From assembly GCA_002783405.1 (NCBI GenBank), contig PFGG01000011.1:69434-133433 (forward strand): a DNA stretch of 64,000 nucleotides, given 5' to 3'. Positions within the stretch are counted from its first letter, which is position 1. Every line of letters starts with the position of its first letter. The DNA is from a bacterium (Candidatus Blackallbacteria) CG13_big_fil_rev_8_21_14_2_50_49_14 (GTDB taxonomy: Bacteria > Cyanobacteriota > Sericytochromatia > UBA7694). Made by a program: the position numbers and the translations under genes. Below the pieces are notes generated by a model that made no database searches, was not told where the DNA came from, and was given only the letters and a program-made list of their open reading frames with translations. Shown piece by piece: positions 1 through 64,000 of the stretch.

Positions 1-1947
1 GATGGCCGTTTCTATGAACACAAAGGCATTGACTGGATTGGCATGGCCCGTGCGCTCAAAGCCAATTTCGATCGCAAAGCAGCAGTTCAAGGGGGCAGCT
101 CGATTACACAACAGATTGTCAAAAATACCTTTTTGACAGCAGAACGCACCCCCCAGCGCAAACTGGCCGAAGCCTGGATGGCCACCGAAGTCGAAAAAAA
201 ATTCTCGAAGCATCAAATTCTGGAACTCTATCTCAACCAAGTTTATTGGGGCCACAATGCCTATGGCATCGAAGCCGCCTCACAAACCTATTTCGGAAAA
301 TCTGCCCGTTTGTTAAAACTGAATGAAGGTGCCATGTTGGCGGGTATTTTAACCGGCCCAGAAATCTATTCGCCCTACCGAAACTTTAAAGGTGCAGAAC
401 ACCGTATGCAGCTCACCTTAGAAAGAATGCGAGAGCTGAAATTTATTACGGCAGAAGAATATACCCAAGCCTTGAAAAGCCCTCTCAAGGTGGCGGGGCT
501 TAAAGCGGGCAGTATGCGTTACCCCTATTTCACAAGCTATGTTCTGGCCATGCTGAAAGAAAATTATGGCGATCAAAAAGCACTGAAACAGGGCTTGCGA
601 ATTTATACCACCATCAATACCCAATGGCAGGAGCAGGCCGAAAAAGCGCTCAAAGAACATATGAGTCAGCTGAAACGCATGAATGCCGAACAGGCAGCTC
701 TGGTGGCCATCGAGCCACAAACTGGGTTTATACGCGCCATGGTGGGGGGGCGAAACTATTCTGAAAGCCAGTTTAATCGGGCTTGGCAAGCCCAACGCCA
801 GCCAGGTTCTTCATTTAAGCCTTTTGTTTACTTAACGGCTTTCGCCAGAGGCTATACTCCCGGGCATACTGAAATCGATGAACCGATTCAATTCAGGATT
901 GGCACCCGGGTTTGGAAGCCCAAAAATTACAGTGGGGGTTACAGTGGCACCATGACCCTGCAAAGGGCGCTGGAAAGCTCTGTCAACATCATTGCCGTCA
1001 AATTGGGAGACAAACTCGGCAATGGCAATATTATCGACACAGCCCATAAATTGGGCATTCGTTCCAGGCTCAAAAACGTACTCTCTTTGCCCCTGGGCCC
1101 CAGCGAAGTGAATCCGCTCGAAATGGCCAATGCCTACAGCACGATTGCGCGTGGGGGGCGCTATCTTGAACCCACTCCGATCTTAAGAATTGAAGATCGC
1201 TATGGCAATGTGCTCGAAGACAACCGCAACCGCCAGGCAGAGCCGGTTTACAGTGCTGAGGCCAGTTATCAGCTGATCAAAATAATGAAAGGCGTTGTCC
1301 TGCGAGGAACGGCACCTGCTGCCAATATTGGCAGGCCCGTAGCAGGCAAAACAGGCACCACCAGTGACCACCGTGACGCCTGGTTTGTGGGTTTCAGTCC
1401 CCAGCTCTGTACCGCCGTATGGATCGGCAACGATACGCCCACCCGCATGTATGGGGGGGCCACAGGAGGCACCCTGGCAGCCACTCTCTGGGCCCGTTTT
1501 ATGCGAGAGGCACATAAAAATTTACCCAAGAAAGATTTTCCAGGCAGTGCAGCAGGTTACCCAGCCATCGTTGCAGCCGCAAAAGCCCCTGAAAACGCTG
1601 AAGAAAATACACCACGCTATGAACGCCTGAATGCCAAGAAATATGATCCCGTGGACACTACCAAAATTGATCCAGATGAATTGCCCTCAGTTGATGAGTT
1701 ATTGCCGATTGCGATGCCATCATCAGCTTTACGCTCCAACCAAAACCTTCCAGCGGGCAGCACTGGCAATATGGATTTGCGGCTCTCGGTTCCAGGTCAA
1801 GCTCAAAACAGACAAGAGCCGATGCTTACCCCCCCCAGCAGCCCAAAACCCAGCCAGAGAAAAAACACACGCGTGATCAACGAATTGGATCAACTGATCA
1901 AAGAGCTTGAAAAAATGGAGCCCCCTCCGGCGGCTCCTCCCGAATGA
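1..1947 (+). CDS. Class A penicillin-binding protein (PBP1A-like), 5' end cut by window
   Basis: Bifunctional peptidoglycan synthase that polymerises glycan strands and cross-links peptides in the periplasm. The reading frame is open from base 1. The first residues read DGRFYEHKGID, the conserved start of the GT51 transglycosylase domain, so the true start lies upstream of the window and the first ATG at 43 is internal. GGSSITQQIVKN and the LYLNQVYWG stretch complete the GT51 signature. The transpeptidase motifs follow: SSFK (serine codon at 808), SVN, and KTGTT. The last ~130 residues are Pro/Gln-rich, low-complexity and probably disordered. The gene ends convergently with the lipoprotein gene at 1957. 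The missing N-terminus should hold the membrane anchor. Family assignment is secure; the exact subclass is not. Confidence 0.95.
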   Translation, partial: DGRFYEHKGIDWIGMARALKANFDRKAAVQGGSSITQQIVKNTFLTAERTPQRKLAEAWMATEVEKKFSKHQILELYLNQVYWGHNAYGIEAASQTYFGKSARLLKLNEGAMLAGILTGPEIYSPYRNFKGAEHRMQLTLERMRELKFITAEEYTQALKSPLKVAGLKAGSMRYPYFTSYVLAMLKENYGDQKALKQGLRIYTTINTQWQEQAEKALKEHMSQLKRMNAEQAALVAIEPQTGFIRAMVGGRNYSESQFNRAWQAQRQPGSSFKPFVYLTAFARGYTPGHTEIDEPIQFRIGTRVWKPKNYSGGYSGTMTLQRALESSVNIIAVKLGDKLGNGNIIDTAHKLGIRSRLKNVLSLPLGPSEVNPLEMANAYSTIARGGRYLEPTPILRIEDRYGNVLEDNRNRQAEPVYSAEASYQLIKIMKGVVLRGTAPAANIGRPVAGKTGTTSDHRDAWFVGFSPQLCTAVWIGNDTPTRMYGGATGGTLAATLWARFMREAHKNLPKKDFPGSAAGYPAIVAAAKAPENAEENTPRYERLNAKKYDPVDTTKIDPDELPSVDELLPIAMPSSALRSNQNLPAGSTGNMDLRLSVPGQAQNRQEPMLTPPSSPKPSQRKNTRVINELDQLIKELEKMEPPPAAPPE

Positions 1948-1956
1948 GAAACGAAC

Positions 1957-2307
1957 TCAGGGGTCAGGAGTGGTCGTACTGAGATTGTAGATCAGGCGAA
2001 GAAATCTGAAAAAAAACGTAAACAACACCAAGGCCAGTGACAAAGGTATCAGATAGGGCGAAAATTTTTCCTGGTTCTGTTTGATTTGATATTGCGCAAT
2101 TTCAAGTGGGGTGACGGGAGAAGGCTCCGGGCTGGGTTGTTCAGTGGGTAAAACCATCCGTGGTTGATCATAGGCCGGTACGGGTTCAAGAATCAGTCCA
2201 TCAGCACAGCTGCTTAAAGGCAAACAGATACACAGCAAGAAAAAACCCAGACAACAAGCGGGCAAATATTGCTTCATGATCATGATTAAGGACTTGAACG
2301 TGAACAT
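1957..2307 (-). CDS. Small predicted lipoprotein with C-terminal membrane segment
   Basis: Hypothetical protein of 116 residues. A hydrophobic N-terminal segment ends in the lipobox LSSC (Cys at about residue 34), suggesting processing by Lgt and signal peptidase II. A Pro/Glu-rich linker follows, then a second hydrophobic stretch (about residues 88-107) that could be a transmembrane helix. The start at 2307 is chosen because GGAGA lies 12-13 bases upstream. An internal ATG at 2277 would give a more standard signal peptide but has no ribosome-binding site. It is convergent with the PBP gene and divergent from the Doc-like pair. No family was recognised. Confidence 0.6.
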   Translation of the reverse strand: MFTFKSLIMIMKQYLPACCLGFFLLCICLPLSSCADGLILEPVPAYDQPRMVLPTEQPSPEPSPVTPLEIAQYQIKQNQEKFSPYLIPLSLALVLFTFFFRFLRLIYNLSTTTPDP

Positions 2308-2414
2308 TTTTCAGACATTCTCCTGCACTATCTTAACTGGCGCACTCAAAAAAGAGAATCAGTTGTGCTAGGATTAAATGGAACAATTCCAATCCAGGCC
2401 AGGAGATTTGAAAA

Positions 2415-2648
2415 ATGAGTGGGGCCCATCTGCCAGAGGCACAACTGCAGGCCATGCAAAGCAAAGCGGAACGACTGGGATTAGAACTTCCCGAATATGT
2501 GCAAATGCTTGAAACCACCTTGGAATCGCTGCAAGCTGGCCCCAATACCTTTGTGAATGCCTATGTCGATCCCCATTTCAGTTTGGCTTTAAATCAGGCC
2601 ATTGACGCGCAAACCCATTTTCTACGTCATTATGCCCTGGGAGACTAA
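2415..2648 (+). CDS. Small protein upstream of Doc-like gene (possible partner)
   Basis: Hypothetical 77-residue protein, largely helical in appearance. A clear AGGAGA at 2400-2405 precedes the ATG. Its stop codon is one base before the start of the Doc-like gene, so the two are almost certainly co-transcribed and translationally coupled. In Phd-Doc systems the small upstream gene encodes the antitoxin. This sequence shows no Phd DNA-binding signature that I can recognise, so calling it an antitoxin would rest only on position. Confidence 0.7.
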   Translation: MSGAHLPEAQLQAMQSKAERLGLELPEYVQMLETTLESLQAGPNTFVNAYVDPHFSLALNQAIDAQTHFLRHYALGD

Positions 2649-2649
2649 A

Positions 2650-3045
2650 ATGCGTTATTTAAATTTTGCTGAACTGCTCGCAATCAATTGGCAAATTGCG
2701 GCCATGCGCCAAATGCCCTATGGCATCCTCACCCGCAGCGCCGTAGAAGAAGCTCTGGCCCGCCCTCAAACCCGAATAGACGACTATGAACCCTTTGCCT
2801 CCGTTTTTGAAAAAGCAGCCGTCCTGCTAGACAGTTTAATGAAAAGCCGTCCCTTTCTGAGTGGCAATATACTGACCGCTCTCTTGGCTGCTGATGTTAT
2901 GTTGCGTCTCAATGGGGTGTGCTTAAAAACCCAGGAAGAAGATCTCGAACAACTTCAATCCATTTCTTTATTGCAGATGACCATTCCACAAATTGCAGAT
3001 TGGTTGCAAATGCGCTCAGACGCGCAGACTGCCAATAGCTTATAG
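2650..3045 (+). CDS. Doc/Fic-fold protein with degenerate active-site motif
   Basis: 131 residues that follow the Doc (death-on-curing) pattern from end to end: YLNFAELLAIN near the N-terminus, a middle segment with VEEALARPQ and FEKAAVLLDSLMK, and a C-terminal WL element. The signature expected as HPFxDGNKRTA is here RPFLSGNILTA (residues 67-77). The catalytic His is Arg, the metal-binding Asp is Ser and the Lys-Arg pair is Ile-Leu. Transfer of phosphate or AMP is therefore unlikely. An in-frame ATG at 2602 lies inside the upstream gene; the ATG at 2650 is chosen because it directly follows that gene's stop and opens with the Doc-like N-terminus. It may be an inactive regulatory or binding protein. 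Confidence 0.75.
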   Translation: MRYLNFAELLAINWQIAAMRQMPYGILTRSAVEEALARPQTRIDDYEPFASVFEKAAVLLDSLMKSRPFLSGNILTALLAADVMLRLNGVCLKTQEEDLEQLQSISLLQMTIPQIADWLQMRSDAQTANSL

Positions 3046-3083
3046 TATACTTGTAGTCAGAGGAATTCACAGACAGGAAGCGT

Positions 3084-3449
3084 ATGACAACAACCGCAAC
3101 AGGCAGAATCGGCTTTGGTGGCAGCGGCTTTGGTCCTGAGTATATTTCAAGACGCAAACGCAGCGTAGAGCACCAGGATGAAAAGCGCGACTCTTCATCT
3201 GGTCAAGGGCTGCTGCGACGCAATCCAGAAGAAGACCTTGAAGTTTTTCTTTTTACGGTCAAAGATCCCGTGCGCTCCGCATTAAATCAACTGATGCAAG
3301 TGATTCATATCGCTGTTCTGCAAAACCCAACCTCTCGTGAAGAATCCCTCGAAATCGTGTCTGGCCCCTTAGGTTATACTTCCATGAAAGCAGTTCGTCC
3401 GGTGGCCTTTATTCCCACCCGCTCTGTCTTTAAGCCCGTTCTACGCTAG
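3084..3449 (+). CDS. Hypothetical protein
   Basis: 121 residues, no signal peptide and no membrane segment. The N-terminal third is Gly-, Ser- and Arg-rich (GFGGSGFG, then RRKR) and looks disordered. The C-terminal two thirds, from about residue 50, look folded. An AGGAAG ribosome-binding site lies upstream of the ATG. It sits 38 bases after the Doc-like gene and 13 before the methyltransferase-like gene, so it could be part of one transcript. I do not recognise a family. Confidence 0.7.
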   Translation: MTTTATGRIGFGGSGFGPEYISRRKRSVEHQDEKRDSSSGQGLLRRNPEEDLEVFLFTVKDPVRSALNQLMQVIHIAVLQNPTSREESLEIVSGPLGYTSMKAVRPVAFIPTRSVFKPVLR

Positions 3450-3462
3450 GGTATATTCAATC

Positions 3463-4596
3463 TTGAGAATTGCACTGATTGAAGCTCCCACACACGGCCT
3501 GACAACCTTTCGCTGGGAGGATGTCTATTTTCCAGAAACACCTTTTCCAATCTGCGACTACTTGATCAATGAGCAGAACGAATTGCGAATTTGGGATCTT
3601 GAGAAAGAAATTTCTACCGATGCCCAAAAATTGGTTCAGGAATTGCAGGCCTACCAGCCCCTGGTGGTGGGTATCAACGACCATCAAAGCACCCAGGGAT
3701 TGGTGATAGAACGCCTGATCAAACAGATGTTTCCCCGTGCGCTGGTTTTTTTCAGTCCTCAGCAAATGACCCCTCAGGAATTGCTCGATAAAGCGAACCA
3801 GAATGCCTTCAGTCTGCGTCATCGCACCAAACCCATGGCCGGAAAAGTCCGCTTGCGTCGCACCTGGGAGGATGAAGAACTTTTTTCTATGATGTCTGAA
3901 GATTTGCAAACTTCAGCCTATGCCCTTGAAGCCATTTTTTATGAAAAATATGATCTTCGTGACTGGAAACAATATCTGCCCGATGCAGCCTACCGACGCA
4001 ATCTCTATATGCTCGAAATTCTTGAAGAAAGTTTGCCGGCCCATTTGCCCTTCTGGCAACAGGAAAGTCTCAGAATTCTGGATGTGGGCGCAGGAGATTG
4101 GATCTACGCCCCCGCCATCTATCAGTTCTTTCGGCACGCCCACAGACCCATTCCCCGAAAGGTTTTTCTGACAGGGGTAGAACTCGATCCCTATCGCATC
4201 GATGACGAAGGCTATAGCCGCGTGGATTATGCCCTCTCTTATATCGACCCGATTGCCTCTCACTGCCGTTACCTGATTCAGGATATTGGAGATTATAACC
4301 CCTCCTTGCCTTACCATGTGATTCTTCAATTTTTACCCTTGGTGCTTGAAGCTGCTCATCTTTTCTGGGGCTTGCCGCTCAAATATTATCACCCCCAAGC
4401 GTCTTTGCATCATCTGCTTGAAATTTTAGCGTCTGAAGGTGTCATAGTCGTGGCCAACGAAATCCCACCCGAATTTGAGCGCCAAATGCAACTTTGGCAG
4501 GGAGAAGGGCTTCAACCCTACCTGGAAGGTGCATTTTACTCCCGTTTCCGCAAGGCCGTAGCAGGCTTTCTTTCTGCCATTCAAAAAAATCAATGA
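3463..4596 (+). CDS. Methyltransferase-like protein with N-terminal Rossmann-type segment
   Basis: 377 residues starting at a TTG. The N-terminus (RIALIEAPTHG, then PLVVGINDH at about residue 66) resembles the start of a B12-binding-type Rossmann domain, but the DxHxxG cobalamin signature is not seen. From about residue 200 a class I SAM-methyltransferase motif appears: LRILDVGAGDW, then FLTGVELDPYR as the likely motif II acidic loop. The middle segment is helical. The substrate is unknown. Context gives no clear pathway. The methyltransferase fold is likely; activity is unproven because the later motifs are not typical. Confidence 0.65.
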   Translation: MRIALIEAPTHGLTTFRWEDVYFPETPFPICDYLINEQNELRIWDLEKEISTDAQKLVQELQAYQPLVVGINDHQSTQGLVIERLIKQMFPRALVFFSPQQMTPQELLDKANQNAFSLRHRTKPMAGKVRLRRTWEDEELFSMMSEDLQTSAYALEAIFYEKYDLRDWKQYLPDAAYRRNLYMLEILEESLPAHLPFWQQESLRILDVGAGDWIYAPAIYQFFRHAHRPIPRKVFLTGVELDPYRIDDEGYSRVDYALSYIDPIASHCRYLIQDIGDYNPSLPYHVILQFLPLVLEAAHLFWGLPLKYYHPQASLHHLLEILASEGVIVVANEIPPEFERQMQLWQGEGLQPYLEGAFYSRFRKAVAGFLSAIQKNQ

Positions 4597-4713
4597 AACA
4601 TTTTTCACTTGGTTTGCGTCCTAAGGCTCATGCCTGAAACTTAGAAAGCAATAATTTCAGGCAAAGCTAAAATCTGGTAATCTGAATCAAGATCTATGAA
4701 AGAGGTTTCTTAA

Positions 4714-5595
4714 ATGCTTCTGAAAAATACATTGTCCAAAGTTACATTGCTCTCCTCAGCCTTCGCCATGCTCACCATGGCTGCCTGTGCTCCCTCCCCT
4801 GTGACACCTGGCTCTCCCGCAACGGCCAAACTGAATGCAGTTTCTGTCAGCGAACTCTCAAAGGGGGGTTCCGACTCCAAAGCCAGCGTCTATCTCTCTT
4901 GGGATGGCGTGGGTTCAAACGCCAGCACTTTGAAATTTTTCCGCCGTGAATCAGACCAAAGTGCAGAACAAGTCACCAATATCACCACCCTGAACAACAA
5001 AGGCCAAAACACCTTTACCGATGAAGATCCCAGCTTAACCTCCGGCAAAACCTATATCTACAATCTGCGTGGCGACAATACCAACGCCATTGCGGTCGTT
5101 CGTGCCGAAACCAAACCTGTTGAAGTTATTTCAGCCAACGATATCAAAGCCTTCAAGCTCCTCAAACCCGCCGAAAACGATGCAATTCTCAAAGATCCTC
5201 TCGGCCAGGGCGTTGAATTTGAATGGGAAGATGCCGGCACTGGTCTCTACCATGTTCAGGTCTCTGACCTGGGCGGCACTGTACTTTGGGGTGCAATTAC
5301 CAAAAACACCAAAATTACCTATGGCACCCGCTCTGGCGCTTTGACTTCAGGTTCTACCAGCACCAGCACCGACCCCAAACAATTGGTGCCCCTGGCTCTG
5401 ACCAAACGTCTGAATATTACCAGCACCGCTCCCAATTCCAGCCGCAATGAACTGGAATTTAAAGGCATTGGCACCAATACCCAGTACCGGATTCAGGTCA
5501 GTGCAATTCGCACCATGCCCAATACCGGTGATTTAGCGGGTGCCAGCGCGATTGCACTGCGTCCTGCTGAAGAAATCCGTTTTATTGCCCAGTAA
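4714..5595 (+). CDS. Lipoprotein with fibronectin type III-like domains
   Basis: 293 residues. The signal peptide ends in the lipobox MAAC (Cys about residue 25), so it is probably membrane-anchored by lipid. The mature part begins with a Pro/Thr/Ser tether. A beta-sandwich-like stretch follows (VYLSWDGV ... TYIYNLRG, about residues 60-125) that resembles a fibronectin type III repeat. A second such unit is likely around residues 145-290 (FEWEDAGTGLYHVQV ... YRIQVSAIR). AGAGG precedes the ATG. A strong terminator follows at 5642, so this is a single-gene unit. It is likely a surface or periplasmic binding or structural protein. Confidence 0.75.
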   Translation: MLLKNTLSKVTLLSSAFAMLTMAACAPSPVTPGSPATAKLNAVSVSELSKGGSDSKASVYLSWDGVGSNASTLKFFRRESDQSAEQVTNITTLNNKGQNTFTDEDPSLTSGKTYIYNLRGDNTNAIAVVRAETKPVEVISANDIKAFKLLKPAENDAILKDPLGQGVEFEWEDAGTGLYHVQVSDLGGTVLWGAITKNTKITYGTRSGALTSGSTSTSTDPKQLVPLALTKRLNITSTAPNSSRNELEFKGIGTNTQYRIQVSAIRTMPNTGDLAGASAIALRPAEEIRFIAQ

Positions 5596-5641
5596 ATCTG
5601 CGGGCTATTTGCCCTTCGATAAAGATCCTTAACACAAACGG

Positions 5642-5670
5642 CGGGGCCACTTTCAGTGGCCTCGTTTTTT
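5642..5670 (+). terminator. Rho-independent terminator after the lipoprotein gene
   Basis: A GC-rich stem of nine pairs, including one G-U pair (5642-5650 with 5656-5664, loop TTTCA), is followed directly by six T residues at 5665-5670. It lies 47 bases after the lipoprotein stop codon. Confidence 0.9.
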
Positions 5671-5787
5671 AGTCTGCTCTCAGCAAGAGCCTTCAAGAAA
5701 GCTCTTTCATTCAAACAAATCACAATCCATCCGGTAGACTCAGCAATGATTCGAGCCAAAATTTTGCCGCTATATTCCGCAAGAAAA

Positions 5788-5816
5788 TTTAAGGTTAGTT
5801 TAAGGTTTTCTATAAT
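5788..5816 (+). promoter_or_regulatory. Direct repeats upstream of a consensus -10 box
   Basis: TTTAAGGTT occurs at 5788-5796 and again at 5799-5807, an 11-base period. Three bases later comes TATAAT at 5811-5816. No -35 hexamer is obvious, as the repeats occupy its place. An 11-base period is what OmpR/PhoB-family activators usually bind, so this may be an activator-dependent promoter serving the suf operon. The function is inferred. Confidence 0.45.
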
Positions 5817-5933
5817 CAAGATTTTGTTTCTATTCAAGAATAAAACATAAGAAATTCCAAAACCTTTATAGCATAAGATTTTTTTTAAGAAAACAAAAAC
5901 GGATTTTTTTATCGGGTTTTAATTCCGAGTATC

Positions 5934-5963
5934 TTGTCTGCTTTTCATGCAAATGGTAGCATG
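5934..5963 (+). promoter_or_regulatory. Promoter with inverted repeat over -10 (candidate Rrf2 operator)
   Basis: TTGTCT (5934-5939) and TAGCAT (5957-5962) are spaced by 17 bases, each matching the sigma-70 hexamers at four of six positions. The -10 box is overlapped by a perfect inverted repeat, CATGC-N8-GCATG (5946-5963). A repressor bound there would block the promoter. Self-control by the Rrf2 protein encoded 35 bases downstream is the simplest reading. Confidence 0.5.
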
Positions 5964-5996
5964 AAGGTATCAGAATCAGATCAAGCAGGTAATCCG

Positions 5997-6467
5997 ATGA
6001 AAATTTCAGCGGTTGAAGAATACGGTCTGCGATGTCTATTGCAATTGGCTCGAAGCAAAGAAAACCAACTGCTTTCAGCTGAAGATATCGCCGAAAAAGA
6101 AGGTCTGTCCGTCGCCTATATTGAGAAAATTTTAGCTCAATTACGTAAGGTAGGACTCGTGAGCAGTGTTCGTGGCATGTACGGCGGCTATCAACTTACA
6201 CGTTCCCCAGATAAAATCACAGTCGGCGAATTGGTAAAAGCTGTCGATGGTGACTTTTTTACAGATATCTGTCAGCATTTTTCCGGCAATCAGAACGCCT
6301 GCGTTCACAGCAGTGCCTGCAGCGTAAGGCCTGTCTGGCTGATGGTTGCCCGCCATGTCTACCGCATTCTCGATCACCTGACATTGGCCGATCTGCTCAA
6401 TGAAGAAAGCAATATGGAACAACAGCTTTTTTCTGACTTCCCTTTGCCCCTGCAGATGGCCCGTTAA
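5997..6467 (+). CDS. Rrf2-family iron-sulfur regulator (IscR/SufR-like)
   Basis: 156-residue winged-helix transcription factor that probably controls the downstream suf genes. The N-terminus [18 protein letters not shown] is the classic Rrf2 start and fixes the ATG at 5997 rather than upstream candidates. The recognition region includes [21 protein letters not shown] and RGMYGGYQL. Three cysteines, C92, C102 and C108 (CX9CX5C), lie where IscR and its relatives bind a cluster, so it likely senses Fe-S status. It is the first gene of the operon, with sufC starting 31 bases after its stop. Whether it represses or activates cannot be told. Confidence 0.9.
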
Positions 6468-6498
6468 TCCTATGACAAGCAAACCCAAAGAGGACTCT

Positions 6499-7278
6499 AT
6501 GCAAACAAATCAAACCCCCACCATTGAAATTCGCAATTTGCACGCCAATGTAGGCGATAAACCCATTCTCAAAGGCGTAAACCTGACTATTTATCCTGGT
6601 GAAATTCATGCCCTGATGGGCCCCAATGGATCTGGTAAAAGTACGCTTTCACATGTCTTGATGGGGCACCCAAACTATACGATCACCGCTGGCGAGGTTC
6701 TCTTTAAAGGTCAAAATCTACTCGAAATGGCGCCCGATGAACGCGCCCGCGCAGGCATGTTTCTGGCGTTTCAATACCCGATGGTGATTCCTGGCGTGAA
6801 GGTTTTCCAGTTTCTGCGCAATATGCTCAAAGCCCGCCGGGGTGGAGATGTTTCCGTGCGTGAATTCAGACAGGTTTTGCAAGAAAAAATGAAACTGCTC
6901 AATATGCGAGAAGAATTTGTCAAACGCTATTTAAATGAAGGCTTTTCCGGGGGCGAAAAAAAACGTCACGAAATTCTTCAAATGGCCCTCTTACAGCCCG
7001 ATTTGGCGATCCTCGATGAAACCGACTCAGGTTTGGATATCGATGCCCTGAAAACCGTCTGTGAAGGTATCAACGCCGTAGCCGCCAGTCACAGCGAAAT
7101 GGGAGTGCTGATTATTACCCACTATCAGCGCATGCTCAATTATATTGAGCCCCAATTTATCCATATCCTTTTCGAAGGCCGGATTGTAAAATCCGGTGGC
7201 AAAGAACTCGCATTGGAACTGGAAGCTCAAGGCTACGAACAGATTGAAAATGAATTCCGCACGGCCGTGGCCGTTTAA
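6499..7278 (+). CDS. sufC: Fe-S cluster assembly ATPase SufC
   Basis: 259-residue ABC-type ATPase that energises the SufBCD scaffold in the cytoplasm. Walker A is GPNGSGKST (residues 41-49). The ABC signature region reads [11 protein letters not shown], typical of SufC, and Walker B is [12 protein letters not shown]. The length matches the family (about 250). AAAGAGGA upstream selects the ATG at 6499; earlier in-frame ATGs fall inside the Rrf2 gene. It is followed by sufB after 11 bases. Confidence 0.97.
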
Positions 7279-7289
7279 GGAGAAATACA

Positions 7290-8762
7290 ATGGCAATGAT
7301 CACCAACCAGGCAGTTGAGAATAGCGAACCCGCCCTGAGCGGCAAGGAAAAAACCCGTGCCGAACTCGAAGATCTGAATAAAGACTATAAATATGGCTTT
7401 CATGACCCTGAAGACAAATATATTTTTAAGTCTGAAAAAGGTCTGACCGAAGAAATCGTACGTCGGATTTCGTCTATGAAAAACGAACCCGAATGGATGC
7501 TCGATTTTCGTTTGCGGGCGCTGCGCCTCTTCAATGAAAAACCCATGCCCACTTGGGGAAACAATGAGTTTTTGAATCAGATTGATTTCGGCAATATCCA
7601 TTACTATGTACGTTCTTCTGAAAGATCTGAAAACAATTGGGATGAAGTGCCCGAATATATCCGCGAAACCTTTGACCGTTTGGGCATTCCAGAAGCCGAA
7701 CAAAAGTTTCTGGCCGGTGTGACCGCCCAATATGAATCCGAAGTGGTTTACCACAGCGTGCGTGAAGACCTTGAAAAACAAGGCGTGATTTTTATGGACA
7801 TGGACACAGGTTTGCGTGAACACCCTGAAATCATCAAAAAATTCTTCGGCACGATTATTCCCTCCGGCGACAATAAATTTTCAGCCCTGAATTCTGCAGT
7901 CTGGAGTGGGGGCAGTTTTATCTATGTTCCCAAAGGTGTCAAAGTAGCCATTCCCCTGCAAGCCTATTTCCGTATCAATACTGAAAATATGGGCCAGTTT
8001 GAGCGCACCCTGATCATTGCCGATGAAGACAGTTCCGTGCATTATATTGAAGGTTGCACAGCCCCAATCTACACCACCGACTCCCTGCACTCTGCCGTGG
8101 TTGAGCTGATCGCTATGAAAGGCGCAAAAATCCGCTATACCACGATTCAGAACTGGTCAAACAATGTCTTTAATCTGGTCACCAAGCGTGCCATTGCCCA
8201 TGAAAACGCAACTGTGGAATGGGTAGACGGCAACCTGGGTTCTAAACTGACCATGAAATACCCTGCTGTCTGGCTCAAAGGCGAGGGAGCCAAGGGTGAA
8301 ATTCTCTCGATTGCCTGGGCAGGCAAAGGCCAGCACCAGGATGCCGGGGCCAAAATTCTGCACTTGGCTCCCAATACCTCTTCTGTGATTACCTCCAAAT
8401 CGATCAGCAAAGATGGCGGACGCACCAGCTACCGGGGCCTGATCAAAGTCTTGCCCGGTTGCCATGGCGTCAAATCAAATGTGCGCTGTGACGCGTTGCT
8501 TTTGGACAAGGATTCCCGCTCGGACACCTATCCCACCATGCAAATCGATGAAGATCAAGCACAAATCAACCACGAAGCCACTGTCAGTAAAATCAGCGAC
8601 GAACAGCTCTTTTACCTGATGAGCCGTGGCCTGACAGAAGATGACGCCCGCCTGATGATTGTGAATGGTTTTATTGAAGAGTTCACCAAAGAACTCCCCA
8701 TGGAATATTCCGTTGAGCTGAACAAGCTGATTCAATTGGAAATGGAAGGTTCAATTGGTTAA
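7290..8762 (+). CDS. sufB: Fe-S cluster scaffold protein SufB
   Basis: 490 residues, close to the usual 470-480. Core of the SufBC2D complex on which clusters are built. The sequence carries family-typical segments such as [22 protein letters not shown] with its conserved Cys, and the beta-helix repeats. The C-terminus [13 protein letters not shown] matches the SufB/SufD family. GGAG stands just before the ATG. sufD begins two bases after its stop. Confidence 0.97.
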
Positions 8763-8764
8763 CC

Positions 8765-10087
8765 ATGACGAATACAGCTCTTTCTCTCGATTTTCGCAAA
8801 AGCTTCTGCAGTGAAATACTGGCTCAAACAGAAGAACCTACCTGGTCTCAGAGCTTGCGTCAAAAGGCCTGGGACAGCTATCAAAACCTGCCTGAGCCCC
8901 TGCCTCCCCAGCGCAACCTGCGCCGAATTCCACTTTTGGATGAAAGCAATCTGAAAGCGCCGGGATCCAGCCCCGCAGGCGCTGGCTTAGATGAACGTCA
9001 GGCCAGTTGGGGAAATCTCGCCAGCACCGCCCAGATGCTCAATGCAACAGCACTTGAAGTTTCACTTTCTGAACGCTTGAAAGCCCAAGGCGTGGTGCTG
9101 TGTTCACTTCAAGAAGCCTTGCTGGCTTACCCTGAAAAAGTGCAAACGGCTTTGGATCAGGTTTTACCCGCCACTGAAAACCGGGAGGCGGCCCTGAACC
9201 TGAGCTATTGGCGCAATGGTTTCTTTTTATGGGTACCGCGTGGCGTTGAAATTCAAGAACCCCTCTATTTACTCAGCAGTTTGAATCAAGCCCAACAGGC
9301 TCTTTTCAGCCGTTCGCTGATTCTGCTCGATGAAGGTGCACAGGCCACTGTGATCTGCGATTATCACGCAGAAAGCCAAGGCCAGCCCTCTTTCAGCTCG
9401 GATCTGATTGAAATGGTTTTGGGCAGTGCAGCCCATTTGAAACTGATTCATTTGCAGAATTGGGGCCAAGAGGTGCATGCCCATAGCTATACCCAGGCAA
9501 AATTGGAAAGAGATGCACATTTAACGCAAATGAATCTCTCCCTGGGTGCCGCCTTTCATTATGCCCAAACCCAATCTCTTTTACAGGCAAAAGGGGCTGA
9601 GTCTTTATTTCTGGGTCTGAATATGGGCCAGGCCCAACAGCATTTTCGCCAACACACCCTTCAAGATCACCGCAGCCCCCATACACGCAGCGAATTGATC
9701 TATCACAGCGTGCTGAAAGATGAAGCCTATTCGTTTTTCAATGGCATGATTTATGTCAGCCCCGAAGCCCAGCAGAGTGAATCTGGACAGGTCAGCAAAA
9801 GTCTTTTGCTCAGTGATAAATCACGTGCTGACGCAATTCCCAACCTGGAGATTCTGGCTGATGATGTACAATCTGGGCACGGTGCAGCGATTGGTTCTTT
9901 GGATCCTGAACAGCGTTTTTATCTCATGAGCCGTGGTTTTGATCAACATACGGCCGAATCCCTGCTGGTTGAAGGCTTCATGGAAGAAGTGATTCTGCGC
10001 TTCCCCCATGAGGATCTGCAGCAGCGTATCGCAGCCCACCTTTCTCTGCATTTATTGGCGGAAGGCGAAGATCGGAGCGAAGCGTGA
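8765..10087 (+). CDS. sufD: Fe-S cluster assembly protein SufD
   Basis: 440-residue paralogue of SufB that completes the SufBC2D scaffold. The N-terminal part is helical and diverged; the C-terminal half shows the shared fold (FFLWVPRGVEIQEPLYL, then the beta-helix, then QRFYLMSRGFDQHTAESLLVEGF). The ATG at 8765 is two bases after the sufB stop, and its end overlaps the GTG of sufS, so translation is tightly coupled. Confidence 0.95.
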   Translation: MTNTALSLDFRKSFCSEILAQTEEPTWSQSLRQKAWDSYQNLPEPLPPQRNLRRIPLLDESNLKAPGSSPAGAGLDERQASWGNLASTAQMLNATALEVSLSERLKAQGVVLCSLQEALLAYPEKVQTALDQVLPATENREAALNLSYWRNGFFLWVPRGVEIQEPLYLLSSLNQAQQALFSRSLILLDEGAQATVICDYHAESQGQPSFSSDLIEMVLGSAAHLKLIHLQNWGQEVHAHSYTQAKLERDAHLTQMNLSLGAAFHYAQTQSLLQAKGAESLFLGLNMGQAQQHFRQHTLQDHRSPHTRSELIYHSVLKDEAYSFFNGMIYVSPEAQQSESGQVSKSLLLSDKSRADAIPNLEILADDVQSGHGAAIGSLDPEQRFYLMSRGFDQHTAESLLVEGFMEEVILRFPHEDLQQRIAAHLSLHLLAEGEDRSEA

Positions 10088-11340
10088 CTCTAAATATTGA
10101 ACGGATTCGCGAAGATTTCCCAATCCTGAAACAAACAGTCAACGGCGAACCCCTGATTTACCTTGATAATGCAGCCACCACGCAAAAACCCCAGGCGGTC
10201 ATTGACGCCCTGGTGCACTATTACAGCACCCAAAATGCCAATGTCCATCGCGGCATTCATACTCTCAGTCAACAAGCCACCGACGCCTTTGAGGCGGTCA
10301 GAGAGCAAACCGCACGCTTTATCAATGCGCCTTCAGCCCGCAGCGTGATTTTCACCCGTGGAACCACTGAGTCGGTCAATCTGATCAGCTACAGTTGGGG
10401 AGAGAGCAATCTTCAGCCCGGCGATGTGATTGTCACTTCGCAAATGGAACACCATTCCAATTTCGTGCCCTGGCAACGACTGGCAGAAAAAAAGGGAGCC
10501 GAACTGCGTCTGATTCCGGTCACAGAAACTGGTCTTCTGGATCTTGAAGCCGCTGCCCAACTGATCGATCATCGTACCAAAATCGTCGCGGTCACCCAAA
10601 TGTCCAATGTGCTGGGCACGCTCAATGATGTTCAAGCCTTGGCGCGTCTGGCACATGCCCAGGGCGCCTTGATCTTCGTAGATGGCGCCCAAAGTGTGCC
10701 CCATCTGCCTGTTGATGTGCAGGCTCTGGATTGTGATTTTCTGGCCTTCTCGGCGCATAAAATGGCCGGTCCGACAGGCATCGGCGTGCTTTGGGGCCGG
10801 GAAGAAATTCTGGCCCAAATGGAACCTTTTCATGGCGGTGGCGCCATGATCAAAGAAGTTTTTGAGAGCCATTCAACCTGGGGTGATCTGCCCTATCGTT
10901 TTGAAGCTGGCACCCCCCATATTGAAGGCGTACTGGGTCTGGGAGCCACCCTCACCTATCTCACCACCCTCGGCATGGAAAAAATTCATGCCTATGAAAC
11001 GCTGCTGACAAGCTATGCCCTGGAAGGGCTTGCCAAAATCGAAGGTCTCAAGCTCTATGGCCCTCAAGACGCCGCTCAACGGGGGGGAATTCTTTCGTTC
11101 AATCTGGAGCAAATTCACCCGGCAGACGTGGGATCGCTCTTGGATCAACAGGGGATTGCGATTCGCACCGGCCACCATTGCTGTCAACCCCTGATGCGCC
11201 GCTTTGAGGTCAATGGCATGGCGCGAGCCAGCTTTTATTTTTACAATACCCTGTCTGAAATAGATGCCTTGCTTGCGGGCCTACAACGGGTTCAACGCAT
11301 CTTTGCAAAAGCCCGCAAGCAAACACAAACAACACATTAG
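10084..11340 (+). CDS. sufS: Cysteine desulfurase SufS
   Basis: 418-residue class V, PLP-dependent enzyme that takes sulfur from cysteine for cluster assembly. The PLP lysine is K226 in AFSAHKMAGPTG. The persulfide cysteine is C366 in RTGHHCCQPLM; the adjacent C367 is unusual, since most SufS proteins have Ala there. Start is GTG at 10084 in a GTGA overlap with the sufD stop. No SufE or SufU partner gene is seen in the window. Confidence 0.96.
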   Translation: MTLNIERIREDFPILKQTVNGEPLIYLDNAATTQKPQAVIDALVHYYSTQNANVHRGIHTLSQQATDAFEAVREQTARFINAPSARSVIFTRGTTESVNLISYSWGESNLQPGDVIVTSQMEHHSNFVPWQRLAEKKGAELRLIPVTETGLLDLEAAAQLIDHRTKIVAVTQMSNVLGTLNDVQALARLAHAQGALIFVDGAQSVPHLPVDVQALDCDFLAFSAHKMAGPTGIGVLWGREEILAQMEPFHGGGAMIKEVFESHSTWGDLPYRFEAGTPHIEGVLGLGATLTYLTTLGMEKIHAYETLLTSYALEGLAKIEGLKLYGPQDAAQRGGILSFNLEQIHPADVGSLLDQQGIAIRTGHHCCQPLMRRFEVNGMARASFYFYNTLSEIDALLAGLQRVQRIFAKARKQTQTTH

Positions 11341-11359
11341 GAGCCCCGTCGGGAAAGAT

Positions 11360-11866
11360 ATGGAAACGCAAACCCTTGCAAGCACCCTCCCAGAGAAAGA
11401 ATCTGAGGTATTTTTGAAAATGGCAGAAACACACGTTCCTGATCCCAAAACAGAGGCAAAATCCGAGAGTCAGCCCTCTGAGACTGCGCAAAGCCAAACA
11501 GAAGAGTCGGCAACTTCTCCCAGCAATATGCCCCAAAGTTTGAACGCGCCCGATCAAGACAGCATTATGAATGCCCTCTGTCAGGTCATTGATCCTGAAT
11601 TACATATGAATATTGTCGAGCTGGGTCTGGTCTATACGGTCACCCTGGAAACCTCCCAAACCCCTCCCTCTGTAGATGTTGAAATGACCCTGACTTCTCC
11701 GGGTTGTCCCTATGGTCCCGTGATTATGGGCCAGGTACCCACCATTCTGAAACAGACCTTTGGAGACAGTATTGGTGAAGTTGAAGTTCATTTAACCTTT
11801 TCACCGCCCTGGGATCCGGCTACCATGGCATCAGAAGATGTTAAATTCGAACTGGGTATTTTTTAG
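11360..11866 (+). CDS. MIP18/DUF59-family Fe-S maturation factor (SufT-like)
   Basis: 168 residues. The first ~60 are Ser/Glu/Pro/Gln-rich and probably disordered; they are not part of the family fold. The rest is a MIP18 (DUF59) domain: VIDPELHMNIVELGLVY, then MTLTSPGCPYGPVI with its conserved Cys, and ending in VHLTFSPPWDP. Related proteins (SufT, the MIP18 domain of Mrp, PaaD) help deliver or mature Fe-S clusters. GGGA before ATG 11360 supports this start; ATG 11420 is an alternative. It lies between sufS and the Mrp ATPase, in the place where many Mrp proteins carry this domain fused at the N-terminus. Confidence 0.88.
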   Translation: METQTLASTLPEKESEVFLKMAETHVPDPKTEAKSESQPSETAQSQTEESATSPSNMPQSLNAPDQDSIMNALCQVIDPELHMNIVELGLVYTVTLETSQTPPSVDVEMTLTSPGCPYGPVIMGQVPTILKQTFGDSIGEVEVHLTFSPPWDPATMASEDVKFELGIF

Positions 11867-11875
11867 GAGAAACTT

Positions 11876-13093
11876 ATGAGTCAAGCATTACCTGGCATTC
11901 AAAATGTGATTGCCATTTCAAGCGGCAAGGGCGGCGTAGGCAAATCTACCGTCAGTGTCAATCTGGCCCTGGCCCTGGCCCAAAAAGGATTTCGTGTCGG
12001 TCTGGCCGATGTGGATATCTATGGTCCCAGCATTCCCACCCTGCTGGGGCTTGAAAAAGAACAACCCAAAATGCTCAACCAGCAATTGGTTCCGATCAGC
12101 AGCCACGATATCAAAGTCATGTCGATGGGATTTTTAGTCGGTCAGGATACTCCTGCGATTTTGCGTGGGCCCATGATCACCAAGTTTATTCATCAATTTG
12201 TCACAGGGGTTCTTTGGGGCGAACTGGATTACCTGCTGCTCGATCTGCCACCCGGCACAGGCGATGCTCAGCTTTCACTGGCCCAAACCGTTCCCCTGAC
12301 AGGAGCTTTGGTTGTCACCACCCCCCAAGCCCTGAGCGTAAAAGTCGCTCTGCGTGGCCTGCGCATGTTTGAAAAAGTCAAGATTCCGATCTTGGGAGTG
12401 GTTGAAAACATGAGTGGCTGGGCCACCCCCAGCGGAGAACCCTCTCCCTTCAGAGGCGGACAAGCCCTGTCTGAACTCGCAGGTGTTCCCTATTTGGGCA
12501 ATATTCCCATGGATCAGACCGTCGCCATCAGTGGCGATGAAAACAAACCTCTGCTCACGGCCTATCCTGCCGCTGATGCGGTTCAATCTTTCCGCAACCT
12601 GGCATCAGCTGTGATTGATCAGGTCAGCCTGATCAACAGCGGCCCCACTCCCTTGGGTCAGTTTCACTGGAATCTGAGCAGCGGTCAGGGCGAACCCGCC
12701 CACCGTGAAGCAGGAGAAACACCCGTGCCTTCTCAAATCAGCCAAGCTCGCCGCTACGCCCTTGAAGAAATTACCCCAGTCGGGCTGAAAAAGGCCGGCG
12801 AATCGGGGCTCGTGATTCAATGGCAGGACGGCACAGATTATGAACTCGATTTCAGAGGCCTGCGTCTGGTTTGCCCTTGCGCAGTCTGTGTCGATGAAGA
12901 TACAGGCGAACGCAAACTGATTCCCAGTATGGTGCCCTTGGATGTCAAAGCAATTGCGATTGAATCTGTAGGCTCCTACGCGCTCAAGTTTACCTGGAGC
13001 GATGGTCACGCCACCGGTCTCTACGCCTTTGAACGTCTGCGTCAGTTGGGCGAAGCACGGGCAGCCGCACTGGCCACCCATTCGGTCAATTAA
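11876..13093 (+). CDS. Mrp/ApbC-type P-loop ATPase fused to a DUF971 domain
   Basis: 405 residues. Residues 1-250 form the Mrp/NBP35 Fe-S carrier ATPase: deviant Walker A GKGGVGKST (17-25), DVDIYGPS, and DYLLLDLPPGTGD. The CxxC that bridges a cluster in most ApbC proteins is absent; the equivalent stretch is VENMSGWATPSGEPSP. From about residue 288 a DUF971 domain follows (RYALEEI to FERLRQL) that contains CPCAVC at 333-338. The DUF971 cysteines may replace the lost ligands. AGGAGA sits before the ATG. Last of the Fe-S biogenesis genes in the operon. Confidence 0.92.
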   Translation: MSQALPGIQNVIAISSGKGGVGKSTVSVNLALALAQKGFRVGLADVDIYGPSIPTLLGLEKEQPKMLNQQLVPISSHDIKVMSMGFLVGQDTPAILRGPMITKFIHQFVTGVLWGELDYLLLDLPPGTGDAQLSLAQTVPLTGALVVTTPQALSVKVALRGLRMFEKVKIPILGVVENMSGWATPSGEPSPFRGGQALSELAGVPYLGNIPMDQTVAISGDENKPLLTAYPAADAVQSFRNLASAVIDQVSLINSGPTPLGQFHWNLSSGQGEPAHREAGETPVPSQISQARRYALEEITPVGLKKAGESGLVIQWQDGTDYELDFRGLRLVCPCAVCVDEDTGERKLIPSMVPLDVKAIAIESVGSYALKFTWSDGHATGLYAFERLRQLGEARAAALATHSVN

Positions 13094-13095
13094 GC

Positions 13096-13680
13096 ATGCA
13101 TCTGCCTCTGGCTGAAAAGCTGGCCGAACTCGGTCAGGCCCGTGACAAGGCCTGGCTGAGTCAGGATACAGTAGCCACGGTTCAGCAGGATCAGCTCCTG
13201 CAACGCTGGGTACATAAACATGGCCTGAAAACCGTACAAAAAGTCTGCACCTGTATCTGGCGCGAAGGCCAGAATGGCCCAGAGCTTTTGGCGTTTGAAC
13301 ACCCCAGTGCGGGGCATCAAATTGTCAAAGGCACACTCGAACCCGGCGAAGATCTGGGCTTGGCCGCCTTGCGTGAATTGCAGGAAGAAGCGGGCTTGCA
13401 GCGGGAAACCCCGGGCACTTACCTCGGGCTGATTCACCATGGCGCCTTTGGGGGAATCGAATCCGGCGGCTTGTTTGAGCATCAGATCTGGCATCTGTTT
13501 GCCCAACCCGCCACAGGCGATGAACCTGAGAGCTGGAGCCATATTGCCACTGGCAGTATCGATGAGGAAGGCCTCGAATTTAAGTTTTTCTGGCAGCCCT
13601 TAAATCTCCCCGCTCCCGGCTTCGCTCCCGTTTTTGAGCGTGTGATGCAATTGCTCAAGCACCATCTGCAAGGCCTTTGA
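13096..13680 (+). CDS. Nudix hydrolase
   Basis: 194 residues with a full Nudix box: GTLEPGE, seven residues, then RELQEEAGL, fitting GX5EX7REUXEEXGU. Such enzymes cleave nucleoside diphosphates linked to another group; the substrate cannot be read from the sequence. The N-terminal ~45 residues are a helical extension. It starts two bases after the Mrp stop and its stop overlaps the moaA start, so it is inside the operon. It is convincing as a gene and as a family member. Confidence 0.93.
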   Translation: MHLPLAEKLAELGQARDKAWLSQDTVATVQQDQLLQRWVHKHGLKTVQKVCTCIWREGQNGPELLAFEHPSAGHQIVKGTLEPGEDLGLAALRELQEEAGLQRETPGTYLGLIHHGAFGGIESGGLFEHQIWHLFAQPATGDEPESWSHIATGSIDEEGLEFKFFWQPLNLPAPGFAPVFERVMQLLKHHLQGL

Positions 13681-14675
13681 ACGTGGCCCACGGGCAATTA
13701 AAAGATCAATGGGGGCGAGTGGCCCGCAAACTGAGAGTCTCACTGACCGATCGCTGTAATTTGCGCTGTCAGTATTGCATGCCTGAAGCCGGACTCAACT
13801 GGCAGGCCCGTGAAGAAATTCTCAGTTTTGAGGAGATTTTCAGACTGCTCACAATCTTTGCTGAGCTGGGCATTGAAGAAATTCGTCTGACAGGGGGCGA
13901 ACCCCTTTTGCGCAAAGATCTTGAAATTTTGCTCAGCCAAATTCAGTCTCTGCACTTTAAAAAAGTCTCGCTCACCAGCAATGGCATACTGCTGCCCGAA
14001 AAAATGCCTGCGCTTTACCAGGCCGGGTTGCGTTCTTTCAATATTTCATTGGATTCCCTGCTGCCGGAACGCTTTGCCAAAATTACCCGCCGGGATGATT
14101 ATCAGCGGGTATTGGCCGGTTTAAACTGTCTTGATCGCTATCCCGATCTTGAGATCAAACTGAATACGGTCATGATCAGGGGCTTCAATGACGACGAAGC
14201 CCTGTCCTTTGCCCGCTTGGCCCGTGAGCGAAACTGGGCCATTCGCTTTATTGAATTCATGCCCTTGGGCCAAGGAGATGGCTGGCTTCCACAGGAGGTC
14301 GTCAAAGGCGCAGAACTCAAAGCTCAGATTGAAGCCGAATTTCGCTTGGTAGCGGTCGAAGCTGCAGGCAAGAACCCTGCTTCACGTTGGCACTTTGCCG
14401 ATGGCAGCCCCGGCGAAATCGGTTTTATCAATGCAGTGAGCGAGCCCTTTTGCCACAGTTGCAACCGAATTCGTCTGACAGCCGATGGGTATTTGCGCAA
14501 TTGCCTGTTTTCAAGTCAAGAACTCAATTTAAAAACACCCTTGCGCCAGCAGGCAACAAGCACCGAACTCACAAACCTGATCTGCGATTGGGTCTGGCAA
14601 AAAGAAGCGGGCCATCAAATCAACCAAATCGGCTTTGAGCGCCCTTTGCGCAGCATGTCACAAATCGGGGGCTAA
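13677..14675 (+). CDS. moaA: GTP 3',8-cyclase MoaA (molybdenum cofactor synthesis)
   Basis: 332-residue radical-SAM enzyme that starts molybdopterin synthesis from GTP. The N-terminal 4Fe-4S motif is C27-x3-C31-x2-C34 within TDRCNLRCQYC. A second cluster site is C259-x2-C262-x13-C276. The chain ends in QIGG, the conserved C-terminal Gly-Gly. TTG at 13677 overlaps the Nudix stop; GTG at 13683 is an alternative start. No other moa or moe gene is in the window. It requires two clusters, which suits its place at the end of the suf operon. Confidence 0.95.
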   Translation: MNVAHGQLKDQWGRVARKLRVSLTDRCNLRCQYCMPEAGLNWQAREEILSFEEIFRLLTIFAELGIEEIRLTGGEPLLRKDLEILLSQIQSLHFKKVSLTSNGILLPEKMPALYQAGLRSFNISLDSLLPERFAKITRRDDYQRVLAGLNCLDRYPDLEIKLNTVMIRGFNDDEALSFARLARERNWAIRFIEFMPLGQGDGWLPQEVVKGAELKAQIEAEFRLVAVEAAGKNPASRWHFADGSPGEIGFINAVSEPFCHSCNRIRLTADGYLRNCLFSSQELNLKTPLRQQATSTELTNLICDWVWQKEAGHQINQIGFERPLRSMSQIGG

Positions 14676-14779
14676 ACCCCAACCTTCACTGAAGCAGGTT
14701 TTAAGCTCGGATTCAGACAGGGCCTTGAACTTCACAGGCAAAAGACTGACGTACTCTGCGTCGAGACCGGATCATCCGT

Positions 14780-14785
14780 TATAAT
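14780..14785 (+). promoter_or_regulatory. Consensus -10 box upstream of lon
   Basis: TATAAT, 43 bases before the lon start, preceded by no good -35 hexamer at 16-18 bases. A heat-shock CIRCE element was looked for and not found. A transcript starting near 14792 would have a leader of about 36 bases. Confidence 0.4.
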
Positions 14786-14827
14786 GAAAAAAATAAAGTC
14801 AGAAAAAATGTGTAGGATGCCCTGAAA

Positions 14828-17242
14828 ATGAGCACAAACCTTGCCAACGAACCCACCCTAACCCATGAAGAAAGTCCACCGGAATCTCCCGCCAAAGACT
14901 TGATCCTGGTTTCAGAAATTCTACCTGATACCCTGAATATTCTGCCCTTTGAGCCCCGTCCCATCTTTCCCAATGTTTTAACCCCTTTCACTTTTTCCGG
15001 GGATCACTATATCGAACTGCTCAAAGATGCCTGGGAAAATCAAAACCGCATGTTTGGGGTCGCTTTGGTCAAACATGAAAACCCTGAAAGTTTTTTTCAG
15101 TCCGAACTCTATGAAGTGGGCACGATCCTCAAAATCTACAAGGTCAATGTGCCTGCCGAAGGCATTGTGCAGGTGCTGGCACAGGGACTCCAGCGTTTTT
15201 CCTGTGTGCGGGTCAAACAGAAAGAGCCCTTCCAGCGCTGGGAAGTGAAATATCACTACGATGCTGAAATCAAACCCAATGACGAACAAAAAGCCTATGC
15301 CCTGGCCATTACCTCAGCGGTCAAAGAATTGCTGCGTTTGAGCCCTGTGATGCAGGAATCTGTCAAAATGATGCTCTCGCAAATGACCTATGACAATGTC
15401 GTGACCCTGATGGATGTGGTCTCTTCGATTCTGGGCTCCGACCCCGAAAAACTCCAGGACTTGCTTGCCACCTTTGACCTGACCCGACGCAGTGAAAAGC
15501 TCCTGCTTTTGCTCAAAGAAGAGCTGGAGGTCATGAAAATTCAGGAAAAAATTCAACAGCAAATCACTGAAAAGGTCAATAAACAGCAAAAAGACTTTTT
15601 CCTGCGTGAACAGCTCAAAGCGATCAAAAAAGAGCTGGGCATGGAAAAAGATGACAAAACCACTGAAATTGAAAAATTTGAGAACCGTCTCAAAGACCTG
15701 GTGCTCTCTGAAGAAGCGGATAAGGTCATTCACGAAGAGTTGGACAAACTCGGCATGATGGAAACCCATTCCCCTGAGTACCAGGTCACGCGCAATTACC
15801 TGGATACCTTGACCGGTCTGCCCTGGGGAAAATACTCCAAAGACAACCTCAATATTGGCAAAGCCCGACGAATTCTCAACAGCAGCCACTATGGCCTTGA
15901 TGAAGTCAAAAAAACCATTCTGGAACTGATCAGCACGATTCGCAAACGGGGCAGTCTGACCGGTCAGATTCTCTGTCTGGTGGGGCCTCCGGGTGTGGGC
16001 AAAACCTCGATTGGGCGTTCGATTGCCGAAGCTTTAAACCGTGAATTCTTCCGTTTTTCTTTGGGCGGCATGCGTGACGAGGCCGAAATCAAAGGTCACC
16101 GCCGCACCTATATCGGGGCTCTGCCCGGAAAAATCATCCAGGCCGTGAAACGGGCGGGCACAGCCAATCCCGTGATCATGCTCGATGAAATTGACAAACT
16201 GGGAGCCAGCTTTCGGGGCGACCCGGCCTCCGCTTTGCTCGAAGTACTCGATCCTGAACAGAATGTCGATTATCTCGATCATTACCTCGACGTGCGTTTC
16301 GACCTCTCCAAGGTCTTGTTTATCACCACGGCCAATCAACTCGATACCATTCCGGGCCCTCTGCTCGATCGCATGGAGGTGATCCGGCTTTCGGGGTATA
16401 TACTCGAAGAAAAACTGCAAATCGCTAAAAAATACCTGATTCCCCGCCAGCGCGAAGAACATGGGATTGACGAAGCAGAAGTGCAGATCTCAGAAGGGGC
16501 CCTGCGCCGGATCATTGACCGCTATGCCCGTGAGGCGGGCGTGCGCAATCTCGAAAACCAGCTCAAGAAAATCATGAGTGCGATCACCCTGCGCATGGCC
16601 GAAAAAAAAGAAACGCAGTTTAAAATTTCCTCACGCGAGGTCGAGAAATACCTTGGCAAGCCGCGCTTTACGGCCGAAGAAGTGTATCCGGAAAGTGTTC
16701 CCGGCGTGACAATAGGTTTGGCCTGGACTGCAATGGGCGGTGCCATCCTGCATATCGAAGCTGCCGCCTTAAAAGCCAAGGGGGGCGGATTTAAACAGAC
16801 CGGCCAATTGGGCGATGTGATGAAAGAATCCACCCAGATTGCCTATACCTGTGTACGTGCCCTGCTGGATCATGACAAGGCCCATAAAAACTTTTTTGAG
16901 CAGCATCAAATCCATTTGCATGTGCCCGAAGGAGCCACCCCCAAGGATGGCCCCTCAGCCGGTATTACCATGGCCCTGGCACTTTATTCTCTGGCTACCG
17001 GGCAAGCCATTCCCTGCCGCTTGGGCATGACGGGTGAATTGACACTGACGGGTAAGGTTCTGCCGATCGGCGGTCTGCGTGAAAAAACCATTGCCGCCAA
17101 ACGGGCCGAGGTCTATGAATTGATCTTTCCCGAGGCCAACCGCCGGGATTATGAGGAACTGCCTGCCTATATCCGCAAAGGCCTGACTATTCATTTCGTC
17201 AAGGAATTCAAGCAGGTGCTGGAACTGGCCTATGGAGCTTGA
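14828..17242 (+). CDS. lon: ATP-dependent protease Lon
   Basis: 804 residues, the usual size for bacterial Lon, a cytoplasmic AAA+ serine protease for damaged and regulatory proteins. Domains in order: a ~30-residue extension, the LON N-domain (about 33-220), a coiled coil (225-310), and AAA+ with Walker A GPPGVGKTS (386-394) and Walker B MLDEIDK. The protease domain has the dyad S710 (KDGPSAG) and K753 (GGLREKTIAAK). AGGATG lies upstream of the ATG. The end overlaps the GNAT gene by 11 bases. Confidence 0.98.
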   Translation: MSTNLANEPTLTHEESPPESPAKDLILVSEILPDTLNILPFEPRPIFPNVLTPFTFSGDHYIELLKDAWENQNRMFGVALVKHENPESFFQSELYEVGTILKIYKVNVPAEGIVQVLAQGLQRFSCVRVKQKEPFQRWEVKYHYDAEIKPNDEQKAYALAITSAVKELLRLSPVMQESVKMMLSQMTYDNVVTLMDVVSSILGSDPEKLQDLLATFDLTRRSEKLLLLLKEELEVMKIQEKIQQQITEKVNKQQKDFFLREQLKAIKKELGMEKDDKTTEIEKFENRLKDLVLSEEADKVIHEELDKLGMMETHSPEYQVTRNYLDTLTGLPWGKYSKDNLNIGKARRILNSSHYGLDEVKKTILELISTIRKRGSLTGQILCLVGPPGVGKTSIGRSIAEALNREFFRFSLGGMRDEAEIKGHRRTYIGALPGKIIQAVKRAGTANPVIMLDEIDKLGASFRGDPASALLEVLDPEQNVDYLDHYLDVRFDLSKVLFITTANQLDTIPGPLLDRMEVIRLSGYILEEKLQIAKKYLIPRQREEHGIDEAEVQISEGALRRIIDRYAREAGVRNLENQLKKIMSAITLRMAEKKETQFKISSREVEKYLGKPRFTAEEVYPESVPGVTIGLAWTAMGGAILHIEAAALKAKGGGFKQTGQLGDVMKESTQIAYTCVRALLDHDKAHKNFFEQHQIHLHVPEGATPKDGPSAGITMALALYSLATGQAIPCRLGMTGELTLTGKVLPIGGLREKTIAAKRAEVYELIFPEANRRDYEELPAYIRKGLTIHFVKEFKQVLELAYGA

Positions 17243-17756
17243 GCTAAAAGCTTTGGCAACAGCCGATTTGCCCTTTGCTCAAGCTGTTTTTGAATCGGTT
17301 TTGCCCCTCTACCGAGAGCTGATGCCGGGGGCCTTTGAAGAAAATCTGAAAATCGTCGCGATTTTAATTGAAAATGAGCTTGATTTCTCGGCCACAGGCT
17401 TAAACGCCGAGTTGATTCAGGTGAAGGGGCAAGCCCAGGGCTTTCTGGCCTGGGCCCGGCTTGAAAAAGGGCCGGCTTATCTGGCTTCCCTGCATTTTCT
17501 GCCGGTGGCAAGGCGCCAGGGGTGGGGAGGGCTGGCCCTTGCACTTTTGGAAGACCAACTCAAACGCCAGGGGCTGCCTGCCCTCTATCTTTTGGCCCAT
17601 GCCCAGGCCGACTGGGCGCTTGATTTTTATCTCAAACAGGGCTATGCCCGCTTGGCTGAAGCCCCCGCAGACATTCTGCGGCTGGCCGGAACACAAATTC
17701 AACATCTGCTCATGCCCGGCATGGTGCTGATGGGCAAAGAATGGAGTATCGTATGA
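17232..17756 (+). CDS. GNAT-family N-acetyltransferase
   Basis: 174 residues. The acetyl-CoA binding motif A is ASLHFLPVARRQGWGGLAL, with the R/Q-x-x-G-x-G/A loop as RRQGWG. The C-terminal beta-strand and helix (WALDFYLKQGYARL) also fit the fold. The acceptor is unknown. It overlaps the lon end by 11 bases and the next small gene by four (ATGA), so it is coupled to both. Confidence 0.85.
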   Translation: MELELKALATADLPFAQAVFESVLPLYRELMPGAFEENLKIVAILIENELDFSATGLNAELIQVKGQAQGFLAWARLEKGPAYLASLHFLPVARRQGWGGLALALLEDQLKRQGLPALYLLAHAQADWALDFYLKQGYARLAEAPADILRLAGTQIQHLLMPGMVLMGKEWSIV

Positions 17757-17938
17757 GTTTCGGGGGACGGAACCGAATTCCCTGGGTCACCTTGATCGTG
17801 ATCTTAATCGTATTGGTGGCCCTGCTCGAAGCCGATTTTGAACAGGGAAACTGGGGGGCTTTGGCTTTCAAACTGGGTGGGGGCTTGTTGCTGAGTATCG
17901 GGGTTTGGGGCTGGTTTCACTGGCGCGGCAAGGTTTGA
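17753..17938 (+). CDS. Small two-helix membrane protein
   Basis: 61 residues starting at the ATG of an ATGA overlap with the GNAT stop; GGAG lies seven bases upstream. Two hydrophobic stretches (about residues 11-25 and 42-56) suggest two membrane helices joined by an acidic loop. No family recognised. Its last 135 bases lie antisense to the end of the barrel protein gene on the minus strand, so either this gene or the barrel's C-terminal tail may be mis-called; the coupling to GNAT favours this gene being real. Confidence 0.6.
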   Translation: MSFGGRNRIPWVTLIVILIVLVALLEADFEQGNWGALAFKLGGGLLLSIGVWGWFHWRGKV

Positions 17939-19012
17939 GGTCGGTAAGTTGAAATGTATTGAAAGAGAGGGCCAGGTAAATAAACAAAGATGTTGATCAG
18001 AAAAACATGAAAGATACGAAACATTTCCCTGTTTTTCCTGACTGATACTCACACCCAATCCCAATCCAAAATCCAGACTGAATTCTGACATAATCTGCCA
18101 TTCTAACCCCAATCCAGAACGAAGAGAAACATAGGGTGAAAATGGGGGCGCAGAAGAAGTCTCCCCAATACGGGCCACCCCAGTGTATCCAGAAGTTTCC
18201 GTATACAGATTGAAGCCTAACTGACGGGGATATAAATAATATCGCCCAGCCAAACCAGCCCCATAGGTTACGTTGGAATTGGTTCTCAAAAAAGCGCCGA
18301 CTCCCCATTGAGGTTCCATCCATCCGAGCATCCAGTTCTGTGGAATATTAGGTTGATCGTATTCCTGAAAAGGATCAAGGACTACACTCAATTGCAGATT
18401 TCGTGAGAGCTTTGTTTTTTCGCTGGCAAGTTGTTCATAACGCTCCGAGAGCGGCTGAAGTTGATGGAAACCAATTCCCATTTGTATTCTGGGGGTCCAG
18501 GTCCATTCACCTGGATGGGTAAAATTATCCTGAACGACCCCCGCAGAAAGGAGAATACTATTCCCCCCCAAACGAGTGTCAAGACCCACTTGCGAAAACA
18601 AGATACCGCGATTCCCAAAATCAAAAAGTGTATGCTGAAGTTCAAAGTAGAGACGTGAGTAAGCAAAACGCTCAGAAAGAAGAAAAGGAGGCAGATAATA
18701 ACGGTGAGAGAAATAAAACTGAGCGCCGAATAATTCAGCCACAGTAAGTCCAAAGCCCCACTGCCAATTTTCCAACAGAATCCCTACCAGACCAAAACTA
18801 AAATTTAATGGGTAACCACTTTGAAATTCAACTCCCAGTGTCCAAGGTTTCCAAGGCTCGGTACGCAGAGTTTCCAGCTCAGGAGAAATCGGTTCTAATT
18901 CTGCCTGAACAGGGTGAGCCCAGCACAGCCCTAGAATCAGCCCCAAAAGCAGGGCTCTGCGTTGACCTTTCAAGGCACGCGAGGGTTGATTGCAACAGCG
19001 AAAAATGCCCAT
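17804..19012 (-). CDS. Predicted outer-membrane beta-barrel protein
   Basis: 402 residues. A signal peptide with a basic n-region (RALKGQRRA) is followed by a hydrophobic core and a likely cut after VQA (about residue 37). The rest alternates polar and aromatic residues in strands (for example WTLGVEFQSGYPLNFSFGLVG), as in outer-membrane barrels. The last strand, SLSIHFNLP, is followed by a ~45-residue Pro/Gln-rich tail, which is unusual because barrels normally end at the last strand. That tail is encoded antisense to the small membrane protein gene. TTGAGGAAAAAAG precedes the ATG. Function unknown. Confidence 0.7.
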   Translation of the reverse strand: MGIFRCCNQPSRALKGQRRALLLGLILGLCWAHPVQAELEPISPELETLRTEPWKPWTLGVEFQSGYPLNFSFGLVGILLENWQWGFGLTVAELFGAQFYFSHRYYLPPFLLSERFAYSRLYFELQHTLFDFGNRGILFSQVGLDTRLGGNSILLSAGVVQDNFTHPGEWTWTPRIQMGIGFHQLQPLSERYEQLASEKTKLSRNLQLSVVLDPFQEYDQPNIPQNWMLGWMEPQWGVGAFLRTNSNVTYGAGLAGRYYLYPRQLGFNLYTETSGYTGVARIGETSSAPPFSPYVSLRSGLGLEWQIMSEFSLDFGLGLGVSISQEKQGNVSYLSCFSDQHLCLFTWPSLSIHFNLPTSNLAAPVKPAPNPDTQQQAPTQFESQSPPVSLFKIGFEQGHQYD

Positions 19013-19096
19013 CTTTTTTCCTCAATCTCCAGCGAATAGAAATGAGAATAACATGATTTTACTTTTTTGTAAATATATTTTTTGATTGAAGAAAGA

Positions 19097-20890
19097 CTAA
19101 GACCGCTGTAAAGGCACGATCTGAACCTGGTCATTCTCTTGAAAAAGCTCAACCCATTCCAGCTTCTCTAAAATATGACGCTGGGCCTGGTTGCCAAAAA
19201 CAAACTCCACCCCCGGATAGATCAGTTGGGCGTAAACACGGCTGTGGGGGCTTAAACGCACCAGCAGCCGGCTGCCGTTGGGGCTGCCCAACTCACGCAC
19301 GGTCAGGTTCTCTCCGGCTTCAAGGGTGCCTTCACGGCAATAGCCCGGCAAGCCCGTGATCACGATATTTTGACGGGCTTGTAGCTTTGAGTTATAGCAG
19401 CCTTCGCCCAAAATATAAATATTGCCTTGCGAAATCACCTGAGAACCTTGCACATAGCCCAAATAGACATGGCTATAAAGATTTTCAAGCGCAGTCAAAT
19501 CCTGAAGGTATTCGCCCAGCTTGAGCACCCAATCAGAAAAAATTTCGGCATTGACCTCCTTCTGCTCAAGATTGAGCAGATTGGCCAGAACCACCTTCAA
19601 GACCATTACTTTGCGGGGTTGCAATTTTTTCATGCTTTTCAGCAGTTCCCACAGTTTTTCGGCATCCTGTCGCAATTGAGGAAACTGGGTTTTGAGCAGA
19701 TTGATCAGAATCAGCTTATCCGGTCGCTGGGCCAACTGCGGAACGCTCTTTTTTAAATCATGAAAAAGCCGATCCGCCTGCTGCATTTCACTGAGCAAGG
19801 CTTCAACCGAAGGAATCAAACGCATGCTGGCCGTCGTATCGCCTCCTGAGGCAATGTGGCCTTTGACCGTATTGCCATGCACAAAAATCGACTCTTCAGC
19901 TTCCAATTGGGCATGGCTGACCTGGCCTTGAATTTCAATATGCTGGGTAGCCCAGACCTGCGCCAGATCCAGCACATCAGCGGCAATCTGCACACTGCCT
20001 TTGACATCGACAATCGCACCGCGTGTGCCCATGATCGGATCTGAATAGGTCTGACAGGGCCGCACTTTGATATCACGGCCATTAAATGAGGGAATCCCCT
20101 CCAAGCGTGAAAGTGCCTCCAACCCTTCTTTCTGCAGAAGCACGGTGCCATCCACCACCTGTAAAGGCCTAGAGAACTCAGGCCTTGGCAACTTTTGGCC
20201 GAAAATATTGATGCCCTCCCGTTCAAGGTGCCCTGGTATTCGCCTCACCAAAATCTCACCAGCCTTACAGGCTTGCAAGACAGGAAAATGCATCTGAAAA
20301 GGAGCGTTCATCAGAGCCGCTTGGCCCATAACGGGTTCAGGCAAAGCATAGCGTTCCTCTATCCGATCCGCGATAAAAACAGGCGTTTGCCCCTTGGCGA
20401 TACAGACAGGCTCCTGATCCGGCTGGGCGATCAACTGGTCAAGCTGATCTTCTTGGATCCCATAGACAATGGCCTCATGCTGAAGTTCATCTAAAATTTC
20501 ACTGCGAATTTCTTCAAAGGCACTTAAAGGAGCAGATTTTTCTTGAATTTTAATCTGAAGAAAGGGGCTGGGGGGCGTATCTTCCAGTTGATAAAACAGA
20601 CCAGGAGCCTCTTGCTCAATTTTGAGCCAGGCCCGCATCAGGTCGGGAGCTTTGGTCAGGGAGAGGTGATAACGGGGAAAGGTGCGCAAAGGAAGCGTCA
20701 CCCGAATAGAAGTGCGGGAGAAGACCTCCACAGGTTCCTGAATGGGAACCTCATTGACAAAAACCAGAACAGAATCATCAGCCATAATCGTGGCAGCTTG
20801 CCCACCAGGTTGTGGATCCTGGATGTGGATATGGCCATTTTCAATGCTGGCCATTCCATTCATTTCAGGGGATTCCTTTTGCTCTGACAT
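19097..20890 (-). CDS. DUF342 / FapA-like polymer-organising protein
   Basis: 597 residues of the DUF342 (flagellar assembly protein A) family. Recognisable segments are the N-terminal acidic region, the central part with AGEILVRRIPGHLEREGINIFGQ, and the right-handed beta-helix region with IAADVLDLAQVWATQHIEIQG and VHGNTVKGHIASGG. A helical hairpin (about 370-450) interrupts the helix, as is usual. Family members are thought to organise envelope or flagellar structures, but their biochemistry is poorly known. It lies downstream of rpsU on the same strand after a 42-base gap. Confidence 0.8.
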   Translation of the reverse strand: MSEQKESPEMNGMASIENGHIHIQDPQPGGQAATIMADDSVLVFVNEVPIQEPVEVFSRTSIRVTLPLRTFPRYHLSLTKAPDLMRAWLKIEQEAPGLFYQLEDTPPSPFLQIKIQEKSAPLSAFEEIRSEILDELQHEAIVYGIQEDQLDQLIAQPDQEPVCIAKGQTPVFIADRIEERYALPEPVMGQAALMNAPFQMHFPVLQACKAGEILVRRIPGHLEREGINIFGQKLPRPEFSRPLQVVDGTVLLQKEGLEALSRLEGIPSFNGRDIKVRPCQTYSDPIMGTRGAIVDVKGSVQIAADVLDLAQVWATQHIEIQGQVSHAQLEAEESIFVHGNTVKGHIASGGDTTASMRLIPSVEALLSEMQQADRLFHDLKKSVPQLAQRPDKLILINLLKTQFPQLRQDAEKLWELLKSMKKLQPRKVMVLKVVLANLLNLEQKEVNAEIFSDWVLKLGEYLQDLTALENLYSHVYLGYVQGSQVISQGNIYILGEGCYNSKLQARQNIVITGLPGYCREGTLEAGENLTVRELGSPNGSRLLVRLSPHSRVYAQLIYPGVEFVFGNQAQRHILEKLEWVELFQENDQVQIVPLQRS

Positions 20891-20932
20891 AGATTCAGCA
20901 AGGGTGTGGAGCCCTTCTCCCGCAGTGCCAAA

Positions 20933-21133
20933 TTAATAACGTTTCAGCTGTTTTTTCAGCTTTTTCTTGGCACGACGCAAAATTTCTTTGCGTTTTCTTT
21001 GCTTTTTAGCGCTAGGAGGCTCGTAGTAGCGTTTTTCTTTAATTTTACGAAAAACACCGGCACGATTCAGTTTCTTTTTGAGGGTCTTAATCGCCGCATC
21101 AACTTTTCCGTCTTCTACTTCAACTTCCATCAT
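20933..21133 (-). CDS. rpsU: 30S ribosomal protein S21
   Basis: 66 residues, very basic, with the S21 pattern: a short acidic N-terminus (EVEVEDGKVDAAIKTLKKK), then GVFRKIKEKRYYEPPSAKKQRKRK. It binds the 30S platform and helps base-pairing with Shine-Dalgarno sequences. A GTG at 21145 is too close to the strong AGGAGG; the ATG at 21133, or the next one at 21130, is at proper distance and gives the normal length. Driven by its own promoter at 21243. Confidence 0.93.
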   Translation of the reverse strand: MMEVEVEDGKVDAAIKTLKKKLNRAGVFRKIKEKRYYEPPSAKKQRKRKEILRRAKKKLKKQLKRY

Positions 21134-21242
21134 ACCCGCACTCACCTCCTCTCTAAATTCAACTTATTTGACGATACTTTCAGACAGTCTTCCATGCCAC
21201 TTGTTTGAGAGGGGAGAATAATCAGAAAAAGTTCGATACATC

Positions 21243-21271
21243 ATTCTAGCAAAACTTAGGCCTTACGCCAA
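21243..21271 (-). promoter_or_regulatory. Promoter of rpsU
   Basis: Read on the minus strand: TTGGCG, a 17-base spacer, then TAGAAT, with TG one base before the -10 (extended -10). It lies just after the lgt stop and gives a leader of about 100 bases before rpsU. Confidence 0.7.
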
Positions 21272-21298
21272 GAACACAGGCTCATTGATTGCCAAAAT

Positions 21299-22174
21299 TT
21301 AAGAGGCAGATTCTGAAGCTGCAGGGGGCTCAGTCGGCACGCCATCGCTTGAAAGCGCCACGGTTTCAGGTTTGGATTTTTGAAGATTGAAGAAAATCAG
21401 CATCAAAAGCCCGCCGAGAATCATGGGCAGACAAAGCAGCATGCCCATCGTCAACCAGCCCCCGTAAAGATAGCCCAGTTGAGGATCTGGAATGCGAGTA
21501 AATTCAATCACAGAACGGGCCAGACCATAACCCAGCAGAAAAATGCCGCCCAAACTGCCATCTTTTAAATTTTTGGCAGTACGAAAAACCAGCCAAAGCA
21601 CAGCAAAAAGTAAAAAGCCTTCAAGTCCGGCTTCATACAATTGCGTGGGGTGGCGAGGAATATTTCCACCGCCCGTGGCATTGAAGATCACGCCCCAATT
21701 GCCGCCCGTGGGTTTGCCCCATAATTCGCCATTGATAAAATTGCCTATCCGACCCAAACCCAGCCCCAAAGGAGCAGGCACAGCCACAATATCCAGCATT
21801 CTGGCCAAAGGTATCTTTTTCATGCGGGCATATATCACGATCGCAAGAATACTGCCAATCAAGCCGCCATGAAAAGACATGCCGCCCTGCCAGACCATTA
21901 GAATTTCCCACGGTTTTTTGAGATACATGGGAAGGTTATAAAACAGAACATAGCCCAAACGGCCGCCCAAAATGACCCCAAAGAAGGCATAGGTTAAAAA
22001 ATCCATGGCATCGTCACGGTTAAAACCCATTTCCAAATAGCGGGGATTGCGGGAAATCAGCAAATAAGTCAAAGCAAAGCCCAAGAGGTACATCATAGCG
22101 TACCAACGGGGCTCCAAAGGGCCTATTTTAAAGATGACAGGGTTGAGGTTGTGGGTATAAATCCAGTTTGGCAT
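21299..22174 (-). CDS. lgt: Prolipoprotein diacylglyceryl transferase
   Basis: 291 residues, the same length as the E. coli enzyme. It attaches diacylglycerol to lipobox cysteines at the inner membrane and so serves the many lipoproteins of this window. About seven hydrophobic helices are visible. Conserved sites: the FHGGLIG loop with H102, the Lgt signature GRIGNFINGE with R142 and E150, and RHPTQLYE. The ATG has no strong ribosome-binding site. Divergent from the diguanylate cyclase gene. Confidence 0.97.
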   Translation of the reverse strand: MPNWIYTHNLNPVIFKIGPLEPRWYAMMYLLGFALTYLLISRNPRYLEMGFNRDDAMDFLTYAFFGVILGGRLGYVLFYNLPMYLKKPWEILMVWQGGMSFHGGLIGSILAIVIYARMKKIPLARMLDIVAVPAPLGLGLGRIGNFINGELWGKPTGGNWGVIFNATGGGNIPRHPTQLYEAGLEGFLLFAVLWLVFRTAKNLKDGSLGGIFLLGYGLARSVIEFTRIPDPQLGYLYGGWLTMGMLLCLPMILGGLLMLIFFNLQKSKPETVALSSDGVPTEPPAASESAS

Positions 22175-22211
22175 TTGTATCTACTCGCAATATTAGGCTA
22201 GAATAATACCA
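22175..22211. promoter_or_regulatory. Overlapping divergent promoters of lgt and the GGDEF gene
   Basis: Plus strand: TTGTAT (22175-22180), an 18-base spacer, TAGAAT (22199-22204), pointing to the gene at 22238. Minus strand: extended -10 TGGTATTAT (22203-22211) pointing to lgt. The two -10 boxes overlap by two bases, so the promoters should compete. Confidence 0.5.
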
Positions 22212-22237
22212 CATCACGCATTGAAACTCGAAGTTAA

Positions 22238-25200
22238 ATGGGCCAAGATACCGAGCTAGGGCAAACCAGTCAGCGCTTTTCCCCCGTCAGGGCAGAGCGT
22301 TTTTATTTCTGGTCGGTTGTGCTTTGGGGACTGTTTATTCTTGGCTTTACCTATCACCAAACCCCCCATTTCTGGTCGATCAATGGCTGGGATTTTGTTG
22401 TTTTCGCAGTGCTCAGCATTATGGCAGAACAAACCTATGTCACCTTGCCACATGGCAGCAAAATTTCCGCAAGTTTTTCAGTACTTTTAACCGCCCTGCT
22501 TTTATTTAATGCCCCGATCGTGATTTTGCTGGCCTCCATGGGCAATCTTTTTACTGTTCTGTTTGTTCAGCGCCGCAGTTGGGATATCGCCGTTTTCAAT
22601 ATGGGGCAATACGCTCTGACTTACGGTCTGGCGGGCATGGTTCTGATCACCGTGCATACCCGGATCGAAAATATCCTGCTGGATTTGCCCCTCTTGCATA
22701 TGTTGGTTTCGGCAGGAGCTGCCACCCTGACCTATTTGCTGGTCAATATTCCGATCGTCAATGGTTTTGTGGCGATTAAAAGCAGGCCCGGCCTGACCTG
22801 GCGAGGCTTTTTTAAATCACTTTTGATTTTCCAGGAAGACAAAGTCGAAATCACCCAAACCCTGTTCTTTTTCCCGATTGCCGTCATGGTGGCCTCTTTT
22901 TATCAGCGTGACCACAATCTTGTCATTTTGGGCATCCTCATGGCCCTGATTTTAGGCGGGCTAAAATTTATTGAGCAACGACGTCGCATGGAAGAGCAAA
23001 ACGATAAGCTGCGTACCCTCTATGAAATGACCAAAGAATTGGGTGAATTTATTCTGCATGAAGCAGATGTAGAGCTTACCCACAAGGACCTTTTCCAGAA
23101 TTTACTCAAACAAAGCAATTACCAACAGATCTCGCGTTTTATTCCCAATCAGCGCTGTTCAATTTACAAGGTCGAACAACTGGGAGAAGACCGACGTATT
23201 GTGCACGAAATTTCAGATCGGATTCCTGAACCTGAAAAGAACTTCCACCTCGAGGACGAAGGCCCGCTTCAGGACATGGTTCACAGCAAACAAGGGGTCA
23301 TTCTGAATCATCTGGGACATTTACATTTGCCCTATGTGCTTTGGAAAAAAGCCTATAAAGCGTTTATAGCCCAACCCATTCTGGTCGATGATGAAGTGGC
23401 CTATCTGCTCGTTTTATTCAGAGAACATTTAGAGCCCTTCGATACAGGCGATGAGCGCATGTTGAAACTGCTGATTAAACCGCTTGAAATTACCCTCAAG
23501 AATATTCAGCTGCGCATGAAAATTCAGGATCAGGCGATTAAAGACGGCCTGATGGGGGTCTTTAATCATCGCTATCTCAAAAACAAAATGGAAGAAGAAC
23601 TTTCACGCGCCAAACGCTATAAAAAACCGCTTTCACTGATCATCTCAGATGTTGACTATTTTAAAAAATTCAACGATACCCATGGCCATCTGCTGGGAGA
23701 CCGGGTTCTCAAAGAGATCGCCGTGATTCTGCAGGATTCAGTGCGTGAAACAGATATTGTCGCTCGCTATGGCGGGGAAGAATTGGCGATTCTTTTGCCC
23801 GAAACGCCGCTCAAAGCAGCCTGTGAAGTAGCTGAAAGAATTCGTCGCAATGTGGCCCAATTTGCCTTTACAGGCAAAGACAACCAAACCGTTTCGCTCT
23901 CTTTGAGTATGGGGGTAACCTGCACCGATGAGGATATGGATCTTCAGGTTTCTGAATTGATTGTCCGCGCCGACACGGCCCTGTATAAGGCCAAAAATCA
24001 AGGCCGCAACCAGATTTCTCAAGCCATGGTCGAGCAGGGCAAACTGATCATTGAAACCTATTCACGGGGAGCTTCACCCAGCCCCGCCGATGCAGTGGTA
24101 GCTGTGCAGGTTGATTTGCGTCCTGAAACCCGACAGCTTTGGTTAGAAGCCCTTAACAAAGGCGAAAAAGACCTGATTGAAGAACTGAACCTCTTTATCC
24201 AAGCTCAAGCCGATTTAAAACCCGTCTACCTGGGATATTTTCAACACAAACTGATTCCCCAACTGCCTGAGCTTTTCCGCTTATTTGTTCAAACCCCGCA
24301 TGTTCAAGGCAATCAACATAACTGGGATGAAACCCTCACCCAAGCACTTCAGGTTTGGAAAACCCGACTGGGAAATAAACTTCAACACAGAGAACATGTC
24401 TTGTTACTCAATGAGCTCTGCCTGCTGGCCTATCGTCATTTTATTGAACAGGCCCTTGAGCTCTCAATGGGTGAGTCTGAAAAGAAACATATTTTTGAAA
24501 TTTGCTACGCCTTTTTCAGAGAGGTCAGCTTGGTTTTGCTACAAACCTCCTGTGAATATCTGGAAGAACAGCGTTCGCAAACCCAGCATCTGCTCGAAGC
24601 GATCCGTGGCCTGAATCATTTTCAAACCGGCCAAAGCAGTCTCGAAGAAACGCTCACCCAAATTCTGCCCCAGGTGCATCAAACCCTGCCCCAAGCGGAA
24701 GGGGTATTGCTCGCCTTCCCCGACAGTGTTTCAGGCCAATATCTGACACGGGTGATGTTGGGGGCCAATCCCCGAGCCATTGCTGCGCTTCAGAACCAAT
24801 TGGCATTTCGCTGGCCCCTGCCGGGTGCTTCACCCCGACAGGTTTTTGAAAGTCAAGATCCTGAAACCTGGGGTTCGGCCAAAACCTTGCTCGAACAACA
24901 CCTGCCGGGGATTCAATCGATTGTTTTCAGACCGATTACCCATGAACGGGAAGTCAAAGCGATCTTAATCTTATTGATGAATCAACCCGTACAGCTTTCC
25001 AACCGTCAATTGCGTTGGCTCAAAACCTTTGCTGAAGAATTTTCGTTTGCCCTCGTGAACCGCCACCAGGTTCAGGAGCTTGAATTCAGGATTGTACGTG
25101 TCTTGAAGCAAATGGTGGATATCTTTGAATCCGGAGCTTCGCCCTGGCGCTTTCATTCTGAACGTGTCAGTTCATTGGCGGGACGCCTGGCCCATAAATT

Positions 25201-25618
25201 GGATCTGCCCCTGCATGAACAACAGCAATTGAGAGAACTTGCCTATTTACACAATCTGGGTCAATTGGTCAGTGCGCCCAGAGAACAAAACCGATCTGCT
25301 GAAAACTGGAATGATATGCAGCATGTGCTGCTGGGCAGTCGCATTATTGAGTCTATTCAGCATTTACAAGCTCTGGCACCCGCCATTCGCCATTTTGCTG
25401 AGCATTGGGATGGCAGTGGTTTTCCAGATGGGCTGGCAGGCACGCAAATTCCGCTCTATGCGCGTATTATTGGGCTGGCCAACGCCTATGAAAGAACCCT
25501 GCAAACGTCTGAATCTTCACAGCAGGCGGTTGAATCCCTGCTCAAAACTGGCTATTATGATCCCAGTCTGTGCACCCTTCTGAAAGATATGGTTGAAGCT
25601 GATGAAGTTAAAATATAA
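22238..25618 (+). CDS. Membrane diguanylate cyclase with degenerate HD-GYP domain
   Basis: 1126 residues. The first ~245 hold about six to seven hydrophobic helices, then comes a GAF-like region (255-425). The GGDEF domain (about 430-590) has the active form RYGGEEL (GGEEL at 512-516) and an inhibitory-site motif RETD (503-506) at the correct five-residue distance. The following region (600-965) is helical with a second GAF-like part. The C-terminal HD-GYP-like domain reads HSERV (973), HN rather than HD (1005-1006), HWDGSGFP (1056 on), and ANAYE where D is expected. So c-di-GMP synthesis is likely while hydrolysis is doubtful. The sensed signal is unknown. Confidence 0.88.
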   Translation: MGQDTELGQTSQRFSPVRAERFYFWSVVLWGLFILGFTYHQTPHFWSINGWDFVVFAVLSIMAEQTYVTLPHGSKISASFSVLLTALLLFNAPIVILLASMGNLFTVLFVQRRSWDIAVFNMGQYALTYGLAGMVLITVHTRIENILLDLPLLHMLVSAGAATLTYLLVNIPIVNGFVAIKSRPGLTWRGFFKSLLIFQEDKVEITQTLFFFPIAVMVASFYQRDHNLVILGILMALILGGLKFIEQRRRMEEQNDKLRTLYEMTKELGEFILHEADVELTHKDLFQNLLKQSNYQQISRFIPNQRCSIYKVEQLGEDRRIVHEISDRIPEPEKNFHLEDEGPLQDMVHSKQGVILNHLGHLHLPYVLWKKAYKAFIAQPILVDDEVAYLLVLFREHLEPFDTGDERMLKLLIKPLEITLKNIQLRMKIQDQAIKDGLMGVFNHRYLKNKMEEELSRAKRYKKPLSLIISDVDYFKKFNDTHGHLLGDRVLKEIAVILQDSVRETDIVARYGGEELAILLPETPLKAACEVAERIRRNVAQFAFTGKDNQTVSLSLSMGVTCTDEDMDLQVSELIVRADTALYKAKNQGRNQISQAMVEQGKLIIETYSRGASPSPADAVVAVQVDLRPETRQLWLEALNKGEKDLIEELNLFIQAQADLKPVYLGYFQHKLIPQLPELFRLFVQTPHVQGNQHNWDETLTQALQVWKTRLGNKLQHREHVLLLNELCLLAYRHFIEQALELSMGESEKKHIFEICYAFFREVSLVLLQTSCEYLEEQRSQTQHLLEAIRGLNHFQTGQSSLEETLTQILPQVHQTLPQAEGVLLAFPDSVSGQYLTRVMLGANPRAIAALQNQLAFRWPLPGASPRQVFESQDPETWGSAKTLLEQHLPGIQSIVFRPITHEREVKAILILLMNQPVQLSNRQLRWLKTFAEEFSFALVNRHQVQELEFRIVRVLKQMVDIFESGASPWRFHSERVSSLAGRLAHKLDLPLHEQQQLRELAYLHNLGQLVSAPREQNRSAENWNDMQHVLLGSRIIESIQHLQALAPAIRHFAEHWDGSGFPDGLAGTQIPLYARIIGLANAYERTLQTSESSQQAVESLLKTGYYDPSLCTLLKDMVEADEVKI

Positions 25619-27032
25619 ATGGTTTTTACCGGCACTTATGGTCTCTTTGCAATGGAATCTCAGTTTGTCTGCGCAAGCAGATGTCTCTACATTTCTCAAA
25701 CTTTCGCGCGATCCCAGCGCCCAGAGAACCTTTACCAACCGTGTGGTTGAAAGCGTCAAAAACTGGTCAGCCCAAAACAGCCCCGTCTCAGCGGCTCAAC
25801 TGGAAGACACGCGCCTGGCCTTTAATTTTTTACCCCGCAACCCCATTCTGCGCCAAAAACTTGCAGAAATGCTTGAAAGCCAGTTGAACACAGGCCTCAG
25901 CCCCCAGGAAACAGAGCTGATTCAAACTGAATTACTCAATCTTGAACCCCGCAACGAAGCGCTGCGTCTGGCCTTGTCTAAACTGCTTTACAGCAAGCAT
26001 GGCAAAGCCAGCCCTGCCCAAATCAAGCACAGCCATACTCTGATTAATGATGCCTTCAATCTCTGGGATGAACAGAAATACGACGCTGCTCTGCGCTTGT
26101 TTCGTCAGGCTCAATTGTCTGAATCCTCAGAGTTTGCCGTTCTTTTGGCGATGCATTTAAGAGATCGGGGACAAATTGCAGAGGCCCGCAGCATTCTCGA
26201 GAAACAAAGTGCCGCTCCCGATTATTTAAACATGCGCCAAGGCATGCTGAAACGCATGCAGAGGGCCGAAAACAGTTTGAAAGGGGCTCCTTCTGAGAGC
26301 GAAAAGACAGCTGCACAATTGGAGCTTGGACAAATTCAGGCGGCTGAAAGCGCTTGGAAAAATCTGCCCGATTCGGATCTAAAACATTGGCTCAAGGCCA
26401 AACTGCTTGAAAAACAAGCCCGTTATCACGAGGCTGCCGTTCAATACCAGGGATATTACCGTATGAAATGGGGAAAAGCCTTTCCTGATTTAATGCCCGT
26501 GGTCTATAAAGTGCAATTGGAAGACCTCAACTCCCTCGATCTCGTGGCATTAAAATTTCGCAGCTCTCCCGATTTAATCCGTCAGGTCAATGAGGGCCTG
26601 GATCAGGATTGGCTCGAAACCTATCGCATGGTGGTGGTTCCCATGCCCCGGCATGGTTTTTCCTGGCCCACCGTTGGCTATGTTTCCTCTCATTTTGGCT
26701 ACCGTTTACACCCCATTCGCGCCACCTGGCGACTCCACGAGGGCGTCGATATTGAAACACTGCCAGGCATCGCGGCTTCTGCAGCCAGCTCAGGTCAAGT
26801 GATTCAAAGCGCCTATGATAAAGAATGCGGCAATATGATTCGCATGCAACATGCTCCCCAATTGCAGACGGTGTATTGTCATGGCGAAAAACTGCTGGTT
26901 CCCAAAGGCAAAGCCGTCAGTATGGGACAAGCCCTGATGATCACCGGAAATACCGGCGCGAGTGCCAGCAACCATCTCCACTTCGCCGTGCGTTGGCAGG
27001 GCCAGTATACCGATCCCATGGATTGGCTTTAG
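25602..27032 (+). CDS. M23-family peptidase (LytM/NlpD-type) with helical repeats
   Basis: 476 residues. A signal peptide ends near SAQA (about residue 26). Residues 30-300 are helical, TPR-like (for example LWDEQKYDAALRLFRQAQL). A LysM-like stretch (LDLVALKFRSSPDLIRQVNEG) precedes the M23 domain: SHFGYRLHPI, zinc ligands H and D in HEGVD, YCHGEKL, and HLHF. All metal ligands are present, so it likely cuts peptidoglycan. The ATG overlaps the end of the cyclase gene by 17 bases; an upstream TTG is possible. Confidence 0.9.
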   Translation: MKLKYKWFLPALMVSLQWNLSLSAQADVSTFLKLSRDPSAQRTFTNRVVESVKNWSAQNSPVSAAQLEDTRLAFNFLPRNPILRQKLAEMLESQLNTGLSPQETELIQTELLNLEPRNEALRLALSKLLYSKHGKASPAQIKHSHTLINDAFNLWDEQKYDAALRLFRQAQLSESSEFAVLLAMHLRDRGQIAEARSILEKQSAAPDYLNMRQGMLKRMQRAENSLKGAPSESEKTAAQLELGQIQAAESAWKNLPDSDLKHWLKAKLLEKQARYHEAAVQYQGYYRMKWGKAFPDLMPVVYKVQLEDLNSLDLVALKFRSSPDLIRQVNEGLDQDWLETYRMVVVPMPRHGFSWPTVGYVSSHFGYRLHPIRATWRLHEGVDIETLPGIAASAASSGQVIQSAYDKECGNMIRMQHAPQLQTVYCHGEKLLVPKGKAVSMGQALMITGNTGASASNHLHFAVRWQGQYTDPMDWL

Positions 27033-27039
27033 GCCGCGA

Positions 27040-27825
27040 ATGCGTTTTTATCAAGCGGCGACGCTTGGGTTGATTCAAGGCATCACTGAGTTTTTACCTG
27101 TTAGCAGCACCGCCCATCTGATCAGCCTGCCCCGCCTCTGGGGCTGGCAACGACCAGGCCTCAGTTTTGATACTTCCTTACATCTGGGCACCCTCTTGGC
27201 CACAGGCCTCTACCTGCGTCAAGATTTCAAACGTATTCTGGAAAGCTTGCAAAAACCCTTGCCCCAAAATGAGGTCTTTGATTTATTCTTGAGCAGTCTG
27301 CCCGCAGGTTTGGCAGGACTTTTGCTTGAAAAACGGATTGAAAAATATTTACGTTCAACCCAAACCCTGTCCTGGGGCATTCTGATCGGGGCCCTGTTTA
27401 TGGCCTGGGCAGATGCCCAAAAGCAAGCCCAGCCTTTAAAGCAGCCGACCCGCCTGAGCCGATTCTTAACAGGAAGCAGTCAGGCTTTGGCACTCTTTCC
27501 TGGCATTTCACGCTCAGGTGTAACGCTGGCAACAGGGTTGGCCTGTGGCCTGGAACGCGCCCTGGCTGCGCGAGAGTCCTTTTTAATTGGGTTTCCGATT
27601 ATTACTGCCGCCGGACTTTTCAAACTCAAGGATTTTGTCAAAAATCCCCCCAACGCCAAAGAACTGGGGCTCTTGGCCACAGCTTTGGCAAGTGCCAGCT
27701 TGAGTGGATATTTTTGTTTGAAGCTTTTGCTGCGTTTTCTTGAACAAAACAGCCTGAAACCCTTTGTCTTGTACCGCCTGGGCTTGACACTTTTTCTACT
27801 CAGCCAGAAAAGCAGCGAGATCTGA
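27040..27825 (+). CDS. uppP: Undecaprenyl-diphosphate phosphatase
   Basis: 261 residues, multi-spanning. It recycles the lipid carrier for cell-wall synthesis. Signature motifs QGITEFLPVSSTAHL near the N-terminus and FPGISRSG in the second half are both intact. The start, seven bases after the M23 gene stop, is chosen because the protein aligns from its first residues. It forms a cell-wall pair with the M23 peptidase upstream. Confidence 0.96.
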   Translation: MRFYQAATLGLIQGITEFLPVSSTAHLISLPRLWGWQRPGLSFDTSLHLGTLLATGLYLRQDFKRILESLQKPLPQNEVFDLFLSSLPAGLAGLLLEKRIEKYLRSTQTLSWGILIGALFMAWADAQKQAQPLKQPTRLSRFLTGSSQALALFPGISRSGVTLATGLACGLERALAARESFLIGFPIITAAGLFKLKDFVKNPPNAKELGLLATALASASLSGYFCLKLLLRFLEQNSLKPFVLYRLGLTLFLLSQKSSEI

Positions 27826-27943
27826 TTCAGATTTACAGCTCTTGAACCTACAATAGAATTAAGTCTGTTGATTTCTGTTATAAGTTTCAACAGGATGGGT
27901 ATAAGATATCCAGAGCAAGCTATTTACTTAAGGAGATCCGCTT

Positions 27944-28576
27944 ATGACTCAGCGTGTGGACGAAATTGATGCCCGTAAGGAACCGTCCCGGCAAAATGCC
28001 CTTGATGCCTGGCGCCAAATGTCTATGAAAAATGCCGAACGCAGAACCCAAAACAATTCCACCAATACCTCCCTCAATGACCGCAGCAATTCCAACGATC
28101 GGATTCAAGACAGTTTAGAAGGTAATTTCGAAGGCAATGCCACCGCTGGTGTGGGTGGAGGCCAAGCCGCTATCAAACAGGCCCAAGCCTCTGACAGCTC
28201 CAATACGGGCGGCCAAGGATCTGGAAATTTCAGCGGCCAAGGTCAGCGTGATGCCAATATGATTTCAAATATCGCCTTGGCCAGCGATAAAGCCAATGGC
28301 CTGAGAGCAGCCGTTCAGGTCAGTTTTAATCTCGACCCCGAAGAAAGAGAACTTAAAGTCGCTCAAAAACGGCTGGAAGCAGCCACCGAACGCTTGGGCA
28401 TTACCCCCAATCCTGAGGATATTCAGGGCATGGGCATTGAAGACATTAACCAAGCAATCAAGGCCCTTGCTCAACGAACCAAAGAAGATTTAAGCCCCAA
28501 AGCCTTAAAATTTGTCAATACCGTGATTCCCACCCAAGATTTCTTTGATCCCATCGCAATTCAAACCCAAGAATAA
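27944..28576 (+). CDS. Hypothetical Asn/Gln/Ser-rich protein
   Basis: 210 residues, no signal peptide and no Cys. Residues 40-115 are rich in Asn, Ser, Gln and Gly and look disordered. The C-terminal half is helical (DPEERELKVAQKRLEAATERLGI, then IEDINQAIKALAQR). AAGGAGAT is a strong ribosome-binding site and a strong terminator follows, so it is a single-gene unit. Composition resembles secreted or flagellum-exported proteins, but no family is recognised. Confidence 0.8.
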   Translation: MTQRVDEIDARKEPSRQNALDAWRQMSMKNAERRTQNNSTNTSLNDRSNSNDRIQDSLEGNFEGNATAGVGGGQAAIKQAQASDSSNTGGQGSGNFSGQGQRDANMISNIALASDKANGLRAAVQVSFNLDPEERELKVAQKRLEAATERLGITPNPEDIQGMGIEDINQAIKALAQRTKEDLSPKALKFVNTVIPTQDFFDPIAIQTQE

Positions 28577-28598
28577 GAGCTGTATTTACTTTTCCAGC

Positions 28599-28627
28599 GA
28601 GGAGCCTGTTCTGGCTCCTCTTTTTTT
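28599..28627 (+). terminator. Rho-independent terminator
   Basis: Perfect 8-bp stem GAGGAGCC / GGCTCCTC (28599-28606 with 28613-28620), loop TGTTCT, then seven T residues. It ends the hypothetical gene at 27944. Confidence 0.93.
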
Positions 28628-28756
28628 AAGCACGAATTTTCCCCCAAACTTTCCCCCACACTCCAAGGCGGGTTAAAATACAGGGATGAACGGGCTCCTT
28701 TATTTAAGAACTGAACAAAGCAAGAGACCTGTACCCTCTGCTGAAAGGTGTTTACC

Positions 28757-30040
28757 ATGTCTGAGGAACGCAAACTTATCCTGAAAATGCTTCAGGAAAA
28801 CAGAATCTCAATTGATGAGGCTGAAACGCTGCTCGATGCCATGCAGGTAAAATCGAGTCCCCAAAAGCAAACGCCTCCTGCTTCTGAAAATGAAGAAAGG
28901 CCAGGAGAAAATATTCTCAAACAAATGGGGCCAGGCATCGATCAAATTATGGGCTCTGTTTCCAATCTGATTGGTTCGGTAACAAGTCAATTGGGACCCA
29001 CAATTGAAAAAAAATTCGAATCCTGGCGCCAGCCCTCGCAAACGCACAGTCACGAAGACAGTCTTGAGGAACAAAAAGAAGAACAAACCCTGACACTGGA
29101 TCCCAACTGCCAGAAACTGAAATTTCACAATTTATTGGGAAATATCTCCATCAGCGGGGGTTCCAGCTCTGATCAGATTGTCGCAAAACTGATCAAGAAA
29201 CCAGAGCGCAATCAAAACCTAAGCCAGGACCAAATTCAGGCCATCAAGCTAAAAGCCAACTTTGAGAATCAGGAAATGATCCTGAGTCTTTCAGAAACAG
29301 ATCCGATCCGACCTGAACAGTTGAAAGTGCATGTTGCTTTACAGATTCCAGCGTCCTTGCATCTTGAACTCTCAACCTTAAATCAGGATATTGTGGTTGA
29401 AAAATTAAGTCATGCCCAAGGAGAATGTCAGCTCAAAACACAAAGCGGCGATTTGAAGCTCGATCAAGTGGCTTTAAAACAAATCGAATTAGACACGCTC
29501 AGTGGTACCATTCGCGCCGATCAGGTCAGTGAATCCTTCAAGGCCAGTAGCCGCTCTGGAGATATTCTGCTCAAAGGCTCTGTTTATCAGGCGGCGCTCA
29601 CAAGTCAAAGTGGGTATTTACGTCTCGAGACTGCCGTTTCACATTCCTTGAAAGCAGAAAGTCAAAGCAGTGATATCAGCCTGCAATTGCTTGAAGGGCA
29701 TGGAAAAATTGATCTTCAAACCACCAGTGGCGATATTGAACTGGTTGGTCATCTCCAAGCCGAGACCACATTGAATTCAGCCAGCGGTGATTTGCAGGGC
29801 GATATTACCATTGCCCCAACCGCAGCTTGCAGTCTCAATTCAAACAGTGGAGACATTGATTTGATCCTTCGACCAGAAAGCGACTGCAAAATTGACCTTG
29901 CCAGCCGCAGTGGAGATGTCGAGTGGCGGATAGAACTCAAGGACAGTGAATCAAGTGCCCAAAGCCTGAAAGGTCAATTGGGTGCGGGAGCAGGTTCGCT
30001 CATGGCACGCACAAACAGCGGCGATATTCTTCTGTCTTGA
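28757..30040 (+). CDS. DUF4097-family protein with SHOCT-like N-terminus
   Basis: 427 residues. The first ~35 (SEERKLILKMLQENRISIDEAETLLDAM) form the short helical SHOCT-like domain seen at the start of YvlB-type proteins. A linker follows, then from about residue 110 a long series of beta repeats with SGD at turns (QSGDLKL, RSGDILL, TSGDIEL, NSGDIDL), a DUF4097 beta-helix. No signal peptide is seen. AAAGGTG before ATG 28757 fixes the start; the upstream GTG is too close to it. Family members are often linked to envelope stress. Function unknown. Confidence 0.85.
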   Translation: MSEERKLILKMLQENRISIDEAETLLDAMQVKSSPQKQTPPASENEERPGENILKQMGPGIDQIMGSVSNLIGSVTSQLGPTIEKKFESWRQPSQTHSHEDSLEEQKEEQTLTLDPNCQKLKFHNLLGNISISGGSSSDQIVAKLIKKPERNQNLSQDQIQAIKLKANFENQEMILSLSETDPIRPEQLKVHVALQIPASLHLELSTLNQDIVVEKLSHAQGECQLKTQSGDLKLDQVALKQIELDTLSGTIRADQVSESFKASSRSGDILLKGSVYQAALTSQSGYLRLETAVSHSLKAESQSSDISLQLLEGHGKIDLQTTSGDIELVGHLQAETTLNSASGDLQGDITIAPTAACSLNSNSGDIDLILRPESDCKIDLASRSGDVEWRIELKDSESSAQSLKGQLGAGAGSLMARTNSGDILLS

Positions 30041-30047
30041 GGACTTT

Positions 30048-30440
30048 CTGAAATTTAGAAGCAGCCAGTGGAAACAGGTTCTGTTGATAATGATCACAGG
30101 ACTTATTTCTGGCTGCTATCGTATGAGTGTCCAAAGTTTTATAAATGACAGTGTGCTTTTAAACCATGAACAGATTCTCAAAAACCAAAATTACACCGTC
30201 TTGCGTCATTTTTACCGTGAACTGCAAATCGAATACGTATTTGGCTTTAACGAGTCTGAACAAAAATTTTTAGACACCCTGCTCAAAGAAGAAACCGAAG
30301 GCAGTGGCGGCGTGATCAATTTACGGATCCAACGGAGCTATCGTGCCTTAGATGCCGTGGTCGGCGTATTAACGCTTGGTGTCTATACCCGCAGTTGGTT
30401 GATTGTCGAAGGTGATATTATCAGGTGGTCGTCGCCATGA
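30048..30440 (+). CDS. Bor-like lipoprotein 1
   Basis: About 130 residues. A hydrophobic segment ends in the lipobox ISGC. The C-terminal motif VLTLGVYTRSWLIVEGD resembles the conserved end of the Bor/Iss lipoproteins (FITLGIYTP). The start is uncertain: ATG 30090 leaves only eight residues before the Cys and no basic n-region, whereas CTG 30048, preceded by GAGGA, gives a normal signal peptide (KFRSSQWKQVLL). It is followed by a paralogue in an ATGA overlap. Confidence 0.6.
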   Translation: MKFRSSQWKQVLLIMITGLISGCYRMSVQSFINDSVLLNHEQILKNQNYTVLRHFYRELQIEYVFGFNESEQKFLDTLLKEETEGSGGVINLRIQRSYRALDAVVGVLTLGVYTRSWLIVEGDIIRWSSP

Positions 30441-30865
30441 ACAAACACAAGTATCTAATGATAGTACTGATAATCACAGGTTTTTTCTTATCAGCCTGTA
30501 TGGCCCTGCATATTCAAATACACGAGGATACCCCCCCTGTTTCTCTGACCCGCACCCTCAGAGGCTACAAAACCAGCCAGCCCCTTTTTCATTTTCAAAA
30601 AGAAGTTTGGGTCTATCATATTTTTGGTTTCCCAGATCTGTCCCTGGGCACGCGTGAAGGTATCCCCGCTGACCAACTTCTGGATCAATTACTGAAACAG
30701 GCAGCAGGCCCTCAACAGGGCATCGTACAGCTCAAAATCAAACACGAGCACACCGTTTGGACCCTGATCGCCAGTGCGGTTACCTTGGGGCTCTTGGTGC
30801 CCACAGCCGTGATCGTCGAAGGCGATGTCGTAAATTTAGAACCCCTTGGCAGCAGTTCCCCATGA
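30437..30865 (+). CDS. Bor-like lipoprotein 2 (paralogue of the preceding gene)
   Basis: 142 residues. Signal peptide MNKHKYLMIVLIITGFFL with lipobox LSAC. The middle, with HIFGFPDLSLG and LLKQAAGPQQGIVQLKI, and the end, VTLGLLVPTAVIVEGD, match the preceding protein and the general Bor layout. Start at the ATG of the ATGA overlap. The end overlaps the truA start in the same way, so the three genes are coupled. Bor-type proteins of phage and plasmids are linked to serum resistance; no such role can be claimed here. Confidence 0.72.
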   Translation: MNKHKYLMIVLIITGFFLSACMALHIQIHEDTPPVSLTRTLRGYKTSQPLFHFQKEVWVYHIFGFPDLSLGTREGIPADQLLDQLLKQAAGPQQGIVQLKIKHEHTVWTLIASAVTLGLLVPTAVIVEGDVVNLEPLGSSSP

Positions 30866-31668
30866 ATCAAAAAATAGGACTGCATCTCGCCTATGATGGC
30901 CGCAAATTTCAGGGGTACCAGATTCAACCGGCACAGAGAACAGTGCAATCTGAACTTGAAAAAGCACTGCAAATCGTATTGGGGCATCCTTGCCCAACCC
31001 TTTGCGCAGGCAGGACAGATGCAGGGGTACATGCGCGCGCCCAGTTTATCCATTTGGAAACTGATACGAATTTCCCTGTTTCACGCCTTGCACCTGCACT
31101 TCGCCCCCATTTACCTGATGATTTGCTTGTTTTACAGGCCTTTGCGCTTCCTGAAAACTTCCACGCCCGTTTTTCCGCCTTGACACGCCGCTATCGCTAT
31201 TTTATCAAACCACAAAGCAAACCTGATCCCTTCAGCTTTCGCTATTGCTGGCATTATCCCTATCCCGTTGATCTTCAACGGCTCATCCCTCTCTGGAAGA
31301 GTTTGAAAGGAAATTATGATTTCAGTGCCTTTTGCAAATCGGGCTCCTATCGCACCCAATTTGAAATTGAGATCTTGGAAGCGAAGGTCACAGCCTTAGA
31401 CTCTGGACTGATCTACCTTGAAATTGAAGCCCAAAGTTTTCTCTACAATATGGTGCGCACGTTGGTGGGAACAGTTTTGGATATCGTCAGAGGTCGGTTT
31501 CCAGAAGATCATCTCACGCAACTTCTGCAGGCTCCTGAACGGGCCAAAACAGGACAGACGGCCCCGCCACAGGGCCTGTTTCTTTGGAATGTCAATTATC
31601 CGCAAGAGTTTGAACTGGATCTTCAAGACTCAGCGCAAAAAAATCTGGGCTTGGAATTTTTGTATTGA
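30862..31668 (+). CDS. truA: tRNA pseudouridine(38-40) synthase TruA
   Basis: 268 residues. It converts uridines 38-40 in the anticodon arm of many tRNAs. The catalytic Asp is D53 in the motif GRTDAGVHA; LAYDGRKFQGYQ near the start and QSFLYNMVRTLVGT in the C-terminal half are family marks. The ATG overlaps the upstream stop (ATGA). Convergent with flhB after nine bases. Confidence 0.96.
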   Translation: MNQKIGLHLAYDGRKFQGYQIQPAQRTVQSELEKALQIVLGHPCPTLCAGRTDAGVHARAQFIHLETDTNFPVSRLAPALRPHLPDDLLVLQAFALPENFHARFSALTRRYRYFIKPQSKPDPFSFRYCWHYPYPVDLQRLIPLWKSLKGNYDFSAFCKSGSYRTQFEIEILEAKVTALDSGLIYLEIEAQSFLYNMVRTLVGTVLDIVRGRFPEDHLTQLLQAPERAKTGQTAPPQGLFLWNVNYPQEFELDLQDSAQKNLGLEFLY

Positions 31669-31677
31669 GCCAAGCAC

Positions 31678-32862
31678 TCACTCCAGCGGCTTATCAGGGC
31701 TTTCCCGATCCTCGCTGAATTTGGAACGGTCTTCGTCTGACATGGTCTGCCCCATACGAATCGCACGAGGTTGAGGCTTGGTCTCATCTGGCGGCGCAAT
31801 CGCACCCCCTTTTTGCTTCATGATAAAGGCAATAATTTTCGCGATCGCCATATAGAAATCAGGGTGAATAAAATCCCCCAATTCGCAACTGTTATACAAG
31901 CCACGGGCCAGGGGCGGATCTTCGAAAATAGGAATATCATGTTCTTTGGCTACTTCTTTGATATAAATCGCCAATTCATCACGGCCTTTGGCAACCACCT
32001 TGGGCGCGCCCATTCCATCTTCATAGCGAATCCCGATCGCATAGTGAGTAGGGTTTGAAACCACAGCGGAAGCATCAGGGACTGCCTGACGAACCTGTCC
32101 CATACTCATTTGGCGCATTTTCTGTTTCTGTTTGCCTTTGATCAGGGGGTCACCTTCAGATTGTTTGTATTCGTCTTTGACCTCCTGCTTGGACATACGC
32201 ATCGACTTTTCAAATTCCCAGCGCTGATAAAAATAATCAATAAAGGCCACGATAATCATACAGACTGCAGCTTTTTTCGCAATCGTAATGATCAAAGTAC
32301 CAGCTATTTCCATAGCATTGGCAATCGGGTTTTTAATCGTATAAATAATCATGGGCAGATGATCGCGCAAGGTGGTATAGACTACCCAACCAATAATTGA
32401 GGTTTTTACAGCACTTTTAATCAATTCCACGACTGATTTCAAAGAAAAAACACGCTTAAAACCCTTAATCGGATTAATACGTTCAAACTGAGGCTTTAGA
32501 GGTTTTCCCGTTATCAAAATGCCGACCTGAACGACCTCAACAATCAAAGCCGTCGCAAAAACCGCACCAAAGATGGGGCCTACCATGACAAAAATGACCT
32601 GTACAGATTTCATGCCATAGGCCAGGATATCTTCCTGAAAGAAACGGTGCATGATATAGGGCACTTCATAAAAGGTGGCCTGCAAATATTTAAAAATGGT
32701 TTTATAAATATGTGGCCCGGACCAATTCAAAGCATAAGCAGCCACCAGGATCAAGGCAGCAGTATTGACTTCTTTACTTTTGAGGATTTGCCCTTTCTGA
32801 CGGGCTTCACTTCGGCGTTTCGGTGTCGCGTCCTCTGTTTTCGAGTCCTTATCTTCAGACAA
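31678..32862 (-). CDS. flhB: Flagellar export apparatus protein FlhB
   Basis: 394 residues. Four hydrophobic segments (about residues 30-210) are followed by the cytoplasmic domain with the self-cleavage motif NPTH in VVSNPTHYAIG. It switches export specificity from hook to filament. The N-terminus KTEDATPKRRSEARQKGQ is typical for flagellar FlhB. Start is TTG with a GGTGG-rich stretch upstream; no ATG is available nearby. The final ~40 residues are polar and Pro/Glu/Arg-rich. No fliP, fliQ, fliR or flhA is adjacent, which is unusual. Confidence 0.95.
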   Translation of the reverse strand: MSEDKDSKTEDATPKRRSEARQKGQILKSKEVNTAALILVAAYALNWSGPHIYKTIFKYLQATFYEVPYIMHRFFQEDILAYGMKSVQVIFVMVGPIFGAVFATALIVEVVQVGILITGKPLKPQFERINPIKGFKRVFSLKSVVELIKSAVKTSIIGWVVYTTLRDHLPMIIYTIKNPIANAMEIAGTLIITIAKKAAVCMIIVAFIDYFYQRWEFEKSMRMSKQEVKDEYKQSEGDPLIKGKQKQKMRQMSMGQVRQAVPDASAVVSNPTHYAIGIRYEDGMGAPKVVAKGRDELAIYIKEVAKEHDIPIFEDPPLARGLYNSCELGDFIHPDFYMAIAKIIAFIMKQKGGAIAPPDETKPQPRAIRMGQTMSDEDRSKFSEDRESPDKPLE

Positions 32863-33064
32863 CGATCACCACCACCTTTCCTACATGAGCTGCTTGATTC
32901 TAACTGGATTTTCGACTGAGATGCTTTTCTAATGGTACTATGGATGGGTTATACAAGCCAAGACGCATGGGATCAGGAAAGGCTTAGTTTCACCCTTGAT
33001 TTCTGCTACTTGTGTCTTATTTTTACTTTCAACAGAAACTTTATAGACTGAAGGACCTCAAAAA

Positions 33065-33559
33065 ATGGCAAAAGAATCTTCTTTTGATATCGTCAGTGAG
33101 TTTGAATTTCAAGAACTGAGAAATGCAGTGGATCAAGCCAAAAAAGAAGTTCAGACCCGTTATGATTTAAAAGACGCGCTGGCTGAAATTGAACTCAGTG
33201 AAGACATTATCACCCTGCGCTCAGAAGACGAAATGAAGCTGAACTCATTGCGAGAAATGCTCGTCAAGCGAGTCATTGCCCGCAAATTAAATCCGAAAAT
33301 TTTAAAATTTGAAGAAACAGAATCCTCCTTGGGTGGCAAAGTAAAACAAGTGGTGACACTGATTAAAGCCATGGATACTGAAACCGCCAAAAAGGTTTCA
33401 AAACTGATTCGCGATCGGTTCAAAAACGCAAAGCCCACGATCCAAGGTGAATCTGTTCGGGTATTTTCAAAAAGCAAAGATGATTTGCAAGCCGTTATGC
33501 AGTTTTTGCGTGAACAGGAAGATATTGAAATTCCCCTGGTATTTAATAACTACCGCTAA
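33065..33559 (+). CDS. yajQ: YajQ-family nucleotide-binding protein
   Basis: 164 residues, the full family length. It starts SSFDIVSEFEFQELRNAVDQA, continues with RYDLK and ends in VFNNYR, all typical. Proteins of this family bind c-di-GMP in some bacteria, so it could be a receptor for the second messenger made by the GGDEF protein at 22238; that link is inferred. AAGGAC precedes the ATG. A hairpin terminator follows. Confidence 0.95.
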   Translation: MAKESSFDIVSEFEFQELRNAVDQAKKEVQTRYDLKDALAEIELSEDIITLRSEDEMKLNSLREMLVKRVIARKLNPKILKFEETESSLGGKVKQVVTLIKAMDTETAKKVSKLIRDRFKNAKPTIQGESVRVFSKSKDDLQAVMQFLREQEDIEIPLVFNNYR

Positions 33560-33576
33560 GCTGATTCTAAAATGAC

Positions 33577-33606
33577 AAAAGAGCCTGTAAACCAGGCTCT
33601 TTTGTT
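33577..33606. terminator. Bidirectional terminator between yajQ and the unknown gene
   Basis: Perfect 11-bp stem AAAAGAGCCTG / CAGGCTCTTTT (33577-33587 with 33593-33603), five-base loop, with T-rich tails on both strands. It fits the convergent genes on either side. Confidence 0.85.
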
Positions 33607-33631
33607 TTAGAAAAATGGGGTGACGAAAAAC

Positions 33632-34363
33632 TTATTTAATCACGATATTTGAGAAAGGCCCTTTGGCCTCATCGTGAAAGGCTCTGAGCATACGGCTCAT
33701 GGTATCGATCCCTGACTGGGTACGTTGAATCTGCTCTTGAATCACGGCAGAAGCAGCACCGCTTTTCGCACGGAAAGAAACCTTGCCCACAGCACGGGTA
33801 TAGTGATTCTCAGTAATACTCGAAGGCGTGCCAAAAATACCGCCAGGAACATAACCTCCGGCAACGGTATAGGTCCCCGCACCATCCGCAGCAAACTCCC
33901 AGTGGCGAAGATTGCTATAGGTATTGGGGGCTGTTTCAGTATCTTGCCCACGGGCCTCTAGGCAATCAAAGATCGTGCCATCCGCCTTGACCACATAGCG
34001 GGGAATCGAAGCATAGGGATTGGCTCCCAAGGTAGGATCTTCAATCGTGATAATGCCGGTACCATCGTATTTTGCCAAGGTAAACAAGGGGCCATTGGCG
34101 GTATTGATTTTGACGACGCTCAAGGGATCGCCGGTCAAAGAAGAAAAGTCTGCACCATAGGCGGCAGTATTGCCCCCCACACCTGCTGACCCCAGCGTCA
34201 CGGCACGGCCACTGCGATTGCCGACTGAGCCTCCAGCCAAAGGTTGAGAGGGGTTATTAATGTCGACTGCAATCGGATAAAATAATTGGTTCGCGAGGTC
34301 AACACGAACAGCATGTCCAGCACCAATCGCCAGTTTGACAAAGTTATTCGAGGGTATCAGCAT
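33632..34363 (-). CDS. Hypothetical protein, Gly/Ala/Ser/Asn-rich
   Basis: 243 residues from ATG 34363, where AAGGTGG lies eight bases upstream; an earlier in-frame start at 34411 has no such site. No signal peptide. The body is rich in small and polar residues (for example GGSVGNRSGRAVTLGSAG), with beta character. The last ~45 residues are helical (IQEQIQRTQSGIDTMSRML). Such a layout is common in proteins exported by the flagellar system or in phage structural proteins, but I recognise no family. flhB is the nearest flagellar gene. Confidence 0.7.
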   Translation of the reverse strand: MLIPSNNFVKLAIGAGHAVRVDLANQLFYPIAVDINNPSQPLAGGSVGNRSGRAVTLGSAGVGGNTAAYGADFSSLTGDPLSVVKINTANGPLFTLAKYDGTGIITIEDPTLGANPYASIPRYVVKADGTIFDCLEARGQDTETAPNTYSNLRHWEFAADGAGTYTVAGGYVPGGIFGTPSSITENHYTRAVGKVSFRAKSGAASAVIQEQIQRTQSGIDTMSRMLRAFHDEAKGPFSNIVIK

Positions 34364-34525
34364 TGGTGACCACCTTAAAATAGATTTCCAGTTGTAAAGC
34401 TTGTCGCTCAAGCCTGAAGAGTTCTTGTCTGAAGCTCAAAATATTTAATCTTTTTTTAATAATTACAAAACAGTTTTCCTGCGTTCACAGAGAAGATCTC
34501 CTCGTCGACTGAATCAGAGTTTCTG

Positions 34526-34531
34526 TATAAT
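34526..34531 (+). promoter_or_regulatory. Consensus -10 box upstream of ychF
   Basis: TATAAT, 118 bases before the ychF start; the -35 region is weak. The rest of the 286-base gap 34364-34649 shows no gene or hairpin that I can support. Confidence 0.3.
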
Positions 34532-34649
34532 TGAAGCCATACCCAAACTGCCGCTTTTTCTTCAGGCTCACTCAAAAGACCCCTCAGAAGAAATCCTCTA
34601 CAGTTGAATATAAAAAGATTTAGATTTTAATCTCAGATAGGACGAGTTC

Positions 34650-35750
34650 ATGAGTTTAGGAATTGGAATTGTGGGTTTACCCAATGTCGGTAAATCCACC
34701 CTCTTTAATGCAATTACCCGTGCAGGCGCGGTTGCCGCAAATTTCCCGTTTGCAACCATTGATAAAAACATAGGTGTTGTAGCGGTTCCCGATGATCGCT
34801 TGAAAAAACTTTCTGACGTCTTTACCAAAGGCGACCGAATCCCCCCGATTATTCCTACCACCGTAGAATTTGTCGATATTGCCGGCTTGGTCAAAGGGGC
34901 AAGCAAAGGAGAAGGTCTGGGCAACCAATTTCTTTCCCATATCCGTGAAGTAGATGCGATCGCACATGTGGTGCGTTGTTTTGAAGATGACAATATCATT
35001 CACGTTTCGGGCAGGGTTAATCCCCTGGAAGATATTGAAACCATCAATCTCGAATTGATTCTTTCGGATATGAGTACCCTGGAACGCAGAATTGAAAGAA
35101 TTAAAAAAAATACAAAAGGCAGCAAAGACAAAGATCAACTGGCACAATTGGCCCTTGCCGAAGAAATCTATCACCGATTGGAACAGGGAAAACCTGCCCG
35201 CTCTGGGGAATACGAAATGGAAATCCCCAGTGATTTTGGTCTGCTAACCAGTAAGCCAATTATTTATGTCGCCAATGTATCTGAAGAATACTTGAATGAA
35301 GACAACGAATATGTCAAACAGGTCAAAGAACTGGCTGCCTCTGAAGGGGCTGAAGTCGTCAAAATCAGCGCACAAATTGAATGTGAATTGGCCGATTTGG
35401 ATGCTGAAGAAGCGAAAGCCTATCTGGATGAATTGGGTGTCAGTGAGCCCGGCCTCAACCGTTTGATTCGCATGGGCTATCAAATCTTGGGACTGATTAC
35501 TTTTATTACCTCTGGTGAAAAAGAAGTAAGGGCTTGGACAGTCGAAGCTGGCAGCAAAGCCCCACAGGCAGCCGGAAAAATTCATACCGATTTTGAACAC
35601 GGCTTTATTCGTGCTGAAGTCATTCCCTGCCCTCAACTCGTGGAAGCAGGCAGCTACGCAGAAGCCCGTAACCGTGGCTGGATCAGAACAGAAGGAAAAG
35701 AATATATTGTTCAGGATGGAGATGTCCTGCATTTCCTCTTCAATGTCTAA
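34650..35750 (+). CDS. ychF: Ribosome-associated ATPase/GTPase YchF
   Basis: 366 residues, standard length. P-loop [15 protein letters not shown], switch region [20 protein letters not shown], and NVSE in place of NKxD, the change that makes YchF prefer ATP. A coiled coil occupies about 130-200 and a TGS domain the C-terminus ([16 protein letters not shown] to [10 protein letters not shown]). It binds ribosomes and affects stress responses. AGGACGAG lies before the ATG. Confidence 0.97.
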
Positions 35751-35908
35751 ATTGTAATAAAGCAGCAAAGAGTATATTTTTTCGCTTTTATCTGATTTAA
35801 TTAAATCTATCAGGGTTACGGATTTAAGATTTTTGTTTGAGTTATTCAGCTCAAACAGTTGATACAATATTTCTGTTGCCAAAAAGTAGGGAGCCAAAAG
35901 CACTTTTC

Positions 35909-36664
35909 ATGAATCATGAAAAGTTTGAGTATCTTGCTGAAAAAACGCAGATTGAATGCTTAAAAAAACAGTTGCAACATTTTCGTGAAAAACTGTCTTT
36001 CTACGCCTTGGAGCAACTTGCCCATGAAAAATTGGCAGTCTGCAATCTGCGTTTACCAGCCCTGATTCCCCTTCCAAGTGAGCTGATTGAAATCAATTTG
36101 GCAGAGTCATTACAAGGCCAAGATCTTTTCAAGGATCAGCCACAAGAAACTCGGGGCGGCCTGTGTTTACATACACATTTCGAACTTTTCGATTTGGCAA
36201 CGCTCCAGACCCTCGAAAAAAAGTATCCCCAGACTTTTATCTGGCTTCAATGCCCTTTAATTGATGAGTATCAGATTCTTTTAGCCAAAGCCGCGGGTTT
36301 TCATGCACTGACACTTTCCCCAAGCCTTTTGGGTCAACGCCGAACGCTACTTTATTACCAGAAAATCATGCTTTGGGGCTTATACCCCATCGTTCAGGCC
36401 AACTCAATGCATGAACTCAAAACAGCTCATGAACTCTCCGCTCAGATTATTTTATGGTCGGCCACCAGTGAATCAGAAACTCAGGCCTTTAGAGAATATC
36501 TTCAAACCACTCCTCGCTCCGAGACAAAATATATTATCGCTGCTGAGAGTCAGAATACAATCGATCCTTCAGAGTTCAAGACAGGGCATTTTTACAGCCA
36601 CCATTTGATTGAAATCAAAAAAATATCCCGGCTTTTCAGCCGGGATACTGAAGTTTCAGTTTAG
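35909..36664 (+). CDS. TrpC-like TIM-barrel protein lacking catalytic residues
   Basis: 251 residues. The middle lines up with indole-3-glycerol-phosphate synthase: [20 protein letters not shown] matches its DPYQI-ARAAGADAVLL strand and helix, then [14 protein letters not shown] matches the VEVH strand, then [10 protein letters not shown] and IIAAES. The catalytic Lys of LRKDF is replaced (LQCPL) and the Glu of VEVH is Gln, so it should not be an active TrpC. The ATG at 35909 is chosen over a TTG at 35837; GGGAG lies 14 bases upstream. Stop codons of this gene and ahcY overlap. No trp genes are nearby. Confidence 0.65.
36617..36647 (-). terminator. Terminator of ahcY, inside the opposite-strand gene
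   Basis: A 9-bp stem (TATCCCGGC, loop TTTTCA, GCCGGGATA, 36624-36647) is followed on the minus strand by seven T residues (complement of 36617-36623). It lies 14 bases after the ahcY stop and within the coding region of the TrpC-like gene. Confidence 0.85.
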
Positions 36665-37989
36665 TAACGGTAAAACTCGGGTTTATAGGGACCCGCTACA
36701 TCCAGACCCAGATAACTGGCCTGATCCTGAGACAAAACATCGAGTTCAACCCCCAGTTTGGCCAAATGCAAACGGGCAACCTTTTCATCAAGATGCTTGG
36801 GCAACATATAGACTTGCTTTTCATAATTTTCAGGATGCTGCCAAAGCTCCATCTGAGCCAAAACCTGATTGGTAAAGGAATTCGACATCACAAAAGAAGG
36901 ATGGCCTGTCGCACAGCCCAGATTGACAAGACGCCCTTCCGCGAGAATCAGAATGTCTTTTCCATCCAGGGTATACATATCCACTTGGGGTTTGATCTGA
37001 TCTTTGCTATGGCCATAGTTTTTGTTTAACCAAGCCATATCAATCTCAATATCAAAATGGCCTATATTGCAGACAATCGCCTTGTCTTTCATGGCATGGA
37101 AATGACGATCGGTGATGATATCGCGGTTTCCTGTCGCCGTAACAATAATATCCGCTTCTTTGACGGCATCATCCATTTTTTTAACGGCATATCCATCCAT
37201 TGAAGCCTGCAAAGCACAGATGGGATCAATCTCAGTGACGATGACGCGGGCACCTGCGCCGCGAAGCGAAGCTGCTGTGCCTTTGCCTACATCGCCATAG
37301 CCCGCAACCACAGCCACTTTACCGGCAATCATAATATCTGTCGCACGGCGAATAGCGTCGACGGCAGATTCTTTACAGCCATATTTATTATCAAATTTTG
37401 ACTTGGTGACTGAATCATTGACATTGATGGCAGGAACAGGCAAGGTACCTTTCTGAACGCGCTCATACAGACGGTGAACACCCGTGGTGGTTTCTTCGGA
37501 GATACCATGAATACCTGCGACCAGCTCTGGATAGCGATCCAAAACCATATTGGTTAAATCGCCTCCATCATCCAAAATCATATTCAGGGGATTTTCTTTC
37601 TTCTGATTGTCAAAGAACAGCGTTTGTTCAATACACCAATCAAATTCTTCTTCGTTCATGCCCTTCCAGGCAAAAACCGGAACTCCAGCCGCTGCAATCG
37701 CTGCGGCAGCATGATCCTGGGTTGAAAAAATATTACAGGAAGACCAGCGAACATCCGCTCCCAGTTCCACCAGGGTTTCAATTAAAACAGCTGTTTGAAT
37801 GGTCATATGCAAACAACCAGCGATGCGTGCACCTTTCAAAGGTTTGATTTGCCCATACTCTTTACGCAAGGCCATCAAACCAGGCATTTCGGCTTCAGCC
37901 AGGCGAATTTCTTTACGTCCCCATTCCGCAAGAGACATGTCTTTTACTTTATAGTCCTGCACCTGCAGGGTTTCAATTGCTGTGGTCAT
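36661..37989 (-). CDS. ahcY: Adenosylhomocysteinase
   Basis: 442 residues. It hydrolyses S-adenosylhomocysteine to adenosine and homocysteine, relieving inhibition of methyltransferases. The NAD-binding motif is [18 protein letters not shown]; substrate-site segments include [31 protein letters not shown] and the C-terminal KPEFYRY. The upstream region is short and shows no SAH riboswitch. It ends convergently with the TrpC-like gene and has its own terminator. Confidence 0.97.
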
Positions 37990-38066
37990 GGATAATTTCT
38001 CATTTCAAGGATAATGACTTTTTCAGTCTAAACACTATTTTACCAGTTGAATGGCCTCAAATTGAG

Positions 38067-39962
38067 TTAATGGGTGTCAAGAATCGATTCAGGAACCGGT
38101 AAACCTTCAAGCGCCATAATTTTTAAGGCATTGGTGGTTGGACAGGGGCCGCTTTGCAGGCGGTAGTCAAAGACCATCTTTCCTGCTTCAATATGCTCAC
38201 GAAAATGATAGTTGATCAGCTCTTCAGCGGCAATATGCGTCAACTCTAGATCATGGGTCGTAATCAAGCCTGCTCCCCGTTTTCCCAAAAGGTTTTCAAG
38301 ATAAGCCTTGCTCCCCAAATAACGCTCTCGATTATTGGTTCCACGAAAGATTTCATCAATCAGCCAAAAGAGGGGAGCCCCCTCCGTCTGGCTCAGTTGA
38401 TCCAATAATTGACGCAAACGGCGTACCTCAGCATAGAAATAAGAAAACCCATCTGTTACAGAATCACTGACACGAATACACGCAAAAACACGCATCAGTC
38501 GCCAGGCAAAAGCATCAGCATCCACAGGTCCCCCTGCCTGGGCCAAGACCAGATTCAAGCCCATGCTCTTGATAAAGGTACTTTTTCCAGCCATATTGGA
38601 TCCCGTGACCATGCAGACTGTGCCCAAATGATCGAGTACAAAGGAATTTTTGATCCGCTCGGCAGGGGAGAGCAAAGGATGCCCCGCAGCTTGCGCGTTT
38701 AAGCAAGCCCCCTCCTGCTGGAGAACAGGAAAATGATACTCAGGATGCAGCCAAGCCAAATTTGCCAAGGAACTCAAGGCTTCAAGCTCTGACAAAGCTT
38801 CAAGCCAAAGCGGCAAGGCCGCTTGAAGTTCAGGCTTGATTTTTTCTAACTGCCAGGCCGCAAAATAATCAAAGGGGAAGAAAAGATTCATCAGAATCCA
38901 GGCTATGGGATTGGTCTGTAAACTGGCAAAAGGCACGACCCGTCGTAAAGCCTTAAAAATATGCTGGGGAGAATATTGCCTGAAAACAGCCAATAATCTG
39001 CGCATTTCAGAAGACTCACTTTCAGCCCAGTTCTCAAGCCAGCTCAAAATACCAGAGAGTTTACGCACCTCAAAATCCAAAAGAAAAGCATCTTGAAATA
39101 AATGTGTGGTCAAGCCCCTTTGCAGCCAAAATACCAGCGCATAGATGCCCAAAGGAATTTGCCAATAAATATCCGCAAGCCCGAAGGCCCAAGCCAAGCC
39201 GTGAACCAACCCATGCACAGCCGCCAAAACAATCAGCAGAAAAAAGACGGTTTGGGGAGATTTTTTGGGAGGAAATTTTTTCAGAAGTTCCAAGAGTTCA
39301 GAGGCTTTCCAATGGGCCTGTTCTCTGGGTTGGTGTCTAAATTCCCAGGCTGTTTCCTGGGCTTTGACAAAAAGGCCATGCCTGAACAGTGTTCGCTCTT
39401 TTAAGGCTTTCACAAGATTTTGGCGTTGGTGGATGACCTCAGAACCTGGAGGTTCAACCAAAAACCAATCGGCAAGTTTTTGACAGCCTTCCTGCGAGAT
39501 GCTCGTATCCGCCAAATGATGCAGCGAAGCTTTGCCTAAAATATCCAGGTCAGTGACATAGGGATGCTCAGGCCGACACGTGGGCAGCGGTCGGAGGGGA
39601 AGCGTCTCCCAAGCACGCTTTCTACGCATTCGTTGTTCAGACAAGAAGCGCAAGAGCGCAGAACGGCGATACAGACCTTTTTGATATTTCTGATGAATAC
39701 GCACAATCCCACCAAAACCAACCAACCCCAAAGAGAGAAACGACCCGGCAAAAAAATTCAATTTGCTGAGAAAGAGCAAAAGACTGAGGCCCATGACGAG
39801 CAAAAAAACGCCCAACCTGAGCCAGCTCCAGAAAACACCCAGACGTTTTAAGTCACTGACTTGCCTGCGCAAGCGTCTTGAATGTTTTTCGAGACGGTCT
39901 AAAACGGGATCAGAGCCCTGCAAGGGTAAAGACACGTGAAGCCGCTTCAACAGAAGATCCAA
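38067..39962 (-). CDS. Membrane-anchored MutS-like ATPase
   Basis: Up to 631 residues. The C-terminal ATPase domain is MutS type: Walker A TGSNMAGKST (453-462) and a Walker B-like FWLIDEIFRGTN, followed by TTHDLEL. The N-terminal half has hydrophobic pairs at about 45-90 and 238-282, which suggest membrane insertion. The mismatch-recognition domain is absent, so it is not a repair MutS. Start is uncertain: TTG 39962 or GTG 39935, both inside the end of the subtilase gene. Function of this subfamily is unknown to me. Confidence 0.85.
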   Translation of the reverse strand: MDLLLKRLHVSLPLQGSDPVLDRLEKHSRRLRRQVSDLKRLGVFWSWLRLGVFLLVMGLSLLLFLSKLNFFAGSFLSLGLVGFGGIVRIHQKYQKGLYRRSALLRFLSEQRMRRKRAWETLPLRPLPTCRPEHPYVTDLDILGKASLHHLADTSISQEGCQKLADWFLVEPPGSEVIHQRQNLVKALKERTLFRHGLFVKAQETAWEFRHQPREQAHWKASELLELLKKFPPKKSPQTVFFLLIVLAAVHGLVHGLAWAFGLADIYWQIPLGIYALVFWLQRGLTTHLFQDAFLLDFEVRKLSGILSWLENWAESESSEMRRLLAVFRQYSPQHIFKALRRVVPFASLQTNPIAWILMNLFFPFDYFAAWQLEKIKPELQAALPLWLEALSELEALSSLANLAWLHPEYHFPVLQQEGACLNAQAAGHPLLSPAERIKNSFVLDHLGTVCMVTGSNMAGKSTFIKSMGLNLVLAQAGGPVDADAFAWRLMRVFACIRVSDSVTDGFSYFYAEVRRLRQLLDQLSQTEGAPLFWLIDEIFRGTNNRERYLGSKAYLENLLGKRGAGLITTHDLELTHIAAEELINYHFREHIEAGKMVFDYRLQSGPCPTTNALKIMALEGLPVPESILDTH

Positions 39963-41475
39963 TGTCTACCCGTCCGAAGCCAAAAACCGGGTCACGCGAC
40001 CCTTCATAAATCAAACCCTGTGGAATTTTACGCGAAGGCTGATTGGTATGACTGAAAAGAAGACGTTCAGCCAATTGAGCTGGTTTGATCGCCAATGAAA
40101 GCTGGGCCTGGGCAATTGCAGACTGCTCATGAAAAAATTCTCTGAAACTCAAAACTTTTTGAGCCGGTGCGCCTTGAGCCACACGGCTGTTGCGACGCAG
40201 AATCGTACGAACATAATCTTCATACATGGCCGAACGAATCAGGGCCAAAGCACCCGCCACGACTGGACTGGCCATGGAGGTACCGTCCATATAGTCATAG
40301 GGCATCTCACAACGTTGCTCATTGCAAACCAAGCGCATGGGAATCGACGAGAAAATATTTACCCCAGGTGCAGACACGGCTTTGGGATGGCTGTTATTGG
40401 CTGAGTTTGAAAAAGGAGCCAGTTGATCCAACTCATTGGTTGCAATCACAGGAATTTGATTGACATTCTGCTGAACGCTGCAGCGGCCATTGATAAAATC
40501 CAGACCCTCGTTGCCTGCTGCGGTGACAATGCTGACCCCCTGAGAATAGGCTTCATCAATGGCACTGTTAATCGAACGGATATAATCAGAATAGGCACCA
40601 CAATCATAAAGTGTTGGCGAACCCAAGCTTAAATTGATCACAGAAGCGCCGTTTTCAACGGCATAGCGAATCGCACGGGCCAAGGTAAAATCTCCCTGCG
40701 CAAAGCCTTGTGCAGAAAAAACTTTAATCGCCAAGAGTTTGACACCCGGGGCAATGCCCTGAATATTGGCATCGTTTCCGGCCACAATTCCCGCAACATG
40801 CGTGCCATGCGCAGCTTCGTCCATGGGATCGGGGTCATTGCTGGCAAAATCAAACCCCATCAAGGCACGGCCACGAAATGCCGGGTGAAAATAATCAAGC
40901 CCAGTGTCAATGACCGCAACAATTTGCTCAGGATTTCCACGCGTAATCTGCCAGGCCTTGGGGGCTTGGGTTTTACGCAAATGCCACATCAAATCATCAT
41001 AGCGAAAATTGCCATTTCCCACGCCTGAGCCTGGGGTTTGGGGAGACCCTGCACTGGGTTCCTGACCGGGTGCAGAAGGAGCCGTCTGAGCGGGAGAATC
41101 AAACAGAGGAGGGGCGTCAGGCAAAGAAGGAAAAGGGCTTTGAATATCGGCAAGTACAGGAACCGGCAGAATCGCAGGAGGATTAACCGGAGCGGTTCGT
41201 TGCTCGGGATCAGGGACTGCTGGAGAGGTACTGAATGAGCGCAGGCTTGAATTTTTTGAAAGATTGGCGGCACGCGTCTGTTTCTGAGCTTGATCTTTCT
41301 GTTGATTGAGGCGGTATTTACGCAATTGACCTGTTTCAGTTTTTACCAAAACCGATTTCTGCTGGGAAAAAGTCTGAAGTTTAGAAACCTGGCCGACAGG
41401 CAAGGGCAATTGGCTGGAGCATGCCGTGACAAGGCTTAAAATTCCTGTCAGAAGCAGGGGGGAACTGCGTTTCAT
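39910..41475 (-). CDS. Subtilisin-like (S8) protease lipoprotein
   Basis: 521 residues. Signal peptide with lipobox VTAC (Cys 19). Residues 20-155 form a Pro/Gln/Ser-rich tether. The protease domain then shows the triad: Asp in AVIDTGLD, His in HGTHVAG, Ser in GTSMASP. Four cysteines in the domain may form disulfides, as expected outside the cytoplasm. AGGAAGG lies seven bases before the ATG. Its end overlaps the MutS-like gene. A lipid-anchored protease on the cell surface or in the periplasm is the likely role. Confidence 0.93.
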   Translation of the reverse strand: MKRSSPLLLTGILSLVTACSSQLPLPVGQVSKLQTFSQQKSVLVKTETGQLRKYRLNQQKDQAQKQTRAANLSKNSSLRSFSTSPAVPDPEQRTAPVNPPAILPVPVLADIQSPFPSLPDAPPLFDSPAQTAPSAPGQEPSAGSPQTPGSGVGNGNFRYDDLMWHLRKTQAPKAWQITRGNPEQIVAVIDTGLDYFHPAFRGRALMGFDFASNDPDPMDEAAHGTHVAGIVAGNDANIQGIAPGVKLLAIKVFSAQGFAQGDFTLARAIRYAVENGASVINLSLGSPTLYDCGAYSDYIRSINSAIDEAYSQGVSIVTAAGNEGLDFINGRCSVQQNVNQIPVIATNELDQLAPFSNSANNSHPKAVSAPGVNIFSSIPMRLVCNEQRCEMPYDYMDGTSMASPVVAGALALIRSAMYEDYVRTILRRNSRVAQGAPAQKVLSFREFFHEQSAIAQAQLSLAIKPAQLAERLLFSHTNQPSRKIPQGLIYEGSRDPVFGFGRVDIGSSVEAASRVFTLAGL

Positions 41476-41517
41476 AAAAAAACCTTCCTCTTCAATCTCT
41501 ACGCGATCTGGATAATT

Positions 41518-41542
41518 ATTATATGCGCCCTTCCAAGTGGAA
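41518..41542 (-). promoter_or_regulatory. Promoter region of the subtilase gene with inverted repeat
   Basis: Read on the minus strand, TATAAT is at 41523-41518, placing the start of RNA near 41511. Just upstream lies the inverted repeat TTCCA-AG-TGGAA (41531-41542), in the spacer between -10 and -35. The -35 hexamer is weak, so the repeat may bind a regulator. Confidence 0.45.
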
Positions 41543-41688
41543 ACTGAAGCAAAATTATTTATCTTTTGATTAACATAAAATAAAAATATGTTTAGGGCAA
41601 ATGGATTTCACGCGAATTTTGTGTCGAACGTACATATTGAAACATGATTTGCTACAATAGGAAAAGTAAACAAAGGGTCTTAATTGAC

Positions 41689-42654
41689 ATGCAAAGCATT
41701 GCTTCTTTGGCTGAAGATTTGGGAGTCACCCCCGCCATTATCCGCAGTTGGCAAATCAACCTCAACCTTAAAATTCCAAAATATGGAAATGATGAGCTTG
41801 TCTTCAATCAAGATTGGCAAGTTGTTTTTCATAAGGTTGCACAACTTCGCAAAGAAGGTCAGAGTTTTTCAAAAATTCGCCTGGCTTTGGCCGCTCTGCT
41901 TCCTTCTGAGGCCAGCCTGCCTGAACCAGGCAGCCAAGCCACGCCCGCCCACCCCAAAACAGCGCACGAAAAAACTTTTCACCCTGAAGATCTGAAATCT
42001 GCCAATATCACGCCCCCTGTGATCCGTTCAGATCTGAGCAGCCAGGAACGGTTGGGAATTTACGGCCCGGCCACTGAGATAATGACACAAAACCCAGCTT
42101 CTTCAAGCCCAACAGAAACTTTTCAGCCCAAAGAAGCCGTTGCCCAAACCAGCAACAATGCCGCTACACAGATTGTGCTGCCTGCTCTTGTTTCAGACTC
42201 AAAACAAGGCATGGGCGCATTGCAAACCATTCAAAACAATATGCATGAAGCCATTCTGCAAAAAGATTTACAAAAAATGACCCATACCTATGTCCAATTG
42301 GTAGAAAATTATCAAGCCCTGGCCTCACGTTACAGCGAGAGTACCTATCTAATTGGCCAAATGGAAGAAAAACAACTGGCTCTCGAAGAAAAACTCATAC
42401 AAGAACGCAGCAATCACCAAGAAAAAGTAAAAGATCTTGAAGCCCATCTCAACAGTTTAAAAGATCTACTCAACACACAAACCACACGTCTCGATCAGCA
42501 ATCGGCGTCTTTGGTGACTAAGAATGAAATTGATCAGGTTGAAAAACAAATCAAACTTTTGGCAGTCACGGTTTTCAAACAACAGCAACAACAAGCTGAG
42601 AACAAGACTCCAGAAGGATTTTGGGCAAAACTGAAATCTCGTTTATTTTCTTAG
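41689..42654 (+). CDS. MerR-like helix-turn-helix protein with C-terminal coiled coil
   Basis: 321 residues. The N-terminal ~75 resemble a MerR-type DNA-binding domain (IASLAEDLGVTPAIIRSWQINLNL, then the Lys/Glu-rich QSFSKIRLALAAL). A polar linker (90-185) follows, then a helical region with a clear coiled coil (about 225-305). AAAGGGT before ATG 41689 is the reason for this start; ATG 41644 has none. It is divergent from the subtilase gene. Target genes are unknown. Confidence 0.75.
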   Translation: MQSIASLAEDLGVTPAIIRSWQINLNLKIPKYGNDELVFNQDWQVVFHKVAQLRKEGQSFSKIRLALAALLPSEASLPEPGSQATPAHPKTAHEKTFHPEDLKSANITPPVIRSDLSSQERLGIYGPATEIMTQNPASSSPTETFQPKEAVAQTSNNAATQIVLPALVSDSKQGMGALQTIQNNMHEAILQKDLQKMTHTYVQLVENYQALASRYSESTYLIGQMEEKQLALEEKLIQERSNHQEKVKDLEAHLNSLKDLLNTQTTRLDQQSASLVTKNEIDQVEKQIKLLAVTVFKQQQQQAENKTPEGFWAKLKSRLFS

Positions 42655-42710
42655 AAAAAGCGTTAAAGAATAAATAAAAAGTCTTTCCCTGTTTTTAACA
42701 TAATATTAAA

Positions 42711-42740
42711 TTGGACTTAGGTAAGTTTTTCCCGGATAAA
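42711..42740 (+). promoter_or_regulatory. Possible promoter of the NHL-repeat lipoprotein
   Basis: TTGGAC (42711-42716), an 18-base spacer, then GATAAA (42735-42740). TATAAC at 42744 is an alternative -10. The surrounding 139-base gap is AT-rich and holds nothing else I can support. Confidence 0.3.
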
Positions 42741-42793
42741 TTCTATAACCTAACTATCAAAGCGAAACGATAGAGAGTTAAAAGGTAAAGGTT

Positions 42794-44203
42794 ATGAAAA
42801 GCAAGCTCAATAAACTGGCTTCCCTCGCAGCAGGAGCAATGACTCTGATGCTCACAGCCTGCGGCACCTCCCAGACAGCCTATGCCCCCTATGTCCCCCA
42901 ACAAGTCAGCTATGGCAATACCCAATACATGGACTCCTATGGTCAGCCAGGTGTCTCTGGCTATAACAACACGCTTGGTTCCATTAACCCCAACCCTTAT
43001 ATTGACTCAGCCGTCAACAGCAATCTGCCCACCGGCACTGTCATGGGCAAAGTCGTTGATTCTCTGACCAAAGCCGGTATCGGCGGCGTTCAGGTTGAAA
43101 TCGTGGGTGTTCGTCCCGCACGTACTGCGGTAACAGATGCCACTGGCAACTTTACACTCTCCAGCATTCCCCAAGGCCGTCAGGTATTGAGCGTACGTCG
43201 CAATGACTATACCAACGTCAATGGCAACAATCAAATTATTGCCGAAGTGAAAGCTGGCACCACCATTACCCTGCAACAAACCATCGAAATGGTCCCTTTC
43301 CGCGCTTCTTCTGTGAACGGTTTTATCCGTGCTTTCAATAATTTCACCCAACCCCGTGGCATTTCAATGGCACCTGGCAGTGGCAACCTCTATGTTGTCG
43401 ATGTTGTCGGCGCAGGTGGAGTGATCACCTATGATCATGGTGAAGTCAAACAGTTGAATGGTGAAGGCGGCATTATCAATTCTTTCGGCGCACGTATCAC
43501 CAGCCTGGATTTCCTGCGCTTACTGCGTCGCCCCAATGGCGTAGCCGTTGATGCCGGTGGCAATGTTTTCGTTGCAGATACCGGTCACAGCCTGATTCGT
43601 CGCTATGGTCCTGCAGGACAATGGCTGACCAATATTGAAAACAATATGAATGAAGTCTATGACGTTGCAGTTCTGAGCACCGGCGATGTCGTGGTCTCTG
43701 ATCCTGGCAACGGCACCCTGATGTTGTTTGACTCCAGCCTGAATATCCGTGTTGCCAACCTGATGCGGATGCCTGCAACCGGCCTGCGCGGTATCGCAAC
43801 CAGCAATAACGATGATATCTTCGTTGTCAATGCAGCAGCTCCTGCAGGTCAGGTCATTTCAAAATTTGATCGCTACGGCAACCGTCTTCCCCTCTCTTTT
43901 GGCAGAATCGGCGGCGTACAACCTGCTTCTTTCAGCAATCCCACCGATATTGCAATTGATAACCGCAACGGCGATATCTATGTCGTAGACAGTGGCAATA
44001 ACCGTATCCAACGCTTCGACAGCATGGGCAACTACCTGTCTGAGTTCGGCAGCTTTGGCACTGGCAATGGTCAGTTCAACGCCCCCTGGGGAATTGCGAT
44101 TGATAACGAAGGTTTTGTCTATGTGACCGATACCAAAAATCAACGCGTACAAAAATTTGCACCCGGTCGTTTAATGACCCAAACAGGTGGCGCAGTAAAC
44201 TAG
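42794..44203 (+). CDS. NHL-repeat lipoprotein with carboxypeptidase-regulatory-like domain
   Basis: 469 residues. Signal peptide with lipobox LTAC, then a Tyr/Gln/Gly-rich tether. Residues ~78-165 form a beta-sandwich of the carboxypeptidase regulatory type (GTVMGKVVDSLTKAGIGGVQVEI, then GNFTLSSIPQG). From about 180 there are five to six NHL repeats (RPNGVAVDAGGNVFVADTGH, NPTDIAIDNRNGDIYVVDSGNNRIQRF, APWGIAIDNEGFVYVTDTKNQRVQKF) that should fold as a beta-propeller. Probably a surface binding protein. Terminator at 44231. Confidence 0.9.
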   Translation: MKSKLNKLASLAAGAMTLMLTACGTSQTAYAPYVPQQVSYGNTQYMDSYGQPGVSGYNNTLGSINPNPYIDSAVNSNLPTGTVMGKVVDSLTKAGIGGVQVEIVGVRPARTAVTDATGNFTLSSIPQGRQVLSVRRNDYTNVNGNNQIIAEVKAGTTITLQQTIEMVPFRASSVNGFIRAFNNFTQPRGISMAPGSGNLYVVDVVGAGGVITYDHGEVKQLNGEGGIINSFGARITSLDFLRLLRRPNGVAVDAGGNVFVADTGHSLIRRYGPAGQWLTNIENNMNEVYDVAVLSTGDVVVSDPGNGTLMLFDSSLNIRVANLMRMPATGLRGIATSNNDDIFVVNAAAPAGQVISKFDRYGNRLPLSFGRIGGVQPASFSNPTDIAIDNRNGDIYVVDSGNNRIQRFDSMGNYLSEFGSFGTGNGQFNAPWGIAIDNEGFVYVTDTKNQRVQKFAPGRLMTQTGGAVN

Positions 44204-44230
44204 ATTTCAGCCCACTTTCAGCTTATTCAA

Positions 44231-44257
44231 AAAACTGCCCATAGGCAGTTTTTTTTT
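44231..44257 (+). terminator. Rho-independent terminator
   Basis: Stem AAAACTGCC / GGCAGTTTT (44231-44239 with 44244-44252), four-base loop, then an unbroken T run to 44257. It ends the NHL lipoprotein transcript. Confidence 0.9.
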
Positions 44258-44260
44258 GTG

Positions 44261-44269
44261 TGCTATACT
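44261..44269 (+). promoter_or_regulatory. Extended -10 promoter for the channel gene
   Basis: TGCTATACT is an extended -10 element (TG, one base, TATACT) directly after the terminator. No -35 is seen, as usual for this class. RNA would start near 44276 and leave about 50 bases before the TTG start at 44327. Confidence 0.45.
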
Positions 44270-44326
44270 GTGACTTCATGAATGAAGCTACGCAATCAAA
44301 ATCAAGAGGTGTACCCGATTTAAGCC

Positions 44327-45331
44327 TTGAAAAAACAGTCCATTTTTCTGTCTTTCCTCTTACTCGTTTTTAGTGTTTTCCTGAGTCATGCAGCTGTTGC
44401 ACGCGCGGTTCCCAATTTGCCTGCAGATTTACAAAGCTCCCCCCAGAAAGTTCATGTCGGTTTTTATTTAAATCGGGTCGTCAATCTGGATCTCAAACAA
44501 AATACCTATTGGATGGATTTTTATATCTGGTTTCGTTGGAAGGGGCCCATCGACCCCACTGAGACCTATGAAATCATGAATGCCTATGAAAAATGGGGTT
44601 CTACGATTGTTGCTGAAAATGAAGAAGTGCGTATTTTACCCGATGGTTATAAATACAAAGAATTGCACATGGAATATGAGCTGCACTGCCCTTTAAATTT
44701 CAGCTCCTATCCCCTGGATGAACAAACTCTGACCATTCAGCTGGAAGACAAATCCCACCCTGAAAAGGTGATTCAATACATTCCAGACACCATCGACTCT
44801 AAAGTCAGCCCTGAACTTTTTATTCAAGGCTGGAAACCGATTCGTTTTGATGTGATTGGCTCATCACATCTCTATGACACGCGTTTTGGTCAACCTGCGA
44901 TGAAAAAAAATACCTATAGCCGCGTCAGTTTCCGTTTGTTTATCTCAAGACACCCCCGCCATCTGCATCTCTTTAAGCTCTTTCTCCCCGTTTTAATCAT
45001 CCTGGTGATGGTTGGCGTCATCTTTTTTATCCCGATTTCTTTTTTCGAATCGCGGGTAGAAATTGCAGTAACAGGACTCTTAAGCTTGATTGCCTTACAA
45101 ATGGTGCTGAATGAGACCCTTCCCCCTGTGGGCTACCTCACCTTAACCGACAGGGTCTATTACCTTGCCTATTTTTCGGTGATGTGTGCCCTGATTGAAA
45201 CCGTATGGGTTTACTTCAGCTTTAAACGCGATGTCCGTCAATCCCGCCGGATCGATCGCCGAAGCGCAATGGTCATGCTCTTTCTCATGCCTGTTCTGTT
45301 AGTTTTGTTTTTTACCGTTTGGAGAGGCTAA
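44327..45331 (+). CDS. Prokaryotic pentameric ligand-gated ion channel (GLIC/ELIC-type)
   Basis: 334 residues. Signal peptide (cut near residue 26) followed by an extracellular beta domain: VHVGFYLNRVVNLDLKQNTYWMDFYIWFRW, then NFSSYPLDEQTLTIQLED, the prokaryotic form of the Cys-loop region (P129, D131). Four helices follow: M1 214-236, M2 241-265, M3 272-298, M4 312-332. M2 has Glu at its cytoplasmic end (FFESRVEIAVTGLL) and reaches NETLPPVGY, close to the GLIC pattern, which suggests a cation channel. The M3-M4 loop is very short, as in all prokaryotic members. The TTG start has only a distant AGAGG. The ligand is unknown. Confidence 0.92.
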   Translation: MKKQSIFLSFLLLVFSVFLSHAAVARAVPNLPADLQSSPQKVHVGFYLNRVVNLDLKQNTYWMDFYIWFRWKGPIDPTETYEIMNAYEKWGSTIVAENEEVRILPDGYKYKELHMEYELHCPLNFSSYPLDEQTLTIQLEDKSHPEKVIQYIPDTIDSKVSPELFIQGWKPIRFDVIGSSHLYDTRFGQPAMKKNTYSRVSFRLFISRHPRHLHLFKLFLPVLIILVMVGVIFFIPISFFESRVEIAVTGLLSLIALQMVLNETLPPVGYLTLTDRVYYLAYFSVMCALIETVWVYFSFKRDVRQSRRIDRRSAMVMLFLMPVLLVLFFTVWRG

Positions 45332-45401
45332 AAACAGGTTCCTGCGCTATCCTGATTCCAAACCATAGCACTCAGGGGCAATTGGAGTTAAACTGTATAA
45401 G

Positions 45402-45433
45402 AGCTGTCATATGAATTTTGCGACAGCTTTTTT
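45402..45433 (+). terminator. Probable terminator after the channel gene
   Basis: AGCTGTC (45402-45408) pairs with GACAGCT (45422-45428) across a 13-base loop and is followed by T residues to 45433. The loop is long, so it is less certain than the others. The rest of the 216-base gap up to tig holds a second small hairpin (CGGTC / GACCG near 45490) and no gene. Confidence 0.6.
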
Positions 45434-45547
45434 CGATTGTGCACAACCCTGACGCGGAAAATCTGGAAAAACCCTGAGAATACCGGTCGGTCCCTGACCG
45501 CGTAAGCTGCTGTACAGCAAATCAATGTCGACAAATCGGAGGAAACT

Positions 45548-46930
45548 GTGAAAGTTACTGTCGAAAAGCAAGAAGGAAATAAAATCCATCTGGAAGTTGC
45601 ATTAGAGGGCAAACCTCTTGAAGAAGCCTACCATCAAGCCCTCAATTATTATGGCCGGAGCCTGAAATTGAAAGGTTTCCGCAAGGGGAAAGTCCCCCTG
45701 AATCTGGTAGAGCAAAATCTGGATACAGATCAGGTCAAGCGCGATTTATTTCAGCGCGCCATGGGTGATTCCTATCATCAAGCCCTGGCTGAACAACAGA
45801 TTGAATCAATTGCTGAACCCGTCATCGAGGCCGTTCAGGCCGAAATCGGCAAAGATTTTATCTACAAGGCCATTGTTGAAGTCCGTCCTGAAGTCGTTTT
45901 GGGTGATTATAAGGGCTTAACTGCCGCGATTCCTTCCGAAGAAACCCTGACTGACGAGAAAATCGACGAACAGATCCAACACCTGCGCCGGGAACATGCT
46001 GTTCTCCTGCCCGTTGATAATCGTCCGGCCCAATTGGGTGACTTAATGACCTTGCATGTCGATGCATCCATTGAAGGTGAATCCGTTGATCTGGGTGAAT
46101 CCAAAGATATGACCCTGGAACTACGTGAAGACAGCTTTGTAAAAGGCTTCTCCGATCATGTGGTGGGACTGAATGTCGATGAGAAAAAATCTTTTGATTT
46201 GACCTTCCCAGAAGATTATTACGTCGAAGATCTGCGTGGAAAGCAAATTCACTTTGATGTGCATGTGCATGAAATCAAAGAAGTTGAATTGCCTGAAGTG
46301 GATGATGACTTCGCCAGCACCGTTCACAGCGAGCTTGAAAATCTGGAAGAGCTCAATGAGCGGATTCGCAAAGAACTTTCTGAAGCCATTGAAGAACAAA
46401 ACGAAGTTCAGAAACAACAAAAATTGTTGGACAAAGTGGTTTCCAATGCGCAGGTTGAAATCCCTGACTCCATGCTGCAACGTGAACTCTATGCCATGTG
46501 GCAAATGAGTGAAGGTTCTCAATTGGCCAACGCCAAAGTGGGCGAACAAACTCTGCGCGCATCTCTGATGCACTGGATGCAACGTGAAGAACTAAAAGAA
46601 ACTGCACGTCAGCGCATTAAAACGACCCTGGTTCTGGGTGCCATTGCCCGTGAAGAAGGCATCAGCATCAGCCAGGAAGAAGTAGATGCTGAGATTCAGG
46701 AACTGGCTGAAACGCATGAAATTCCTGTTGAGCAGGTCAAAGCCCAACTTGAACAGGAAAATCGCATGGTTGCTCTGATGGATGAACTCTTGAGCTTCAA
46801 GATCATCGATTGGGTCATGGAAAACAACGATATCGTTGTCTCTGAAGAACTGAGCCAGGCAGAAGAAGCGGCGAAAACAGCCGATGCTCCTGCTGAAAGC
46901 CAAGAAGCTCCTGTAGAGCAGTCTGTCTAA
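45548..46930 (+). CDS. tig: Trigger factor
   Basis: 460 residues. Ribosome-bound chaperone and prolyl isomerase. The N-terminal ribosome-binding domain starts MKVTVEKQEGNKIHLEV and has the contact motif as LKGFRKGKVPLNLV. The FKBP-like domain spans about 155-240 (GDLMTLHVDASIEGE to FDVHVHEIKEV). The C-terminal helical cradle follows, with an acidic Ala/Glu/Pro tail. GTG start with CGGAGGAAAC in front. No clpP or clpX follows, unlike in many genomes. Confidence 0.96.
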   Translation: MKVTVEKQEGNKIHLEVALEGKPLEEAYHQALNYYGRSLKLKGFRKGKVPLNLVEQNLDTDQVKRDLFQRAMGDSYHQALAEQQIESIAEPVIEAVQAEIGKDFIYKAIVEVRPEVVLGDYKGLTAAIPSEETLTDEKIDEQIQHLRREHAVLLPVDNRPAQLGDLMTLHVDASIEGESVDLGESKDMTLELREDSFVKGFSDHVVGLNVDEKKSFDLTFPEDYYVEDLRGKQIHFDVHVHEIKEVELPEVDDDFASTVHSELENLEELNERIRKELSEAIEEQNEVQKQQKLLDKVVSNAQVEIPDSMLQRELYAMWQMSEGSQLANAKVGEQTLRASLMHWMQREELKETARQRIKTTLVLGAIAREEGISISQEEVDAEIQELAETHEIPVEQVKAQLEQENRMVALMDELLSFKIIDWVMENNDIVVSEELSQAEEAAKTADAPAESQEAPVEQSV

Positions 46931-46942
46931 AACAGTCAGGTT

Positions 46943-47821
46943 GTGCTGAATCTTCTGATTGGGGGTCTCAGCACCCTGGCCTGTACCTTTTCCAACCGGC
47001 AACTCTTATGGTTAACCCATGGAGTTGCCGGCTTTCTCTTTTTTATCTACCGTTTAACCCCCCATCGCCGCTATATTCAAACCAATCTCATCACCGGTTT
47101 AAACTGCTCCCAAGCTGAAGCAGATAAACTTGCCCACCGCCACATTCAGAATCTCACCTTTGCGCTGGCTGAATTTTTAAGATTTCCGCTGTTTAAACAA
47201 AACACCTCCCCGCTCGATTGGCAGACCCTTGGTTTTCATCACTTTCTCAAAGCTTATTTCAAAAACAAAGGCGTGATACTGGTTTCAGCCCATTATGGAT
47301 GTTGGGAACTGATTCCGGCCTTCATTGGACAAACAGGCCAACCCATTACGACCCTGGTACAACGCCCCAGTATCAAAGCCTTTGATACACTCTTTACCAG
47401 TTTTCGTCAATTTGCAAATGTAAAAACCTGCTATAACGACAGTTTAAGTGGCTTACGGCCCATCTTTAGGGCCCTCAAAAACCATGAAATTGTGGCCTTG
47501 GTCATTGATCAGCACGGCGAAAGCGAAACGCTGATCGGTGACTTCATGGGACACAGGGTCTCCATACCCGAAGGCCCTGATTTCCTCAGCCGCAGAACCG
47601 GCGCAGAGATCGTCCCTGTGTTTACCTTTCGCGAGGGCTTCACCCATAAGATTCAATTTTTTCCCAGCCTGAAGGCCCAAGACTTTCAAAACTCAGCAGA
47701 GCTGATGCAAACACTTTATGATCAAATTGAAACCATGGTCAAACAACACCCTCAAGAATGGCTTTGGAGCTACAATCGTTGGGATAAATACGCGGATTGC
47801 CCTCAATGTTCACCCGAATAG
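46943..47821 (+). CDS. LpxL/HtrB-family lipid A acyltransferase
   Basis: 292 residues, near the family length of about 300. It should add a secondary acyl chain to lipid A or a similar lipid at the inner membrane. The catalytic HX4E motif is HYGCWE in VSAHYGCWELIP; DQHGES and the C-terminal EWLWSYNRW segment also match. A hydrophobic N-terminal anchor is present. GTG start 12 bases after the tig stop. It overlaps the next gene by 16 bases, making a small envelope operon. Confidence 0.88.
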   Translation: MLNLLIGGLSTLACTFSNRQLLWLTHGVAGFLFFIYRLTPHRRYIQTNLITGLNCSQAEADKLAHRHIQNLTFALAEFLRFPLFKQNTSPLDWQTLGFHHFLKAYFKNKGVILVSAHYGCWELIPAFIGQTGQPITTLVQRPSIKAFDTLFTSFRQFANVKTCYNDSLSGLRPIFRALKNHEIVALVIDQHGESETLIGDFMGHRVSIPEGPDFLSRRTGAEIVPVFTFREGFTHKIQFFPSLKAQDFQNSAELMQTLYDQIETMVKQHPQEWLWSYNRWDKYADCPQCSPE

Positions 47822-48990
47822 CGCTCTTTTTTCTGCCCGTTTTTTCACTTCCAGGCGTGCTCATTTTTGTGTTGGGGCTCCTGCTCGAAAAACCACAGCC
47901 TCAAGAAAGGCCTTCGCTTTCCCTTCCTTTTCTCAGCCCGCTTGAAAAAAAACTGCTGCTCCTGCTTTGCCTTTTCAGCGGCCTGCCTCTTTTCAATGCT
48001 TCAAACCCCCTTTTCCATCTTGCCGGTTTTATCAGCCATTATCTTCTGCCGATGGGTTTTTGCTACCTTCTGCTCAAAAAACTTCGTACCGGTGTTTTAA
48101 ATACTCAGCAGCTCAGACAAAGCCTGATTGCAGGGCTAACACTCCTGGCTCTGATTGGGATCGCAAATTATTTTCTCAACTGGCATGGAGAAATCAAAGC
48201 CCTGATTCTCCCCATTTTCGATCATCCTGCCCTCATCGACTTCAGTTTAAATCCAGCTGAAGGTCGGGCTTGGGGACCTGCTCTCAACCCCAATTTGCTT
48301 GGGCTGCTGATGAGCTTGGGTATTCCACTCTTGCTCAGTGAAACAGCCAAGCAAAAAAACAGCTCTTTGCGCCTGGGCTATGGGGTCATCACCGCAATTC
48401 TCTGGATGGCCCTGATCGTGAGTTTTTCGAGGGCGGCCTGGTTAGGAGCCTGTGCAGCTCTGCTTTGGATGTTGATTTCGCCGCTGACACGTCGCATCAG
48501 TTTTACTTGGATCGGAAGCATTCTCCTGCTTTTGATGCATCCTGCGATTCAAACTCGCCTGGAAAGCCTATTTCGGGCTGAACACAGCACCAATCAACTG
48601 CGACGTGAAATCTGGCTGGCGGGTTGGCATATGCTGGAAGCAAACTGGTTTTCTGGCATTGGCATCTTAAATTTTGACTGGATTTATCCTCTCTATCAAA
48701 TCGCAGATCGTGGAACAGCCCATTTGCATTTGGCACTCTTACAGATCGCCGTCGAAAGTGGTCTGTTTTTTTGTCTGAGCCTGGTGTTTCTGCTCTTGCT
48801 GCTTTTTAAATCGGCAAGACCCCACCCTGAGATCCAAGCGAGTGGGATCGCACTTGCCATTTTTTGCTGCTTTGATTATCCTCTTGCAGATCTCCGCATT
48901 CAGGTCGTTTTGATGCTCTTGCTGAGTATCGTTCTTTATCACAGGAATACAGCGCCCCCCAAAACCTCTGCACCGCAAACTGAGTTTTAA
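47806..48990 (+). CDS. O-antigen ligase/polymerase-like membrane protein (Wzy_C type)
   Basis: 394 residues with about ten hydrophobic helices. The SFSRAAWLGA motif and the later RREIWLAGWHMLEANWFSGIGILNF periplasmic loop match the Wzy_C family of O-antigen ligases and polymerases. It likely joins or polymerises a surface glycan. The ATG overlaps the end of the acyltransferase gene, so both probably serve the outer membrane. The exact reaction (ligase or polymerase) cannot be told. Confidence 0.83.
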   Translation: MFTRIALFFLPVFSLPGVLIFVLGLLLEKPQPQERPSLSLPFLSPLEKKLLLLLCLFSGLPLFNASNPLFHLAGFISHYLLPMGFCYLLLKKLRTGVLNTQQLRQSLIAGLTLLALIGIANYFLNWHGEIKALILPIFDHPALIDFSLNPAEGRAWGPALNPNLLGLLMSLGIPLLLSETAKQKNSSLRLGYGVITAILWMALIVSFSRAAWLGACAALLWMLISPLTRRISFTWIGSILLLLMHPAIQTRLESLFRAEHSTNQLRREIWLAGWHMLEANWFSGIGILNFDWIYPLYQIADRGTAHLHLALLQIAVESGLFFCLSLVFLLLLLFKSARPHPEIQASGIALAIFCCFDYPLADLRIQVVLMLLLSIVLYHRNTAPPKTSAPQTEF

Positions 48991-49022
48991 AGCTAAAAAC
49001 CGTGGTCGTGGATAACAGGGTA

Positions 49023-49031
49023 TGTTAAAAT
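49023..49031 (+). promoter_or_regulatory. Extended -10 promoter for the tRNA gene
   Basis: TGTTAAAAT fits an extended -10 (TG, one base, TAAAAT); the -35 is weak. It lies 44 bases before the tRNA. Confidence 0.4.
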
Positions 49032-49075
49032 ACACTCCATCTCTACAGGAAAATGACTTCCTGACGAGAAAACAA

Positions 49076-49147
49076 GCCGATGTAGCTCAGTGGTAGAGCA
49101 GCTGTTTCGTAAACAGCAGGCCAGGGGTTCAATCCCCCTCATCGGCT
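49076..49147 (+). tRNA. tRNA-Thr (anticodon CGT)
   Basis: A complete cloverleaf: acceptor GCCGATG with CATCGGC, D-arm starting TAGCTCAGTGG, anticodon stem GCTGT / ACAGC with loop TTCGTAA (anticodon CGT, reading ACG), short variable loop, and T-arm with loop TTCAATC between AGGGG and CCCCT. The discriminator base is T and CCA is not encoded. Confidence 0.95.
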
Positions 49148-49197
49148 TTTGTGCTTGCTTATATGCGACTGCACAGCCTGAACAGTGAGGTAGCTCA

Positions 49198-50214
49198 GTG
49201 ATTTTCCGGTTTCTTTTACGCCGTTTGGGCCTGATGGCCCTGATTTTACTTTGTGTTTCGTTTATCGTATTTATTTCGGTGCGTTTGATTCCTGGAGATC
49301 CAGCCCAATTGATGTTGGGCGAACGTGCAACTCAAGAAGCCCTTGAGCGTTTACGTGAACAACTCGGACTGAACAAGCCTTTTTTAGTGCAATACTTCAG
49401 TTATCTAGCACGGATATTCACCGAAGGCAGCTTAGGAGATTCGATTGTCACCAACAATCCCGTTCTGGTTGAAATTGGCCAAAAATTCCCTGCGACAATT
49501 GAGTTGGCCTTCACGAGCATGCTGATTGCAGCGTTCATCGGAATTTCCGTAGGCATTCTCGCTGCGGTTTATAGAAACTCATGGATTGATAATCTCAGCA
49601 TGGTGGGTGCCCTGACGGGCGTTTCAATGCCAATCTTTTGGCTGGGCCTGCTCTTGATGATGATCTTTTCAGCCCAATTGGGCTGGGTTCCCCTTTCGGG
49701 CCGCTTAAGTATCATCAATGATCTGGAGCCGATTACTGGCTTTTACCTGATCGACAGCCTGCTCGCGAAAGATCTGTTCTCCTTTGCTGATGCTTTACAC
49801 CACTTAATCTTGCCTGCCATTACCCTGGCCACCGTTCCAACGGCCATTATTGCCCGCATGACCCGAGCCAGTATGCTTGAAGTGCTTGAACAGGATTATG
49901 TCAAAACAGCCAAAGCAAAGGGAGTTTCCCAAATACGCGTGGTTTTGCACCACGCTTTGCGCAATGCAGCCATCCCCATTACCACAATCACAGGTTTACA
50001 ATTGGGATTGCTTCTCAGTGGGGCCGTCTTAACAGAAACCATTTATGCCTGGAACGGCTTAGGTTCCTATGTAGTAAATGCTGTCAATGCCCGTGATTTT
50101 CCTGTCGTTCAGGGCTGTGTTCTGATCTTTGCCTTTACCTTTGTCATGATCAATCTGCTCGTAGATATGAGCTATTTTGGGCTTGACCCAAGAATTCGTG
50201 ACAGCGGCGTTTAA
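49198..50214 (+). CDS. ABC transporter permease, DppB/OppB type
   Basis: 338 residues with six hydrophobic helices. It opens like a DppB permease (MIFRFLLRRLGLMALILLCVS, RLIPGDPAQLMLG) and has the EAA-like loop EQDYVKTAKAKGVSQIRVVLHHALRNAAIP that contacts the ATPase. It imports peptides or similar substrates through the inner membrane. GTG start with GAGGT seven bases upstream. The usual partners (DppC, D, F and the binding protein) do not follow, so they must lie elsewhere. Possibly co-transcribed with the tRNA. Confidence 0.93.
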   Translation: MIFRFLLRRLGLMALILLCVSFIVFISVRLIPGDPAQLMLGERATQEALERLREQLGLNKPFLVQYFSYLARIFTEGSLGDSIVTNNPVLVEIGQKFPATIELAFTSMLIAAFIGISVGILAAVYRNSWIDNLSMVGALTGVSMPIFWLGLLLMMIFSAQLGWVPLSGRLSIINDLEPITGFYLIDSLLAKDLFSFADALHHLILPAITLATVPTAIIARMTRASMLEVLEQDYVKTAKAKGVSQIRVVLHHALRNAAIPITTITGLQLGLLLSGAVLTETIYAWNGLGSYVVNAVNARDFPVVQGCVLIFAFTFVMINLLVDMSYFGLDPRIRDSGV

Positions 50215-50216
50215 AT

Positions 50217-50483
50217 TTAGCTTTTAATTTCAACTTTAAAACGAATGGCTGTGCGCTCTTCGCCATTGATTTCAATATCGGCAAAAGAGGGGGTACACAT
50301 CAATTCAATACCCGCTGGAGCCAGGTACCCACGGGCAATGGCAATGGCCTTGATTGTTTGATTGATTGCACCAGCTCCAATCGCTTGAAGCTCGCAAAGT
50401 TTTCTCTCTCTGATCACACCGGCAATAGCACCAGCGACAGAGGAGGGTTGTGAGGAAGAAGCAACTTGCAATACCTGAACCAC
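50217..50483 (-). CDS. spoVS: SpoVS/Alba-like protein
   Basis: 88 residues that match stage V sporulation protein S nearly throughout: SSVAGAIAGVIRERKLCELQAIGAGAINQTIKAIAIARG, then GEERTAIRFKVE. Proteins of this family have an Alba-like fold and may bind nucleic acid. Close homologues occur in non-sporulating bacteria, so sporulation is not implied. GTG start with no strong ribosome-binding site. Convergent with the permease gene two bases away. Confidence 0.93.
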   Translation of the reverse strand: MVQVLQVASSSQPSSVAGAIAGVIRERKLCELQAIGAGAINQTIKAIAIARGYLAPAGIELMCTPSFADIEINGEERTAIRFKVEIKS

Positions 50484-50544
50484 TTTTTAATACTGCTTTC
50501 TTGCGGGATTTATAGAATCATCATACTGTGAATTTTCATTGAAA

Positions 50545-50557
50545 AGCAACACTTGCT
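50545..50557 (-). terminator. Weak terminator candidate after the signalling operon
   Basis: On the minus strand AGCAA-GTG-TTGCT is followed by TTTTC. The stem has only five pairs, so this is tentative. It lies about 40 bases after the last gene of the operon. Confidence 0.3.
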
Positions 50558-50594
50558 GCCCCGAACAGACCCAGGATATTCATAAACTGTTGGT

Positions 50595-50999
50595 CTAGGC
50601 ATACAGTGATCTTTCAAAGATATCACGTCCCAGATAAAATTGGATCCGCTGAATCAAATCACTCAAGGGAAATGGTTTTAAAAGGTAATCTCTAACCCCC
50701 CACGACTGAATTTCTTTTATGGTTGCAAGATCCTGACGGGCACTGAGCATTATCACAGGAAATTGAGAGGTTCGTTTTAACCCACGCAACTGACTCAAAA
50801 TATCAACTCCGGTTAAACCTGGCATATCAATATCCAACAGAACCAAGTCCAGATGGGGTGTTACCATCGCCATTCTCAGACCCTCATGCGGATCTGAAGC
50901 CGTTAATACCTCAACAACCGTATCCTCCATCAAGTCAATGACCAAACGTAAATAGCTCTGATTGTCATCAATATATAATATTTTTCTGATTTTACTCAT
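50595..50999 (-). CDS. Stand-alone receiver (CheY-like) response regulator
   Basis: 134 residues, a single receiver domain. Acidic pocket DD at 11-12, phosphoacceptor D56 in LVLLDIDMPG, and conserved Lys in LLKPFPL. There is no output domain; it may act by protein contact or as a shuttle in a phosphorelay. The ATG shares one base with the stop of the upstream kinase (TGATG), so it is coupled to it. It is the last gene of the five-gene unit. Confidence 0.92.
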   Translation of the reverse strand: MSKIRKILYIDDNQSYLRLVIDLMEDTVVEVLTASDPHEGLRMAMVTPHLDLVLLDIDMPGLTGVDILSQLRGLKRTSQFPVIMLSARQDLATIKEIQSWGVRDYLLKPFPLSDLIQRIQFYLGRDIFERSLYA

Positions 51000-52126
51000 C
51001 AATTATCAACCCCTTTATCTGAAAACGGTAAAACAAGACAAAAACAGGATCCAAGCCCTGATTGAGAATCACAGCCAATCTTTCCCCCCAATTGCTCTGC
51101 CAAATATTTCACAATGGACAAACCCAATCCTGTTGAACTTTCACCTCCGGTTGGCTGGGCAGAGAGTCGCATAAATTTTTTAAATAATTTTTTCTGATCC
51201 TCTTCGGTCAAACCGGGTCCTTCATCCTTGATCTCGAAGACAAGTTCCTGCTCAGACAAAGAGAGAGAAAACCAGATACGCTTTTCTGGAAAAGAATATT
51301 TGACAGCGTTGGATAATAAATTATCTAAAATCTGAATAAGCACACTTCTATCGACCAGGAAACGCACAGGATTTTCAGGAAATGAGGTGATCAATGAGAT
51401 TTTCTTTTGCGTAGCTCTTGTTTGCCAAGTTTCTAAAAGTGTTTGACACAAATCTTTTAAATCATGCATTTCTGGCTGAAGTTCAAGCGAGCCTGTCTCC
51501 AAACGGTTTAACTCTAGTAAGTTGGTTACAATATCCAACATGCGTTGGGCATCATCACAGATTTGCTGCATTGAAGATTCAAGCTTCTCAGGCAAAATCG
51601 AGGTTGATTTCATTTGCGTCATCTGTGCTCTTAACAGAATGGTTGCCAAAGGGTTTTTTAAATCGTGAGCTGCAATCCCTAAAAAATGATCTTTTTCCGC
51701 ATTCATACACTCTAATTTTAGAGTATATTCCTGCAGTTTTTTTCTGCCACGAAAAAGTTCGAGATGCGTTTTGATACGGGCTTCAAGTTCTGAAAAATTA
51801 AAGGGTTTGGTCACATAGTCGACAGCCCCCACTTCCAGGCCTTGGATAATTTGCTCAGAGCGATGCAGGGCCGTCAAAAAAATAAGTGGAATATCTGAAA
51901 AGTCTGGATTTGATTTCAAAACTTTACAAATCTCAAAACCGTTCATGCCTGGCAACATAATATCACATAAAAAAAGTTCAGGCCGTAATGTCCTTAAAAG
52001 CTCAAAAGCTTCAGGAGCACTGCCTGCAATCGCAAAGGTATATCCTGAGGCATCCAGATAGGCTTCCAAAGTCTGTTGGATCACTGGCTCGTCTTCAATT
52101 ACCAGAATTTCAATTTTATCTTTCAC
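50999..52126 (-). CDS. Receiver-histidine kinase hybrid
   Basis: 375 residues, cytoplasmic. An N-terminal receiver domain has D55 in LFLCDIMLPG; then comes a coiled linker, a HisKA domain with H154 in AAHDLKNPL, and an ATPase domain (NLLSNAVKYS, DEGPGL, GLGLSIV). A receiver before the kinase suggests that its activity is set by phosphate from another kinase, likely one of its neighbours. GTG start with GGAG ten bases upstream, overlapping the preceding gene by 11 bases. Confidence 0.93.
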   Translation of the reverse strand: MKDKIEILVIEDEPVIQQTLEAYLDASGYTFAIAGSAPEAFELLRTLRPELFLCDIMLPGMNGFEICKVLKSNPDFSDIPLIFLTALHRSEQIIQGLEVGAVDYVTKPFNFSELEARIKTHLELFRGRKKLQEYTLKLECMNAEKDHFLGIAAHDLKNPLATILLRAQMTQMKSTSILPEKLESSMQQICDDAQRMLDIVTNLLELNRLETGSLELQPEMHDLKDLCQTLLETWQTRATQKKISLITSFPENPVRFLVDRSVLIQILDNLLSNAVKYSFPEKRIWFSLSLSEQELVFEIKDEGPGLTEEDQKKLFKKFMRLSAQPTGGESSTGLGLSIVKYLAEQLGGKIGCDSQSGLGSCFCLVLPFSDKGVDN

Positions 52127-53903
52127 CCAAATTATTCTCCAGATAAGAATTTAGAATTTGCTGTAAAACCTTCAAATCGACAGGCTTTGACAAATAAAAA
52201 TCTGCTCCACTTTTCATAATGGCTGATTTTTCCCAGGGCATGTTCAGTGAAGTCAAGGCCACAATAGGGATTTTCAGCAAATGATCCTGTGCTTTTATTT
52301 TTTCAATCAACTCCAGCCCACTCATCTCAGGCATTTGAATGTCTGTTAGAATCAAAGCTGGCAAATCCTTTTTCAACAAATCCAAAGCATCTGCTCCTCC
52401 ATGCGCCAAAACAGTCTGATATCCTAAAAATTGCAAGTATTCACTGAATAGATCCAAATTAGCCAAATGATCATCCACCACCAAAATTTTAGCTTTTTCT
52501 GATTTTTCTGCAAGTTCACACTTCAAAACCGGGTGAGAAACAGTTTTATCGCCGGGCAATATCAATTGAAACAAACTGCCCTGTCCAGGTTGACTTTCAA
52601 CCTGGATACAGCCCCCATGCAAGTCTGCTATTTTTTTGACCAAAGTCAACCCCAATCCCGTTCCGCCATAGCGTCGTGAAAGCCCCCTATCGATCTGTAC
52701 AAAAGGCTGAAACAAACGTTCTCTATCCGCTTCTGCAATTCCAATGCCCGTATCTTTAACTGAAAAAATAACGGCATGACTGAGCTTGTTCTCTTCGATC
52801 TTCAGTTCTACCTGCCCCTCTTCTGGAGTAAACTTGATTGCATTACTCAATAAATTGAGCAGAACCTGCCTGAGTTTTTGAACATCAAAATAGGCTTGTA
52901 AATCAAACGGTTGGCAAGAAAAACTCACTCGAATATGTTTATTTTCAGCCAATTGATGCACCATTTCAACCACTGAACTGCCCAATTCTTGAAGATTAAC
53001 AGGTTCGAGCAGAAGTTCTGTTTTCCCGGCCTCAATTTTGGCAAGGTCAAGCACATCATTGATTAAACTCAAAAGATGCTTGCCACTTTCCTGAATAGTC
53101 CCCAGAGATTTGCTCTGTTTTGGGGTCAGTGGCCCCAAAATTTCACGTGAAATGAGTTCCGTCAAGCCCAAAACGGCAGTGAGTGGCGTTCTCAACTCAT
53201 GACTCATATTGGCCAAAAATTCATCTTTCAAACGCGCAGCCTGATTTAATGCACGATTGGCCATTTCCAATTCCTGTGTTCGCTCCAAGACCCGCAGTTC
53301 CAGCTCCTGATTCAGACGCTGAAGCTCTTGTTGAAACTCAAGTTGCCGCAAGGCCTGAGAAGCCAAAAAGGATAAGTGTCCAGCCAAAGAGAGATGACGC
53401 GGCCCAAAAACAGATTTTTGTGAGTGAACAGCAATTAAAAGGGCTGTCTGTTGCAAACCCGGCAAGGGAATATGCAAAGCAGATCCAATCTCAGCCAGAA
53501 ACTCAGAAGGCAGGTGTTGCCATTCTGGAATTTGCAATACATCATACACAACGCTTGGTTTGCCTTTGATTAAACGCTTAAAAAACCGACCGATGGGCCA
53601 ATGTGCAAGACTCAATGGTTGGTTCCAGTCAGCTTCCTCACTGAAAGCCATCACACACATTTGCTCATCTGAATGAGCAAGCAAAACCCAGGCTCGCTCA
53701 AATCCCAAATAGACCTGTAAAACCTGTAATAGACGAGGAAAAACATTTTCGCTCCGATTACTCAAGGCCAATACTTTTAATCCTTCAAGCAAGGTCTCAG
53801 ACTCTTGCCGAAGTTCCCGCTCCCAATTACGAGCTTGTTCAAGCTCCAGTAAAAGCTCCCACAAGCGTTCTTGACTCATGAATTCAGGTTCATTCAGGTT
53901 CAT
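52116..53903 (-). CDS. GAF-histidine kinase-receiver hybrid
   Basis: 595 residues, no membrane segment. A GAF-like sensor (about 40-190) is followed by a coiled coil, HisKA with H235 in ANMSHELRTPL, an ATPase domain (NLLSNAIKFT, DTGIGI, GGTGLGL), and a C-terminal receiver with D521 in LILTDIQMPEMSG. Overlaps the FIST gene by 14 bases upstream and the next kinase by 11 downstream. It probably binds a small molecule in the cytoplasm and passes phosphate on within the operon. Confidence 0.94.
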   Translation of the reverse strand: MNLNEPEFMSQERLWELLLELEQARNWERELRQESETLLEGLKVLALSNRSENVFPRLLQVLQVYLGFERAWVLLAHSDEQMCVMAFSEEADWNQPLSLAHWPIGRFFKRLIKGKPSVVYDVLQIPEWQHLPSEFLAEIGSALHIPLPGLQQTALLIAVHSQKSVFGPRHLSLAGHLSFLASQALRQLEFQQELQRLNQELELRVLERTQELEMANRALNQAARLKDEFLANMSHELRTPLTAVLGLTELISREILGPLTPKQSKSLGTIQESGKHLLSLINDVLDLAKIEAGKTELLLEPVNLQELGSSVVEMVHQLAENKHIRVSFSCQPFDLQAYFDVQKLRQVLLNLLSNAIKFTPEEGQVELKIEENKLSHAVIFSVKDTGIGIAEADRERLFQPFVQIDRGLSRRYGGTGLGLTLVKKIADLHGGCIQVESQPGQGSLFQLILPGDKTVSHPVLKCELAEKSEKAKILVVDDHLANLDLFSEYLQFLGYQTVLAHGGADALDLLKKDLPALILTDIQMPEMSGLELIEKIKAQDHLLKIPIVALTSLNMPWEKSAIMKSGADFYLSKPVDLKVLQQILNSYLENNLGER

Positions 53904-55095
53904 AAAACACCACCACTGAAATCATCAAATTGCCATGACGATTTTCTCCCCCAGGAAAGCAGCCCTGTTCACCAAAGGTAAAAGCCCCTAAAAATGGAAT
54001 TTTTCCCAAAACAGACTCAAGACTGGCAATCACTTCAGCCATCCGATCCTGAATACTTAACATACAACCTGCACAGTAGATAATCACAGCACCTCGAATC
54101 TGCTTCAAGCTGAATTTATCCAGGGTTGACAAAGCCAAACTTGCCGCATTACCGGCTCGCAGACACAGACTGTCGGATGTTCCTCGCATCAGCCAAACTT
54201 CATCACCTTGGTGAATATCTGAAAACAGCGTAAGTGCTCCACCTGGCAATAGTTTTTCAGGGTGAGAAAGTTGAAAATAAGGAATCGATCCCAATTTCCC
54301 CACAAATCTACCCAAAGGAAAAAGAGAGGTCTGAGCCAGAATATTGGATTCCTGAGAAGGAGCATCTAAACTGAGTTTCCTTCCAATCCAATTTTGATAA
54401 ACCTCTGCGGCAGGTTTCCCATTTAAGCTATAAAGTATGCGATCTCTGGCCTCAGTCACCCATGCTCTTTCCCCAGAGGGTTCATAACCACTGTGAAAAG
54501 CAAATAGAATCCGGGCAGAGGAATAAAAAACAGCCACTCCCAGTCCCTGTTCGAGAACCAAACCCCTTGAAAAAATACGCCAATTTCCTGAAACCGTATC
54601 ATCGGCGGCACTTCCTCCCACGATGGGAACCAAAGGCCCTACACATTCTGTGATGCCCTTGATCACTTCTTCTTCAACGCCAGGTGATGCACTGACCCAA
54701 ATCAAATCAGGCACTTCTCCAGAGCGTTCAGCCGCAAGAATCGCACTTTCCAAGGCCGCTTGGGCCGCCTGCCGAACAGAAGACTTGAAAGCAGCAAAAC
54801 CCACGCCAAAATTTCCTTCTGAATCATACAATCCCAAGAGTCCCAGATTTCCTGTGGGTGCAGACAAAAATCCCTGCTGAGTCATGATTCCCAAACAGGA
54901 GGTGCTGCCCAAAATCTGGATTTCTGCTGGCAATTGGCTCAAGACCTGGCTCAAGTTTTCAATCGAATAGCCCACACTCGCAAAAATCAGAAGAAACTGT
55001 GGCCAAGAAGCTTGATTTTGAACAAAGGGCAACCATGCATCTTCAAAGGCCTTGATTTCATTCTCTGCACAAGATGCAGAGACTTGAATATTCAT
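53890..55095 (-). CDS. FIST-domain sensor protein
   Basis: 401 residues. FIST N domain (about 25-230, with SVGYSIENLSQVL, LGSTSCLGIMTQQG and PIVGGSAADD) and FIST C domain (about 235-390, ending FLGAFTFGEQGCFPGG). FIST domains are predicted to bind small ligands such as amino acids and usually occur beside or fused to signalling domains. Here it stands alone between two hybrid kinases, overlapping both genes (4 and 14 bases), so it very likely feeds a ligand signal to them. Confidence 0.92.
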   Translation of the reverse strand: MNIQVSASCAENEIKAFEDAWLPFVQNQASWPQFLLIFASVGYSIENLSQVLSQLPAEIQILGSTSCLGIMTQQGFLSAPTGNLGLLGLYDSEGNFGVGFAAFKSSVRQAAQAALESAILAAERSGEVPDLIWVSASPGVEEEVIKGITECVGPLVPIVGGSAADDTVSGNWRIFSRGLVLEQGLGVAVFYSSARILFAFHSGYEPSGERAWVTEARDRILYSLNGKPAAEVYQNWIGRKLSLDAPSQESNILAQTSLFPLGRFVGKLGSIPYFQLSHPEKLLPGGALTLFSDIHQGDEVWLMRGTSDSLCLRAGNAASLALSTLDKFSLKQIRGAVIIYCAGCMLSIQDRMAEVIASLESVLGKIPFLGAFTFGEQGCFPGGENRHGNLMISVVVFYEPE

Positions 55096-58043
55096 GCTCG
55101 CTCTCCTTTGTGAGGCTCTTTTAAATGGTGCATAATTTTAGAACAGAGAAGCTTAAAATCAACGGGTTTACTCAAATAATCATCAAACCCCTCTTTCAAA
55201 ATTCGTTCCTGATCTCCCGCCATGGCCAAAGAGGTCAAGGCAATCACGGGAGTATTGAGCAGATCAGGGTTTTCAAACTGACGAAAAGCCTGTACGACTT
55301 CAATGCCACTCATTTCAGGCATTTGTATATCCATCAGAATCAAATGGGGGCGGTGCGACTCCAGCCAAGTTAGGGCTTGATGTGGAGAAGTCTGCGTACA
55401 AACTTGAAAATCAAAATATTCTAAAAAAGAGCGAATCACTTCAATATTCACGGGGTTATCATCCACCAGAAGCAGCAGAGGTCGCCCCTCTTTAGCTTGT
55501 GCTGAATAATCAGATTGGGTAAAAAGAGCTTCGGAATGTTCCGATTCCTGATCTTCCGTTTTTTCGTTGCCTGGTAAATAAACCGAAAAACAAGAGCCCT
55601 TCTCAAGCCTGCTGGAAACTTCGATTCTCCCTCCATGTGCGGCTACGAGTTCATGTACGAGGCTCAAGCCCAAACCCGTTCCTGCATATTTACGCGAAAA
55701 TCCACTGTCAATCTGAACAAAGGGTTGAAACAGCTTATCCAGATCCTCTGCAGCAATTCCAATGCCCGTATCTTGGATCATAAGTAAAACATTCCGTCCA
55801 GCAAGTTTGACATGCAGACCGACCTTGCCACTATCTGGGGTAAATTTAACCGCATTTGAAAGCAGATTGATCAAAATCTGCTTGAGACTTCTTAAATCAG
55901 CCCAAACTTTTAAATCAAAAGGCTCAATCTGAAGTTCCAGGCAGATGTTTTTATCATCAGCCAAAGGGCGCATCAGGCTGAGCACTTCTTGCCCCAAGTT
56001 AGAAAGCAGGATTTCTTCAGGATGAAGTTCAAGCTTACCAGCCTGAACTTTTGATAAATCGAGAATATCGTTGATCAGATTCAAGAGATGCTGTCCGCTG
56101 TTGCGAATGGTGTTGACTGAATTCAATTGCTTGGGATTCAAGCCCCCCAATACTTGTTGAGAGAGAAGATCGGACATTCCCAAAATCCCTGTCAAAGGCG
56201 TGCGCAATTCATGGCTCATATTGGCAAGAAAGGTATCTTTCATTTGATTAGCCAAAATCAACTGTTGATTGAGTTCCTTGGTTTCAAGCAAACTTTTGTT
56301 CAGCGCCTCGGTTCGAAGTGCAACTTCAGCCTCTAAATCTTCATTAAAAAGGCGCAAATTTTCCTGGGCTTGTTTCTGAGGGGTAATGTTTTGATGAAAA
56401 ATCACAATCCGGCCTTCATCGTCCTGATCCAATTGATGCACTTGGATCTGAAACCATCGCTTTTCAGCTGGGCTGTGGCAAGGATATTCCATGACAAAGG
56501 CATTTTTCTCTCCGGATAAAACGTCCTTAATTCCGTTGAATACAGCTTGTGCTTCTGCAGCCTGATTCAGAGTGGCTTTTTTGCAAACATCCAAATAATT
56601 CCAGCCCAAATAATCATGTTCCCCCTGATTGAATTTTGAAAACGCATCCCAGGCTTCATTGGTCATAATCACGTTACCCAGCCGATCCAAGACGCAGATA
56701 TGGGCCCCCAGAGCATTTAAAATCCCATAGGCAAATTTTTCTGATTGGATCAATTCAGCCTCAATCTTTTTACGCAGGGTAATATCTTTGGTAATACCCC
56801 AAATTTCTATGGGTTGACCTTCAGCATTAAGGTTCACTCGCGCACTGCTGCTAAACCAGACCATGCGCTGATCGGGTCGAATAAAGCGAAATTCATATTC
56901 CCATACCCCTGTGGGATTTTTCGTAAGATAATTTTGAAAAGATTCACGAAAACCAGGCAGATCCTCTGGATGCAGATATTTTTGCCAAATTAAAAAATTT
57001 TGCTCAAGTTGTCCAAAGGGGATCCCACTGAGCTGCTCAGCGGCATGGTTCAAATAACTTGTTTTTTGAGACCCCATATCATAACAAAAGACCATTTCCT
57101 GAAGCGTATTGGTCACCTGAAAAAAACGTTCTTGGCTGGTCTGCAATGCATTGAGAAGCGCTTCATGCTGACTCAGATCTCGATTAATAATCACCAGACC
57201 GACCACTTCACCCTGAGAATTCTGCAATTGTGAACAGGTCACCAAAACTGGAATTTCAGCCCCCATACGGTGAGCCTGCGTCACACGCCCACTCCAGGCT
57301 CCCGCTTTTAAAACAGCTTGCAAAACATCATCCCGCGAAGTGCCTGTAAATACACAATTGGGCTGTAATTCAAGCCAATTCTGGCCTATCGCCTCATCTG
57401 AACTCCAGCCATATAATTGCTCAGCGGCTTGATTCCAACTCAAAACCGTCATTTCAAGATCAACTGAAAGCACAGCATCACTCAGACTATTCAGCAAAAT
57501 CGCCTGGTAACGCCATTCCGACTCCAGGCGTTTGCGTTCAGTGATCTCCTGTTTGACCGCCAAATAATGCGAAGACCTACCCTGTGCATCTTTAATCGGA
57601 ACAATAAAGGCCCACTCCCAATAAAGCTGCCCATTTTTTTTGCGGTTTAGCAGTTCTCCCTGCCACAAATCTCCTCTCTCTAAGTATTCCCACAATTTTT
57701 GATAAATGGTCTGATCGGTCAAGCCCGATTGAAAGATACGCGGGTTTTTTCCCAAAATTTCAGTCAGAGCATAGCCTGTCATTTTTTCAAATGCTGGGTT
57801 CGCGTATTGAATCGTTCCACTGGTGTCTGTTACCAGCAATGGAAGGCCGCTGACATGCAGGCCTTTTAATAAGCCATGGGGCGGCAGATTAAATCCAGAG
57901 GACAGAGAAAAAGGATACTGAACCTCTTTTTGGAGAACCTGCAAAAATTCAGCCAAATCGTCATCGGCCATCAATTCTACTTCCGAGAGTTGACCTTGAA
58001 AATATGCATTTATTTTTTGAGAAATGTTCAAGGAAAAATTCAT
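55092..58043 (-). CDS. Multi-PAS histidine kinase-receiver hybrid
   Basis: 983 residues, no membrane segment. Four PAS domains: about 62-175, 180-297, 305-428 and 437-560. A coiled coil leads to HisKA with H611 in ANMSHELRTPL and an ATPase domain (NLLSNAVKFT, DTGIGI, GTGLGL). The C-terminal receiver has D905 in LILMDIQMPEMSG. The ligands or redox state sensed by the PAS domains are unknown. GAGG lies nine bases before the ATG. First gene of the operon, divergent from the REC-GGDEF gene. Confidence 0.95.
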   Translation of the reverse strand: MNFSLNISQKINAYFQGQLSEVELMADDDLAEFLQVLQKEVQYPFSLSSGFNLPPHGLLKGLHVSGLPLLVTDTSGTIQYANPAFEKMTGYALTEILGKNPRIFQSGLTDQTIYQKLWEYLERGDLWQGELLNRKKNGQLYWEWAFIVPIKDAQGRSSHYLAVKQEITERKRLESEWRYQAILLNSLSDAVLSVDLEMTVLSWNQAAEQLYGWSSDEAIGQNWLELQPNCVFTGTSRDDVLQAVLKAGAWSGRVTQAHRMGAEIPVLVTCSQLQNSQGEVVGLVIINRDLSQHEALLNALQTSQERFFQVTNTLQEMVFCYDMGSQKTSYLNHAAEQLSGIPFGQLEQNFLIWQKYLHPEDLPGFRESFQNYLTKNPTGVWEYEFRFIRPDQRMVWFSSSARVNLNAEGQPIEIWGITKDITLRKKIEAELIQSEKFAYGILNALGAHICVLDRLGNVIMTNEAWDAFSKFNQGEHDYLGWNYLDVCKKATLNQAAEAQAVFNGIKDVLSGEKNAFVMEYPCHSPAEKRWFQIQVHQLDQDDEGRIVIFHQNITPQKQAQENLRLFNEDLEAEVALRTEALNKSLLETKELNQQLILANQMKDTFLANMSHELRTPLTGILGMSDLLSQQVLGGLNPKQLNSVNTIRNSGQHLLNLINDILDLSKVQAGKLELHPEEILLSNLGQEVLSLMRPLADDKNICLELQIEPFDLKVWADLRSLKQILINLLSNAVKFTPDSGKVGLHVKLAGRNVLLMIQDTGIGIAAEDLDKLFQPFVQIDSGFSRKYAGTGLGLSLVHELVAAHGGRIEVSSRLEKGSCFSVYLPGNEKTEDQESEHSEALFTQSDYSAQAKEGRPLLLLVDDNPVNIEVIRSFLEYFDFQVCTQTSPHQALTWLESHRPHLILMDIQMPEMSGIEVVQAFRQFENPDLLNTPVIALTSLAMAGDQERILKEGFDDYLSKPVDFKLLCSKIMHHLKEPHKGERA

Positions 58044-58097
58044 AAAGACTGGCCTCTACGCTATGCTGATTCAAAAAATATAAGGGTCTTGCTGTTC

Positions 58098-58200
58098 ACT
58101 CATTTTATCCGATGAGTATGGAGGCAATATGTAGCACAAAAAAAATTCAACACAAATCCTCCATATTTTTTTCATACTCAGCCGCTAAACTCTTACTCAA
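58098..58200. promoter_or_regulatory. Repeated ACTCA/TGAGT elements in divergent control region
   Basis: The 181-base gap between two divergent signalling genes holds ACTCAT-N8-ATGAGT (58098-58117), CATACTCA (58174-58181, the complement of TGAGTATG at 58113-58120) and a further ACTCA at 58196. TATGGAGG (58117-58124) also recurs inverted as CCTCCATA (58159-58166). Clustered half-sites like this suggest an operator shared by both directions. The binding protein is unknown. Confidence 0.4.
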
Positions 58201-58224
58201 CCTGAATAAAAAGAGGAAAACTCC

Positions 58225-59133
58225 ATGCCCAAGGTATTGGCTATCGATGACGAATTCCATATCCTTCAACTGGTGGCAGAATTTTTGAGAGATCAGGACT
58301 ATGAGGTCACCACTGCCAATAATGGCCGTCTGGCTTTGGAATGCCTACAATCTTATCATCCCGACATTATTCTCTGCGATGTTGAGATGCCTGAAATGAA
58401 CGGTTACGAAGTTTTAGAACAATTCCGAAAAAACAGTGAAACAGCTCATATTCCCTTTGTTTTCTTAACAGGCATGTCGGCCCGCCATCAGATGCGGGCA
58501 GGCATGAATCTGGGAGCAGATGACTATCTCACTAAACCGTTTACCTTTCAGGAATTGCTCAAGGCTGTTCAAAGTCGTTTAAAAAAAACAGAAGATCTGC
58601 ATCAGTATGTTGAAAAACAATTAGACGCCAAAGAAAAGATAATTCAAACCTTAGCTTACCGAGATGAGACGACAGGTTTGCCCAACCAACAGGCTCTTGA
58701 ACAGGCATTCTGGCAAATTACCCGTCAGGAACAGAAACTGGCCCTGATTTTTTTTCAACTGGAAGGCTTTCAAAACAGTGCAGCGGGGCACACACCGGCA
58801 CTGGGCCGGGCCTTAATGAAAGCGTTGACCAATCGCTTAAGAGCCTATTTTCATGAAAATCAAAAAAATCTCTTTTATCTTGGTATTAACCAATTCTGCT
58901 TACTGCTACACATACAAAATCCCCAAAATCTTTTGCAAACCTTCGAACTTATTCAACAACAGACGCAGTCACCTTTTCAAATTTTTAAACAAGAGCACCG
59001 TTTTGGTTTAAGTGCAGGAATAAGTCTCTATCCTCACAATGCTCTAAACTTAGAAAATCTGCTCAACAGCGCCCAAAAAGCCTGCCAACAGGCAGAAGCT
59101 TTAGGAGGCAACCAATGCCAGTTTGTCCTTTAA
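58225..59133 (+). CDS. Receiver protein with degenerate GGDEF domain
   Basis: 302 residues. The receiver domain is intact (D52 in IILCDVEMPEMNG, Lys in LTKPFTF). After a helical linker, a GGDEF-type fold begins at RDETTGLPNQQALEQ (146 on), but the active-site loop is YLGINQF (218-224) in place of GGDEF. It should not make c-di-GMP. It may bind a partner or nucleotide instead. AAGAGGA precedes the ATG. It ends convergently with the OmpR-type gene, overlapping by four bases. Confidence 0.88.
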   Translation: MPKVLAIDDEFHILQLVAEFLRDQDYEVTTANNGRLALECLQSYHPDIILCDVEMPEMNGYEVLEQFRKNSETAHIPFVFLTGMSARHQMRAGMNLGADDYLTKPFTFQELLKAVQSRLKKTEDLHQYVEKQLDAKEKIIQTLAYRDETTGLPNQQALEQAFWQITRQEQKLALIFFQLEGFQNSAAGHTPALGRALMKALTNRLRAYFHENQKNLFYLGINQFCLLLHIQNPQNLLQTFELIQQQTQSPFQIFKQEHRFGLSAGISLYPHNALNLENLLNSAQKACQQAEALGGNQCQFVL

Positions 59134-59831
59134 TTTTTGAGCCGATAGCCCAATCCACGAACGGTTTCAATTAAATCCACATCAGCTCCTGCAGCTTTCA
59201 GTTTTTTTCTTAACATCATAATATAAGAATCAATATTGCGAATTGAAATTTGAGTACCCGCTTCACGCAGTTGCATGAGCATCTGCCCGCGCGAACAAAT
59301 CTGATGCGAATGTCGGATCAAATATTCCAGTAAATCAAACTCAAAGCAAGACAATACAATTTCATTTTCTTGCCAAAAAACCTGTCGGGTTTCAGGAATC
59401 AAATTTAAAGCTCTAAAACTCAGTCCGAGATGTTCTGGCTGGGGTGAAAGAGGATAATAACGTTGAAGGATTTTGCGAATACGAGCCAATAAAACAGGGG
59501 CCTGAACAGGTTTGGTAATATAATCTTCAGCCCCCAACTCCAAGCCCAAGACAATATCCAGTTCTTCGTTTTTGGCAGAAAGAAAAAGATAGGGCGTTTG
59601 ATTCAATAATTGGGTTTGAATAAACTTCATCAGGTGTATGCCTTGAATATCAGGTAAATTCATATCAGAAATAATCAGATCAAAAGACCGCGACTGTAGT
59701 AAAGCATACGCTTGGGCTCCAGTAGCCGCATGAAAAACCTGATAATTTTCCATTTCAAGCAGCTCTTGCAGTGCCGAAGCAAAGGCAAGATCATCTTCGA
59801 TCAATGCAATCTGAAAAACGCGGACTCTCAT
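59130..59831 (-). CDS. OmpR-family response regulator
   Basis: 233 residues. Receiver domain with D56 in LIISDMNLPD, then a winged-helix DNA-binding domain (FEFDLLEYLIRHSHQICSRGQML, then RNIDSYIMMLRKKL and TVRGLGYRL). This is the only DNA-binding regulator beside the kinase cluster, so it is a candidate output. The direct repeats at 5788 and the elements at 58098 are the kind of sites this family may bind, but no link is shown. Confidence 0.93.
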   Translation of the reverse strand: MRVRVFQIALIEDDLAFASALQELLEMENYQVFHAATGAQAYALLQSRSFDLIISDMNLPDIQGIHLMKFIQTQLLNQTPYLFLSAKNEELDIVLGLELGAEDYITKPVQAPVLLARIRKILQRYYPLSPQPEHLGLSFRALNLIPETRQVFWQENEIVLSCFEFDLLEYLIRHSHQICSRGQMLMQLREAGTQISIRNIDSYIMMLRKKLKAAGADVDLIETVRGLGYRLKN

Positions 59832-60219
59832 TTAACTGTCCCTATTTTCTCTCTCCCACAAAATGGGCATTATGTATTCTTTACAAGAGTTGAAATAGAG
59901 CCTGTAGTTGACCCGTCTTTTATTCGCCACCATACTATTGGTATACAATTAAAGCCAGAGAAATCAACTCATGACGCCTCAACGAGACGCATTTCTCTAC
60001 ACCCCCAACCAAACTGATGTTATGGTTGGAGTACTGAGAAATTTCTGGGTAAAAACATGAAGTTTGAGTCATTTCTAAAACTTACGGACTTTTTTCTCGT
60101 GCTTATCTTACCAACTGAGTGCTCTAAATTTCAAGACCTTCTTATGTAGAGAATATTACAATACAAGCTCAACTAACCCGGCCCGCCCCAAGGAGACCCA
60201 GAGCATTATAAAAAATAAC

Positions 60220-60249
60220 TTGATTTTCGTGTCATAATCCTGATATGCT
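60220..60249 (+). promoter_or_regulatory. Probable flagellin promoter
   Basis: TTGATT (60220-60225), an 18-base spacer, TATGCT (60244-60249), a sigma-70-like pair. I looked for a sigma-28 flagellar promoter (TAAA, about 15 bases, GCCGATAA) and found no good match. RNA would start near 60256. Confidence 0.45.
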
Positions 60250-60252
60250 ATC

Positions 60253-60306
60253 AGCAGTGGACCACTGACGGGACACTGCTATTTTTAATTACTTAATGGA
60301 TTAAGT
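60253..60306 (+). promoter_or_regulatory. Structured 5' leader of flagellin mRNA
   Basis: AGCAGTG (60253-60259) can pair with CACTGCT (60274-60280), followed by ATTTTT. The same CAGTG can instead form a tight hairpin with CACTG at 60263-60267. A further perfect hairpin, ACTTAA-TGGA-TTAAGT, lies at 60291-60306, ten bases before the ribosome-binding site. The alternatives exclude each other, which suggests attenuation or mRNA protection. Confidence 0.45.
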
Positions 60307-60333
60307 ACTTGTTTCAAGGAGGAAACACGTTTT

Positions 60334-61578
60334 ATGGCTATTCGTATTAACTCGAATATTGCATCTCTCAATGCCCAGCGCAATCTGGGGCTCAGCAATC
60401 AACAGTTGAACAAAACCCTCGAAAGACTTTCTTCAGGCTTGAGAATCAATCGTGCAGCAGATGATGCTGCGGGTTTGGCCGTTTCAGAAAAGCTGCGCAC
60501 TCAAATCAAGGGCTTTACACAAGCGATTGCAAACTCACAAGACGCAGTGAACCTCATTGCCACTGCAGAATCCGGCATTGATCAAACCTCTCAGATTTTG
60601 CAACGTATCCGTGAGCTGTCCATTCAAGCAGCTGGCGATACCTTGGTTAATTCAGACCGCTCCAAAATTCAGGAAGAAATTAACCAATTGCGTGTGGAAC
60701 TTACCCGTATCGCAGAAACAACTGAATTCAATACCCGTAAATTATTGGATGGCTCGATCGCACAGGCCACATTTGCTGAAGATGCCTCTGCTTCAATCAA
60801 GCAAAATGTACGTGTCGGTGATACTTCAGTTACTGTACCTGTTCTTAATGATTTCATTAGTTCAGCAAATGTTTCTGTCACGGGCGCAACCCTCGATACA
60901 GCTTTCCAAATTAAATTTGTTTCCTGGCAAACAAATGCAACCTCTCCTGTCAGCGTAGCCTTGGAAGTACGCTCGTCTTTGGATGGGGTCATTACCACCA
61001 TTAATTTGGGTGCCACCGCAACCAACCCCACCTCCATCAACCTGACAGTGAGCGGTACCACCATTGGTTCCATTGCTATTAACGCCAGCAATATTTCATT
61101 GAATGATATTGGCAAAACAGCCTTGGTACAAATTACGGCTCGCCGTGCAGCTGTCACCACCGATCAGGGCTTAACCTTCCACGTCGGCGCCAATGAAGGC
61201 CAGTTCCTGAAAATGGGTGTTCAAGATCTGCGCGGAAAAGCATTGCGTCTTGAAACCATCAATATTCTTGGCACAAATGATGAAGACAGCCGCGTAAAAG
61301 CCCAAAATGCAATTGGAGCAGTGGATACGGCTCTCGATTACGTCAATACGGTTCGCTCACGCCTTGGGGCGTTCCAGAATCGTGTTGAATACACGATTCA
61401 GAATCTCCAGGTATCTCGCGAGAACCTGACAGCTTCTGAATCACGCATTCGTGACGCAGATATCGCCATGGAGACTGCCAATCTGACCCGGGCACAAATT
61501 TTGGTTCAGGCCGGCACCGCAGTTCTGACCCAAGCCAATATTGCTCCACAGTCAGCACTCAGTCTGCTCGGTCGTTAA
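60334..61578 (+). CDS. fliC: Flagellin
   Basis: 414 residues. The N-terminal D0/D1 region is classic (MAIRINSNIASLNAQRNLG, then LSSGLRINRAADDAAGLA), as is the C-terminal one (SRLGAFQNRVEYTIQNL, ending LTQANIAPQSALSLLGR). The variable middle (about 145-290) is beta-rich, Thr/Ser/Val-rich and without Cys. It is exported through the flagellum, so it has no signal peptide. AAGGAGGA lies 10-11 bases before the ATG. A strong terminator follows. Only one flagellin gene is in the window. Confidence 0.98.
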   Translation: MAIRINSNIASLNAQRNLGLSNQQLNKTLERLSSGLRINRAADDAAGLAVSEKLRTQIKGFTQAIANSQDAVNLIATAESGIDQTSQILQRIRELSIQAAGDTLVNSDRSKIQEEINQLRVELTRIAETTEFNTRKLLDGSIAQATFAEDASASIKQNVRVGDTSVTVPVLNDFISSANVSVTGATLDTAFQIKFVSWQTNATSPVSVALEVRSSLDGVITTINLGATATNPTSINLTVSGTTIGSIAINASNISLNDIGKTALVQITARRAAVTTDQGLTFHVGANEGQFLKMGVQDLRGKALRLETINILGTNDEDSRVKAQNAIGAVDTALDYVNTVRSRLGAFQNRVEYTIQNLQVSRENLTASESRIRDADIAMETANLTRAQILVQAGTAVLTQANIAPQSALSLLGR

Positions 61579-61593
61579 TTCCTTTAACTAACT

Positions 61594-61635
61594 ATCAACA
61601 GAATCTGCTTTATTGGGTAGATTCTGTTGATTTTT
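61594..61635 (+). terminator. Flagellin terminator
   Basis: Perfect 13-bp stem (61594-61606 with 61619-61631: ATCAACAGAATCT and its complement), 12-base loop, then five T residues. Confidence 0.92.
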
Positions 61636-61786
61636 CATAGAATCAAATAATTTAAGTTGCTTGACCACTTATTCATTTAAGTGATAAAATAATATTGTGT
61701 ATTATGTGCAATTGTCTCTTTTTTAAATCATTTTCCATTCTGTAATTGAGGCAAAAGCAGCACTGTCAAAATTCATGGAGGAATAT

Positions 61787-62167
61787 ATGACAGAAATATC
61801 GAATGTCTCAGGAATTTCGACCTTAGAAAGTGATCTGCTTAGAAAACAAACACTGATAGGACAAAATGGAAATCCAACGTCCCAAGCGCTTCCAGCATAT
61901 ACCCAGGCATCTCAGGAAGAAAAAAAACCCCTGACAGCTGAAGAAAAAAAATCTCTACAAGAAGCCACTTCTCATTTAAATGAGGTCATTAAACCTCTTT
62001 CTATCGGTCTGAATATTCAGCCGGTTGATTCCTCAAATAATTATTACGTAGAATTGTTTGATCGTGATACCGGCAAGGTAATACGTGAAATTCCCGCAAG
62101 AGAAATAATTAAAATGCAGGAACATATCAGACAATATCAAGGTTTGATTTTTGATAAATTCAGTTAA
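61787..62167 (+). CDS. flaG: FlaG-family flagellar protein
   Basis: 126 residues. The C-terminal half fits FlaG: LNIQPVDSSNNYYVELFDRDTGKVIREIPAREIIKMQEH. The N-terminal half is polar and likely disordered. FlaG influences filament length in some bacteria and often lies next to flagellin and fliD. The ATG at 61787 is preceded by GGAGG; the ATG at 61775 overlaps that site and is rejected. Terminator at 62191. Confidence 0.85.
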   Translation: MTEISNVSGISTLESDLLRKQTLIGQNGNPTSQALPAYTQASQEEKKPLTAEEKKSLQEATSHLNEVIKPLSIGLNIQPVDSSNNYYVELFDRDTGKVIREIPAREIIKMQEHIRQYQGLIFDKFS

Positions 62168-62190
62168 ATACTAACAAATTCAAAATTTTG

Positions 62191-62222
62191 ACGGACTGTT
62201 GCCAAACGACAGTCCGTTTTTT
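62191..62222 (+). terminator. Rho-independent terminator after flaG
   Basis: Stem ACGGACTGT / ACAGTCCGT (62191-62199 with 62209-62217), nine-base loop, then six T residues. Confidence 0.9.
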
Positions 62223-62352
62223 CATTTGAAACTCACAAAAATCCTATTTAATTTAAGCTTAAATAAACCCTAGTCTTATCTTCAGAAAGTTTCTCATTTT
62301 ATTCCGCATAACATAAGTATCGAAAGCGTAAAGAGAAGTGAGGAATCCATTC

Positions 62353-63366
62353 ATGAGAAAGACATTTTTAGCAAGTACCGCCCTGATGCTCTTAACTGCC
62401 TGTGGCAGCCAAATGCAAACCCAAGCTTACAATCCCTATATGATGGGCCAGACTGGCGCATACGGTGCAGGAGCCTATGGCGCTCAAACAGGAGCCTACG
62501 GAACGAACTATCAACAAAATCTTTATCAACAACCTGGGGCGATTGCCTATAACGCACAAACCGCCACAGCCAACAATACACAGATGTCTTCCTTCGCTTC
62601 AACCACAGCCTCCCAGTCAGCCAGTGCCATCAACGCTCCTCTTGCTCAAAATACCGCCAGAAAAACAACCAATACCGCCTCAACCGCAACGGTTAAACGT
62701 GCTGCCACTCCTACCAAAACAGCCTCTGCAGCCATTGCTCCCAAAGCTACAGCCCCCTCAGTCTCTCCAACCCAAAGCCTTTTAGAAAAAACAAAGGCCC
62801 GCTTTGAGCAAATCCAAAATTTCCGGGCCATGGCGGATGTCTTTGAAACAAAAGCTGGCAAAGGCCCTGTCAAAGCGAAGATTAAAGTTACTTTTCAAAA
62901 ACCTGGCAACAGCAAACTTGAAATTATCGATCACAGCAACAGTCTTTACAAGGGTGCAAAATTAACCTATAAAAGTGGCATTGACTCTATCACCGGTCGT
63001 CCCGGTGGTGCGATGAGTTTCATGAAAATGACTCTGCCCATGAGTGATGATAAAGTAACTTCCCGCCGTGGTTACCGTTTGGATCAAGTCGATACCCTGG
63101 CAATTGTCAGCCGTCTGATTCGTCCTGAACTCAATCCCAAACTCTTAGGAAAAACCACAGTGAATGGTAGACCCGTTGCCGTTCTGGAATACCAAGCCAC
63201 CAATCATTTTGATCCTACAATTACCAAAGAATTGCTGGGAATCGATATGGAGACCTATTTTGTTCGCATTCATGAAATGTATGCCGGTTCTGAACTGGTT
63301 TATTCGTTGAAATTACCTGACGTTCAGTTCAATCAGCCCATGACGGCAGCAGATCTCGACGTTTAG
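62353..63366 (+). CDS. LolA-like outer-membrane lipoprotein
   Basis: 337 residues. Signal peptide with lipobox LTAC (Cys about 17), then a long Tyr/Gly/Ala/Gln-rich and Ala/Thr-rich tether to about residue 140, with GAYGAGAYGAQTGAYG repeats. The C-terminal ~190 residues (LEKTKARFEQIQNFRAMADVF onward) look like the LolA/LolB-type half-barrel seen in several lipoprotein families. AGGA before ATG 62353 fixes the start; an upstream GTG overlaps it. The lipobox and early tether resemble the NHL lipoprotein at 42794. Terminator follows. Confidence 0.75.
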   Translation: MRKTFLASTALMLLTACGSQMQTQAYNPYMMGQTGAYGAGAYGAQTGAYGTNYQQNLYQQPGAIAYNAQTATANNTQMSSFASTTASQSASAINAPLAQNTARKTTNTASTATVKRAATPTKTASAAIAPKATAPSVSPTQSLLEKTKARFEQIQNFRAMADVFETKAGKGPVKAKIKVTFQKPGNSKLEIIDHSNSLYKGAKLTYKSGIDSITGRPGGAMSFMKMTLPMSDDKVTSRRGYRLDQVDTLAIVSRLIRPELNPKLLGKTTVNGRPVAVLEYQATNHFDPTITKELLGIDMETYFVRIHEMYAGSELVYSLKLPDVQFNQPMTAADLDV

Positions 63367-63399
63367 AACAGAATTTCTTTTAATTACTCTCTACGCAAG

Positions 63400-63425
63400 C
63401 CCTGGTGAAAAACCAGGGTTTTTCT
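63400..63425 (+). terminator. Rho-independent terminator
   Basis: Stem CCCTGGT / ACCAGGG (63400-63406 with 63412-63418), loop GAAAA, then five T residues. It ends the LolA-like lipoprotein transcript. Confidence 0.88.
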
Positions 63426-63433
63426 TTTGCACA

Positions 63434-64000
63434 TTATTCGCTTCTTAAGGTTGCACCTTGAAGAGTTGCCTGTGTGGAAAAGACGAAGGCATTCAATTCT
63501 GTGCTGTTCAACTGCCTGATCGCTTTTCCTCCGCCATTATCGGAAACACCACTGTTGACAAGAAATACATTTGAATTTTGACGAAAAACCAAAATAAAAT
63601 GGTTTTGTACCTTTGATTTTGAAGGTGGATAAATTTCTCCAGACTTTTCATCCAAATAAACACCAATCAATAAAACCGCCTGTGGATTCTTTCGCCAAAA
63701 TCTTAAAACCACATCTTTGCGCCGGTAAAGGGTTGAACGGGTACTGCCGATCAAGGGTTCAAGATTTAATTGCAATAAATCTGCCCCTCTTTGAATTTCA
63801 CCTTCGGAAACAGGTTTGGCAATCCTTCCATCCGAATAAACCACATACCTGACAGCGGATACCAATCCTGGACTGCCATCCGTATTGGCATAATTGTAAA
63901 GCTGCTCCTGAGCAAGATGCATTTCCCGGTATGTGGGACGGGGAGCCTGCAAGGGTACTCTTAGCAATTCAAAGGCAGAAGCAAAATCTTGCTTTAATAA
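63434..64000 (-). CDS. Hypothetical protein, 5' end cut by window
   Basis: The frame is open to base 64000, and the extra upstream residues (LLKQDFASAFELL) look coding, so the start lies beyond the window and the TTG at 63967 is probably internal. The visible ~188 residues are soluble in character: a helical part (REMHLAQEQLYNYAN), then beta-rich stretches (AVRYVVYSDGRIAKPV, AVLLIGVYLDEKSGEIYPP, HFILVFRQNSNVFLVNSG). No cysteines. No family recognised. Convergent with the LolA-like gene. Confidence 0.65.
   Translation of the reverse strand, partial: LLKQDFASAFELLRVPLQAPRPTYREMHLAQEQLYNYANTDGSPGLVSAVRYVVYSDGRIAKPVSEGEIQRGADLLQLNLEPLIGSTRSTLYRRKDVVLRFWRKNPQAVLLIGVYLDEKSGEIYPPSKSKVQNHFILVFRQNSNVFLVNSGVSDNGGGKAIRQLNSTELNAFVFSTQATLQGATLRSE

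What the first reader, a model, noticed from the sequence alone, without database searches (positions are those of the whole stretch)
44327..45331. Prokaryotic pentameric ligand-gated ion channel
The whole protein fits the GLIC/ELIC class: extracellular beta domain with SYPLDEQ, four helices, Glu at the inner end of M2 and NETLPPVGY after it. Such channels are rare and patchy in bacteria and only a few are characterised. It is a single-gene unit between two terminators, so it may answer a periplasmic ligand or pH.
Basis: partly seen in the sequence, partly recalled or inferred. Interest (0 to 1): 0.55.

Follow-up and report, generated by a model that had tools for sequence, protein, structure and literature searches.

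The report
Bacterial relative of neurotransmitter receptor channels
This gene encodes a bacterial cousin of the nerve-receptor ion channels, most likely a cation channel opened by a small amine-like molecule outside the cell; the family is known, but this branch looks unstudied and its pore carries an uncommon extra ring of acidic residues.

Summary
[quoted passage not shown] Z about 25). It is a single-gene unit between two terminator-like hairpins. The nearest named genomes are Candidatus Sericytochromatia; 4 of 5 genomes of its family carry the gene, in each just upstream of tig. It lies outside the GLIC/ELIC group, in a broad, mostly bacterial branch for which I saw no solved structure (best 60 of 228 rows). 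Both glutamates that bind the agonist amine in ELIC, and three aromatic pocket positions, are kept; GLIC lacks both glutamates. I therefore favour a small amine or amino acid, not protons, as agonist (inferred). M2 has Glu at -2' and 20', predicting cation selectivity, and also at 2', normally a polar layer; 10 of 120 aligned rows, its own family's four included, have acid there. M2 is 91-100% identical to that of its family, the extracellular domain 52-77%. The second ring may raise divalent permeability (inferred). New member of a known kind.

The parts
44327..45331 (+). pLGIC gene, 334 aa, TTG start
44327..44404 (+). probable signal peptide (residues 1-26; cleavage judged by eye)
   Evidence: sequence; first ten residues modelled (25-34) have mean pLDDT 55
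44516..44539 (+). beta-2 motif DFYIWFRW (residues 64-71); Tyr66 = ELIC Tyr38, Trp68 = ELIC Val40, Arg70 = ELIC Gln42 by alignment
   Evidence: this motif was the scan pattern, so its conservation there is biased
44570..44572 (+). Glu82, aligned with ELIC Glu77 (amine-binding)
44708..44725 (+). Pro-loop YPLDEQ (residues 128-133)
   Evidence: motif F/YPxD in PMC4795631
44744..44746 (+). Glu140, aligned with ELIC Glu131 (amine-binding)
   Evidence: alignment
44873..44890 (+). loop C motif YDTRFG (residues 183-188); Tyr183 aligned with ELIC Tyr174
44915..44917 (+). Tyr197, aligned with ELIC Phe187
44957..45028 (+). helix M1 (residues 211-234)
45044..45118 (+). helix M2, pore lining (residues 240-264): E-2', R0', E2', T6', L9', A13', M16', E20'
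45047..45049 (+). Glu241 = -2' (inner acidic ring)
45059..45061 (+). Glu245 = 2' (second, uncommon acidic ring)
45113..45115 (+). Glu263 = 20' (outer acidic ring)
45143..45229 (+). helix M3 (residues 273-301)
45233..45325 (+). helix M4 (residues 303-333); almost no M3-M4 loop
44229..44254 (+). terminator-like hairpin upstream
   Evidence: z -4.5
45399..45431 (+). terminator-like hairpin downstream
   Evidence: z -3.8
45548..46930 (+). tig (trigger factor), conserved downstream neighbour, beyond the hairpin

Best explanation
A ligand-gated cation channel of the inner membrane, probably a homopentamer. The signal peptide sends the beta domain to the periplasm. A small organic ligand, most likely a primary amine or amino acid, binds between subunits. 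There Glu82 and Glu140 hold its amino group, and Tyr66, Tyr183 and Tyr197 form aromatic walls, as at the ELIC site. The Pro-loop/pre-M1 interface passes the change to M2 and the Leu 9' / Met 16' gates open. Glu rings at -2', 2' and 20' admit cations, probably favouring divalents such as Ca2+. The resulting influx or depolarisation may report a nutrient or signal to a cell that has flagellin and chemoreceptor genes. Shown here: fold, signature residues, pocket and pore residues, conservation, synteny, presence of flagellin and chemoreceptor genes. Inferred: pentamer, ligand class, ion preference, gating steps, cellular role.
For: Family: Pfam LBD, PDB matches and fold. Pocket: at ELIC Glu77 and Glu131 the window and 3 of 3 named family members have E; among 80 other rows from 77 named loci (near-duplicates included) E in 66 and 76; at Tyr174 Y in 67 (F in 3), at Phe187 Y in 72 and F in 4 of 80; GLIC has R and I at the two Glu positions; same result at these places under three MAFFT modes. 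In ELIC, mutants of Glu77, Glu131, Phe187, Phe133, Tyr174 and Ile79 gave no response to cysteamine (PMC3119659 section 7). Pore: E-2', E2', E20' in 4 of 4 family sequences. In nicotinic receptors more negative charge at 20' goes with higher Ca2+ permeability and removing the -1' ring abolishes it (PMC5447003 passages); the inner ring governs conductance and divalent interaction in ELIC (PMC3119659 passages). M2 plus loop is 29-32 of 32 identical to the window in the family against 52-77% in the ECD. One copy in the genome, so a homomer is simplest. 12 MCPsignal matches (11 over cut-off) and 4 flagellin matches in the genome.
Against: ELIC Phe133 is Lys142 here and ELIC Asn103 is Glu112, so the pocket is not the same; one family member (L031) has F, not Y, at Tyr183. 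In 19 other rows of phylum genomes, found without the pattern scan, the two Glu are kept in only 7 and 10. The branch is not close to ELIC in the tree, so the shared residues may be ancestral without a shared ligand. Glu at 2' next to Glu at -2' could bind divalents tightly and block rather than conduct. No Na+/Ca2+ exchanger of PF01699 in the genome (the same search rings in 11 of 14 controls), which gives no support to a Ca2+ cycle. No neighbouring gene points to a ligand or to chemotaxis. ELIC Tyr174 and Phe187 are at 175 and 188 of the chain I used; I assumed this one-residue shift.
Confidence: 0.6

Rival explanations
1. It is a proton-gated cation channel like GLIC: periplasmic acidification, perhaps through the many Glu/Asp residues, opens the pore; the organic-ligand pocket is vestigial.
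For: GLIC constructs and GLIC chimeras are the best-scoring solved relatives of the profile (60 of 228 rows seen), and GLIC is from Gloeobacter, a cyanobacterium (recalled). Many acidic residues in both domains.
Against: A clade with GLIC is rejected (p-AU 0.009; the test shares any long-branch pull of the model). The two amine-site glutamates are kept here at a site where GLIC has R and I, and in 66 and 76 of 80 other named rows, which a vestigial site would not explain.
Confidence: 0.15
2. It is mainly a divalent-cation sensor like DeCLIC: periplasmic Ca2+ keeps it shut and Ca2+ loss opens it.
For: [quoted passage not shown] DeCLIC is also said there to have two acidic rings at the inner mouth. 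This channel is rich in acidic residues.
Against: It lacks an extra N-terminal domain. I could not align DeCLIC itself, so neither its calcium site nor its pore rings were compared. The conserved organic-ligand pocket would have no role.
Confidence: 0.15
3. It is a pLGIC-like protein that does not conduct by itself, for example one subunit of a heteromer or a scaffold.
For: Neighbouring pairs of pLGIC genes from different sub-branches exist in other genomes (L052, L056, L059), so heteromers are plausible in the family.
Against: Only one copy found in this genome. The pore helix is the most conserved part in the family. Purifying selection: dN 0.17-0.36 with dS saturated in two pairs and 2.4 in one (NG86; the YN00 estimates failed).
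Confidence: 0.05

Closest known systems
ELIC (Dickeya/Erwinia; opened by primary amines including GABA)
   Same: Fold; amine-site Glu77 and Glu131 and the aromatic Tyr38, Tyr174, Phe187 positions kept.
   Different: ELIC sits with GLIC in the ECD tree, apart from this branch. Phe133 and Asn103 positions differ (K142, E112). WFRW in beta-2 and YxTxFG in loop C are absent in ELIC.
GLIC (Gloeobacter; proton-gated)
   Same: Fold, size, Pro-loop, M2 spacing with Glu at -2'.
   Different: 21-23% identity in structural alignment (GLIC rows); 2' is T in GLIC and E here; both amine-site Glu absent in GLIC; clade with GLIC rejected.
DeCLIC (Desulfofustis; opened by Ca2+ loss)
   Same: pLGIC family; said to have two acidic rings at the inner mouth (PMC9897478 passage).
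   Different: DeCLIC has a large N-terminal domain; none here. Ring positions not compared.
Nicotinic acetylcholine receptors
   Same: Acidic inner ring and acidic 20' ring, which bear on Ca2+ permeability there (PMC5447003 passages).
   Different: No Cys-loop pair (one Cys before the Pro-loop, none after), almost no M3-M4 loop, inner ring at -2' rather than -1', acid also at 2'.

Membership tests
pLGIC (Pro-loop receptor) superfamily | Ligand-binding beta domain profile (PF02931) over its cut-off | tested here: met
   E 2.8e-10, 40.5 bits against 26
pLGIC (Pro-loop receptor) superfamily | Transmembrane profile (PF02932) over its cut-off | tested here: inconclusive
   E 3.8e-4 but 21.2 bits against a cut-off of 28.1; 22.1 bits in the genome search
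pLGIC (Pro-loop receptor) superfamily | F/YPxD motif, beta-9 Trp, pre-M1 Arg, M1 Pro, M2-M3 Pro, basic 0' | tested here: met
   YPLD, Trp169, ISR, FLP, LPP and R0' present; features from PMC4795631, parts 1 and 2 of 3 of its Results
pLGIC (Pro-loop receptor) superfamily | Beta-sandwich plus four helices, pLGIC fold | tested here: met
   pLDDT 93.7, four helices in model residues 187-309; Foldseek best E 6e-23; Z 25.0-25.9 over 282-293 residues in the 50 rows shown
pLGIC (Pro-loop receptor) superfamily | Pentamer with a gated pore | not testable with these tools
   only single chains can be predicted; no electrophysiology
GLIC orthologue | Same clade as GLIC in a tree | tested here: not met
   GLIC with L012 at 99*; joint clade with the window group rejected, p-AU 0.009
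ELIC-type amine-gated channel | Glu77 and Glu131 (amine) conserved | tested here: met
   Glu82 and Glu140 under three alignments
ELIC-type amine-gated channel | Full ligand pocket (also Phe133, Asn103) | tested here: not met
   Lys142 and Glu112 at these places
ELIC-type amine-gated channel | Opens with primary amines | not testable with these tools
   needs electrophysiology
Cation-selective pLGIC | Acidic ring at the inner mouth of M2 | tested here: met
   E-2'; role of the ring in PMC3119659 passages
Eukaryotic Cys-loop receptor | Two Cys flanking the Pro-loop | tested here: not met
   one Cys before the loop, none after it

The most novel reading that the evidence does not exclude
The stacked Glu rings at -2' and 2', with Glu at 20', make a divalent-selective filter, so that this is a truly Ca2+-selective pentameric ligand-gated channel, gated by an amine or amino acid, and gives this bacterium transmitter-like Ca2+ signalling.
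Probability: 0.18. Interest if true: 0.65.

Novelty: new member of a known kind. Interest (0 to 1): 0.36.

Why it matters
The bacterial pLGICs that turned up here with solved structures or functional papers are few (GLIC, ELIC, sTeLIC, DeCLIC; names partly recalled). This protein stands for a large branch (WFRW / YxTxFG type) for which I saw no solved structure. Its pocket predicts an amine or amino acid ligand. Its double inner acidic ring gives a natural test of how ring charge at 2' sets divalent permeability in a pore otherwise like the nicotinic one. If Ca2+-selective, it would show ligand-driven Ca2+ entry in a non-photosynthetic sister group of the cyanobacteria (group nature recalled).

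Tried and rejected
GLIC orthology: rejected. A conserved partner gene: none seen. In the all-against-all comparison of flanking ORFs (25 largest clusters printed) I saw only lineage-level synteny: tig, lpxL-like and wzy-like genes in the 3 named family loci, and neighbours shared among 5 Azospirillum loci. By eye, the larger clusters are the pLGIC itself, shadow ORFs on the other frames, and ABC ATPases or kinases scattered over loci. Phage carriage: 48 stretches matched in viral contigs, none a relative. Plasmids: 9 records, all under 60% identity. Recent gain: GC 0.437 against 0.468 for the window and synteny in 4 genomes do not support it.

Tree weaknesses: the backbone of the branch is unresolved (support 1 at the midpoint split). 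The row '6cdu' is a chimera with a GABA-A transmembrane part; it was cut to its extracellular part and dropped. Rows dropped: one search used 85 of the 105 rows (near-identical rows and one short row left out); one search used 75 (long branches and the chimera left out). The first 2' count (14 of 105) includes rows with a gap inside M2 and is replaced (10 of 120 with an ungapped M2; 10 of 130 rows were gapped, five of them with a two-residue gap at -1'/0' and perhaps acid near 2'). Comparison with the pore residues of DeCLIC, sTeLIC and ELIC was not done, because their M2 was not printed. That DeCLIC and sTeLIC are not among the 60 rows shown says only that GLIC scores higher. The first ORF listing of minus-strand loci read the wrong strand and was redone.

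In print: a search for 'Sericytochromatia' with 'ion channel' gave 2 papers, neither about this by title and start of abstract. Acid at 2' was sought only indirectly, since the search tool takes no primes; I claim nothing about its absence from print.

Full report
WHAT IS THERE. The frame 44327-45331 on the plus strand is open from a TTG start and codes for 334 residues. A stop lies two codons upstream, so no longer frame is possible, and the relative L003 (the same contig as L030) has the same TAA-Ala-TTG-AAA-AAA context. Pfam recognises the ligand-binding domain above its cut-off (E 2.8e-10) and the transmembrane domain below it (E 3.8e-4, 21.2 bits against 28.1). In a sequence search of the PDB the 60 rows shown of 259 are pLGICs, best E 2e-17. 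The signature residues listed for the superfamily in PMC4795631 (parts 1 and 2 of 3 of its Results seen) are present: YPLD, beta-9 Trp, pre-M1 Arg, M1 Pro, M2-M3 Pro, and Arg 0'. The flanking Cys pair of animal receptors is absent.

FOLD. With an alignment of 48 rows (chosen by me from the 117 rows, without near-duplicates, the more distant rows and the two plasmid rows) AlphaFold2 gives pLDDT 93.7 and pTM 0.85, with a beta sandwich and helices at model residues 187-210, 216-240, 249-277 and 279-309 (add 24 for protein numbering). Foldseek's best PDB match is a GLIC-GABA-A chimera (E 6e-23). VIA-align gives Z 25.0-25.9 to GluCl, GLIC, GABA-A and glycine receptor chains in the 50 rows shown, with rmsd 2.3-4.0 over 282-293 residues. 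A pentamer could not be modelled.

UNIT AND NEIGHBOURS. Hairpins with T-runs lie at 44229-44254 (z -4.5) and 45399-45431 (z -3.8), so the gene appears to stand alone, with tig starting at 45548. The scan itself found 5 terminator-like sites against 3.0 in shuffles, and its promoter-like sites are below the shuffle mean, so no promoter is claimed. In the three named relatives of the same family (L029, L030, L031) the pLGIC is also followed by tig, then the lipid A acyltransferase-like and O-antigen ligase-like genes. I saw no neighbour that recurs across the wider branch.

HOST AND DISTRIBUTION. The genome (5.65 Mb, 96% complete) has one copy by three searches. The same-genus contig of G001 has the same length (166702) as that of L029, 'Candidatus Sericytochromatia bacterium isolate MAG_89', so the window is taken as Sericytochromatia (inference). 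In its family 4 of 5 genomes have the gene; the fifth is 73% complete. A profile search finds pLGICs of some kind in 8 of 18 genomes of the class at E 1e-6 and in 55 of 386 of the phylum at E 1e-8. In the collection of 84,980 species, 158 of 181 stretches matching one pattern encode relatives, of which the best 80 were kept; their titles name Pseudomonadota, Myxococcota-type, Nitrosocaldus, Bathyarchaeota and other genomes. None was found in viral contigs.

WHERE IT SITS IN THE FAMILY. In the tree of 85 rows the four Sericytochromatia sequences form one clade (100*), while GLIC groups with a row of the same phylum, L012 (99*). With the extracellular domain alone, GLIC and ELIC fall in one set of five rows (96, with L008, L012, L023), away from the window. 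In a 75-row tree without the chimera and the longest branches, holding the window group together with GLIC and L012 costs 32 log units, p-AU 0.009; this test shares any long-branch pull of the model, and I named the group after seeing the first tree. The backbone of the wider branch is unresolved. So it is a pLGIC of another branch, marked by WFRW in beta-2 and YxTxFG in loop C. The first motif was part of the scan pattern and its conservation is therefore biased; the second was not (Y 81%, T 81%, G 94% of 48 rows). The Bathyarchaeota and Nitrosocaldus rows lack the loop C motif. With a profile of this branch the 60 best of 228 PDB rows are GLIC constructs or chimeras, so I saw no solved member of the branch.

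LIGAND SITE. ELIC's agonist site, as described in PMC3119659 (section 7 read), has Glu77 and Glu131 at the amino group of the agonist and Phe133, Tyr174, Phe187 and Tyr38 around it. I aligned the extracellular domain of the 6cdu chain with all rows. That this part is ELIC is recalled, but its residues at 19, 38, 40, 77, 79, 91, 103, 131 and 133 all agree with the paper's letters. The window has Glu82, Glu140, Tyr183, Tyr197 and Tyr66 at the places of Glu77, Glu131, Tyr174, Phe187 and Tyr38, the same in three MAFFT modes. Across 80 other rows of 77 named loci (near-duplicates included) the two Glu are kept in 66 and 76, Tyr at the 174 place in 67, Tyr or Phe at the 187 place in 76. GLIC has R, I, F, E and F at the five places. 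Against the reading, Phe133 is Lys142 and Asn103 is Glu112 here, L031 has Phe at the 174 place, the 174/187 numbering is shifted by one in the chain used, and in 19 other phylum rows, found without the pattern scan, the Glu are kept in only 7 and 10. I conclude that an amine-bearing ligand is more likely than protons, with Arg70 and Thr185 as possible carboxylate partners; this last point is inference from animal GABA and glycine receptors (recalled).

PORE. M2 reads, from -2': E S R V E I A V T G L L S L I A L Q M V L N E T L P. The spacing to the M2-M3 Pro is that of GLIC without a gap, so Glu241, Glu245 and Glu263 are -2', 2' and 20'. ELIC's paper describes the inner half of cation-selective pores as two polar layers and one negatively charged layer (passages); here the 2' layer is acidic. 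Among 120 rows with an ungapped M2 (of 130 distinct rows that met my coverage filter), 10 have Asp or Glu at 2': the 4 Sericytochromatia, 3 of a myxobacterial-type group, 2 Anaerolineae without Arg 0', and 1 row of a phylum genome; 6 have acid at -2', 2' and 20' together. These lie in separate clades of the tree, so the ring probably arose more than once (not tested on the tree). Within the family M2 plus loop is 32, 29 and 29 of 32 identical to the window, while the extracellular domain is 77, 53 and 52%. Charge at 20' and at the inner ring bears on Ca2+ permeability in nicotinic receptors (PMC5447003 passages). DeCLIC is said to have two acidic rings at the inner mouth (PMC9897478 passage); I could not see at which positions, so a double ring may have a precedent.

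CELLULAR ROLE. Tasneem and co-workers proposed that bacterial members act as chemoreceptors (PMC549065 passages). This genome has 12 MCPsignal matches, 11 over the cut-off, and 4 flagellin matches, one of them in the window at 60346-60756, so a link to motility is possible. No Na+/Ca2+ exchanger of PF01699 was found. No gene next to the channel supports either role.

VERDICT. It is a new member of a known kind, in a branch for which I saw no solved structure, with a testable ligand class and an uncommon second acidic ring in the pore.

Noticed in passing
L017 and L024 (unnamed phylum genome G115, contig 91): Two neighbouring ORFs of 1188 and 1185 aa. The first has, by Pfam, an N-terminal Peripla_BP_6 and a C-terminal SBP_bac_1, with a pLGIC unit between them by my profile (Pfam does not report it): two periplasmic binding proteins on one channel. 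The second was not scanned. N-terminal PBP-I fusions are in print (PMC549065 passages); I saw no C-terminal one in those passages.
   Followed up: partly
L009, L015, L017, L024, L149: pLGICs in long frames (751-1188 aa) whose M2 aligns with a two-residue gap at -1'/0', so the usual Arg 0' is missing.
   Followed up: no
L052, L056, L059 (Myxococcota-type); L010/L021 (G130); L022/L025 (G192): Two pLGIC genes side by side, in the first three loci from different sub-branches of the tree; possible heteromeric channels.
   Followed up: no
L119, L120, L121, L122, L123 (other genomes of the class): pLGIC-bearing ORFs of 612-726 aa. Of two scanned, L119 has a Cache/PDC-type sensor domain over cut-off and L120 a weak dCache_1 match below cut-off. 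In L120 and L123 a small 320-324 aa pLGIC lies on the same contig piece.
   Followed up: partly
L098 and L105 (Anaerolineae): pLGIC units at the end of ORFs of 826 and 771 aa, with Asp 2' but Met instead of Arg at 0'.
   Followed up: no
window 60346-60756: A flagellin N-terminal domain match on the plus strand, about 15 kb from the channel.
   Followed up: no
L034: Record titled Klebsiella pneumoniae MAG, but its channel is 254 of 311 identical to that of the Deltaproteobacteria record L033 and groups with myxobacterial-type rows; the label is probably wrong.
   Followed up: partly
L027, L055, L057, L074, L077 (Azospirillum): The channel gene shares the same neighbours in five loci; from memory some look like type VI secretion parts, not tested.
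   Followed up: no
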